Assembly (NCBI GenBank): GCA_019638695.1
Contig: JAHBTG010000020.1
Coordinates: 1 to 38,753, forward strand
Source of the DNA: Bacteroidota bacterium
Lineage (GTDB): Bacteria; Bacteroidota; Bacteroidia; J057; JAJTIE01
DNA: 38,753 nucleotides
Direction of reading: 5' to 3'
The notes under the pieces are model-generated. The model made no database searches. It saw nothing but the letters and a program-made list of their open reading frames with translations, and was not told the DNA's origin. Both the position numbers and the translations under genes were made by a program. Below are positions 1-38,753 of this stretch, in pieces (positions within the stretch are counted from its first letter, which is position 1; each line of letters begins with the position of its first letter).

Positions 1-450
1 CACGAACCAGCAACGGTCGCCGTCCTTGATGAATACCTGGTCTCTCCCCCCCAGGAGGTGGGTGGGCTCGGCTGCGGCGGTTTCCACCGGTGTGTTCTGC
101 CGGATGCGCCGGAGAGCCTCATTGAGGCGTTCCGGTTCTATGGGTTTCATCAGGTAATCCAGGGCATTGACCTCGAAAGCCTTGATGGCATACTGGTCAT
201 AGGCTGTGGTGAAGATGACGTTGCGGGGCACCTGTTCCAGCTTGTCCAGCAGGGCAAATCCGTCCGCCCCGGGCATCTGGATGTCCAGGAACAGGATATC
301 CGGCTCGGTGGCCCGCAGTACCGGGATGGCTTCCTCGGCATTGGCGGCCTCGCCGATCACCTGCACGGCTACATCTGCCTCGGCTAGCAGGCGCTTGAGC
401 TCCTGGCGTGCTAGGCGTTCGTCATCGGCAATTACAGCGGTAAGTTTCAT
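1..450 (-). CDS. LytTR-family response regulator (partial, 3' end outside window)
   Basis: This is the N-terminal 150 residues of a two-component response regulator, read from the ATG at 450 and running off the left edge. The receiver domain is complete: acidic pair Asp9-Asp10, phospho-acceptor Asp56 in FLDIQMPG, Thr81-Thr82, and Lys102 in the LMKP motif. The final residues (RDQVFIKDGDRCWFV, from about 136) look like the start of a LytTR DNA-binding domain, so it most likely binds promoter DNA as a phosphorylated dimer. It begins 10 bases after the stop of the LytS-type kinase gene, so the two are almost certainly a cognate pair in one operon. The target genes are not visible here. The receiver call is secure; the LytTR call rests on the first few residues and on the kinase type. 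Confidence 0.93.
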   Translation of the reverse strand, partial: MKLTAVIADDERLARQELKRLLAEADVAVQVIGEAANAEEAIPVLRATEPDILFLDIQMPGADGFALLDKLEQVPRNVIFTTAYDQYAIKAFEVNALDYLMKPIEPERLNEALRRIRQNTPVETAAAEPTHLLGGRDQVFIKDGDRCWFV

Positions 451-460
451 AACAAGAGAT

Positions 461-1549
461 TTACAGGGTACGAATGTTTGGATTAAGGGTGTGGGCGGGG
501 TGCAGCGGCAGGTACAGGGTGGCGGTTACCTGCTGTTCGTTCACCTGGCTGACGTTCAGCGAGGCGCCTGCTTTGTATAGCAGTACCAGCCGTTCCTGGA
601 TATTGCGCAATCCGTAGCCGCTGCTTTCTGCCTGCGGGCTGCCTGTCAGCTGGCCCGGGTTGGTTACCGTGATGACCAGTTGGTCCGAGGTGATACGCGC
701 CTGCAGGTGCAGGGTGCCCCCGCCTAACTGCTGGGAGATCCCGTGTTTGATGGCGTTTTCCACCAGGGTTAGTACGGACAGGGCCGGGACGGGCGCTGCC
801 AAGGCTTCCGGGGTGGAGTGGAGCTCTACCAGTAGTCGCTCTTCATAGCGCACCTGCTCCAGTGCCAGGTAGTCCTGCACCAGCGCCAGTTCCTGCTCCA
901 GCGGAATGAGGTCATAGTGTTCTGTGCGCAATACATTACGTAGCAGCCGCGCCAGCTGGGTCACGGCTTCCTGTGCCCGCCGTGGATCCTCCAGCACCAG
1001 GCCCCGGATGCCGTTTAGCGCATTGAAGATAAAATGCGGGTTGATCTGTGAACGCAGCGTGTGCAGCTCCATCTGGTGCACCATGGCTTCCTGCCGCAGT
1101 TTGGCAATCTCCTCTTTCTTGTAGTTGGTGAAATATTTGATGGCAAAATAGATCAGCATCCACAGCAGGTACAGGGCTGTGAGGTTTACCAGGTTGACCA
1201 CCAGGTCTAGCGGGCCGGGTACTTCCACACCCTGGCTGAGAAAAGCAAGCAAGACCAGGAGCGCATTGTGCAGGAGGCCCAGGGCCAGGGCTCCCAGCGG
1301 GATGATGATCAACTGCTGGGTAAGCGGGCGGGACACCCAGCCCTGCCGGATGGCCAGCTTGCGAAACCCGTGGGTGAGTAAAATGCCAAATACAATGACC
1401 CCGGCAAAAGGAATGTATTTTTCCGCACTCTGGGCATGCAGTTCCGGCTGGCGCAGCAGATTGACTACATATAGCAGCACCGTATATAACCCCCAGCCAT
1501 AAAATTGACAGAGCCAATAGATTTGCCTGCGGGTGATTTGTACTGCCAT
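461..1549 (-). CDS. LytS/YehU-type sensor histidine kinase
   Basis: A 362-residue membrane histidine kinase. Four hydrophobic segments fall near residues 10-31, 46-62, 80-103 and 115-140. A short linker helix leads to a His_kinase domain (PF06580 type) with the phospho-acceptor His172 in QINPHFIFNALN. An HATPase domain follows, with the N-box in TLVENAIKHGI and a G-box in GYGLRNIQERL. There is no extracellular sensor domain, so the signal is probably sensed in or near the membrane, as is usual for short Bacteroidota LytS proteins. It lies directly upstream of the LytTR regulator and should phosphorylate it. The ATG at 1549 gives the first membrane helix a normal N-terminus. The ligand cannot be told from sequence. 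Confidence 0.93.
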   Translation of the reverse strand: MAVQITRRQIYWLCQFYGWGLYTVLLYVVNLLRQPELHAQSAEKYIPFAGVIVFGILLTHGFRKLAIRQGWVSRPLTQQLIIIPLGALALGLLHNALLVLLAFLSQGVEVPGPLDLVVNLVNLTALYLLWMLIYFAIKYFTNYKKEEIAKLRQEAMVHQMELHTLRSQINPHFIFNALNGIRGLVLEDPRRAQEAVTQLARLLRNVLRTEHYDLIPLEQELALVQDYLALEQVRYEERLLVELHSTPEALAAPVPALSVLTLVENAIKHGISQQLGGGTLHLQARITSDQLVITVTNPGQLTGSPQAESSGYGLRNIQERLVLLYKAGASLNVSQVNEQQVTATLYLPLHPAHTLNPNIRTL

Positions 1550-1656
1550 GGGGGTATTTCCACCTCAAGTAACAGAAAAGATGGGCAACCGGGTATAGTT
1601 TGGGATAATCGGTGGCTGTGCGTGCTTCAACGCTTTTCTGCTTAGTTTTGCCAGGG

Positions 1657-2640
1657 ATGACTGGTGCACACATATTGGTGACGGGCGGTGCCGGCTTTAT
1701 TGGCAGCCATGTGAGCGAGCGGCTGTTGGCGGCTGGCGCACGGGTGACAGTGGTCGATAACTTCGACCCGTTCTATCCGCGTTTACTCAAGGAAGAAAAC
1801 CTGCAGCGCTTGCAGGGCTATCCGTTGTTCCGGTTCCTGGAACTGGACATCCGGGATGCGGGCATGCCCGCACAGCTGGATGCTCTGCCACAAGTGGATG
1901 CGGTGATCCACCTGGCGGCCAAGGCGGGTGTGCTGCCTTCCATTGAGGATCCGGATGTGTATACGGAGGTTAACATACGCGGCACACAGCACCTGCTGGA
2001 GTGGATGCGCCGTGCCGGGGTGAACAAGCTGGTGTTTGGCAGCAGCAGCTCCGTCTATGGCAATAGTCCCCGGGTACCCTTCCGGGAGGAGGAGACGCCC
2101 GACCGTCCCATATCTCCCTATGCTTTTACCAAGCGCGCCTGCGAACTGATGACCCACACCTGGCACCATCTTTTTGGGCTGGATGTCCTGAACCTGCGGT
2201 TCTTCACCGTATTCGGGCCCGGCCAGCGTCCGGACCTGGCCATCCGCAAGTTCACGGACCGCATTCTGCGCGGGGAACCCATACCGGTCTATGGCGACGG
2301 CTCCACCGCCCGGGATTATACCTATGTGGGCGATATTGCAGACGGTGTGGTGCGTGCCCTGCAGCATGTGCTGCATCACCAGGGAGTATATGATATCCTC
2401 AACCTGGGCAATCACAGCCCCATCACCCTTTCCGAAATGATAGCCACCCTGGAGCAGGTGATCGGGTTGCCGGCCATCATAGACCGGCAGCCGCTGCAAC
2501 CCGGCGATGTCACCCGCACCTGGGCGGATATCAGCCGCGCACAGCAGCTGATCGGCTATTACCCGGCCACTTCCTTTACCGACGGTGTGGCCCGTTTCGT
2601 CACCTGGTACCGGGAGAAGCAGTTCAGCAAAGCACATTAA
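1657..2640 (+). CDS. NAD-dependent epimerase, UDP-glucuronate 4-epimerase-like
   Basis: A short-chain dehydrogenase/reductase of the extended sugar-nucleotide epimerase family, 327 residues from the chosen ATG. It has the N-terminal NAD-binding GGAGFIGSH motif, a Ser-rich segment before the active site (GSSSSVYG) and the catalytic YxxxK as YAFTK. It also carries FFTVFGPGQRPDLAI and a C-terminal QPGDV...ADI segment, which are characteristic of UDP-glucuronate 4-epimerases; related GalE or dTDP-glucose dehydratases are less likely. The product would supply UDP-galacturonate for surface polysaccharide. An in-frame ATG at 1612 would add 15 residues before the Rossmann fold, so 1657 is preferred. 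It is divergent from the kinase gene and followed 52 bases later by an exported protein gene. Family certain, substrate inferred. Confidence 0.87.
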   Translation: MTGAHILVTGGAGFIGSHVSERLLAAGARVTVVDNFDPFYPRLLKEENLQRLQGYPLFRFLELDIRDAGMPAQLDALPQVDAVIHLAAKAGVLPSIEDPDVYTEVNIRGTQHLLEWMRRAGVNKLVFGSSSSVYGNSPRVPFREEETPDRPISPYAFTKRACELMTHTWHHLFGLDVLNLRFFTVFGPGQRPDLAIRKFTDRILRGEPIPVYGDGSTARDYTYVGDIADGVVRALQHVLHHQGVYDILNLGNHSPITLSEMIATLEQVIGLPAIIDRQPLQPGDVTRTWADISRAQQLIGYYPATSFTDGVARFVTWYREKQFSKAH

Positions 2641-2692
2641 CGGTTGGCGAAGAGTGTGCAACGTATGTTGTGCCTCTTCGTTTCCTTCACAA

Positions 2693-4303
2693 ATGCGGTA
2701 CCGTCTTCTCTACCTGTTTGGGTTATGTCTGCTGGCAGTCAGTCCGGTTGCTGCGCAGGTAGAGTGCGGGGGAACCAAGCGGCTGAGCCTGGTTCCTAAC
2801 CCGGACGGATTTACGCCTCCGGGCGAGCTGGACCCCGGGCAGACCCTGCGCATGTGCTTCCGGCTGGAAGGGTACCTGGACCCGTCTGCGGTCAACTGGT
2901 TCCACGGCGTGCAGTTTGACTTCGGTCCGGGGTGGGATAGAACCAGCGTGCGCAACCAGAGCGCGCCGGTTCCCTGCATTGGCGCCGGGCAGTGGGGCTG
3001 GTTCCCTGCGGTCACCTCCGGTTCGGGGACGGTGTATGGCCCGGGTTTCTTTTTTGATACCAACCAGGACGGAAATCCCGGCAATAACTATGGAGACGAT
3101 GATATCTGGGGTTCCTGTTTTTTCTACAACTGGGAATTCTGTTTCGATATTACCGTGCGCGCAGATGCGGCGCCGGGCACCAGCCTGGCGGTGACGGGTC
3201 GTGTGCTTTCCGACAGCGAATCCGGCAACTGGTTCGGGGGCGCCGGAAGCTGCCAGGACCCCGTCATGCCCCCGGATGTCCTGTCGCCTCTCAAAGTGCG
3301 TGATCCCTGTACGTTTACCCTGCAGAGCCTGGTGCCGGTAGTGCCCACCTGTGCAGACCCGGCAGGAGGGAGTGTGGCTATTGCACTCAACGGTGGGACA
3401 GGACCCTTTGCTTTTTCCCTGAATGGCGGGCCTTTTGTGCCGGAGGCGTCTCCAGGTGCTTATGTTTTCACGGGCTTGTCCGCGGGTAGCGGCAGTCTTA
3501 CCGCACGGGATCTGGGTGCGCCGGGCTGCCAGCAGAGTTTCTCTTTTTCGCTGGCGGCGCCCGTTACTCCCGTCCTGGATGCCACCCGGGTAGCCGTGCA
3601 GCCCGTTACCTGCCGTGGCGATGCGGATGGCAGCCTGTCGCTTTCCCATCCGGATGCTGCGGAGCTACGTCTGAATGCCGGGGCCTGGCAACCGCTGGCC
3701 CCCTTATGGAATCTTCCTGCCGGTATGTATTCCCTGCAGGTGCGGACTACCGAAGGGTGTGAGAGCAATGTGCTCACTTTGTCGCTGGGCACCCGGTCTG
3801 TGCTGGAAGCACTTGGCAGTGTTCATAGCCCTCAGTTGTTGCTGGGAGAGCCCTTGCACCTGACTAATCTGAGCAGCGGTTATACCGCAGGGGTCTGGGA
3901 TATGGGAGACGGCACCCGGTTAGCCGCGTCCGAACCTTCCTATGTTTATGCGCAGCCTGGTATCTACCGGCCCCTGCTTCAGGTGGCAGATGCGCTGGGA
4001 TGTACGGATACCTGGCAGGCCCCGTCTGTGGAGGTGAGGGAGGTGCCCGCCTGGTCCGTGCCCAATGTGTTTAGTCCCAATAACGATGGATTGAATGATG
4101 ACTGGGGGCTTGTGCACCTTCATTTGCGGCGTGTGCAGGTCTATGCGCGCAATGGACAGCAAGTGTGGCAGCAGGCAGGCTCCAGCGTGCGCTGGGATGG
4201 CAGGGATGCCCGGGGCACTCCGGTTCCGGAGGGGACCTATACAGTCATTCTTCATTTTGAAGACCAGGCCAGTCAGGCTGTCAGCGTACTTTTGATACGC
4301 TAA
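2693..4303 (+). CDS. Secreted PKD-domain protein with gliding-type (CHU_C) C-terminal domain
   Basis: A 536-residue exported protein. The ATG at 2693 starts a clean signal peptide (MRYRLLYLFGLCLLAVSPVA, then AQ). An upstream in-frame ATG at 2585 lies inside the previous gene and would bury the signal, so it was not used. The body has many Gly, Pro and paired Cys residues and resembles the SprB-type repeat style. A PKD-like domain lies near residues 385-450 (WDMGDG, then YVYAQPGIYRPLLQV). The last ~85 residues begin with VPNVFSPNNDGLNDDW and match the gliding motility-associated C-terminal domain (TIGR04131), a type B T9SS sorting signal. It should pass the outer membrane by T9SS and sit at or leave the cell surface. 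Its role, perhaps adhesion, is unknown. Confidence 0.88.
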   Translation: MRYRLLYLFGLCLLAVSPVAAQVECGGTKRLSLVPNPDGFTPPGELDPGQTLRMCFRLEGYLDPSAVNWFHGVQFDFGPGWDRTSVRNQSAPVPCIGAGQWGWFPAVTSGSGTVYGPGFFFDTNQDGNPGNNYGDDDIWGSCFFYNWEFCFDITVRADAAPGTSLAVTGRVLSDSESGNWFGGAGSCQDPVMPPDVLSPLKVRDPCTFTLQSLVPVVPTCADPAGGSVAIALNGGTGPFAFSLNGGPFVPEASPGAYVFTGLSAGSGSLTARDLGAPGCQQSFSFSLAAPVTPVLDATRVAVQPVTCRGDADGSLSLSHPDAAELRLNAGAWQPLAPLWNLPAGMYSLQVRTTEGCESNVLTLSLGTRSVLEALGSVHSPQLLLGEPLHLTNLSSGYTAGVWDMGDGTRLAASEPSYVYAQPGIYRPLLQVADALGCTDTWQAPSVEVREVPAWSVPNVFSPNNDGLNDDWGLVHLHLRRVQVYARNGQQVWQQAGSSVRWDGRDARGTPVPEGTYTVILHFEDQASQAVSVLLIR

Positions 4304-4347
4304 AGAGCGCATTTGTTCAGGTCTTGCTGTCCTTTTCCTTGCTATGA

Positions 4348-4380
4348 TTGACACAGGTGTGCTACCTTTTCATTTATTTG
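4348..4380 (+). promoter_or_regulatory. Candidate Bacteroidota promoter for the sigma factor-rimK operon
   Basis: TTGA at 4348-4351 and TTTATTTG at 4373-4380 are 21 bases apart. This is close to the Bacteroidota pattern TTTG-N19/21-TAnnTTTG, with one mismatch in the -7 box. Transcription would start near 4387, leaving a leader of about 40 bases before the ATG at 4427. The match is imperfect, so this is tentative. Confidence 0.35.
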
Positions 4381-4426
4381 AACGTTTATTCTCTTATTCG
4401 CTTTATCCAGCAAGTCTTGCATTCGC

Positions 4427-5290
4427 ATGCAACCTTTGACAGATACCGATAGCCATATCCTCCAGAGCATCCGGTCTGGCGATACTGCCGCCCTGGAAGC
4501 GCTGTATGTGCAGGCTATTCCCATAGTTACCCGGGAGATGGGGGGGCAGCGCCGCGCGCACAAGTGGCTGCAAGATGCGCTGATCCGGCTGCGGACAGAT
4601 GTACGTAACGGCCGCCTGAAGCGCGAGCCTAATGAGAACCTGGTGGAATACCTGGCGCGCCGGGTGCGGGAGCGCTGGGAGCAGTACCAGCAGGAGAAGG
4701 AACTGGATGCCCGCATCATCGAATGCCTGCAAAGCGAGACCGATAACGGCTGGGCTTTCTATTACATGCAGCGCTATTATTTCCCCAGCATCAGTTACTA
4801 CATCCGCAGCAACGGGGGAACAGAAGAAGATGCCAAGGACATCATTATGGACAGCATCTACGCCCTGCTCTATAATATCCGGGAAGGCAAATACGTGGCC
4901 CAGGACACTACCAAACTGAAGACCTATTTCTATTCCATTTGCAAGAACAAGTGGAAGGATTATGCCAAAAAGCGCAAGAATAATATGATCGTATCCCTGC
5001 TCGATGGGTTTGAGCCGGAAGACGATGACGCCCACTACTATGTGGCCTATGAAGATGACGTGCTGAACGAACGGCAGAAAGTGGTGGCGGAAGTCTTTCA
5101 GCAGGCTACGGAGCGCTGCCACCGCATCTTGTCCTATTTTTATTACGATAACCTTTCCCACACAGAGATCGCCGAGAAAATGGGTTATCAGAATGCAGAT
5201 ACCAGCAAGGAACAGAAGAAGCGCTGCATGGGCAAGCTGCGCCTGGCCCTGCTCAAGCGGCTGGGCGGGAATCCTGACATGGATGAATAA
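4427..5290 (+). CDS. ECF-like sigma-70 factor with a duplicated region 2
   Basis: A 287-residue RNA polymerase sigma factor, longer than the usual 170-200 of ECF factors. Residues ~97-184 form region 2, with EEDAKDIIMDSIYALLYNI and the promoter-melting part KLKTYFYSICKNKWKDYAKK. Residues ~214-280 form region 4, with a helix-turn-helix around LSHTEIAEKMGY. The first ~90 residues look like a second, diverged region 2: LQDALIRLRTDVRNGRL lines up with IMDSIYALLYNIREGKY, and NLVEYLARRVRERWEQY with KLKTYFYSICKNKWKDY. It is the first gene of a tight operon with a small membrane protein, a RimB-like protease and RimK, so it probably controls this operon and perhaps others. Sigma assignment is strong; the role of the extra copy is unknown. 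Confidence 0.85.
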   Translation: MQPLTDTDSHILQSIRSGDTAALEALYVQAIPIVTREMGGQRRAHKWLQDALIRLRTDVRNGRLKREPNENLVEYLARRVRERWEQYQQEKELDARIIECLQSETDNGWAFYYMQRYYFPSISYYIRSNGGTEEDAKDIIMDSIYALLYNIREGKYVAQDTTKLKTYFYSICKNKWKDYAKKRKNNMIVSLLDGFEPEDDDAHYYVAYEDDVLNERQKVVAEVFQQATERCHRILSYFYYDNLSHTEIAEKMGYQNADTSKEQKKRCMGKLRLALLKRLGGNPDMDE

Positions 5291-5318
5291 GCTTTTACAA
5301 CAATAACCTCATGATGCC

Positions 5319-5648
5319 ATGTCGCAAGTAGATGTGAATACAGAAGCCTGGATAGACCAGTACCTGAAACGGCAGCTGTCTCCTGACGAGAACCAGCGTT
5401 TTGAAAGCCGCATGCAGAATGATCCTGACTTTTTGCAGGAAGTGATCTTGCGCAAGGATATTGTGGTGGGTATACGCGTAGCAGAGGATCGCCAGCTGAG
5501 AGAGCGGCTGGAGCATATCCGCCTGTCGGTGGAAAAAGGAGAGCCGGTCCGGCCGCAGGGGCGCACTTCTTCCCGGCGATTGGTCTTGTGGCTGGTAGCC
5601 GCTGCCACTGCCGCTGCACTGGCCTATGCACTGTTTGTTTGGGCATGA
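5319..5648 (+). CDS. Small single-pass membrane protein, probable anti-sigma factor
   Basis: A 109-residue protein with a cytoplasmic N-terminal part and one membrane helix at the very C-terminus (about residues 87-108, RRLVLWLVAAATAAALAYAL). The N-terminal segment WIDQYLKRQLSPDENQRFES, followed by acidic and hydrophobic helices, resembles the short helical N-terminus of Bacteroidota anti-sigma factors, which usually begin with E-x-Y-L-x-G-x-L-s-x-x-E. There is almost no periplasmic domain, so a signal would have to reach it in the membrane or cytoplasm. It starts 28 bases after the sigma gene and its stop overlaps the next start (ATGA at 5645-5648), implying translational coupling. The anti-sigma role is inferred from position and shape; no zinc-binding HxxxCxxC motif is present. 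Confidence 0.65.
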   Translation: MSQVDVNTEAWIDQYLKRQLSPDENQRFESRMQNDPDFLQEVILRKDIVVGIRVAEDRQLRERLEHIRLSVEKGEPVRPQGRTSSRRLVLWLVAAATAAALAYALFVWA

Positions 5649-6079
5649 AGCGGCACAAGCAGCTATTGGGCAGCGTAGAACACGTGCAGATTACGGCCGT
5701 GTGTCCGCATCCGCTCAAAGCAAGGGTAGACACCGGTGCCGCCACCAGCGCGCTGCATTGCAAGACCATCCGTGCGTTTAAGGATACTCTGGGAGTACCT
5801 ATGGTGGGTTTTGTTCCCTTGGATGACCGGTACCCACAGTGGCAGGGCAAAGAAGTCTGTCTCCCGGTGGTGCAGCAGCGCACGGTGAAAAGTTCCAGCG
5901 GGCATAGGGAAAATCGCTATTTTGTACGACTGGAAGTTTCCCTGGGCAAGCGCACCTTGCATACCCTGTTTTCCCTCACAGACCGCAAGCACATGAACTA
6001 CCCGGTGCTGCTGGGGCGCACCTTGCTGCGCAGGGGCTACCTGGTAGATGTTTCGCAAAAATTCTTGGCTGACCTATGA
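5645..6079 (+). CDS. RimB-like retropepsin-type protease (COG4067, 'ATP-dependent zinc protease' family)
   Basis: A 144-residue protein of the family annotated as RimK-associated ATP-dependent zinc protease, now regarded as retropepsin-like aspartic proteases. The active-site motif is [11 protein letters not shown] with Asp29-Thr30-Gly31. The C-terminal [10 protein letters not shown] block matches the conserved strand after the flap in this family. In Pseudomonas the homologue RimB is encoded with RimK and modulates it. Here the gene overlaps both neighbours by four bases (ATGA at 5645-5648 and 6076-6079), so the three proteins should be made together. An earlier in-frame ATG at 5588 lies within the upstream gene and gives a Cys-rich extension unlike the family, so 5645 was chosen. 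Family assignment is strong; substrate unproven. Confidence 0.85.
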
Positions 6080-6981
6080 AAATACTGGTGCTCTCTCGGG
6101 AGCCTGACAACTACTCCACGGGCCGCCTGGTGCAGGCCGGCCAGCAGCGCGGGCTGGAGATGCGCGTAGTGGATCATACCAAATGCAGTATGGTGCTGGA
6201 AAAGGGCCGCCCGCTGGTATTGTACAAGGGGGAGGCCTTGCATGCAGATGCCATTATCCCGCGTATAGGGGCCTCCGTTACCTTCTATGGCACGGCCATT
6301 GTGCGGCAGTTTGAGATGATGAAGGTGTTCTCAGCGGTGGATTCCATCGGGATCACCCGCAGCCGCGACAAGCTGCGCAGCCTGCAACTGCTTTCCCGCA
6401 CCGGGGTGCATATTCCCAAGACGGCTTTTGCCAAGTTCCCCAAAGGCGCGGATGTGGATATGCTGCTGCAGGACGTGGGCGGTGCGCCCTGTATTGTCAA
6501 GCTGCTGGAAGGTACCCAGGGACTGGGGGTGGTGCTGGCAGACAGTCTCTCGGCAGCGCGCAGTGTCATTGAAGCGTTCAGCGGGTTGCAGGCCAATATC
6601 CTGGTGCAGGAATTCATTGCAGAAGCCAAAGGCGCAGACATCCGCGCCTTTGTGGTGGATGGCAAGGTGGTGGCTGCCATGAAGCGCCAGAGCCAGACTG
6701 GTGAGTTTCGCAGCAACCTGCACCGTGGCGGAGAAGCCATGCCCATTGAGCTGACACCCGACCAGGAACAGACGGCCGTGGCCGCCGCCAAAGCCATGCG
6801 CCTGGGAGTGGCCGGGGTGGATATGCTGCCTTCTTCACGCGGTTCCTATGTCATAGAAGTGAACAGCTCTCCCGGACTGGAAGGTATTGAAGGCTCCACA
6901 GGAGTAGATGTGGCCGGCACCATTATCGAATATGTGCAGCGCGGGGTGGAGAAGATGGATAAGGACGAGGACAGGGGTTAA
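6076..6981 (+). CDS. rimK: RimK-type ATP-grasp ligase (ribosomal protein S6 glutamate ligase family)
   Basis: A 301-residue ATP-grasp enzyme, matching the ~300 residues of E. coli RimK. It starts with the family N-terminus [18 protein letters not shown]. It has the [12 protein letters not shown] segment, the [21 protein letters not shown] entry to the ATP-grasp domain, the [11 protein letters not shown] glycine loop, and the C-terminal magnesium-binding GVDMLPSS...[14 protein letters not shown]. RimK adds glutamate residues to the C-terminus of ribosomal protein S6 and can make poly-alpha-glutamate. The gene is translationally coupled to the RimB-like protease. Ribosomal protein S6 is not encoded here, so the in vivo acceptor could differ. 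The family call is near certain; amino acid and acceptor specificity are inferred from the family. Confidence 0.95.
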
Positions 6982-6995
6982 GCTGACCCCGGGCC

Positions 6996-7841
6996 TTATT
7001 TACACTCGCCTTCCGGCGTGCATACGGCGCCCGGAGTGAGGGTAAGCGGGCTGGCAGGGTGCTGTTCCCGCCATTCGCCAAAGGACTTGTCCAGCGTCTG
7101 CAAGAAGACCTCGCTGGGTTGTGCCCCCGAGACGGCATACTTGCGGTTGAATACGAAGAAGGGTACTCCGTTCACACCCAGCGCCCGGGCTTCCGCTATG
7201 TCTGCATTTACGCTTCGGGCATATTCTTCCGAAGCCAAAGCCGTTTGTACCTCCTCAGCAGTAAGTCCTATCTCCATACCCAGCCGGGTGAGCACTTCCG
7301 GCCGGCCCAGGTCCTGGCCTTCTGTAAAATAGGCGGCAAACAGGCGTTCCTCGGCCGCATCGCCCAGTCCCTTGGTTTTGGCCATCTGTATCATGCGGTG
7401 CGCCTGGAATGAATTGGCCAGCACGGCTTTTTCAAAATGATAATCCAGCCCGGCGGTTTTGGCCATTTGTGTCACCTGCGTGTGCATTTGCACAGACTGC
7501 TCATGGCTCATACCTTTGCGCTCTGCAAGGTATTGATAGACAGATATTTGCGGGTTTTCCAGGGGTAAGGTGGGGTCCAGCTGAAAGCTGCGCCATTCGA
7601 TCTCTATATGAGGGTTGTCTGCAAGTTGTTGCAACGCCTCCTCATAGTGCCGTTTGCCAATGTAGCAGAACGGGCACATGATGTCGCTCCATACTTCTAC
7701 CTTCATTTTTGGGGCTGCGGCGGGGGGTGTTTCCATCTCTGTAAAATTGGGTGATCGGGTAACACCTGCCTGGGGCTGGCTATAGGCTGGTATGCTGAAC
7801 AACACCAGGCAGATGCACAGGCCCATGAAACAGGAATACAT
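6996..7841 (-). CDS. DsbA-family oxidoreductase (FrnE-like) with N-terminal signal peptide
   Basis: A thioredoxin-fold protein of the DsbA/FrnE family, 281 residues as called. Active site Cys56-Pro-Phe-Cys59 lies in WSDIMCPFCYIGKRHYEEAL, followed by the helical insertion and GVNGVPFFVFNRKYAVSGAQ, which carries the cis-proline (VP). FrnE homologues usually start close to MKVEIWSD and are cytoplasmic. Here 45 residues precede that point and begin MYSCFMGLCICLVLFSIPAYSQ, a convincing signal peptide, so the enzyme is probably periplasmic. Starting at Met36 or Met46 instead would make it cytoplasmic. It is convergent with rimK (14 bases apart), so it is not in that operon. Likely role: disulphide formation or isomerisation in exported proteins. 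Confidence 0.85.
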   Translation of the reverse strand: MYSCFMGLCICLVLFSIPAYSQPQAGVTRSPNFTEMETPPAAAPKMKVEVWSDIMCPFCYIGKRHYEEALQQLADNPHIEIEWRSFQLDPTLPLENPQISVYQYLAERKGMSHEQSVQMHTQVTQMAKTAGLDYHFEKAVLANSFQAHRMIQMAKTKGLGDAAEERLFAAYFTEGQDLGRPEVLTRLGMEIGLTAEEVQTALASEEYARSVNADIAEARALGVNGVPFFVFNRKYAVSGAQPSEVFLQTLDKSFGEWREQHPASPLTLTPGAVCTPEGECK

Positions 7842-7992
7842 TCGGTGCAGGGTAATGATTATCCTCTAATGCGGGTGAGTACCTGAAAGTTCCGCGCTGC
7901 TGCACTTTTGGGCAGGTGGTTCCGGGTGTTTCTGTGCCTGATGCCTGGTTTTGGCTTTTGCCTGTTATTTTTACTGAAACCTAAGGTACCCT

Positions 7993-8940
7993 ATGCCCCC
8001 TACGCTTCACCTCAACGGCCAGGAGATATTGCCGGGCCAGACGCGCGATATCTACCTGGAGATAGCCCAGCTACCTACGCATACTCCCATGACCATGCCC
8101 ATACGGGTGTTCCGTGCCCGGGAAGACGGCCCTGTACTGCTCCTGCTGGCGGGCATGCACGGCGATGAGATCAACGGACTGGAGATCATCCGGCGGATCA
8201 TGGCGGACAAGCGCATTCGGCTGGTCAGGGGCTCGGTGGTGGCTGTGCCGCTCGTCAATGTCTTTGGCTTCCTGCACCTGAGCCGTGATACGCCCGACGG
8301 CAAGGACGTGAACCGCAGCTTCCCCGGCAGTGCGCAGGGAAGCCTGGCGGCCCGCCTGGCGCATAGCCTGCTGACGCATATCCTGCCGCTGGCAGACTAC
8401 TGCATAGACTTTCACACAGGCGGCGCCAGCCGCAGCAACCACCCCCAGGTGCGGCTGGACATGAAAGCCCAGCCCGAAGGTCTGCCGCTGGCCCATGCCT
8501 TTGCCGCGCCGTTGCTGCTCAACAGCAAGCTGGTGGACAAGAGCTTTCGCAAGGAGGCTGCCTTGCGGGGCAAGCCCGTGCTGGTGTATGAAGGCGGCGA
8601 AAGCCTGCGCCTGGATGAGCAGGCCGTGCAGGAAGGCATTGACGGTACCCTGCGGGTAATGAAGCACCTGGGCATGCTGCCCGAGGCCCCTGCTCCGCAA
8701 ACGACCACCGTGACGTTGGCCGACAGCACCTGGATCCGCGCCCGCAAGGCCGGGCTTTTCCGGCCCCTGGTGCATAATGGCGAGTATGTGCGCAAGCATG
8801 CGCTGATGGGCACCCTGGCAGACCCCTATGGCCTCACGGAGATCTCCCTCAAAGCACCGCATGACGGCTGGATCATCTCCACGAACTACCTGCCCGTGGT
8901 GAACCAGGGAGATGCCCTCTGGCATTTCGGAGAAGTGTAG
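7993..8940 (+). CDS. Succinylglutamate desuccinylase/aspartoacylase-family (M14) zinc hydrolase
   Basis: A 315-residue zinc carboxypeptidase-fold enzyme of the AstE/AspA family. Zinc ligands are His56 and Glu59 in GMHGDEINGLE and His141 in DFHTGG. The conserved substrate segment DVNRSFPG is at 105-112 and the likely catalytic Glu200 lies in VYEGGES. A C-terminal beta domain (about 235-315) includes an HDGWI segment, as in family members that follow RimK genes. AstE/AspA enzymes remove an acyl or aminoacyl group from an amino acid. Genes of this type are often found beside RimK and RimB-like genes, so it may undo or trim the RimK modification. An intervening minus-strand gene separates it from rimK, so it needs its own promoter. 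Family strong, substrate unknown. Confidence 0.87.
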   Translation: MPPTLHLNGQEILPGQTRDIYLEIAQLPTHTPMTMPIRVFRAREDGPVLLLLAGMHGDEINGLEIIRRIMADKRIRLVRGSVVAVPLVNVFGFLHLSRDTPDGKDVNRSFPGSAQGSLAARLAHSLLTHILPLADYCIDFHTGGASRSNHPQVRLDMKAQPEGLPLAHAFAAPLLLNSKLVDKSFRKEAALRGKPVLVYEGGESLRLDEQAVQEGIDGTLRVMKHLGMLPEAPAPQTTTVTLADSTWIRARKAGLFRPLVHNGEYVRKHALMGTLADPYGLTEISLKAPHDGWIISTNYLPVVNQGDALWHFGEV

Positions 8941-8983
8941 GCGTCAAGGTCCCGGGAATTTGGGGTGGCTTCTGGAGCTGCGG

Positions 8984-10063
8984 CTACAGGTACCGGCTGT
9001 TTTTCTTATCCTGCTTCAGGTCCTGCACAATGTCCCGCACTTCCTGCTCCTGGTCCATGGGACAAATGAGCAAGGCGTCCTCTGTATCCACAATGAACAG
9101 CCCCTGCACCCCTTTGACAATGGCCAGCTTGCCCTTGGGGAGCTGCACCATATTGCCTTTGGCATCATACAGGCGGGCTTTGCCATTGACCACATTGCCC
9201 ACGCTATCCTTGGGTTGCAGGGCATGCAGGCTGGTCCAGGTGCCCAGGTCACTCCAGCCGAAATCTGCAGGCATAACATACACCTCCTCGGCCTTCTCCA
9301 TGACACCGTAATCAATAGAAATGGCGGGGCAGCGGGAGTAGATCTCTGCCAGCGCCGCGTCCCGGTCCTTGCCTTGCAGCCGGCTGGTGCGGCTGTCAAA
9401 CAGCTCTGCCATATCGGGCATATGCCGGCGCAGCTCGCGCTGCATGACCTCTGCCGTGAAGAAGAACATCCCGCTGTTCCACACGAACTCGCCGCTTTCC
9501 ACAAAAGTGCGGGCCATCTCCAGGCTCGGTTTTTCCGTGAACGTTTTGACCGGGTAGCAGCGCTCGCCGGGTTCTTCTATGTACTGGATGTACCCATATC
9601 CTGTGTCGGGCCTCACGGGCTGGATGCCCATGGTGACGATAGCTTTGCGCGAGCGGCAGGCTTCCAGCGCTTGTTTGACCATTTGCCGGTATATGTCTTC
9701 ATGCTGGATGAAATGATCTGCCGGGCACACGGCAATGGCAGCATCCGGGCTTTGCAGGGCCAGGTGCCAGGTAGCGTAGGCGATGCAGGGCGCGGTATTG
9801 CGGCCCATAGGTTCTGTGAGGATATGGGCAGGGTCCAGGTCGGGCAACTGGGCTTGTACCAGTGGCAGATAATCTATATGGGTAACTACCCGGATATTGT
9901 CCTTACCCAATAGCGGCAGCAGGCGGTGCCAGGTCGTTTGCAGCAGGCTTTGCCCGGTGCCCAGGATGTCGTGAAACTGTTTGGGGTGTGCATGACGGCT
10001 CAGGGGCCAGAAACGGCTGCCTATACCACCGGCCATGATTACTGCGAAGTCTTTGGATGCCAT
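8984..10063 (-). CDS. manC: Mannose-1-phosphate guanylyltransferase
   Basis: A 359-residue nucleotidyltransferase that makes GDP-mannose from mannose-1-phosphate and GTP. The N-terminus has the signature AGGIGSRFWPLSRHAHPKQF. It also has CPADHFI, GYGYIQY, FTEKP and NSGMFFF, all typical of ManC/GMP. It lacks the C-terminal phosphomannose isomerase domain of longer bifunctional versions, ending after the left-handed helix region. The start at 10063 was chosen over an in-frame ATG at 10105 because the longer form adds 14 residues before the conserved N-terminus. GDP-mannose would feed surface polysaccharide or lipid glycosylation; no GDP-mannose-using enzyme is adjacent. It is convergent with the M14 gene. 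Confidence 0.95.
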   Translation of the reverse strand: MASKDFAVIMAGGIGSRFWPLSRHAHPKQFHDILGTGQSLLQTTWHRLLPLLGKDNIRVVTHIDYLPLVQAQLPDLDPAHILTEPMGRNTAPCIAYATWHLALQSPDAAIAVCPADHFIQHEDIYRQMVKQALEACRSRKAIVTMGIQPVRPDTGYGYIQYIEEPGERCYPVKTFTEKPSLEMARTFVESGEFVWNSGMFFFTAEVMQRELRRHMPDMAELFDSRTSRLQGKDRDAALAEIYSRCPAISIDYGVMEKAEEVYVMPADFGWSDLGTWTSLHALQPKDSVGNVVNGKARLYDAKGNMVQLPKGKLAIVKGVQGLFIVDTEDALLICPMDQEQEVRDIVQDLKQDKKNSRYL

Positions 10064-10261
10064 AAGCAAAAGAGAGGGGAACGTTCCCGGCCCAAAATTA
10101 CACATTTCAAGCCCCGTCCTTACAGTGCCGCCCTAGGTGCTAATACGCATTTTGCAGAAAATGCCTGCTTTTATGGTATACTAGTGCAGGTTGGCCTGCG
10201 TTATGAATCTGAAAACTTATTAACTTTAATATATGATTTGCCAGATACAGCACGCAAGGAG

Positions 10262-10293
10262 TTGCACTCTGTCCCGGATTTGTCTTAACTTTG
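10262..10293 (+). promoter_or_regulatory. Bacteroidota-type promoter upstream of recQ
   Basis: TTGC at 10262-10265 and TAACTTTG at 10286-10293 are separated by 20 bases. The -7 element is a perfect TAnnTTTG. Transcription would start near 10300, about 60 bases before the recQ ATG. The rest of the gap 10064-10361 holds only a short hairpin (GCATTTT/AAAATGC at 10147-10164) of unknown meaning. Confidence 0.6.
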
Positions 10294-10361
10294 ATTAAGC
10301 TGCAAAAACTGCATTTGCTTAGCCTTTTGCTCTCTGTATTCCTTTATATCTCTCTGCAAGC

Positions 10362-12542
10362 ATGATTGCCCAAAGCGTTCAAAATGTGCACGCTGCCCTG
10401 AAGCAGTATTTTGGTTACGATGCTTTCCGCGGTAAGCAGGAGGACGTGGTGCATGCACTATTGTCCGGGCGGGATGCCTTTGTGATTATGCCTACAGGTG
10501 CGGGCAAGAGCCTGTGCTACCAGCTCCCGGCCATCATGATGCCTGGCACGGCCCTGGTAGTGTCGCCGCTGATTGCGCTGATGAAGAACCAGGTGGACCA
10601 GATGCGCTCCCTGGGTATTGACGCCGGTTTTCTCAATAGCAGCATGTCCAAGGGAGAGTATGAGGCCGTGCAGCAGCGCGCCGTGAGCGGAGAGCTCAAG
10701 CTGCTGTATGTAGCCCCCGAAACCCTGGCCCGGGCAGAGTTCCTGGAGTTCCTGCACTCGGTCACCATCAGTTTTGTGGCTGTGGACGAAGCTCACTGTA
10801 TCTCGGAGTGGGGGCATGACTTCCGCCCGGAGTACCGCAAGATCCGTCCCATTCTCAACCAGGTGAACCCCGGTATTCCTGTGGTGGCGCTGACCGCCAC
10901 CGCCACGCCCAAGGTCCAGCTGGATATCCAGCATAACCTGCATATAGAGGATGCCCCGGTCTTTCTGACCAGCTTTAACCGCACCAATCTCTATTACGAG
11001 ATTCGTTCCAAGGTGAATCCCGTGCAGGACATGGTCAAGTTCATCAAGCTGCGCGGCCGCGCCAGCGGCATTGTCTATTGCCTGAGCCGCAAGAAGGTAG
11101 AGGAGCTTTCCGAAGTGCTTAATGTCAATGGCATCAAATCCGTCCCCTACCATGCCGGGCTGGACAGCGACACGCGCAACCGCCACCAGGATATGTTCCT
11201 CAATGAGGATGTGCAGGTGGTGGTGGCCACCATTGCGTTTGGCATGGGGATAGATAAGCCCGATGTGCGCTTTGTCATTCACTACGATGTGCCCAAGAGC
11301 ATAGAGAGCTATTACCAGGAGACCGGCCGTGCCGGCCGTGACGGGCTGGACGGTGATTGCCTGCTCTTCTACAGCTTCAATGACATTGTGAAGCTGGAGA
11401 AGTTCATGAAAGACAAACCCCTCTCCGAACGGGAGGCCGGCAAGCACCTGCTTTATGAAATGGCCGCCTTTTGCGAGAGCGGGATGTGCCGCCGCAAGCA
11501 TCTGCTGCATTACTTTGGCGAAGCCTACAGCACCACCTCCTGCACGAATATGTGCGACAACTGCCGCCACCCCAGGGAACTCTTTGAGGCGACGGAATAT
11601 GTGCGCATGGCGCTGGAACTGGTGCAGCTGACGGGGGGCAAGTTCCTGATGAACCACCTCATCAATGTGCTGCGCGGCAGCCAGGGCCAGCAGATGAAGG
11701 ACCTGAAGCATGACCAGTTCCCTATGCATGGCAAAGGCGTGGACCTGGAAGAGAAGGAGTGGAAGAGCATCTTTACCCAGCTCCTGGTGCAGGACTACCT
11801 GCTCAAGGATATCAATGACTATGGGGTGATCAAGCTGGGGGAACAGGGACATGCCTGGCTGGCCAGCCCCCATCCCATGAAACTGGTGAAGTTCCAGGAC
11901 TACGAGGTGATGGAGAAGCGGGATAACGCCCCGGTGGAGCAGGTGAAAGGGTATGACGATGTGCTCTACCAGCAGCTGGAGACCCTGCGCCGCCAGGTGG
12001 CCAAAAAACATGATGTGCCGCCCTACGTAGTTTTCCAGGACCCCAGCCTGGAGGATATCGCCACCAAATACCCCGTTACCGTAGAGGAATTTGAGAACAT
12101 ACACGGGGTGGGCAAAGGCAAGGCTGTACGCTTTGCGCCTCCCTTTATTGAACTTATTAAGAAGTATGTGGAGGAGAACGATATTCTCCGTCCCGAGGAT
12201 GTGGTTGTCAAGACACAAGGCAAGAACAGCGGCCTCAAGCTCTATATCATCCAGCAGATAGACCGCAAGGTACCCCTGGACAAGATTGCCCGGGACAAGG
12301 ATATGGAGTATAACGAGCTGCTGGATACCATTTCTCATATCATCTATAGCGGCAGCAAGCTCAACCTTCAGTATTTTATTGAGGAGCAGATAGATGATGA
12401 CCGCTATGAGGAGATCTATGCCTACTTCCGCGAAGCAGAAACTGATGACCTGGATGAAGCCATGGAAGAACTGGGCGCTGACTATACCTGGGAAGAAATC
12501 ATCCTGGTCCGTTGCCAGTTTATGAGCGAGCTGGCCAATTAA
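10362..12542 (+). CDS. recQ: ATP-dependent DNA helicase RecQ
   Basis: A 726-residue 3'-5' DNA helicase of the RecQ family, acting in recombinational repair and replication fork processing. The Walker A motif GAGKS is at 46-50 and the DEAH box at 142-145 within VDEAHCISEWGHDFRPEYR. The arginine finger region QETGRAGRDG is present. The zinc-binding cysteines of the RecQ C-terminal domain appear in CESGMCRRKHLLHYFGE and CTNMCDNC. An HRDC-like domain lies at about 540-615 and ends in IHGVGKGKAVRF. A further ~110 acidic residues follow, rich in short helices, as in Bacteroidota RecQ proteins of about 700-730 residues; E. coli RecQ has about 610. It appears to be monocistronic, with its own promoter. 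Confidence 0.97.
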   Translation: MIAQSVQNVHAALKQYFGYDAFRGKQEDVVHALLSGRDAFVIMPTGAGKSLCYQLPAIMMPGTALVVSPLIALMKNQVDQMRSLGIDAGFLNSSMSKGEYEAVQQRAVSGELKLLYVAPETLARAEFLEFLHSVTISFVAVDEAHCISEWGHDFRPEYRKIRPILNQVNPGIPVVALTATATPKVQLDIQHNLHIEDAPVFLTSFNRTNLYYEIRSKVNPVQDMVKFIKLRGRASGIVYCLSRKKVEELSEVLNVNGIKSVPYHAGLDSDTRNRHQDMFLNEDVQVVVATIAFGMGIDKPDVRFVIHYDVPKSIESYYQETGRAGRDGLDGDCLLFYSFNDIVKLEKFMKDKPLSEREAGKHLLYEMAAFCESGMCRRKHLLHYFGEAYSTTSCTNMCDNCRHPRELFEATEYVRMALELVQLTGGKFLMNHLINVLRGSQGQQMKDLKHDQFPMHGKGVDLEEKEWKSIFTQLLVQDYLLKDINDYGVIKLGEQGHAWLASPHPMKLVKFQDYEVMEKRDNAPVEQVKGYDDVLYQQLETLRRQVAKKHDVPPYVVFQDPSLEDIATKYPVTVEEFENIHGVGKGKAVRFAPPFIELIKKYVEENDILRPEDVVVKTQGKNSGLKLYIIQQIDRKVPLDKIARDKDMEYNELLDTISHIIYSGSKLNLQYFIEEQIDDDRYEEIYAYFREAETDDLDEAMEELGADYTWEEIILVRCQFMSELAN

Positions 12543-12660
12543 GCGGCCGTTATCCCGGTTCCGGGATTTCCTGTTACCGGATGGACATTTCCTGGAGGGT
12601 ATGCATACCCGTTTACACTAGAAAGATCGAGTGCGCTATAGGAGCAGGATACTGCTGTCC

Positions 12661-12679
12661 TGCCGAACTCGTTTCGGCA
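12661..12679. repeat. REP-like hairpin, copy 1
   Basis: TGCCGAA and TTCGGCA form a perfect 7-base stem around the loop CTCGT. The element recurs in reverse orientation at 13060-13078, and a variant with a CCCCGAA stem lies at 13008-13026. Such short palindromes are typically dispersed in many intergenic copies in Bacteroidota genomes. Confidence 0.7.
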
Positions 12680-12721
12680 TCTCCTGCCTAGCGCTCCGCA
12701 CTCCTCCCTGCGGGAAAGAAC

Positions 12722-12744
12722 GGCCTAAGCGAAAAGGGCGAAAC
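12722..12744 (+). repeat. 23-base inverted repeat, left copy
   Basis: This 23-base stretch (beginning GGCCTAAGCG, ending GGGCGAAAC) is the exact reverse complement of 13100-13122. Both copies are followed by a similar GGGAGC a few bases further on, so the shared unit is a little longer than the exact match. Confidence 0.8.
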
Positions 12745-12867
12745 CGTGGGAGCGGCCGGAGGCGAACCGCCCAAAACACTGTCTGAGCCCCTGCCAGGGG
12801 GCGAGTTTGTTTTGGGCCGCCGAAAGGCCGCAAACGCCGCCCTTTTCGGTTCAGCCTTAATTTTTGG

Positions 12868-12893
12868 GTACTTTTTTATCAAGAAAAAAGTAC
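12868..12893. repeat. Poly-A/T hairpin, dispersed-repeat or terminator-like
   Basis: GTACTTTTTT and AAAAAAGTAC form a perfect 10-base stem around the loop ATCAAG. Hairpins of this exact style are common multi-copy intergenic elements in Bacteroidota. It has no T-tract beyond the stem, so I call it a repeat rather than a terminator. Confidence 0.6.
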
Positions 12894-12958
12894 AAATGTG
12901 CGCCAGCAGAGCAGAATGATACGTTCGCGGCGCCAGTACGCCTGACCACAGGGCGGAG

Positions 12959-12979
12959 ATCCTTCGCTACGCTCAGGAT
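12959..12979. repeat. Short dispersed-repeat hairpin of the 'TTCGCTACGCTC' type
   Basis: ATCCT and AGGAT flank TCGCTACGCTC. The unit, followed by GACA, resembles a widespread intergenic repeat in Bacteroidota and neighbouring phyla (CTGAGCGTAGCGAAG on the other strand). This is recognised by resemblance only. Confidence 0.55.
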
Positions 12980-13007
12980 GACACGGGGATGTTTACCCGC
13001 CCCGTCA

Positions 13008-13026
13008 CCCCGAACTGGTTTCGGGG
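13008..13026. repeat. REP-like hairpin, variant copy
   Basis: CCCCGAA and TTCGGGG form a perfect 7-base stem around CTGGT. Loop and stem architecture match the copies at 12661-12679 and 13060-13078, with C/G changes that keep the pairing. Compensated changes of this sort suggest that the hairpin itself matters. Confidence 0.7.
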
Positions 13027-13059
13027 TCTCTTGCTGTGGCCCAGGTACTGCGTAGGGGA

Positions 13060-13078
13060 TGCCGAAACGAGTTCGGCA
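13060..13078. repeat. REP-like hairpin, copy 2 (reverse orientation)
   Basis: TGCCGAA and TTCGGCA surround ACGAG. The unit is the exact reverse complement of 12661-12679. Confidence 0.7.
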
Positions 13079-13099
13079 TGACGGGTACTTTGCTCCCGC

Positions 13100-13122
13100 G
13101 TTTCGCCCTTTTCGCTTAGGCC
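13100..13122 (-). repeat. 23-base inverted repeat, right copy
   Basis: This is the exact reverse complement of 12722-12744. The order of the REP hairpin and this unit differs between the two sides, so the tract is a mosaic of repeat modules rather than one large inverted repeat. Confidence 0.8.
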
Positions 13123-13223
13123 AATTTTGGTCAGGGGTGAATAGCTCTGCAGGTGGGCGCACAGGATATTAGATACCAGATGGTATCCATGGGTATATCA
13201 TTGCCTGGCTTTTGAGGGGAAGC

Positions 13224-14366
13224 TTATCCTCCGAAGAACTCTTTCATTTTGGAGAAGAACCCCCGGTCTTGTTTCCCTGGGCTGGGGATAAAGTTGTTGC
13301 TGGTGCGCAGCTTTTCCAGCACTTTCTTTTCCTCTCCGCTCAGGTTCTTGGGTGTCCACACATTGATGTGCACCAGCTGGTCTCCGGCGCCGTAACCGTT
13401 GATATTGGGAATACCCTTGCCTTTCAGGCGTTTGATCTCCCCGCTCTGGGTGCCCGGCTCCACTTTGAAACGGGCCTTGCCTCCCAGGGTAGGCACTTCC
13501 ACAGAGGCGCCCAGGGCCGCATCTGCAAAATTGACGTAAAGGTCAAAGATGACATTGTCGCCATCCCGCACCAGGAAATCATGCGGCACTTCTTCAAACT
13601 GCACCAGCAGGTCTCCGGGGTCTCCCCCGCGTTTGCCGGCATTGCCCTGCCCGCGCATGCTCAGCTGCATGCCGTCGGATACCCCGGCAGGGATATTGAT
13701 CGTGATGCTTTGCTCCTCGGGCACCCGGCCTTCTCCGCTGCAGGCCATGCACCTCTGGGTGATGATCTTGCCCTCTCCGTTGCAGGAGGGACATGCCGAG
13801 ACGACTATCTGGCTGAAGAACCCGCCGCCTACCTGCTGGCGTACCTCGCCCTGGCCGTTACAGGTGGGGCAGGTCTGGAAGCTGCTGCCTTCGTCTGCCC
13901 CCGTGCCGGCGCAAGACTTGCAGATAACCTGCCTGCGGATCTTGAGGGTCTTTTCCACCCCGTTGGCAATCTCCTCCAGGGTGAGCTTGAGCTTGATGCG
14001 CAGGTCTGCCCCGCGCTGGCCCCTGGCGCGCCGTTGCCCGCCCCGGGCGCCGCCAAAGAAGCCTTCAAAGCCTGAGCCTTCGAATATATCCGAGAAGCGA
14101 CTGAAGATGTCATTAAAATCTCCGCCACCGCCGCCGGAAAAGCCGGCCGCCTCGTGGCCAAAGCGGTCATATTTGGCCCGGCGCTGTTCGTCGGACAATA
14201 CTTCATAAGCCTCGCTGGCCTCCTTGAATTTTTCTTCCGCTTCCCGGTTGCCCGGGTTCTTATCCGGGTGGTATTGGATGGCCAGTTTGCGATAGGCTTT
14301 CTTGATATCCTCCGCCGGGGCATTTCTGGCTACGCCCAACACCTCATAATAGTCTCTTTTTGCCAT
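13224..14366 (-). CDS. dnaJ: Chaperone protein DnaJ
   Basis: A 380-residue type I Hsp40 co-chaperone that stimulates DnaK ATPase and delivers unfolded clients. The J-domain has the His33-Pro34-Asp35 motif in YHPDKNPG. A Gly/Phe-rich linker (about 78-110) is followed by four zinc-finger repeats, [24 protein letters not shown] and CMACSGEG, then the C-terminal substrate-binding domains. The length is normal. It follows grpE by 12 bases, the usual Bacteroidota grpE-dnaJ order. DnaK is not in the window. No CIRCE inverted repeat is visible upstream of the pair. Confidence 0.98.
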
Positions 14367-14378
14367 TGTGGGCGCGTA

Positions 14379-14930
14379 TTATTCTCCTGTGATGACCTTG
14401 GCGTAGCGGATGACCTTATCCCGGTAGGTATAACCCTGCTCAATGACCTCAATGACCTTGCCTTTGAGCGAGTCCTCTGCGGCAGGCATACTGGCTATGG
14501 CTTCATGTACCTGGGAATCAAAGGGTTGGTGCAGGCTTTCCAGCATCTGAACACCTTGTTTGTCCAGCATGGCGCGCAGGTTCTTGTGCACCAGTTGCAG
14601 TCCTTTGCGCAGGCTCTCGATATCCTGTGCTGTTTCTGCGGCTTTGAGCGCCCTGTCCAGGTCGTCCATTACCGGTAGGATCAGCTGCAGCAGCGGGACA
14701 TTGCCATATTGTACCAGGTCGTCTTTTTCCTTGTTGGTGCGGCGGCGAAAGTTGTCAAATTCTGCAGCCAGCCGGGTGTAACGGTCTTTCCATTCTTCGG
14801 CGCTTTCACCGGCAGGTGCCGCGGTTTCTTGTGGTGCAGTATCCTGTTCGGGAGCGGTGGCCTGGTTTGCACCTTCAGTGGCCGGATTCTCGTCTACAGG
14901 AGGGGTTTGGGTGGTATCAGTATCTTGCAT
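14379..14930 (-). CDS. grpE: Nucleotide exchange factor GrpE
   Basis: A 183-residue GrpE, the nucleotide exchange factor of DnaK. The N-terminal ~55 residues are acidic and low in complexity, rich in Thr, Pro, Glu and Ala. A long helical dimerisation region and the conserved RLAAEFDNFRRRTNKEKDDL follow. The C-terminal beta domain ends with KVIEVIEQGYTYRDKVIRYA, close to the family signature in which the cluster after EQGY is well conserved. It is directly upstream of dnaJ on the same strand, and the two should be co-transcribed. Confidence 0.97.
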   Translation of the reverse strand: MQDTDTTQTPPVDENPATEGANQATAPEQDTAPQETAAPAGESAEEWKDRYTRLAAEFDNFRRRTNKEKDDLVQYGNVPLLQLILPVMDDLDRALKAAETAQDIESLRKGLQLVHKNLRAMLDKQGVQMLESLHQPFDSQVHEAIASMPAAEDSLKGKVIEVIEQGYTYRDKVIRYAKVITGE

Positions 14931-15008
14931 AGCTGTGGGTACAAATCATCAAAACGCACCGAAAATATCCGGGCAAAAGTAACCTGTCAAATACCGGGCC
15001 GCAAGGGC

Positions 15009-15536
15009 CTAATAATCGTAGCTTTTTTTGAAAGAATCCCAGGTAGTGGTTTTCCATGCGCTCTCGGCATAATAGACAAGGATTTTGCGCATGGCCGTAA
15101 TATCCAGGTATCCCGGCACAATGGTCAGAATTTCTGCATCGGGTGTCAGAATGACAGTAGTGGGGAAGTTCATTTGCCCGTCCAGCAGCGAGAGGGCCAG
15201 CTCGTGCGCATTCCGTTCCGGCAGGTATTTGAACTCCCGTTCTCTGAACGTAATGGGCTTGCGCTCCCAGGCGTCCAGCCGGGCGGGGATAAAGTGGGTA
15301 TTGAGGTAGGTTACGGTCTTGGGGTCGCGATGCGCCTGCTTTTCCATCACCTTGCACCAGGCGCACCAGTTCGTATACACGTGTACCCAGATGAGCTTCT
15401 GTTCCTGGCGGGCGCGTACTGCCGCCTGGGGCAACTCCTGCCACTCGGGTGCTGGGCCTGCCGCCGGATGAAAGGCGCCCAGCAGCAGCACAAATGCCGC
15501 CAGTATGGGGATAGCCACACGTACATTCATACACAA
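15009..15536 (-). CDS. Exported thioredoxin-family protein
   Basis: A 175-residue thioredoxin-fold protein. The N-terminus has a hydrophobic helix (about 6-24, VRVAIPILAAFVLLLGAF) that acts as a signal peptide or anchor. The active site Cys58-Ala-Trp-Cys61 lies in YTNWCAWCKVMEK, with a downstream cis-proline segment NFPTTVIL. The TNWCAWCKVM form is the style of DUF255/thioredoxin_7 proteins that act as periplasmic reductases or in cytochrome maturation, so its substrate is likely an exported Cys protein. ATG 15536 and ATG 15530 (MNVRVAIP) are both possible starts. It lies between grpE and the Lon-domain gene, all on the minus strand. Confidence 0.85.
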   Translation of the reverse strand: MCMNVRVAIPILAAFVLLLGAFHPAAGPAPEWQELPQAAVRARQEQKLIWVHVYTNWCAWCKVMEKQAHRDPKTVTYLNTHFIPARLDAWERKPITFREREFKYLPERNAHELALSLLDGQMNFPTTVILTPDAEILTIVPGYLDITAMRKILVYYAESAWKTTTWDSFKKSYDY

Positions 15537-15559
15537 AAGTAACGAAAATACCCTTAGGG

Positions 15560-16201
15560 TCAGGATAGCCTCAGGTCTGCCGGGGGCAGGGTCTTGAAAT
15601 GGCCGTTTTGCTGGATCTTGGTGCGGGTGAGTGCAATGCCCCGCAAGGCAGGGATTACCTGGTCAAAGTGGAGCTGCAGGAAATTGAGCCGGGCTACCTC
15701 ATCTGGCAGTTCCAGCAGGGCAGCCTGCTTGTCCATTTCCAGTCCGCTGGTATGTCCTATCTGGAAGCTCAGGGGCGCCAGCTCATCCAGTTGCAGGGGC
15801 TTTATGGTATTGATCAGTTCATGAAATAACCTGTATTGCCGGGTCACCTCTTCCCGCAGGGCGTCCGGTGCGCCGGTGCGCAGGGGCAGGCGTTCCACGG
15901 TTGCCTGGTGCGCCACATCGGGTTCCGGGGAAGGGTAATATTCCAGGATGCGCAGCACGTCCATTCCCTGGGTGCGGATGTCCATACGGCCGTCGGTATA
16001 CCGCTGGTGCAGGCTGGTGACCTGCATGGCGGTGGCTATGCGGGTGATCTGTTCGTTATGCACGGGTACGAGCCCAAAGTGCATGCCGGTCTCCAGGCAG
16101 TCATTGATCAGGCGCACGTAGCGGGGTTCAAAGATGTGCAGGGCTACTTCCTCGCCAGGATAGACCACCAGCTGGAGGGGGAAAATAGAAAGGCGTTCCA
16201 T
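15560..16201 (-). CDS. Lon N-terminal (substrate-binding) domain protein without protease
   Basis: A 213-residue protein made only of a LON substrate-binding (PUA-like, PF02190) domain and a helical tail. It starts with MERLSIFPLQLVVYPGEEVALHIFEPRYVRLI, the classic pattern of Lon N-domains, and contains GLVPVH and a G-M-D-V-L strand. There is no AAA+ or Ser-Lys protease part. Free-standing versions occur in many Bacteroidota and are of unknown function; adaptor or sequestration roles in proteolysis have been proposed. It lies 18 bases downstream of clpS in the same orientation, which supports a link to protein turnover. Domain call firm; role inferred. Confidence 0.85.
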   Translation of the reverse strand: MERLSIFPLQLVVYPGEEVALHIFEPRYVRLINDCLETGMHFGLVPVHNEQITRIATAMQVTSLHQRYTDGRMDIRTQGMDVLRILEYYPSPEPDVAHQATVERLPLRTGAPDALREEVTRQYRLFHELINTIKPLQLDELAPLSFQIGHTSGLEMDKQAALLELPDEVARLNFLQLHFDQVIPALRGIALTRTKIQQNGHFKTLPPADLRLS

Positions 16202-16219
16202 GTAGCAAAGCTACCGCTT

Positions 16220-16498
16220 TCAGTGAATCTCGGCCGACAGGCCGCGGTCCAGCAGTGCGGTGCAGCGGGGTTCCAGGAAGTCATAGTCGCCATGCATCAC
16301 GGCATACTTGCCTTTGTAATGCACAATCAGTGCGCACTGCTCTGCCTGCTCTGCACTGTGCTGGCAGATGTCTACCAGGCACTCGATGACCCAGTCGAAG
16401 GTATTGACCTCGTCATTATACAGCACAAGGGCGCGCTCCACCCGGGTGTCTTCCAGGGTGAGGACCTGAACCTGTTTCTGATGCTGATGGCCCGCCAT
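16220..16498 (-). CDS. clpS: ATP-dependent Clp protease adaptor ClpS
   Basis: A 92-residue ClpS, the adaptor that delivers N-degron substrates to ClpAP or ClpCP. It has the N-end rule pocket region VLYNDEVNTFDWVIECLVDIC and the later QAEQCALIVHYKGKYAVMHG, with a C-terminal L-x-x-R-G-L-S-A-E-I end. The length is typical. The usual neighbour clpA is not present; the genes beside it are hslU upstream and the Lon N-domain gene downstream. It may be co-transcribed with hslU, 36 bases away. Confidence 0.95.
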   Translation of the reverse strand: MAGHQHQKQVQVLTLEDTRVERALVLYNDEVNTFDWVIECLVDICQHSAEQAEQCALIVHYKGKYAVMHGDYDFLEPRCTALLDRGLSAEIH

Positions 16499-16534
16499 AT
16501 TCGCAAATATACGGATAAACGCCCGGAGATGAAT

Positions 16535-17890
16535 CTAGAGTATATACTGGCTCAGGTCTTTTTGCTGCACGATGCCGGTAAGCTTCTGCCGTACAAAGTC
16601 TGAGGTAATGGTAAACGCCGGGGTAGGGTCCAGGTCCGGCACCTGGAAGAGCATATCTTCCAGCAGGGTGCTGAGGATGGTATGCAGGCGGCGGGCGCCG
16701 ATGTTCTCCACCTCTTCGTTCACCTGGCAGGCCAGGCGCGCGATCTCTGCCAGGGCGTCTGCCTGGAAGGACAGCCGCACACCCTCGGTCTCCATCAGCG
16801 CCTGGTACTGCTTGGTCAGCGCGTTCTCCGGGTTGGTGAGGATCAGGATAAAATCCTGCTCGGTGAGGGGGTTGAGCTCTACGCGGATGGGGAAACGGCC
16901 CTGCAGCTCGGGTATCATATCCGCAGGTTTGCTCAGGTGAAAAGCCCCTGCTGCAATGAACAGCACATGATCCGTGCGCACGGTCCCGTAGCGGGTATTG
17001 ACCACGGAGCCTTCTACGATGGGCAGGAGGTCGCGCTGGACACCTTCCCGGGAGACATCTGCCCCGCCGGTCTGGCTGCCGCTGCGCACTACCTTGTCTA
17101 TTTCGTCTATAAAGATGATACCGCTGTTCTCTGTGCGGGCAATGGCTTCGCGCTGCACCGCTTCCATGTCCAGCAGTTTCTGGGCCTCCTCTTCCGTGAG
17201 CAATTCACGCGCTTCGGCTATGGAGACGTTGCGGGTCTTTTTCTTCTGCGGCATCATGTTGGCCAGCAGGTCCTGCAGGCCCTCCATGCCTTCCATGCCG
17301 GGAGGGCCCATCACCTGCACCTGCGGGGCCTGTGCCGTCACCTCTATGTCTATGTTCCGGCTATCCAGTTCTCCGTTACGCAGTTTTTCGCGGAATTTCT
17401 CGCGGGTGCGGGCATTCAGTTCGGCATCTTCTCCGCTGCTTACCGGCGGAATGAGGATGTCCAGGATCACTTCTTCAGCCCGTTCGGCGGCGCGGGCGCG
17501 CACCAGCGCCTTCATTTCCTCCCGCACCATGTTGAGGGAGAACTCTACCAGGTCCCGCACCATGCTCTCCACGTCGCGGCCCACATAGCCCACTTCTGTG
17601 AACTTGCTGGCTTCTACCTTGATGAAAGGAGCCCCTGCCAGCTGGGCCAGGCGGCGGGCGATCTCGGTTTTGCCCACGCCTGTGGCGCCGATCATCAGGA
17701 TATTATTGGGCATGATCTCCTTGCGCATTTCGGGCCGCACCCGCATGCGGCGCCAGCGGTTGCGCAGAGCAATGGCTACTGCCCGCTTGGCAGCCTGCTG
17801 GCCAATGATATACTTATCCAGTTCGGTAACAATGCGGGCAGGTGTCATTTCCTGCGGCAGTGCACCTATGAGCACATCGGGGTTTTGCAT
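16535..17890 (-). CDS. hslU: HslU AAA+ ATPase of the HslVU (ClpYQ) protease
   Basis: The 451-residue unfoldase HslU. It begins at the ATG at 17890 (MQNPDVLIG), since the longer form from 17950 overlaps the next gene and adds 20 unusual residues. It has the family opening [16 protein letters not shown], Walker A GATGVGKT (68-75), Walker [11 protein letters not shown], the intermediate domain in the middle (about 110-240), and the C-terminal end KDLSQYIL. That tail corresponds to the conserved peptide that inserts into HslV, so an HslV partner is expected elsewhere in the genome; hslV is not in this window. In many bacteria hslV lies directly upstream; here the upstream gene is lysine 6-transaminase. 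Confidence 0.96.
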
Positions 17891-17915
17891 AGACTGCAAA
17901 GGTACGTAAGGCAGG

Positions 17916-19262
17916 TTACCGGGTTGCCAGTCTGCCCACCAGGTGGTCAATGACTTCCAGTCCTTTTTGCAGTTCGGCCTGCTGGATGGTGAGGGTGGGG
18001 CGGAAGCGGATGGACCGTTCTGCGCACCCCAGGAAAAGGACGTTCTGCTTCATGCCCTCTGCAATAAAGGCATCGCGCTGGGCACGGCTGGGCAGGTCAA
18101 ATGCAATGATAAGACCCTGGCCCCTCACATTGGTAATGTCCGGGTAGCGGGCTGCCAGTTCCTGCAGTCCGGTGAGGAAGAAACGGCCTTGTTGCTGCAC
18201 GTTGGCCAGCACATGGTCTTCTTCCATGATTTTCATGATCTGCATGCTGCGCACCATGTCTACCAGGTTGCCACCCCAGGTGGAGTTGATGCGGCTGGGC
18301 ACGCGGAAGACATTGGTTTCTACTTCATCCACGCGCGGGCCGGCCAGTATGCCGCATACCTGCATCTTTTTGCCGAAACCGATGATGTCCGGGCGGGCAT
18401 TGGGGCCAAAGTGCTCGTGGGCCCAGAACTTGCCGGTGGCGCCGGCGCCTACCTGCACCTCGTCAAAGATGAGCAGCGCCTCGTTTTCCAGGCATAGCTG
18501 GCGCACCTGTTCCATGAAGGAGGTGCGGAAGTGATTATCCCCGCCCTCGCACTGGATAGGCTCTATGAGAACGGCACAGATCTCGTCCCTGCGCTCTAGG
18601 AAAGCTTGTTTCATCTGAGCCAGCGCCAGCTGCTCACGGGCTGCCAGGTCGGTTTCTTTCTCCGGGGTGAGGGGGAAATGGATCTTGGGGTTAAGTACCC
18701 GGGGCCAGTCTGTCTTGGCAAAGTGCCGGGTCTTGTTGGGGTCTGTATTGGTAACGGAGAGGGTATAGCCGCTGCGTCCGTGGAAGGCTTCGCGGAAGTG
18801 CAGGATCTGGGTGCCTATCTCGCGGGTATAGCCTTTGGCAAAGTTCTTCTGCACCTTCCAGTCCATGGCGGTTTTCATGGCGTTTTCTATGGCCAGTGCA
18901 CCGCCTGCTACAAAGAAAGCATGTGGCAGGTAATCGGGAATACCTACCCGGGAGAAGGTTTCCAGGAACTCGGCATACTGGGTGGTATAGACGTCGCTAT
19001 TGCTGGGGTTAGCCAGGGCCGCTTCCAGTAGGTTGTGCATAAAAGCGGCATCGCCCCGCATCTTGGGGTGATTGTATCCCAGCGGGATGGTGGCAAAGCA
19101 CGTGAAGAAATCCAGCAACTCCCGGTTATGGAGCGCGTCATAGACGTAGGCGCCGTGGCTGCGTTCCATATCCAGCACGATATCCATACCGTCTGCCAGG
19201 ATGTGCTTAGCCAGGGTGGGGTGAGTTTGAGCAGGAGTCATACCGGTGAGCGTGGCGTTCAT
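17916..19262 (-). CDS. lat: L-lysine 6-transaminase (lysine epsilon-aminotransferase)
   Basis: A 448-residue class III PLP aminotransferase that transfers the epsilon-amino group of lysine to 2-oxoglutarate, giving 2-aminoadipate semialdehyde. It matches LAT by the opening [20 protein letters not shown] and [13 protein letters not shown], Glu234 in [16 protein letters not shown]-binding Asp267 in [10 protein letters not shown], and the Schiff-base lysine (Lys298 or Lys299) in FGKKMQVCG. This is the first step of lysine breakdown in some bacteria; no 2-aminoadipate semialdehyde dehydrogenase is adjacent. The gene has a well-formed promoter (19305-19334) and nested inverted repeats upstream, so it is likely regulated. 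The gene ends 25 bases before the hslU start. Confidence 0.95.
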
Positions 19263-19304
19263 AATGAATGAAGGGTTAACAGCGGAAATGTATCAGGGAT
19301 TCCA

Positions 19305-19334
19305 CAAAGATAGCCAAATAGATGGTTCTGGCAA
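19305..19334 (-). promoter_or_regulatory. Bacteroidota-type promoter of lat
   Basis: Read on the minus strand, TTGC (19334-19331) and TATCTTTG (19312-19305) are 18 bases apart. The -7 box is a perfect TAnnTTTG. Transcription would begin near 19298, with a 36-base leader before the lat ATG at 19262. Confidence 0.6.
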
Positions 19335-19354
19335 TGGTCTAGATTTATGATGAT

Positions 19355-19396
19355 GCCAAAATAAAGGTCTCATCAAAATCTATTTTTGATTTTGGC
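19355..19396. promoter_or_regulatory. Nested inverted repeats upstream of the lat promoter
   Basis: Outer arms GCCAAAAT (19355-19362) and ATTTTGGC (19389-19396) enclose a second dyad, ATCAAAA (19372-19378) and TTTTGAT (19384-19390), the latter pair sharing bases with the outer right arm. They lie about 60-100 bases upstream of the predicted lat start site. AT-rich dyads in this place suit an activator such as an Lrp-family protein, but the regulator is not identified. Confidence 0.45.
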
Positions 19397-19551
19397 TTAT
19401 CATTAGGCACTTTTTAATGACATTATTGCATGGATTATGCCTTCCGGGGTTATTGCTGCCAAGCAGGAAATCTTTCTTCAGGATCCTGAATCTGTCCCGG
19501 GTCATGTCATTTGTTGTGCATAGCGGCAGGTTTTGGGGTATTTGTTTAACA

Positions 19552-19592
19552 TAAATGCAAGATTTTGAGTATATACCTTAATCTTGCATTTA
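19552..19592. repeat. Perfect 13-base inverted repeat
   Basis: TAAATGCAAGATT (19552-19564) and AATCTTGCATTTA (19580-19592) are perfect reverse complements around a 15-base loop. No T-tract follows on either side, so a terminator is unlikely. It could be an operator or an RNA stem upstream of the small transcript. Confidence 0.6.
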
Positions 19593-19656
19593 CGCGGTTT
19601 TACCTTGTCTATAGTGGAATTAATCGAAAATAAGAAAAGCTAAAAGCAACGCCTGG

Positions 19657-19777
19657 TAACTTTGAGGCATTAAGATTGAAGGTGGTTTACTGCATCATAC
19701 AGCAACGATAAGGTAAACAACTAACTGCTTGGTAATGTAAGAGAGACCCGTGAGTCCAAGTACTTACGGGTTTTTTT
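19657..19777 (+). ncRNA. Candidate small structured RNA, unassigned family
   Basis: A -7-like box TAACTTTG (19657-19664) would start a plus-strand transcript near 19671, ending at the terminator at 19746-19777, about 105 bases. Within it, GTTTAC (19685-19690) can pair with GTAAAC (19713-19718). CTTGG (19728-19732) can pair with CCAAG (19756-19760) in the terminator loop, and GTAAG (19737-19741) can pair with CTTAC (19763-19767) in the terminator arm. No coding frame and no same-strand gene follows, so a stand-alone RNA is more likely than a leader. No clear -33 box was found at the right spacing. I do not recognise the family; 6S RNA or a cis-regulator are alternatives. Confidence 0.4.
19746..19777 (+). 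terminator. Intrinsic terminator (plus strand) with no upstream gene
   Basis: ACCCGTGAG (19746-19754) and CTTACGGGT (19763-19771) form a 9-base stem with one G-U pair and an 8-base loop, followed by six more T residues. There is no T-tract on the minus strand, so it does not serve ribH. Upstream plus-strand DNA back to 19263 has no gene, which implies a non-coding transcript. Confidence 0.75.
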
Positions 19778-19875
19778 GTGCCTTTTGCAGTGCTTCCCGA
19801 TGCCCGGTCAGGGCAAACGCAGTCCTTGAACAGGGCCTTCTGGAAGGCTTGTGGCGGGGGTGAAGGTAGCGCTGG

Positions 19876-20415
19876 CTAATCTTCGTCTGAACCCGAGAAG
19901 AAGGCATCTACCATGTCGTCCGGGTCATACTTACCGGTATGCTCGCGTGCGAGCTCTATGAGCTTCAGGGCGGATACAGCCGCTTCTGCACCCTTATTGC
20001 CTTTGCTGCCCCCGGCACGGTCCCATGCCTGGGCTTCGTTCTCTACCGTGAGCACTCCGAAGATGACGGGTTTTTCGTGCTTAAGGCTCACTTTCATGAG
20101 GCCGTGCGCCACGGCGCTGGCGATGAACTCATCGTGGCGGGTTTCGCCCTTGATAATGGTGCCCAGGCAGATGACCGCAGAATAGGTGTCATAGGCCACT
20201 TTTTGTGCAGCAAAGGGCAGTTCATATGCGCCGGGTACGGTGATGCGGTCAATATCCTGCACGCCGGCCTGCTGAAGGGTGTGCAGACAAGCCTTGTACA
20301 TGGCTTCATTGACCTCGCCGTTCCACTCTGCTACCACAATGGCCACGCTTTCCCCGGAGAAATCGGTTTGTCCGGTGTATTGCGAGAGTCCGCTATGGTC
20401 GTTTGAAGAAGCCAT
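19876..20415 (-). CDS. ribH: 6,7-dimethyl-8-ribityllumazine synthase
   Basis: A 179-residue lumazine synthase, the penultimate step of riboflavin synthesis. Conserved blocks are AIVVAEWNGEVNEAMYKAC at the N-terminus, VPGAYELPFAA, CLGTIIKGETRHDEFIASAV, and KPVIFGVLTVENEAQAWDRAGG. The His in GETRHDEF is the catalytic His of the family. It is about 20 residues longer than most RibH, with an acidic C-terminal tail ending GSDED. It starts 10 bases downstream of the TPR membrane protein gene, so they are probably co-transcribed, an arrangement I have no functional reason for. Other riboflavin genes are absent here. Confidence 0.97.
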   Translation of the reverse strand: MASSNDHSGLSQYTGQTDFSGESVAIVVAEWNGEVNEAMYKACLHTLQQAGVQDIDRITVPGAYELPFAAQKVAYDTYSAVICLGTIIKGETRHDEFIASAVAHGLMKVSLKHEKPVIFGVLTVENEAQAWDRAGGSKGNKGAEAAVSALKLIELAREHTGKYDPDDMVDAFFSGSDED

Positions 20416-20425
20416 ACAGAGGCAT

Positions 20426-21136
20426 CTAGGATTGCAGGCGGGCGATGTATTTCTCCACCTGCTGGCCTTCCTGGGAGCGCGGATATTTCTTCAGGATCTC
20501 CTGGTATACTTTCAGGGCTTCATCAGGTTTGCCGCCCAGTTCATGGCACTGAGCAGCCCGCATCAGGAACAGCGGTGAGGTGGACTCGTTGGGAACCAGG
20601 TCTGCTGCCTGGCGGTATTTTTCGGCGGCTTCGGCGTATTTGCCTTTTTCTTCATAGGCATACCCCAGGGCAAAGTAGGCAGAGGCATTCAGCATTTGCT
20701 CGTCGCCCTTGTCCATATCCTCCAGGTCCTTGATGCCCTCGTCTGTTTTGCCCAGCTGCAGTTTGGCTGTGCCCAGCATGTAGCGGGCCAGGTTGGCAGC
20801 GCGGGTCCCTTCGTAATCTGTCTTGATCTTTTCCAGCCCGGCAAAGGTGGCTGTGCCGTTAATGGCCAGGTTGAGGCTGTCCTGGTAGAAAGCGCGGAAC
20901 GCCAGCTCTGCCTTGTCCATGGCCTCGGCTTCGGTTTCTGCCTGGGAACTCCGGTACCAGAAGAAACCGGCCACCAGCACTACGGCGGCTACCAGGAGAC
21001 CCGCATAGATCTTGCGGTTGCGGTTGAATTTATCGAGTACGGTGGGTTCATTGGCAGAGAAGTTAGCCTTCACCTCTTCTACGATAATTTCCTCGTCATC
21101 TACCGGAGGCGTGTTTTGAGAATCTTTTTTAGCCAT
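20426..21136 (-). CDS. TPR-containing single-pass membrane protein (YfgM-like)
   Basis: A 236-residue protein with an acidic cytoplasmic N-terminus (about 1-40), one membrane helix (about 43-61, KIYAGLLVAAVVLVAGFFWY) and tetratricopeptide-like helices through the rest. The clearest TPRs are ASAYFALGYAYEEKGKYAEA and MRAAQCHELGGKPDEALKVY. This layout matches YfgM-type proteins, which act as ancillary subunits of the Sec translocon or periplasmic chaperone network in proteobacteria, but Bacteroidota homologues are not characterised. It is directly upstream of ribH with a 10-base gap. Topology and repeats are clear; function is not. Confidence 0.8.
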   Translation of the reverse strand: MAKKDSQNTPPVDDEEIIVEEVKANFSANEPTVLDKFNRNRKIYAGLLVAAVVLVAGFFWYRSSQAETEAEAMDKAELAFRAFYQDSLNLAINGTATFAGLEKIKTDYEGTRAANLARYMLGTAKLQLGKTDEGIKDLEDMDKGDEQMLNASAYFALGYAYEEKGKYAEAAEKYRQAADLVPNESTSPLFLMRAAQCHELGGKPDEALKVYQEILKKYPRSQEGQQVEKYIARLQS

Positions 21137-21277
21137 AGGTTAAAAAACTGGGGACAAATGTACAGAAAAAAAACGTGTGGCGTGTTTTGAACACAATTTG
21201 TTAGAGGCAAATGTATGGGGAACGGGTACTGTGCATAATGTTTGCCGCAGGGAGCAGGGGCGGGGCGTCAATAGCTC

Positions 21278-21285
21278 TATTTTTG
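21278..21285 (+). promoter_or_regulatory. Possible -7 box for the permease gene
   Basis: TATTTTTG is a perfect TAnnTTTG, 51 bases upstream of the permease ATG. No -33 box is seen at normal distance, since the nearest TTTG (21241-21244) is 33 bases away. The same gap (21137-21336) also holds the small dyad GTGTTTTGAACAC at 21182-21194. Confidence 0.35.
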
Positions 21286-21336
21286 CACCAATCATTTATA
21301 AAAATGGCTATGTGACAGGCATAGCATAGAAAACAC

Positions 21337-22752
21337 ATGGTCACAGAAAAACAGGCCCCTGCGGCTCCTCCTGCCAGCCCGGTCTCCTTGCCCAAAGTGG
21401 GGCTCCTTTCCGCTGCCCTACTGGTAGTGGCCAATATGATCGGCTCCGGTATTTTTACTACCTCCGGTTTTATGGCGGGCTTTATCACCCAGGAAAGTGT
21501 GCTGCTGTTTACGTGGCTGGTGGGCGGTCTGCTGGCACTCTGTGGCGCCCTGAGTTATGGCGAGCTGGCGGCAGCTATGCCCCGCAGCGGCGGGGAGTAT
21601 CATTACCTGAGCAAGCTGTATCACCCTGCGGTGGGGTTCCTCAGCGGTTTTATCTCGCTTATCGTGGGCTTTGGCGCTGCGATTGCAGGGGCGGCGCTCA
21701 TCTTTGGCAAGTTTGGAGTGCTGATCGCGGGTGTGGGCGATACTCCCCTGGCAGACCTGGGGGAAGTCTGGTCGTTGCGTCCCAGCCAGTTGGTGGCTAT
21801 CCTGCTGGTGGCACTGCTTACCTGGATGCACAGCCACGATATGCGCAAAGGCGCAGCCATGCAAAATGTGTTTACGATCCTCAAGGTGCTGCTGGTGCTG
21901 GTATTTATCATCGCAGGCCTGGGCTTTATGGACAATGTCCGGAGTTTTGACCTTATTCCTTCCGGCCATGACTGGGATATTCTGGGCAGCACCGCTTTCG
22001 GCACCTGTCTGGCATTCGTATACTTTGCCTATTCCGGCTGGAATGCCGCGGCTTATATCAGCGGCGAAGTGCGCAATCCTTCTCGTAACGTCCCGCTGGC
22101 CCTGCTGACCGCCACGCTGGCAGTGACCGTGCTGTATATGCTGATCAACTATGTCTTCTTGCTGGCGCTAAGCCCGGCAGACCTTGCCGGCAAGGAGGAG
22201 TTTGCAGGCCTGGTGGCCAATCGGATCTTCGGCGATGCGGGCGGACGCATTATGAGCGGGCTGATAGCCTTTGCCCTGATCAGCAGCACCAGCAGCATGG
22301 TAATGGCCGGGCCCCGCGTAACGGCATCTATGGGCGAGGATTTCTCCTTCTTCCGGGCGCTGGCCCGCAAGGGGCCCAGTGGCACACCCCGGGTGGCGCT
22401 GCTGCTGCAACTGGCCGTGGCTTCGCTGATCATCCTGTATGGTAATGTGGGGGTGATCCTTAATTATATAGGGCTGACCCTCAGCATCTTTGCCGCCCTG
22501 GCTGTGGGCGGGGTGTTTATCCTGCGAGCCCGCTATGGCAAACCGGCAGGGTATCGCATTCCGCTCTATCCTTTGCCTACCATCCTGTTCCTGCTGCTGA
22601 GCGGCTGGCTGATTGTGTGGAGCGTGTATGACTTTGGTCCCAAGGGCGGTTTCAAGAGCACCGTCCCGTTAATCAGCGGCATTACCTTACTGGCAGGTTA
22701 TGCCGTTTACCTGCTGGCGCGCCGCCATGACCGCAAGCGGGCTGAGCATTAG
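21337..22752 (+). CDS. APC-superfamily amino acid permease
   Basis: A 471-residue integral membrane transporter with about 12 predicted helices. TM1 carries the substrate-binding GSGIF motif in NMIGSGIFTTSG, and TM6 a YFAYSGWNAAAYISGE block, as in APC family amino acid/cation symporters and antiporters. Further conserved positions are in NPSRNVPLA and in GPRVTASMGED. It begins after a 26-residue hydrophilic, Pro/Ala-rich N-terminus. Substrate cannot be assigned: amino acid, polyamine and ethanolamine transporters share this fold. It is followed 37 bases later by a lipoprotein gene and may be co-transcribed with it. Confidence 0.92.
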   Translation: MVTEKQAPAAPPASPVSLPKVGLLSAALLVVANMIGSGIFTTSGFMAGFITQESVLLFTWLVGGLLALCGALSYGELAAAMPRSGGEYHYLSKLYHPAVGFLSGFISLIVGFGAAIAGAALIFGKFGVLIAGVGDTPLADLGEVWSLRPSQLVAILLVALLTWMHSHDMRKGAAMQNVFTILKVLLVLVFIIAGLGFMDNVRSFDLIPSGHDWDILGSTAFGTCLAFVYFAYSGWNAAAYISGEVRNPSRNVPLALLTATLAVTVLYMLINYVFLLALSPADLAGKEEFAGLVANRIFGDAGGRIMSGLIAFALISSTSSMVMAGPRVTASMGEDFSFFRALARKGPSGTPRVALLLQLAVASLIILYGNVGVILNYIGLTLSIFAALAVGGVFILRARYGKPAGYRIPLYPLPTILFLLLSGWLIVWSVYDFGPKGGFKSTVPLISGITLLAGYAVYLLARRHDRKRAEH

Positions 22753-22789
22753 CATCTTTGTTAGCATTTTTGCAGAAAATAGATTTCCC

Positions 22790-23998
22790 ATGAAATTTTC
22801 ATTCAAGTATTTTTTCGCTGTACTGGTAAGTGCAGGTATGCTGGCAGCTTGTGGCCAGCAAACTACGGCCGAGAAGGAAGCCGCCCGCGGCTCTAATGCC
22901 ACAGAGAAAGGCACCGAGAAGCCCGCGGAGAAGCCTTATGCCCATGCCGACCGGTACTGGAATGACCTGACGCGTTTCCTGGCCGGCCTGGCGCCGGACT
23001 CTGGCAGTGTGCTGGCTAACCTGGAGGCTTTGCCGGTGGCAAAGAATCACCGGGAGTTCTTCTCCAACAGCTGGAAAGTGCAGGAGGACAAATATGTGGG
23101 ACCGCTGGGCAAGTGGGCTGCAGATGCCCTGGGTGAGGCGCATACCGCCCGGAAACAGGTGTACTATCCCTTTAGCGGTGCAGACTTTATGACCGTGCAT
23201 ACTATTTATCCCAATGCGCCGCATTACGTCCTCTTTGGCCTGGAGCCGGAGGGTAATGTGCCCGATATCCGCAAAATGGACCCTGCCCGGGTAGCTACTA
23301 ATCTGCAGAATGTGCAGCGCTCCTTAAATGCCATCCTGGCCTGGAGTTTCTTCCGCACACTGGACATGACGGACGACTTCCGGCGCACAGAGCTGAACGG
23401 TACCTTGCCTGTGCTGCTGGCGTTTATGGGTCGCAAGGGCAATACCGTGCTGGATATTTATCGTATCAAGGTGACCCCGGAGGGCAAGGTGGTGAAGGTG
23501 ACCGACCAGGAAAACATTCCCATGAAAACAGCGGACGGGGTGACTACCGGCAATGAGATCGTATTCCGCAAAGGTGCCGACGGCCCTGTCCAGCGCCTGC
23601 AGTATTTTTCCGTGGATGTGAGCAATGACGGCCTGACCAAAGAGCCCGGTTTCCTGGCATACCTTGAAAGCCTGAAACCAGCCAACACCTATGTGAAGTC
23701 TGCGTCTTACCTGATGTACAAGCCCTACTTTGATAAGATCAAGGACCTGACGCTGGCAGTAAGCACGGTGTATGTGCAGGATGATAGCGGTATGCCCCTG
23801 AGTATGATAGACCGCAAGGTATGGGATCTCACTTTCTATGGGTATTATACCACGCCCATAGCGTTGTTCGGCAATTATTTCCAGCAGGAGATGTCGGATA
23901 TCTACAACAAGCAGAAGCTGGCCAAACCGCTGGACTTTGGTATTGGTTACCAGTTTCGCAAAGGCACCAGCAACTTAATGGTTGCCAAGCGTAAGTAG
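22790..23998 (+). CDS. Conserved lipoprotein of unknown function
   Basis: A 402-residue protein with a lipoprotein signal (MKFSFKYFFAVLVSAGMLAA then Cys21, lipobox LAAC). The next residues include CGQQTT and a Lys/Glu/Thr-rich linker to about 50. The mature part has the phrases PFSGADFMTVHTIYPNAPHY and VLFGLEPEG, which I recall from uncharacterised lipoproteins of several phyla, without a known role. No catalytic motif is visible. An in-frame ATG at 22700 lies inside the permease gene and would spoil the signal, so 22790 was chosen. The lipid anchor suggests the periplasm or outer membrane. Its place downstream of the permease may mean co-transcription. Confidence 0.75.
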   Translation: MKFSFKYFFAVLVSAGMLAACGQQTTAEKEAARGSNATEKGTEKPAEKPYAHADRYWNDLTRFLAGLAPDSGSVLANLEALPVAKNHREFFSNSWKVQEDKYVGPLGKWAADALGEAHTARKQVYYPFSGADFMTVHTIYPNAPHYVLFGLEPEGNVPDIRKMDPARVATNLQNVQRSLNAILAWSFFRTLDMTDDFRRTELNGTLPVLLAFMGRKGNTVLDIYRIKVTPEGKVVKVTDQENIPMKTADGVTTGNEIVFRKGADGPVQRLQYFSVDVSNDGLTKEPGFLAYLESLKPANTYVKSASYLMYKPYFDKIKDLTLAVSTVYVQDDSGMPLSMIDRKVWDLTFYGYYTTPIALFGNYFQQEMSDIYNKQKLAKPLDFGIGYQFRKGTSNLMVAKRK

Positions 23999-24005
23999 CT
24001 GATAG

Positions 24006-24557
24006 CTATGGTGTTCTGATGGCCTCGTAGAACATGGAGGCTGAATTGAACTGTACCGGAAGCGGTTGGCTCACGGCCTTGCCCGTGGCATCTACCTGTG
24101 TGAAGAGGAAGAGGATTCCGTTGTCGGTAGAATCGGTGTCTACACTATAGCCGTAGACAACGCCTGCGACGGGGAGCAGCGCTTCGTTTCGCTCATTGAA
24201 GATGCCCTGGCTGTCGAGCCTCAATACTTCAAATGTCTTGCGTTTGGTATGGCGCAAGACGGACAGCTTCTGCACATAAATGCCCTTGTGGTCTGCACCT
24301 GGGGGGAGGCTATCCGGAAACAGAGGGGTATAGGCAACGGTCTCGGGCATCCCGTCCCGGTCAATGTCCTGGAGTTTGAACAGCGCCTTGGCGTGTGCTC
24401 CCAGGTGGTGCTTAGACTCTGTATGAGAGATGTTCTGCTCCACCACCGGGCTGCGCGATTGCCGCGCCAGGTTAGATATAGCATAGTACCCACCGATGCC
24501 CACCAGCAGGATGCCCACTACTATCCAGGTGCCCTTGTTGTGTCTTACACCAGCCAT
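24006..24557 (-). CDS. Small membrane-anchored protein overlapping the Wzc-like gene
   Basis: A 183-residue protein with one N-terminal membrane helix (about 10-28, GTWIVVGILLVGIGGYYAIS) and a soluble, probably extracytoplasmic domain. The segment KLQDIDRDGMPETVAY (about 61-76) is close to an EF-hand or dockerin-like calcium loop (D-x-D-x-D-G). Its ATG at 24557 lies inside the end of the Wzc-like gene, whose stop is at 24545-24547, a 13-base overlap in another frame, so its translation is likely coupled to that gene. This makes it a candidate accessory factor of polysaccharide export. No homologue with a known function comes to mind. Confidence 0.7.
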   Translation of the reverse strand: MAGVRHNKGTWIVVGILLVGIGGYYAISNLARQSRSPVVEQNISHTESKHHLGAHAKALFKLQDIDRDGMPETVAYTPLFPDSLPPGADHKGIYVQKLSVLRHTKRKTFEVLRLDSQGIFNERNEALLPVAGVVYGYSVDTDSTDNGILFLFTQVDATGKAVSQPLPVQFNSASMFYEAIRTP

Positions 24558-26941
24558 TTCTCATAGAATTTGCGCCACCAGGACTTTTTGTTGGCAGACT
24601 CGGAATAGTAGTTGTGCCCGTCTCCGTATCCATAGCCGTATCCGTAGCCATAACCGTATCCATAGCCATAGCCATAGCCATAGCCGTACTTCTGGATCAT
24701 CAGGTCCAGCGAGTTGAGAATGATATACAGTTTCTTGATATCGTGCTCTATCACAACCCGTTCGATGAACTTGAGATACATCTTCTTGCTATAGTCTGCC
24801 CTGAAAATATAGAAGTTAAGGTCGCTATATTTCAATAAAGAGAGTGCATCGGATACCAGGCCCAGGGGAGAAGTGTCCATCACTACATAGTCATAATGTT
24901 CGCCCAGTTTTTCCAGCAACTCCCCAAACCGCTTGCTGGTAATCATCTCTGAGGGGTTGGGCGGGATGGGGCCGGCCGGAATGACATCGAAGTTTACATA
25001 GCCCGTCCCCTGTACAATGTCTTCCCATTCGTCTTTGCCTATTACATAGGTGGTGATGCCGGAATTATTGGAGATGCCTACCGTCTTGTACAGGCGGGGT
25101 TTGCGAAGGTCTACATCCAGCAGCACCACTTTTTTGTCCAGCAGAGACAGGATGGAGGCCAGGTTCAGGCTCACAAATGATTTGCCTTCTCCCGAGATGG
25201 TAGACGTTACCGTGATGTAAGTAGCCTTGCGTTCTCCTTTGAAGAATTGGATACTGTTACGCAGCGCCCGGAAAGACTCTGTTACCATAGACTTCCGGTT
25301 GGTGAGCACATGCAGGTGATTCTTCTTGATCTCTTTGGAGTTGGCAATTTCTGCGATCACCGGCAGCTCGGTAGTTGCCTCCAGTTCGGCTTTGAAAGAG
25401 ATGCGCTGTTTGGTAAACTCTTTGACAACGATAAAACCTATGGAAAGCAGGAGACCTGAAAGAAAGCTGATGTAGGTAATGAGCTGCTTCTTGGGAGAAA
25501 CCGGGGTGGGCAGCACACTGGGGGGGTTCACGATCTGGCTGCGAGACACCAATGCAGCTTTGGCCAGGTTCAGGGTTTGTATCTTTCTCCTGTTCTCAGA
25601 TACCAGTTCATCGTAATAGGTGAAATTGCTGGATGTGAGTTCATATTGCCGGAGAATATCCGGTTTGTTGAGCAGATCCCGTTCGGCCTGCTGGCTCTCA
25701 ACCTTCAACTGCCGCAGAAGATCGGGCTCTACCTGTATGGTATACCATAGGGTCTTTTTTATCTTGTCTACTGTCTCCTGGATGCTCTCATCTCTGCGAA
25801 TAACCATGACACTTCTTCTGCTGACCACATCGGCCAGCTGGTTGCGTTCTTCGATCAGTTGTACCAGTGCATCCAGCAGCAGATTGGCTTGTTCGGCCTC
25901 TGTCTTGATAAAGAAGGGCAGGTATATCTTTTCCTGGCGGAGTGTACTGGCAACAGAGTCTAGCTGGCGTATAATGACAGGGTAGATGCTTTTGCTGGAC
26001 TGTATCTGCTGTTGTATGGAAGCATATTTCTTTTGTTTCTCCTGTGCCTCAGCGCCTATAAGGTCTATTTTATATATCTTGTTGCGGTACTCAAAATCGA
26101 GCAGTGCCTGCTTGGAAAGATCCAGGGAGTCTTTCAGATTATTTGTAAATTCATTGATAAAATGGATCTGTTTGTTAAAGGATTCCTCATTAATCTTTTG
26201 CTCATTCTCAAAATAAATCTTGATGATCTGCCCCAGGATATCCTTGCCTCTCTCTGTATTCTCATCTAGGTAAGTCATGTTAAATAACTCCACAGACTCT
26301 GCGCGGGTCATTCCAAACCGGGATCTTATCTGGCCAAGCTGGTGATCTTCGGTATGTACCACAAACTTGATGACCCGCTCCGGGCTAATGGGTTCCCCGA
26401 TCAGCTTTATCTTGAGCTTGCTGTTGTTCACGGCAAGCGTTTCGTTGTATTTTACTTCAATAAAATCATCTGTATTACCCACTGAGATCATACAGGTGTT
26501 GGCATGATGTCCTTTTATATAAATGGGCGTTTCAAACATCTTGAAATGCACCGTGTCATACTCCACAATAAAAGGTGCCGAGCCATACAAGGTGGTTTCC
26601 CGCAAGCGGCCTACATCACTGTATTCAACGTGCAATTTCAGGTTCTGGATAACCCTTCTGAGGTTATTATCGCTTTTGATAATAACCATGATGGTTTCCG
26701 TCTGCTCTCTGAGCAGACCGTTTACCTGGTCTCCCATTTTGCTGTCCAGCGCACCGTTGAGCCCAATGTCTATCTGTACCTTACAGGTAATGCTATAGAT
26801 TGTGGGTGTATAACGAAGATACAGGAAGCCGGCCAGATAGGTGATCCCTGTAGCCAGTAAGATATAGAACTTTTTTCTCAGTATGGCGCTAAAGACCCTG
26901 AGAATAGGATTCGACTCTTTATTTTGATCTGTAGCAGCCAC
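24545..26941 (-). CDS. Wzc-like polysaccharide co-polymerase and tyrosine autokinase
   Basis: A 798-residue BY-kinase. It has an N-terminal Wzz-type domain between two membrane helices (about 27-48 and 488-510), with long coiled-coil helices between them. The cytoplasmic kinase has Walker A in STISGEGKSFVSLNLA, Walker A' in VVLLDVDLRKPRLY and Walker B in YVVMDTSPLGLVSDA. The C-terminus carries the expected tyrosine cluster in extreme form: eleven Tyr-Gly repeats (24623-24688), then HNYYSESANKKSWW. Such tails are autophosphorylated in trans and control export and chain length through the outer-membrane partner. It is 1 base downstream of the Wza-like gene. Base composition is lower in GC than the flanks. 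Confidence 0.93.
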   Translation of the reverse strand: MAATDQNKESNPILRVFSAILRKKFYILLATGITYLAGFLYLRYTPTIYSITCKVQIDIGLNGALDSKMGDQVNGLLREQTETIMVIIKSDNNLRRVIQNLKLHVEYSDVGRLRETTLYGSAPFIVEYDTVHFKMFETPIYIKGHHANTCMISVGNTDDFIEVKYNETLAVNNSKLKIKLIGEPISPERVIKFVVHTEDHQLGQIRSRFGMTRAESVELFNMTYLDENTERGKDILGQIIKIYFENEQKINEESFNKQIHFINEFTNNLKDSLDLSKQALLDFEYRNKIYKIDLIGAEAQEKQKKYASIQQQIQSSKSIYPVIIRQLDSVASTLRQEKIYLPFFIKTEAEQANLLLDALVQLIEERNQLADVVSRRSVMVIRRDESIQETVDKIKKTLWYTIQVEPDLLRQLKVESQQAERDLLNKPDILRQYELTSSNFTYYDELVSENRRKIQTLNLAKAALVSRSQIVNPPSVLPTPVSPKKQLITYISFLSGLLLSIGFIVVKEFTKQRISFKAELEATTELPVIAEIANSKEIKKNHLHVLTNRKSMVTESFRALRNSIQFFKGERKATYITVTSTISGEGKSFVSLNLASILSLLDKKVVLLDVDLRKPRLYKTVGISNNSGITTYVIGKDEWEDIVQGTGYVNFDVIPAGPIPPNPSEMITSKRFGELLEKLGEHYDYVVMDTSPLGLVSDALSLLKYSDLNFYIFRADYSKKMYLKFIERVVIEHDIKKLYIILNSLDLMIQKYGYGYGYGYGYGYGYGYGYGYGDGHNYYSESANKKSWWRKFYEKWLV
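24623..24688 (-). repeat. Hexanucleotide tandem repeat encoding (Tyr-Gly)11
   Basis: Sixty-six bases made of eleven 6-base units of the form TAY-GGN (such as TATGGC and TACGGA) in the kinase reading frame. Gain or loss of a unit adds or removes one Tyr-Gly and keeps the frame. Confidence 0.9.
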
Positions 26942-26942
26942 T

Positions 26943-27806
26943 TTACAGGATTATATTGAGAATAAGGACAGAGAAAGAAACGGCTAAGTTGACTGCCTGC
27001 AAATAGGGGGATATCTGAGAAAATGCAAGGAAGAATGGCTTGCTCTCAGCATAAATAATATCATCTGAATAAATAGGAATGATATTCTTCTTCAATACTT
27101 CGATCTTCCTCAGATCTATCCATATGATCTGTACATTATCTGTTTCGTAGTTCCTGATGATCTTTACCTTGCGTATCTTGTTCACAAACGATACCCCCCC
27201 CGCAGTTGCCAGCACCTCTATAAGCGAACTTTGTTCCGTACCCATTTTAATTACCCGGGCCATGTTTTCCTGGCTGGTTCCTACGCCCACAGGGCTCATG
27301 CCTGACATGCCGCCTCCAAACCCAAACAAGTATAGCTTCAGGTTAGTAATGCGGCAGTTGACCACCGGGTTATCATAAGATTTGGCCAGTTCCTGCTCTA
27401 TAAGATTCGTCACCTCATCGGTCACTTTGCCTGCCACATAAATACGGGGAATGAGCGGCATGTAAAAATACCCGTCGTGTGTGACAATACCCTCGAAAAT
27501 ATTCCCTTTGAGGCCCATTTCGTCTTTTTCCTTCAGGATGTCGGGCAGGTTCAGTATCTGCACCTCCAGTTCATCTCCCGGGCGTATCTTGTGCCGGTAG
27601 GCCAGGTAGCTGTTCTCATCGTCCCGCAGTTTTATGATAGGCTGGTTTGTGGTCCTTTTTTGCTCCTTGTAATATTTCTCATAGGTACTCTGGAACATCT
27701 GGGTCTTTTGCGAGCAGCCCCCCAGCATCCATGGCAGCGTAGCCAGCATAATGTAGAAAAAGGACGAAAAAGGAACCCCCAAGGGGTTTTTGCACTTACC
27801 TGGCAT
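26943..27806 (-). CDS. Wza-like polysaccharide export lipoprotein
   Basis: An outer-membrane polysaccharide export protein, 287 residues from ATG 27806. A lipoprotein signal ends at the lipobox LGGC (Cys31). A Poly_export domain follows, starting RHKIRPGDELEVQILNLPD and continuing with VTHDGYFYMPLIPRIYVAGKV. An SLBB-like segment ATAGGVSFVNKIRKVKIIR and a C-terminal hydrophobic helix (last 25 residues) complete the Wza layout. A Gly/Met-rich insert GFGGGMSGMSPVGVG lies in the middle. Upstream in-frame ATGs at 27824 and 27860 are possible; a TATTTTTG box (27833-27826) just ahead of 27824 favours 27806. It should form the outer channel for the adjacent Wzc-like kinase. Confidence 0.85.
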   Translation of the reverse strand: MPGKCKNPLGVPFSSFFYIMLATLPWMLGGCSQKTQMFQSTYEKYYKEQKRTTNQPIIKLRDDENSYLAYRHKIRPGDELEVQILNLPDILKEKDEMGLKGNIFEGIVTHDGYFYMPLIPRIYVAGKVTDEVTNLIEQELAKSYDNPVVNCRITNLKLYLFGFGGGMSGMSPVGVGTSQENMARVIKMGTEQSSLIEVLATAGGVSFVNKIRKVKIIRNYETDNVQIIWIDLRKIEVLKKNIIPIYSDDIIYAESKPFFLAFSQISPYLQAVNLAVSFSVLILNIIL

Positions 27807-27825
27807 CTTTTTTTTGGTAAACATG

Positions 27826-27833
27826 CAAAAATA
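27826..27833 (-). promoter_or_regulatory. Possible -7 box of the polysaccharide export operon
   Basis: On the minus strand this reads TATTTTTG, a perfect TAnnTTTG. A TTTG lies 24 bases upstream (27861-27858), more than the usual 19-21, so the call is tentative. It would place the start of transcription near 27819 and so favour the ATG at 27806. Confidence 0.35.
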
Positions 27834-27897
27834 AAGCTTTAGTGACGGAAAGATGAGCAAACTCCATAAATTTAGTTCCCCACTTATTTTCGCTTAC

Positions 27898-29808
27898 ATG
27901 CCCAGCCAGATCCGCTCTTACCCAGACTATACCGCCCACTATACCCTTGCGCAGCAGGATCCCGATGCCTATTGGGCAGAGGTTGCGGGCCGGTACCATT
28001 GGTTTGCACCCTGGCAGCAGGTGCACACGGGCGGATTCCTGCGGGCAGATATGCAGTGGTTTGCCGGCGCCCGCACCAATCTCGCGTATAATTGCCTGGA
28101 CCGCCATTTGCCCGTGCTGGCAGACCATACCGCCATTATCTGGGAGAGTAATGACCCCCGCGAAGCGCCGTTGCATATTTCCTTTGCACAGCTCTATGAC
28201 CAGGTAAACCGCATGGCCCATCTCTTGCGCAGCCTGGGCGTACAGCGTGGAGACCGCGTGTGCATCTATCTGCCCATGATACCCGAAGCGGCTTATGCCA
28301 TGCTCGCCTGTGCCCGCCTGGGAGCCATCCACTCCGTAGTTTTTGGAGGCTTTAGCGCCACTGCCCTGGCAGACCGTATCCGGGATGCCGATTGCCAGCT
28401 CCTCATCACTGCAGATGCCACCATGCGCGGCAATAAAGCCGTGCCGCTTAAGGCCATTGCAGATGAAGCACTCCTGCACTGCCCCGGTATCCGGCATTGC
28501 CTGGTCGTGCAAAGGGCCGGCATTGCAGTAGAAATGCGCACCCCGCGTGACTTATGGTATCATGAGGTACTGGCCGGTGTCCCCCGGGATGCCCGGGTCC
28601 CCGCAGAAGAAATGAATGCCGAAGACCCGCTGTTTATCCTCTATACCAGTGGCTCCACGGGCAAGCCCAAAGGCATTGTGCACACCACCGGTGGTTACAT
28701 GGTCAATGCCGGCCACAGCTTTGCCAACGTCTTTCAGGTGCAGCTGCAGGATATCTGGTGGTGCACTGCCGATGTGGGATGGATCACCGGCCATACCTAC
28801 CTGATCTATGGCCCCCTGCTCAATGGCATTACCACCCTCATGTTTGAAGGGGTACCCACCTGGCCGGATGCCGGCCGCTTCTGGGAAGTGATCGACCGCC
28901 ACAAGGTCACGCTCTTTTATACGGCGCCTACTGCCATCCGCGCACTTATGGCCGCAGGAAATACATGGGTGGAGAACAAAGACCTCGGTTCCCTGCGCAT
29001 CATTGGCAGCGTGGGAGAACCTATCAATATAGAGGCCTGGGAATGGTATCACACCTATGTGGGCAAACGACGCTGCCCCGTGCTGGATACCTGGTGGCAG
29101 ACGGAAACCGGTGCTATTATGATCTCTCCCATGGGCGGCCAGCCCGCACATAAACCCTGTTTTGCCGCCCTGCCCCTGCCCGGTGTAGAACCGGTGCTGA
29201 TGGACCCCGAAGGCAAAGAGATCACCTGGAAGCCGGGAGATACCATAGAAGGTAACCTGTGCATACGCAACCCCTGGCCCGGCATCGCCCGCACAACCTG
29301 GGGAGATCATGAGCGTTTTCTCAATACCTACTTTACTGCCTATCCCGGTTACTATTTTACCGGAGACGGCTGCAAGCGCGATGCCGAAGGCCACTACCGC
29401 ATCCTGGGCCGCGTGGACGATGTCATCAATGTATCCGGCCACCGTATAGGCACTGCAGAAGTGGAAAATGCCATCAACGAGCATCCGGATATCATCGAGA
29501 GCGCCGTGGTGGGCTATCCCCATGACATCAAGGGCCAGGGCATCTATGCCTATGTAATAGTGGGCAAGCCCGGTCTTCCTCAAGAAGAGATTGCCCGCAC
29601 AGTGAATGAAGTGATCGTCAGGCTGATAGGTCCCATAGCCAAGCCGGATAAGCTCCAGCTGGTGACCGACCTCCCCAAGACCCGCAGCGGCAAGATCATG
29701 CGCCGCATCCTGCGCAAAATAGCCGCCGGCGAACTCGACAATATGGGAGATACTTCCACGCTACTGGATCCCGGTGTGGTAGATGCCATTATTGCAGGGA
29801 GGCAATAG
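27898..29808 (+). CDS. acs: Acetyl-CoA synthetase (AMP-forming)
   Basis: A 636-residue acyl-adenylate-forming enzyme that activates acetate to acetyl-CoA. Key motifs are the P-loop YTSGSTGKPKGIVHTTGGY, the acetate-pocket Trp in DTWWQTETGAIMISP, GRVDDVINVSGHRIGTAEVE, and the C-terminal catalytic lysine (about Lys599) in TRSGKIMRRILRK, which is the residue subject to regulatory acetylation in known Acs. The start at 27898 (MPSQIRSYPDY) fits the family; an ATG at 27853 would add 15 residues. It is divergent from the Wza-like gene, with a gap of under 100 bases. No acetate regulator or deacetylase gene is adjacent. Confidence 0.97.
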   Translation: MPSQIRSYPDYTAHYTLAQQDPDAYWAEVAGRYHWFAPWQQVHTGGFLRADMQWFAGARTNLAYNCLDRHLPVLADHTAIIWESNDPREAPLHISFAQLYDQVNRMAHLLRSLGVQRGDRVCIYLPMIPEAAYAMLACARLGAIHSVVFGGFSATALADRIRDADCQLLITADATMRGNKAVPLKAIADEALLHCPGIRHCLVVQRAGIAVEMRTPRDLWYHEVLAGVPRDARVPAEEMNAEDPLFILYTSGSTGKPKGIVHTTGGYMVNAGHSFANVFQVQLQDIWWCTADVGWITGHTYLIYGPLLNGITTLMFEGVPTWPDAGRFWEVIDRHKVTLFYTAPTAIRALMAAGNTWVENKDLGSLRIIGSVGEPINIEAWEWYHTYVGKRRCPVLDTWWQTETGAIMISPMGGQPAHKPCFAALPLPGVEPVLMDPEGKEITWKPGDTIEGNLCIRNPWPGIARTTWGDHERFLNTYFTAYPGYYFTGDGCKRDAEGHYRILGRVDDVINVSGHRIGTAEVENAINEHPDIIESAVVGYPHDIKGQGIYAYVIVGKPGLPQEEIARTVNEVIVRLIGPIAKPDKLQLVTDLPKTRSGKIMRRILRKIAAGELDNMGDTSTLLDPGVVDAIIAGRQ

Positions 29809-29842
29809 CCCAATAATTTCTTCATGGCTCTTCAAAAGCAGC

Positions 29843-29850
29843 TATATTTG
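29843..29850 (+). promoter_or_regulatory. -7 box of the NHL-repeat gene
   Basis: TATATTTG is a perfect TAnnTTTG, 34 bases upstream of the ATG at 29885. A TTTC at 29817-29820 lies 22 bases upstream as a weak -33 element. Confidence 0.45.
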
Positions 29851-29884
29851 CAAATCCGATTATAAACCTATCCTTTATTTGAAT

Positions 29885-31201
29885 ATGATTAGAACAGCAG
29901 TTTTCTTTCTATTATTAATTTGTGCTTTAACTGGTTTACATGCACAGCTCACCATGTCTACAGTTGCAGGCGATGGTCGTTCTGGGCTGGTCAATGGCCC
30001 GGGCGCTAATGCACGCTTTATGGTATTGGATGGTATCGCTGTAGACAAACACGGCAATATCTATGTCTCGGATATGTTCTATCATCATATCCGCAAGATC
30101 ACCCCGGATGGCACGGTAAGTACCTTTGCCGGAGGTACGGAAAGTGGCTTTGCCGATGGCACGGGTACGGCAGCTCGCTTTCATACGCCCACCGGACTGG
30201 CTGTAGATACATTGGGTAATATCTATGTGGCAGATAGAGATAATCACAGGATTCGCAAGATCACCCCGGCAGGAGTGGTATCCACCCTCGCAGGTAGCAG
30301 TACGCCGGGTTCTGGCTATGGAGGGGGCGGCTCAAATGACGGCCCCGGTAATACCGCCCAGTTTCATGCTCCCCTGGCTGTGGCTGTAGATACTAATGGA
30401 TATGTTTATGTATCAGATGCGATAAATCATCGTATCCGCAAGATCACCCCCGCGGGAGTGGTGTCCACCCTCGCGGGTAGTAGTAAGGGGTATCAGAACG
30501 GTACCGGTACAGCAGCCCGTTTTGAACAGCCTCAGGCCATAACCGTAGACCTTAACGGCAATGTCTATGTAGCAGATGTAGTGAATGCCCGCATTCGCAA
30601 GATCACTCCCGCGGGAGTCGTAACTACTATTGCAGGAGATGGTACGGAAGGCTACCAGGACGCACAGGGTACCGCCGCCAAATTCAATCGCATCTCTGGT
30701 TTAGCTATTGATGCAGACGGTATACTTTATATCAGCGACCGTCGGAATAACCGCATCCGTAAAATGTCAGTTTCCGGGCAGGTTACCACACTTGCAGGGA
30801 TTAACTATCCGGGCTTCTTTGATGGAGATACCGATGTGGCTATGCTCAATAACCCCATATATGTTGCATTAGACCCGGCAGGCGATCTGATCATAGTGGA
30901 TAACTATAATTACTCCGTGCGCAAGCTGGGCGGGTTATCTGCTGCCACCCGCCGGGCGCCTGCTGCTCACTGGCTCAATGCTACAGTGTACCCCAATCCG
31001 GCCTCCCAGGTAATACAAGTCATTCTGCCTGACCATGGGCTTGCACAGGTCTCGCTCCTGGATATTACTGGTAAAGTGGTCTTTACTTCGGAGATGCGTC
31101 AGTACCTGGAGATACCTGTGCATGAGCTTGCAAAAGGTATGTATGTGTTACATGTGGAGCAATCCGGAGTATTCGCTTCCGAGAAAATTATCCTGGAATA
31201 A
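29885..31201 (+). CDS. Secreted NHL-repeat beta-propeller protein with type A T9SS sorting domain
   Basis: A 438-residue exported protein. A signal peptide (MIRTAVFFLLLICALTGLHA) starts at the ATG at 29885; a longer frame from 29783 would bury it inside the end of acs. Six NHL repeats follow, each of the form GxAVDxxGNIYVADxxNHRIRKITPxGxVSTLAG, giving a six-bladed beta-propeller. The last ~75 residues (ATVYPNPASQVIQVILPDHG, later LAKGMYVLHV and a KIILE end) match the Por secretion system C-terminal sorting domain (TIGR04183). T9SS should carry it to the cell surface. NHL propellers bind proteins, sugars or RNA; the ligand is unknown. Repeats two and three are nearly identical in DNA. Confidence 0.92.
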   Translation: MIRTAVFFLLLICALTGLHAQLTMSTVAGDGRSGLVNGPGANARFMVLDGIAVDKHGNIYVSDMFYHHIRKITPDGTVSTFAGGTESGFADGTGTAARFHTPTGLAVDTLGNIYVADRDNHRIRKITPAGVVSTLAGSSTPGSGYGGGGSNDGPGNTAQFHAPLAVAVDTNGYVYVSDAINHRIRKITPAGVVSTLAGSSKGYQNGTGTAARFEQPQAITVDLNGNVYVADVVNARIRKITPAGVVTTIAGDGTEGYQDAQGTAAKFNRISGLAIDADGILYISDRRNNRIRKMSVSGQVTTLAGINYPGFFDGDTDVAMLNNPIYVALDPAGDLIIVDNYNYSVRKLGGLSAATRRAPAAHWLNATVYPNPASQVIQVILPDHGLAQVSLLDITGKVVFTSEMRQYLEIPVHELAKGMYVLHVEQSGVFASEKIILE

Positions 31202-31228
31202 GGATTACCCATTCTGAATAATCTTGAA

Positions 31229-31254
31229 ACAGGGGCCGGAGCCCCTGTTTTCTT
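31229..31254 (+). terminator. Intrinsic terminator of the NHL-repeat gene
   Basis: ACAGGGGC (31229-31236) and GCCCCTGT (31241-31248) form a perfect 8-base stem with loop CGGA, followed by TTTTCTT using the last stem T. It lies 28 bases after the stop at 31201. Confidence 0.85.
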
Positions 31255-31289
31255 ATGAGATAAACGACTGTTCGTGTTAGGAGGGCAAA

Positions 31290-31297
31290 TAACTTTG
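31290..31297 (+). promoter_or_regulatory. Possible -7 box of pheA
   Basis: TAACTTTG is a perfect TAnnTTTG, only 8 bases before the pheA ATG at 31306. A start site here would give a nearly leaderless transcript. No convincing -33 box is seen. Confidence 0.4.
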
Positions 31298-31305
31298 CGC
31301 CCGCA

Positions 31306-32187
31306 ATGAAGCTTTCTGCCGATACATGTCAGGTGCAGGTGCAAGACCTGGACCTCCAGCGCGTGGCCATTATGGGCACAGAAGCTTCTTTTCATCATCG
31401 GGCCGCACAGCTTATGCTGGGTCCGGCAGTGCAGGTGCATTCCTGCCGTTCCTTTGCAGAGGAGGTCTCCGCCTTGCAGCAAGGCCGGGCAGATGCCGCC
31501 ATTATGGCTGTGGAGAACACCATCGTGGGCCTTATGCTGCCCAACCTGCACCAGATCGTGCACCATAACCTGCGTATCCTGGGAGAGCTGTACCTGCCCA
31601 TAGAGCTTCAGCTGCTGGGGTTGCCCGGTAGCCGTATCGAAGATGTCCGCACCGTCTACAGCCATCCGTATGCCCTGCAGCAGTGCGAAGCTTTCCTCGC
31701 ACGCTTCCCCCACCTGCAGCGGATAGAAAGCACGGATACCGCCAGTGCAGCCCTCAGGCTGCTGGAACTGGGAGATCCTGCGGTGGCCGCAGTGGCCAGC
31801 AGCTATGTGGGCGGGCATTTTGGCCTGGAAGTGCTGGCCCCGGATATCCATACCCAGCAGGAAAACTTCACCCGCTTTATGCTGCTGGGCCGGCAGGGGA
31901 GAGTGTCAAAACCCACTAAAGCTACCTTCTGGTTCCTGGTGACACATCAGCCCGGGGCGCTGGCACAGGTGCTCAGCGTCTTCTCCCTGCATAACCTGAA
32001 TATGACCAAGATCACCTCCATTGCGGTGCCGGAGCACCCCAATGAATTCGCGTTCCTGGTGGAGTTCGTTTTTCAGGAGTATCGCCACTATGAGCTGGCG
32101 CTGGAGCTCATCGCTCCCCGCGTGCGCAAGTTGCAGGTGTTGGGAGAGTATACCCAGGCTTTTTTTACCCCTTACGGGGGTAACTGA
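31306..32187 (+). CDS. pheA: Prephenate dehydratase with ACT domain
   Basis: A 293-residue prephenate dehydratase, converting prephenate to phenylpyruvate in phenylalanine synthesis. The catalytic domain starts with VAIMGTEASFHHRAA (family form IAIQGxxGSFHH), has AAIMAVENTIVG, the substrate motif ESTDTASAA and the TRF motif in NFTRFMLLG. A C-terminal ACT domain (from about 205, KATFWFLVTHQPGALAQVL) binds phenylalanine for feedback control. An 18-residue N-terminal extension precedes the conserved start. The DAHP synthase-chorismate mutase gene follows on the same strand, so the first step, chorismate to prephenate and the phenylalanine branch lie together; tyrA and an aminotransferase are absent. 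Confidence 0.96.
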   Translation: MKLSADTCQVQVQDLDLQRVAIMGTEASFHHRAAQLMLGPAVQVHSCRSFAEEVSALQQGRADAAIMAVENTIVGLMLPNLHQIVHHNLRILGELYLPIELQLLGLPGSRIEDVRTVYSHPYALQQCEAFLARFPHLQRIESTDTASAALRLLELGDPAVAAVASSYVGGHFGLEVLAPDIHTQQENFTRFMLLGRQGRVSKPTKATFWFLVTHQPGALAQVLSVFSLHNLNMTKITSIAVPEHPNEFAFLVEFVFQEYRHYELALELIAPRVRKLQVLGEYTQAFFTPYGGN

Positions 32188-32304
32188 TACATAGCGCACC
32201 TGCCTGTGATTACGGGCTTCAACCCTCCGGGTGATGAGTGAACAGCTCTGCCCGGTCCGGGTCCCTTCTTGTTCTATAGTTCAACCTCTTTTTACCTTTT
32301 AGCA

Positions 32305-33423
32305 ATGTCCTCTATTTCTCATATAACTACCCCTAACTGGCTTTCGCCGGATGGCCAACCTGTGGTGATCGCCGGTCCGTGCAGCGCCGAGTCCGAGGCC
32401 CAGGTCATGCGCACTGCCGAATGGCTCAGGGAACAGGTGCCGCAGCTCCGCCTCTTCCGCGCCGGGGTGTGGAAGCCCCGCACCCGTCCCAACAGCTTTG
32501 AAGGCATGGGTCCCGAGGCGCTTCCCTGGCTGCGCAGGGTGCGCGAGGAACTGGGCCTCCCGATCACCATAGAAGTGGCCAATGCCGAGCATGTGCGCCT
32601 GGCGCTGGATGCCGGTATAGATGTCCTGTGGCTGGGTGCCCGCACCACAGTGAACCCCTTCTCCGTGCAGGAAATTGCCGATGCCCTGGAGGGCGTGGAC
32701 ATTCCCGTCATGGTCAAGAACCCCATCAACCCCGACCTGCAGCTATGGATAGGCGCTATGGAACGCCTGCAGAAGGCCGGCATCACCCGGCTGGCGGCTA
32801 TTCACCGGGGCTTTAGCACACATGGCAAGAGCGAATTCCGCAATGAGCCGCAGTGGCATATCCCTATAGAACTGAAACGAGCCCTGCCAGAGATCCCCCT
32901 TATCTGTGACCCTTCCCATATCTGCGGTAACCGCACCCTGCTCGCTGACGTGAGCCAGCGTGCCCTGGACTTGCAGATGCAGGGGATTATGATAGAAACC
33001 CACCCCGACCCTGATAATGCCTGGAGCGATCAGCAACAGCAGGTCACCCCGGACCGCCTGCGGGAGATCCTGGATGACCTGGTCTTTCGGCGAGAACAGT
33101 CCGAGGAGGTGAGCTTTGAAGCACAGCTGGAGGAATACCGCAAGCGTATAGACCTCATCGACAGCGAACTCATCAACCTGATGGCTGAGCGCATGGATAT
33201 TTCCCGCATGATAGGCCATCTCAAGAAGAACCAGAAGGTGACCATCCTGCAAATACGCCGCTGGGATGAGATGATTCGCCGCCGCCTGGTCCTGGCATCC
33301 CGCCTGGGCCTGGGCGAGGATTTCAGCCGCGAGATGTTTGAACTGATCCATGAAGAGTCCATCAATCTGCAGAATGCGGTAATGAACAAACAGCGCGGTT
33401 TCTCTGCAGAAGACCCGGCTTAG
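32305..33423 (+). CDS. Bifunctional DAHP synthase / chorismate mutase
   Basis: A 372-residue fusion. Residues ~18-265 form a class I (KDSA-like, AroA-beta) 3-deoxy-7-phosphoheptulonate synthase with VVIAGPCSAES, the AGVWKPRTRPNSFEGMG segment, and metal-binding residues in CDPSHICGN. A linker leads to an AroQ-type chorismate mutase at about 275-360, beginning LEEYRKRIDLIDSELINLMAERM. Such fusions are common in Bacteroidota and link entry to the shikimate pathway with prephenate formation; the mutase domain often acts as the allosteric sensor. Start 32305 is preferred to an in-frame ATG at 32269. It lies 117 bases downstream of pheA. Confidence 0.95.
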   Translation: MSSISHITTPNWLSPDGQPVVIAGPCSAESEAQVMRTAEWLREQVPQLRLFRAGVWKPRTRPNSFEGMGPEALPWLRRVREELGLPITIEVANAEHVRLALDAGIDVLWLGARTTVNPFSVQEIADALEGVDIPVMVKNPINPDLQLWIGAMERLQKAGITRLAAIHRGFSTHGKSEFRNEPQWHIPIELKRALPEIPLICDPSHICGNRTLLADVSQRALDLQMQGIMIETHPDPDNAWSDQQQQVTPDRLREILDDLVFRREQSEEVSFEAQLEEYRKRIDLIDSELINLMAERMDISRMIGHLKKNQKVTILQIRRWDEMIRRRLVLASRLGLGEDFSREMFELIHEESINLQNAVMNKQRGFSAEDPA

Positions 33424-33513
33424 ATGGACGGAAAGAGAGATTGAGGGGCTGCCTTGTAACTATTCAAGTCCTTTTCCCGAACCTTGCCCGCCATTCTTTG
33501 TATACTTGGGCAG

Positions 33514-35436
33514 ATGTTGAGAGCACTTGTATGGATGACAGGGCTGCTATGCTGTACCGGGCTGTGCCGGGCGCAACCGGCCACCCCCGAGGAACAGCGT
33601 GCATTTATGTACCTGCAGCAGGGCGATTTTGCCAATGCCCGGCTGGCGTATGAAGCCGCTGTGCGGGCGGATAGCGCCAGCTTCCCGGCCTGGCTGGGGC
33701 TGGGTATGAGTCTCAAACAACTGGGCAGTCAGGCAGAAGCCCTGGGGCCTTTTGCACGCGCATTTGCCCTGGACAGTACCCGCACGCCGGCGCTCTATCT
33801 TTACCTGGGCGATGCCTATATGTTTAACCTGCGCTACCCCGAAGCCGCCCACGCCTACACACAGTTCCTCAGGTATGCAACAGACTTCCGGGACCAGAAG
33901 GAGCATGCCCGCCGCAATCTGCGCAAGGCCCAGTGGGCGGCCCTCCGCCTGGCGGATAGCATTGCGTTTGTGCCGCAGAACCTGGGGCCGGCCGTTAATG
34001 GAGAAGGAGAGGACTACAACGCCTTCCTCTCTGCAGATGACAGCACCCTGTATTTCAACAGCCATCGCAAAGGAAATACCGGTGGGCCTGTGCCCGGGAT
34101 CTTTCATGGCTATGGATCAGACTTCTACTATAGTACCCTGACGGCGGAGGGTTGGCAAACGGCACAGAATGCAGGCTTGCCCCTCAACAGCGCTCTGCAT
34201 GAGAAAGAGTTCTACCTTTCTCCGGATGGGCAGGAGCTCTATTTTGGGCGCCATCCTTTGCGCCCCTCATCTGATGGCCACTATAGTTGCGGAATCTGGT
34301 ATAGCCGCCGGGAACAAGGCCGGTGGACCGAACCCCGCAAGCTGGAGGGCAGTATCTCCAGTGGTTATTGCGATTCCTGGCCTTCGCTGAGCGCAGATGG
34401 CCGGACACTGTATTTTGTGTCTGACCGTCCCGGTGGGTTCGGCGGCTTTGACATCTGGTACGCTACCCGTTTGCCCAACGGCCAGTGGGGAGCAGTACAG
34501 AACCTGGGGCACACCCTCAATACTCCCGGTGATGAATTTGATGTGTTCATTCACCCGGATGACAGCACCCTGTATTTCACCAGCGATTACCACCCGGGCT
34601 TCGGGGGGTTTGATATTTACCGCAGCCGCCGGCAAGCCAATGGCCGGTGGGGAAGCCCTGAGAACCTGGGGTATCCGCTTAATACCCCCTGGGATGAGTT
34701 CGATATGTTTGTGAATGCTGCAGGTACGACAGGCTACATCAACAGCGACCGCTGGGGAGGACACGGCGAACAGGACCTGTACCGGTTCTCACTGGATGAC
34801 CGCATTCGTCCGCGCCCCACCTTCTGGCTGAAAGGCCATGTGACAGATGCTGCCGATATGCACCAGCAACCCGAAGCTACCGTGCGCCTGGTAGCACTGG
34901 GTAGTGGAGACACCTTGCGTACCCTGGCCGCAGGCAAACTGCAGAACGGCCATTTCCTCACAGCCATGCCGCGCGGGGACAGTTATGCGGTTATCACTAC
35001 TGCGCCCAGGTACCTGCCGCACAGCCTGCACTATGCCCCGCCAGACCAGGCAAATGGCTGGCTGGATATTCCTTTGCAACCGCTGGCCAAGGATGCGGTC
35101 TTTACCCTGCGCAATATCTTCTTTGATACCGACCAGGCTACCCTCCGCCCCGAATCCCGTGCAGAGTTGCAACTGCTTACACAACTGCTGCACGAGCATC
35201 CCCAGCTGCGGCTGGAGGTACAGGGCCATACGGATAGCCAGGGCACTTCTGCCGCCAACGAAACCCTGAGCCAGCGCCGCGCTGCTGCAGTGCAGACCTA
35301 CCTGACAGCACAGGGTATTGCTGCACACAGGCTTACGGCTGTGGGTTTTGGCCAGCGCCAGCCGGTTGTTTCTAACGATACACCCCAGGGGCGCCAGCTG
35401 AACCGGCGGGTAAGCTTCCGGGTGCTGGCTTACTAG
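33514..35436 (+). CDS. PorE-like OmpA-family outer-membrane protein (TPR, PD40 propeller, CRD, OmpA)
   Basis: A 640-residue envelope protein with a signal peptide ending LCRAQ. In order: TPR-like helices (about 25-130), at least five WD40-like PD40 repeats (about 155-430) of the type SxDGxTLYFxSDRxGGxGGFDIY, a carboxypeptidase regulatory-like domain (about 440-515), and an OmpA C-terminal domain (about 525-638) starting IFFDTDQATLRPESRAEL, with peptidoglycan-contact residues in NETLSQRRA and NRRVSFRV. This exact order is that of PorE, the T9SS part proposed to tie the secretion machine to peptidoglycan. Paralogues with the same layout are common in Bacteroidota, so the PorE role itself is inferred. 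The start is chosen for the signal peptide; an in-frame ATG at 33484 exists. Confidence 0.88.
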   Translation: MLRALVWMTGLLCCTGLCRAQPATPEEQRAFMYLQQGDFANARLAYEAAVRADSASFPAWLGLGMSLKQLGSQAEALGPFARAFALDSTRTPALYLYLGDAYMFNLRYPEAAHAYTQFLRYATDFRDQKEHARRNLRKAQWAALRLADSIAFVPQNLGPAVNGEGEDYNAFLSADDSTLYFNSHRKGNTGGPVPGIFHGYGSDFYYSTLTAEGWQTAQNAGLPLNSALHEKEFYLSPDGQELYFGRHPLRPSSDGHYSCGIWYSRREQGRWTEPRKLEGSISSGYCDSWPSLSADGRTLYFVSDRPGGFGGFDIWYATRLPNGQWGAVQNLGHTLNTPGDEFDVFIHPDDSTLYFTSDYHPGFGGFDIYRSRRQANGRWGSPENLGYPLNTPWDEFDMFVNAAGTTGYINSDRWGGHGEQDLYRFSLDDRIRPRPTFWLKGHVTDAADMHQQPEATVRLVALGSGDTLRTLAAGKLQNGHFLTAMPRGDSYAVITTAPRYLPHSLHYAPPDQANGWLDIPLQPLAKDAVFTLRNIFFDTDQATLRPESRAELQLLTQLLHEHPQLRLEVQGHTDSQGTSAANETLSQRRAAAVQTYLTAQGIAAHRLTAVGFGQRQPVVSNDTPQGRQLNRRVSFRVLAY

Positions 35437-35444
35437 CCTGTAAT

Positions 35445-35481
35445 AAAAAAAAGCCCCTGTGTTTGATGCACAGGGGCTTAT
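35445..35481 (-). terminator. Intrinsic terminator of gdhA, shared between convergent genes
   Basis: AAGCCCCTGTG (about 35450-35460) and CACAGGGGCTT (about 35468-35478) form a perfect 11-base stem. An A-run on the plus strand before it makes a T-run on the minus strand, so it works best for gdhA, whose stop is at 35508. It lies between two converging genes and may also slow the plus-strand transcript. Confidence 0.85.
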
Positions 35482-35507
35482 GTTCTGGGACAATTCCCGG
35501 TTTCCTC

Positions 35508-36830
35508 TTAGTATTTACCCTTGAGGTGAACGGCTTCGGCCACACGTTGCACAGCTACCAGGTAAGCCGCCAGGCGCATCCCTACTTTCTTGTCTTTCGA
35601 CATCTGGTATACTGCCTCAAATGCTTCCTTGATGATGCGGTCTGCACGGTCATTCACTTCTTCCTCGGTGTAATAGTGGCCGCGGCGGTTCTGCACCCAC
35701 TCAAAGTAGGATACGGTGACACCTCCGGCGTTGGCCACGATATCGGGCACTACCATGATGCCTTGTTTGTGAATGATCTCATCCGCATCTGCTGCAGTGG
35801 GGCCGTTGGCACCTTCCACGATGAGTTTTGCCTTGATCTTGTGGGCATTCTCCGTGGTGATGACGTTCTCGATAGCGCAGGGGGCCAGTACGTCCACATC
35901 CAGTTCCAGGATGGCCTTGTTGTCAATGCGCTTGGCGTCCTTGTCTTCCTTGTCTATCCAGGTATCAATCGTGTTGCGCAGGTCATACTTTTCAAATATG
36001 CGCTTGATGTTGAAACCTTTGGGGCTATAGTAGGCGCCTTTGTGGTCAGAGATAGCCACCACCTTCAGTCCCTTTTCTTCCAGGAGCAATGCACCATAGC
36101 TACCCACGTTACCAAAGCCCTGTACGGCTACAGTACTTTTCTTGGGGTCCATCTTCAGCTTCTCCATGGCTTGTATGCAAGTAGTCATGACACTGCGGCC
36201 GGTAGCGGCGGTGCGGCCTTTGGAGCCACCCAGCAGCAGCGGTTTGCCGGTGATGACAGCAGGGATGTATTTGTTGTTGTTCATCTTGCTGTATTCGTCC
36301 ACGATCCAGGCCATTACGTTGCCGTCCGTGCCCATATCCGGTGCGGGGATGTCCAGGTCCGGGCCGAATACCTCGCTCATAGAGGCGGCGTAGGCGCGGG
36401 TCAGGCGTTCTTTTTCATCCACGCTCAGGGCGCGGCTGTTGCATTTGATGCCGCCTTTACCACCGCCGTAAGGAATATTGACCACTGCACACTTCCAGGT
36501 CATCCAGGCGGCCAGGGCCTTTACCTCATCGGCATGCACTTCCATGGCGTAGCGGATACCGCCTTTGGACGGGCCCATAGCTGTGGAGTGAATCACACGG
36601 TATCCCTCAAACACCTGCGTGGTGCCGTCATCCATTACCACCGGCAGGTTGACGTTCACTACTTTCTCGGGTACGGAAAGGATGGCGCGTTCACGATCAT
36701 TGATCTTCAGGATGTCTGCGGCTGCATTGAAGCGGGCCAGCATAGACTCATAGGGGTTGTTGTAATCCACACCGCTGGCACCCTTGCCTGCTGCGGGTTT
36801 GGCGTCTTCGGTTTTTTTCTTGGCGCACAT
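35508..36830 (-). CDS. gdhA: Glu/Leu/Phe/Val dehydrogenase, probable glutamate dehydrogenase
   Basis: A 440-residue dehydrogenase linking 2-oxoglutarate and ammonia to glutamate. It shows GPSKGGIRYAMEVHADEVKALAAWMTWK with the catalytic lysine region, PYGGGKGGIKCNSRALS, APDMGTDGNVMAWIVDEY and the Rossmann motif GFGNVGSYGALLL. This is the hexameric class I form, close to NAD-dependent members. The start at 36830 (MCAKKKTED) is preferred to an in-frame ATG at 36869; the ~28-residue Lys/Ala-rich N-terminus is atypical and may be a short tail. It is convergent with the PorE-like gene, and cofactor preference (NAD or NADP) cannot be fixed from sequence. Confidence 0.94.
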   Translation of the reverse strand: MCAKKKTEDAKPAAGKGASGVDYNNPYESMLARFNAAADILKINDRERAILSVPEKVVNVNLPVVMDDGTTQVFEGYRVIHSTAMGPSKGGIRYAMEVHADEVKALAAWMTWKCAVVNIPYGGGKGGIKCNSRALSVDEKERLTRAYAASMSEVFGPDLDIPAPDMGTDGNVMAWIVDEYSKMNNNKYIPAVITGKPLLLGGSKGRTAATGRSVMTTCIQAMEKLKMDPKKSTVAVQGFGNVGSYGALLLEEKGLKVVAISDHKGAYYSPKGFNIKRIFEKYDLRNTIDTWIDKEDKDAKRIDNKAILELDVDVLAPCAIENVITTENAHKIKAKLIVEGANGPTAADADEIIHKQGIMVVPDIVANAGGVTVSYFEWVQNRRGHYYTEEEVNDRADRIIKEAFEAVYQMSKDKKVGMRLAAYLVAVQRVAEAVHLKGKY

Positions 36831-37027
36831 GGTAAATAGCGGATTAAGGCTGTTAAAAATTTGCCGCAATATACACCAGAAATGAAACCTGTGCTATTCG
36901 TCAAAAAATCTCTGATAAATGCAGATAAATACGGATTTACCCCGGTTGTCTTCACAGGGTTTCTGCCGGATATATCGGTTTTCAAAGACATTAGCCTTAT
37001 TTTTACGCCACATAAATCCCCAACCTT

Positions 37028-37849
37028 ATGGTTACCGACTCCGGCTATATTCGTACCCTGTCTATTGTGATCCCGGCTTATAATGAAGCCAAGACCATAC
37101 ATCTGATCCTGGACAAGGTGCGGGAGGTGCAGCTGGGCTGGGGCTTGCAGAAAGAAGTCATTATTGTGAACGATTGTTCCAGGGACGATACCGAGCAAGC
37201 CGTGCGCAATTACCAGGCCGCATATCCCGGGCTGCCCATCTCTTATTACAAGCACGAAGTGAACCAGGGTAAGGGGGCTGCCTTGCACACGGGTATTGCC
37301 AAAGCGCAGGGCGAACTGGTCATTATCCAGGATGCCGACCTGGAGTATGACCCTGCCGAGTATAATGACCTGCTCAAACCTATCATGAGCGGGATGGCCG
37401 ATGTGGTATATGGCAGCCGTTTTATGGGGGGTAATCCGCACCGCATCCTCTTCTACTGGCATAGCCGCGGCAACAAATTTCTGACCAACCTGTCCAACAT
37501 GTTCACCAACCTGAACCTGACGGATATGGAAACCTGCTACAAGCTCTTTCGCCGCGAGATCATCCAGAATATGCCCCTCAGGGAAAAACGCTTTGGGTTT
37601 GAGCCGGAGGTAACGGCACGCGTGGCAAGGGTAAAGGGTGTGCGCATCTACGAAGTAGGCATCAGCTACTATGGCCGCACCTATGAAGAGGGCAAGAAAA
37701 TAGGCTGGCGCGACGGTTTCCGGGCGTTATACTGTATCCTCAAGTTCAATTGGTTTACCCGCCACGTGCGGCATATAGACAGCTATGCTGCGCTGCGCCG
37801 GCAGTATGATACCATTACCGTAGCGCCTGAGGCGGCCTCTGTCAGGTAA
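37028..37849 (+). CDS. Family 2 glycosyltransferase (dolichol-phosphate mannosyltransferase-like)
   Basis: A 273-residue GT-A fold glycosyltransferase of the DPM1-like group. It has [21 protein letters not shown], the nucleotide-binding [13 protein letters not shown], the metal-binding DADLEYDP (D-x-D), [17 protein letters not shown], and [15 protein letters not shown]. The last ~45 residues are basic, with no obvious membrane helices, so it acts at the cytoplasmic face with a polyprenyl-phosphate acceptor. It probably makes polyprenyl-phosphate-sugar for envelope glycans. Its stop overlaps the converging trmB gene by 8 bases. Confidence 0.9.
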
Positions 37850-38486
37850 ACGTCACCGCCAGGTAATAGATGGTGCGGCCCTCTGCCCGCCAGCGCGCTT
37901 CAAAAGCAGTGGGAATGGCGGCGTCCGGGTTGGGCAGCTCAATTTCCGGGGCATAGACATCCGTCACCTTGTGCAGGAGTGGCAGGCCCCTATGCTCCAG
38001 CACTTCCAGCGTCCATTCGAAGAGCACGGGGTCATCCGTTTTGAAATGCACCTGCCCGCCGGGTTTCAGCACCCGCCGGTAGACCTCCCAGAACGCTGGG
38101 CCGGTGAGGCGCCGCCGGGCATGCCGGTCTTTGGGGTAGGGGTCCGGGAAGGTGATCCAGATGCCGCTGAGCTCGGCCGGCGCCATCATGCGTTCCAGCA
38201 CCTCGGCATCTCCCCACACGCAGCGCAGGTTGCCGATGCCCGCTTCGAGCGCTTGCTGTGCACCCATGAACATCCGCTCCCGTTTGGTATCCAGTGCCAG
38301 CACGTTCCATTGCGGGTGACGCCGTGCCAGCTCCACCGCAAAATAAGCTTTGCCGGCGCCCAGTTCCAGCCATAGCGGTTGCGGCACGTCAAACTGCTGC
38401 TGCCAGTGCCCCATAAGCTCCAGCGGCTGTGTAATGCAGTTGGGCAGGCTGGCAAATTCCTCGAAACGAAGTTTTTTTTTGCGCAT
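37842..38486 (-). CDS. trmB: tRNA (guanine-N7-)-methyltransferase
   Basis: A 214-residue SAM-dependent enzyme that makes m7G46 in tRNA. The SAM-binding motif is [21 protein letters not shown], and the family signature [17 protein letters not shown] (about 126-142) is clear. Start 38486 ([11 protein letters not shown]) is preferred; an in-frame ATG at 38507 adds seven residues. It is divergent from metK, which supplies its cofactor, with 129 bases between them. It overlaps the glycosyltransferase end by 8 bases on the opposite strand. Confidence 0.95.
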
Positions 38487-38518
38487 GGGCAGAGTATGGG
38501 GTGGCAAAGAAATGATTT

Positions 38519-38550
38519 TTTGGCAAATCGTTCATCTCTTTGCAATTTTG
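38519..38550 (+). promoter_or_regulatory. Possible metK promoter
   Basis: TTTG (38519-38522) and CAATTTTG (38543-38550) are 20 bases apart, one mismatch from the TAnnTTTG -7 box. Transcription would start near 38557, about 59 bases before the metK ATG. A short GGGAA/TTCCC stem lies in the leader. No SAM riboswitch could be recognised. Confidence 0.35.
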
Positions 38551-38615
38551 CGCGCATAGGGAACCCTGCTTCCCCCACAGTTTACTAAACCCTATTTCGC
38601 TTAATACCTAATTTC

Positions 38616-38753
38616 ATGTCTTATCTCTTCACCTCTGAATCGGTTTCTGAAGGTCACCCCGACAAAGTAGCGGACCAGATCTCGGAAGCAGTACTGGATG
38701 CGAAGATTACCCAGGATCCTAACTCACGCGTGGCTTGTAAGACCTTTGTAACC
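38616..38753 (+). CDS. metK: S-adenosylmethionine synthetase (partial, 3' end outside window)
   Basis: The first 46 residues of SAM synthetase, which makes S-adenosylmethionine from ATP and methionine. The N-terminus [20 protein letters not shown] contains the GHPDK ATP-binding motif, and it continues with [20 protein letters not shown], the standard N-terminal sequence for this enzyme. The gene runs off the right edge. It is divergent from trmB. Identity is certain from these residues; the rest cannot be judged. Confidence 0.96.

Follow-up and report, generated by a model that had tools for sequence, protein, structure and literature searches.

Wzc of E. coli (K30, 7NHR, 7NIB and 9EXO; K-12, 3LA6 and 9R62) is a BY-kinase of the PCP-2a type. 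In the K30 protein the tail of a protomer reaches into the active site of the adjacent one, phosphorylation begins at the C-terminal tyrosines and proceeds N-terminally, the tyrosine at position i-2 occupies a pocket (the YxY ratchet), and the octamer dissolves after about four phosphorylations (PMC11986026, PMC8285477). The pocket residue E675 of K30 Wzc has been proposed to exclude phosphotyrosine. Polymer chain length is reportedly affected by the level of tail phosphorylation (review, PMC12220298).

In the same phylum as the kinase described here, Ptk1 of Porphyromonas gingivalis (PGN_1524) has a Wza-like gene upstream, the BY-kinase motifs and a tyrosine-rich C-terminal cluster. Experiments have demonstrated its autophosphorylation and its requirement in exopolysaccharide production (PMC4082711, PMC8787120), and thereby establish both properties for a Bacteroidota kinase of this type. 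The gene for the PHP phosphatase Php1, PGN_1525, bears the number next to ptk1. In the PCP-2b system CapAB of Staphylococcus aureus (3BFV, 2VED) the membrane part and the kinase lie on two different polypeptides and the tail is shorter (PMC8285477).

The window analysed in this work is the whole stretch of 38,753 nucleotides of contig JAHBTG010000020.1 from a Bacteroidota bacterium with a source assembly of 2.9 Mb (GCA_019638695.1).

The kinase and its locus

The gene at 24545..26941 on the minus strand encodes a 798 amino acid protein, which combines in one chain the Wzz/GNVR-type membrane and periplasmic part and the kinase domain, as is found in Wzc-type proteins. In the Pfam search GNVR and AAA_31 are above cut-off and Wzz is just below it (24.8 vs 25.5), while the NCBIfam model TIGR01007 (polysaccharide biosynthesis tyrosine autokinase) scores 142.8 vs a cut-off of 108. 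The closest solved sequences are the E. coli Wzc chains, with an E value of 1.7e-37 for 7nhr in phmmer and of about 1e-106 in a profile search. The AlphaFold2 model (mean pLDDT 83.5, pTM 0.56) matches Wzc 7nhs with Z 33.6 and 6.0 A over 501 residues (VIA), and the kinase domain matches Wzc 3la6 with Z 34.4 (VIA) and the S. aureus CapAB kinase fold with VIA Z 33.4 and an rmsd of 1.9 A over 237 residues.

The Walker A region TSTISGEGKSF covers residues 579-589 in alignment numbering (K587), which corresponds, to within a few codons, to 25178..25210 on the minus strand. The Walker-type motifs TSTISGEGKS, LLDVDLRKP and VVMDTSP are intact, residues K587, D611, R613 and D689 are invariant across 37 relatives, and the ExxRxxR oligomerisation motif (ESFRALR, 555-561) is kept in 36-37 of these 37. 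Full-length fold, domain order, Walker and ExxRxxR motifs, a Wza partner and a tyrosine-rich C-terminal tail with YxY spacing, here with 14 tyrosines among the last 55 residues, are common to E. coli Wzc and this protein. It is a Wzc-type (PCP-2a) tyrosine autokinase of a Wza/Wzc polysaccharide export pair, and the identification as a tyrosine autokinase in the preliminary description of this DNA is borne out by Pfam, TIGR01007 and the structural matches to Wzc.

Directly upstream, at 26943..27860 on the same minus strand, lies the gene for a Wza-like polysaccharide export protein (Poly_export PF02563, E 1.8e-11); a Wza-like match is found at 135 of the 196 loci examined in relatives. On the other side, the open reading frame at 24006..24557 (minus strand) starts within the kinase gene, sharing 13 bp with its 3' end. 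The 183 amino acid product falls outside the Pfam families; it apparently has a membrane segment at the N-terminus, and it contains the stretch DIDRDGMPE, which resembles a calcium loop. Relatives of this protein are encoded at the kinase locus of two further genera of the order (40% identity, E 1e-27 in L003; 26%, E 5e-10 in L004), and the wza-wzc operon may thus include it as a third gene.

In distinction to both E. coli wzc and ptk1 of P. gingivalis, no phosphatase gene was found adjoining this kinase gene. Nor was a CpsB/CapC-type phosphatase found in the genome, where two low-molecular-weight phosphatase (LMW-PTP) domains score above cut-off on other contigs. Neither Wzy nor Wzx was recognised among the part of the window proteins that was examined. 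The window also contains, at 2585-4303 and 29783-31201 on the plus strand, predicted type IX secretion substrates with CHU_C and Por_Secre_tail sorting domains and SprB/PKD and NHL repeats.

The tyrosine-glycine tail in Bacteroidia

The C-terminus of the kinase reads ...KLYIILNSLDLMIQK(YG)11DGHNYYSESANKKSWWRKFYEKWLV. The ladder itself, residues 752-773, is encoded at 24623..24688 on the minus strand by TACGGCTATGGCTATGGCTATGGCTATGGATACGGTTATGGCTACGGATACGGCTATGGATACGGA, which gives exactly (YG)11 in frame with the 798 codon gene, as first described; in a protein with 5.9% Tyr and 5.3% Gly such a run is far beyond chance. All eleven rungs have a tyrosine at i-2. The following DGHNYY (24605..24622, minus strand) places its terminal Tyr-Tyr in the same two-residue register, which is also seen family-wide, so that the tyrosine cluster extends past 24623-24688 and holds 13 tyrosines: the limits set at first are those of the (YG)11 run and not those of the whole cluster. 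The preliminary description was correct in considering the tail longer than that of the E. coli type, since five acceptor tyrosines in a mixed context are reported for K30 Wzc (PMC11986026), as against thirteen clustered ones here, of which eleven are in perfect YG units.

The last 19 residues, encoded at 24548..24604 on the minus strand, consist of a short polar stretch and a predicted basic-aromatic helix at residues 788-797. In the AlphaFold2 model residues 751-785 are predicted to be disordered (pLDDT under 50), and the helix block has a pLDDT of about 76. This basic-aromatic extension (residues 780-798) recurs in many Bacteroidia kinases and is absent from the aligned E. coli Wzc tails. 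Past the tyrosine cluster the tails of relatives carry an acidic stretch and then, in most of the long-tailed ones, a basic segment with aromatics, which is weakly more amphipathic than its shuffles (mean z 0.7 over 56 sequences). The helix is a possible anchor of the tail to the membrane or to a partner.

In a class-wide sample a relative of the kinase was found in 335 of 395 genomes. The contig scan used an alignment as query; among the genomes compared the source genome alone represents its genus, and its family is represented by two genomes with one relative, at 38%. Among 96 non-redundant tails, with a median of 11 tyrosines, the longest YG run has between 0 and 17 units, reaching six or more in 46% and eleven or more in 15%; as the tails were retrieved by similarity to this kinase, the percentages describe its relatives and not all Bacteroidota kinases. 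In the order of the source organism runs of 13 (L004, L005), 6, 4 and 2 units occur, and tails with only 3-8 tyrosines are found in L003, L047 and L053, relatives from the same family and class. Since ladders of about this length or longer are frequent in Bacteroidia, (YG)11 is no oddity; it is towards the long end and yet ordinary for the class. A search for YG-repeat tails in BY-kinases gave nothing relevant in the open-access literature, which is weak evidence since most subscription journals lie outside such a search; the extended YG tail of this lineage is apparently undescribed, on a kinase which is itself of a known type.

Successive tyrosines are two residues apart in 619 of roughly 915 cases, and the residue between them is glycine in 571 of 623. 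One phase holds 819 of 1005 tail tyrosines vs 593 expected by shuffling (z 31), although much of this excess is due to the YG arrays themselves, which produce it. The terminal Tyr-Tyr stays in register in every one of 59 congener tails, which have interruptions by Gln, His, Asn, Thr, Ser or Gly, and indels of a single residue never appear; insertion or loss of whole YG units would also preserve the register. In two genera, represented by 30 and 25 orthologs, the cluster has 10-13 tyrosines throughout, with the rest of the protein diverging down to 50-60% identity, and six orthologs of a third genus have 14-17.

These data bear on two other explanations of the tail. It may be a tolerated low-complexity sequence, of which few tyrosines are used, probably those near the terminal YY, and the rest is a disordered tether drifting in length. 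The predicted disorder and the range of run lengths between genera fit such a tether, as does the finding that about four phosphorylations suffice in E. coli (PMC11986026). However, tyrosines at even positions are conserved between congeners (304 of 351 in genus g25 and 245 of 258 in genus g37), the register is never broken, and a mere tether would not need tyrosine at every second residue; we regard this explanation as possible, though rather unlikely. The other explanation takes the tyrosine-glycine array as a sticker for self-association or partner binding, dissolved by phosphorylation. Tyr/Gly-rich composition resembles that of self-associating low-complexity sequences, and the basic-aromatic helix after the ladder could fit this role. 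Stickers do not need a strict YxY register, however, and the same kinase is present in relatives with short tails. We consider this explanation very unlikely.

The DNA of the array

The preliminary description had placed the eleven perfect Tyr-Gly units in a 6-base tandem repeat, in which slippage would change the number of phosphosites. The eleven units are, in order, TACGGC, three times TATGGC, TATGGA, TACGGT, TATGGC, TACGGA, TACGGC, TATGGA and TACGGA. With five different hexamers among eleven units, the repeat is perfect in the protein only and not in the DNA, and Tandem Repeats Finder reports it as imperfect, with 73-86% matches at periods 6 and 18. The pure or near-pure tandem DNA repeat that characterises phase-variable loci is not present in the window array. 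Its longest perfect period-6 tract is 26 nt, a length reached in 8% of random draws from the gene's own Tyr and Gly codon usage (P about 0.08). Adjacent identical units number 2 vs 1.7 expected when the Tyr and Gly codons of the array are shuffled (P 0.54). A sequencing or assembly artefact was considered as the origin of the array and is unlikely, because the codon-mixed array is unambiguous and relatives share the design.

The same comparison was extended to 34 arrays drawn outside the heavily sampled genera; these are imperfectly independent, so that the z values are indicative. Neighbouring units are identical less often than expected (41 vs 65.7, z -3.9), and next-but-one units more often (87 vs 57.6, z 4.9). 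Outside the arrays, successive Gly codons of those genes have no such pattern (z 0.95). The 12-nt excess persists after conditioning on neighbour identity, with z 3.3 for the 34 arrays and 2.1 for 18 long ones, and alternation of units at 12 nt is seen in several lineages. Codon alternation could result from selection against pure tracts or from earlier duplications in steps of 12 nt; as the excess survives conditioning, both avoidance of slippage and 12-nt duplication are possible.

Pure tracts do exist among relatives. The L126 tail contains nine identical TATGGT hexamers in succession, a perfect tract of 54 nt, and differs by one YG unit from a congener with 81% identity. Uniform hexamers together with a one-unit difference mean that gain or loss of units probably occurs in evolution, and on its sequence the L126 array is the best candidate in the sampled set for a truly slippage-prone YG repeat. 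The kinases of L142 and L143, about 96% identical, have tails of equal length, in which five units of L143 are TACGGA and those of L142 have mixed codons; in L143 the DNA is homogenised and the length unchanged.

A rheostat, in which replication slippage alters the number of YG units between cells and so tunes phosphosites and polymer length, has in its favour that a 6-bp unit preserves the frame, that a perfect 26-nt tract is present, that L126 and the 12-nt periodicity of some relatives suggest duplication of units in evolution, and that array length varies among genera and occasionally by one unit among congeneric species. Against it stand the five different hexamers of the window array with neighbour identity at the permuted level, the under-representation of adjacent identical hexamers across the 34 separate arrays, and the constancy of the count in congeners: tyrosine number is equal in 38 of 42 pairs with 80% or more protein identity, in which the array codons are freely rearranged (the pairs come from three other genera and overlap, so that they are not independent). 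With a codon-scrambled array bearing no footprint of slippage and a stable tyrosine count in congeners, the rheostat is not supported for this gene and we consider it very unlikely.

A probable extended YxY ladder

A (YG)n tail realises the YxY pattern to the full. The reading that we favour, and hold to be fairly probable, is that (YG)11-DGHN-YY is an extended YxY ladder for a ratchet of the K30 Wzc type, reset by a low-molecular-weight phosphatase. The disordered tail of one subunit would thread into the active site of the neighbouring subunit. Phosphorylation would proceed tyrosine by tyrosine from the C-terminus, with the i-2 tyrosine already in position at each step, and glycine would be the small flexible spacer between the rungs. 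Accumulating charge would weaken the octamer until it disassembles, and the phosphatase, encoded at an unlinked site, would reset the kinase. The two-residue register and the approximate number of rungs would be kept by selection at the protein level and not by a mutable DNA repeat. Phosphorylation, its direction, the cycling of the octamer and the effect on chain length are what we infer for this kinase from E. coli K30 Wzc; that tail phosphorylation affects polysaccharide output and chain length, as the preliminary description held, agrees with the literature on the family (PMC8285477, PMC11986026, PMC12220298).

Several observations speak against this reading. The pocket residue Glu675 of K30 Wzc aligns, in the sequence alignment alone, to the non-acidic Tyr722; this position is mostly Phe (21 of 37 relatives) or another hydrophobic residue, and residues 717-726 of the kinase include no acidic one. 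The E. coli mechanism of discrimination may therefore not carry over: either discrimination of phosphotyrosine differs or is absent here, or the alignment is more shifted than it seems. As E. coli Wzc disassembles after about four phosphorylations, eleven to thirteen acceptors look excessive. The failure to recognise Wzy or Wzx among the window proteins examined also counts against it, and, since relatives have as few as 3-8 tail tyrosines, the system can do without a long ladder.

A wider proposal, which we put forward as speculative and doubtful, is that a graded YxY ladder has arisen on the Wzc kinases of Bacteroidia, with n up to about 17, a strict two-residue register, array DNA kept impure by alternating synonymous codons, and a C-terminal basic-aromatic helix that may fix the ladder's end to the membrane. 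The lifetime of an octamer, and with it that of a round of polymerisation, would then depend on how many rungs there are, a number fixed for each lineage and not varied from cell to cell.

The array is also a caution that a perfect peptide repeat need not mean a mutable DNA repeat. Because the tails of Bacteroidia differ naturally in their number of YxY rungs, ratchet and threshold models of how Wzc kinases convert the phosphorylation of their tails into polymer length could be tested by counting.
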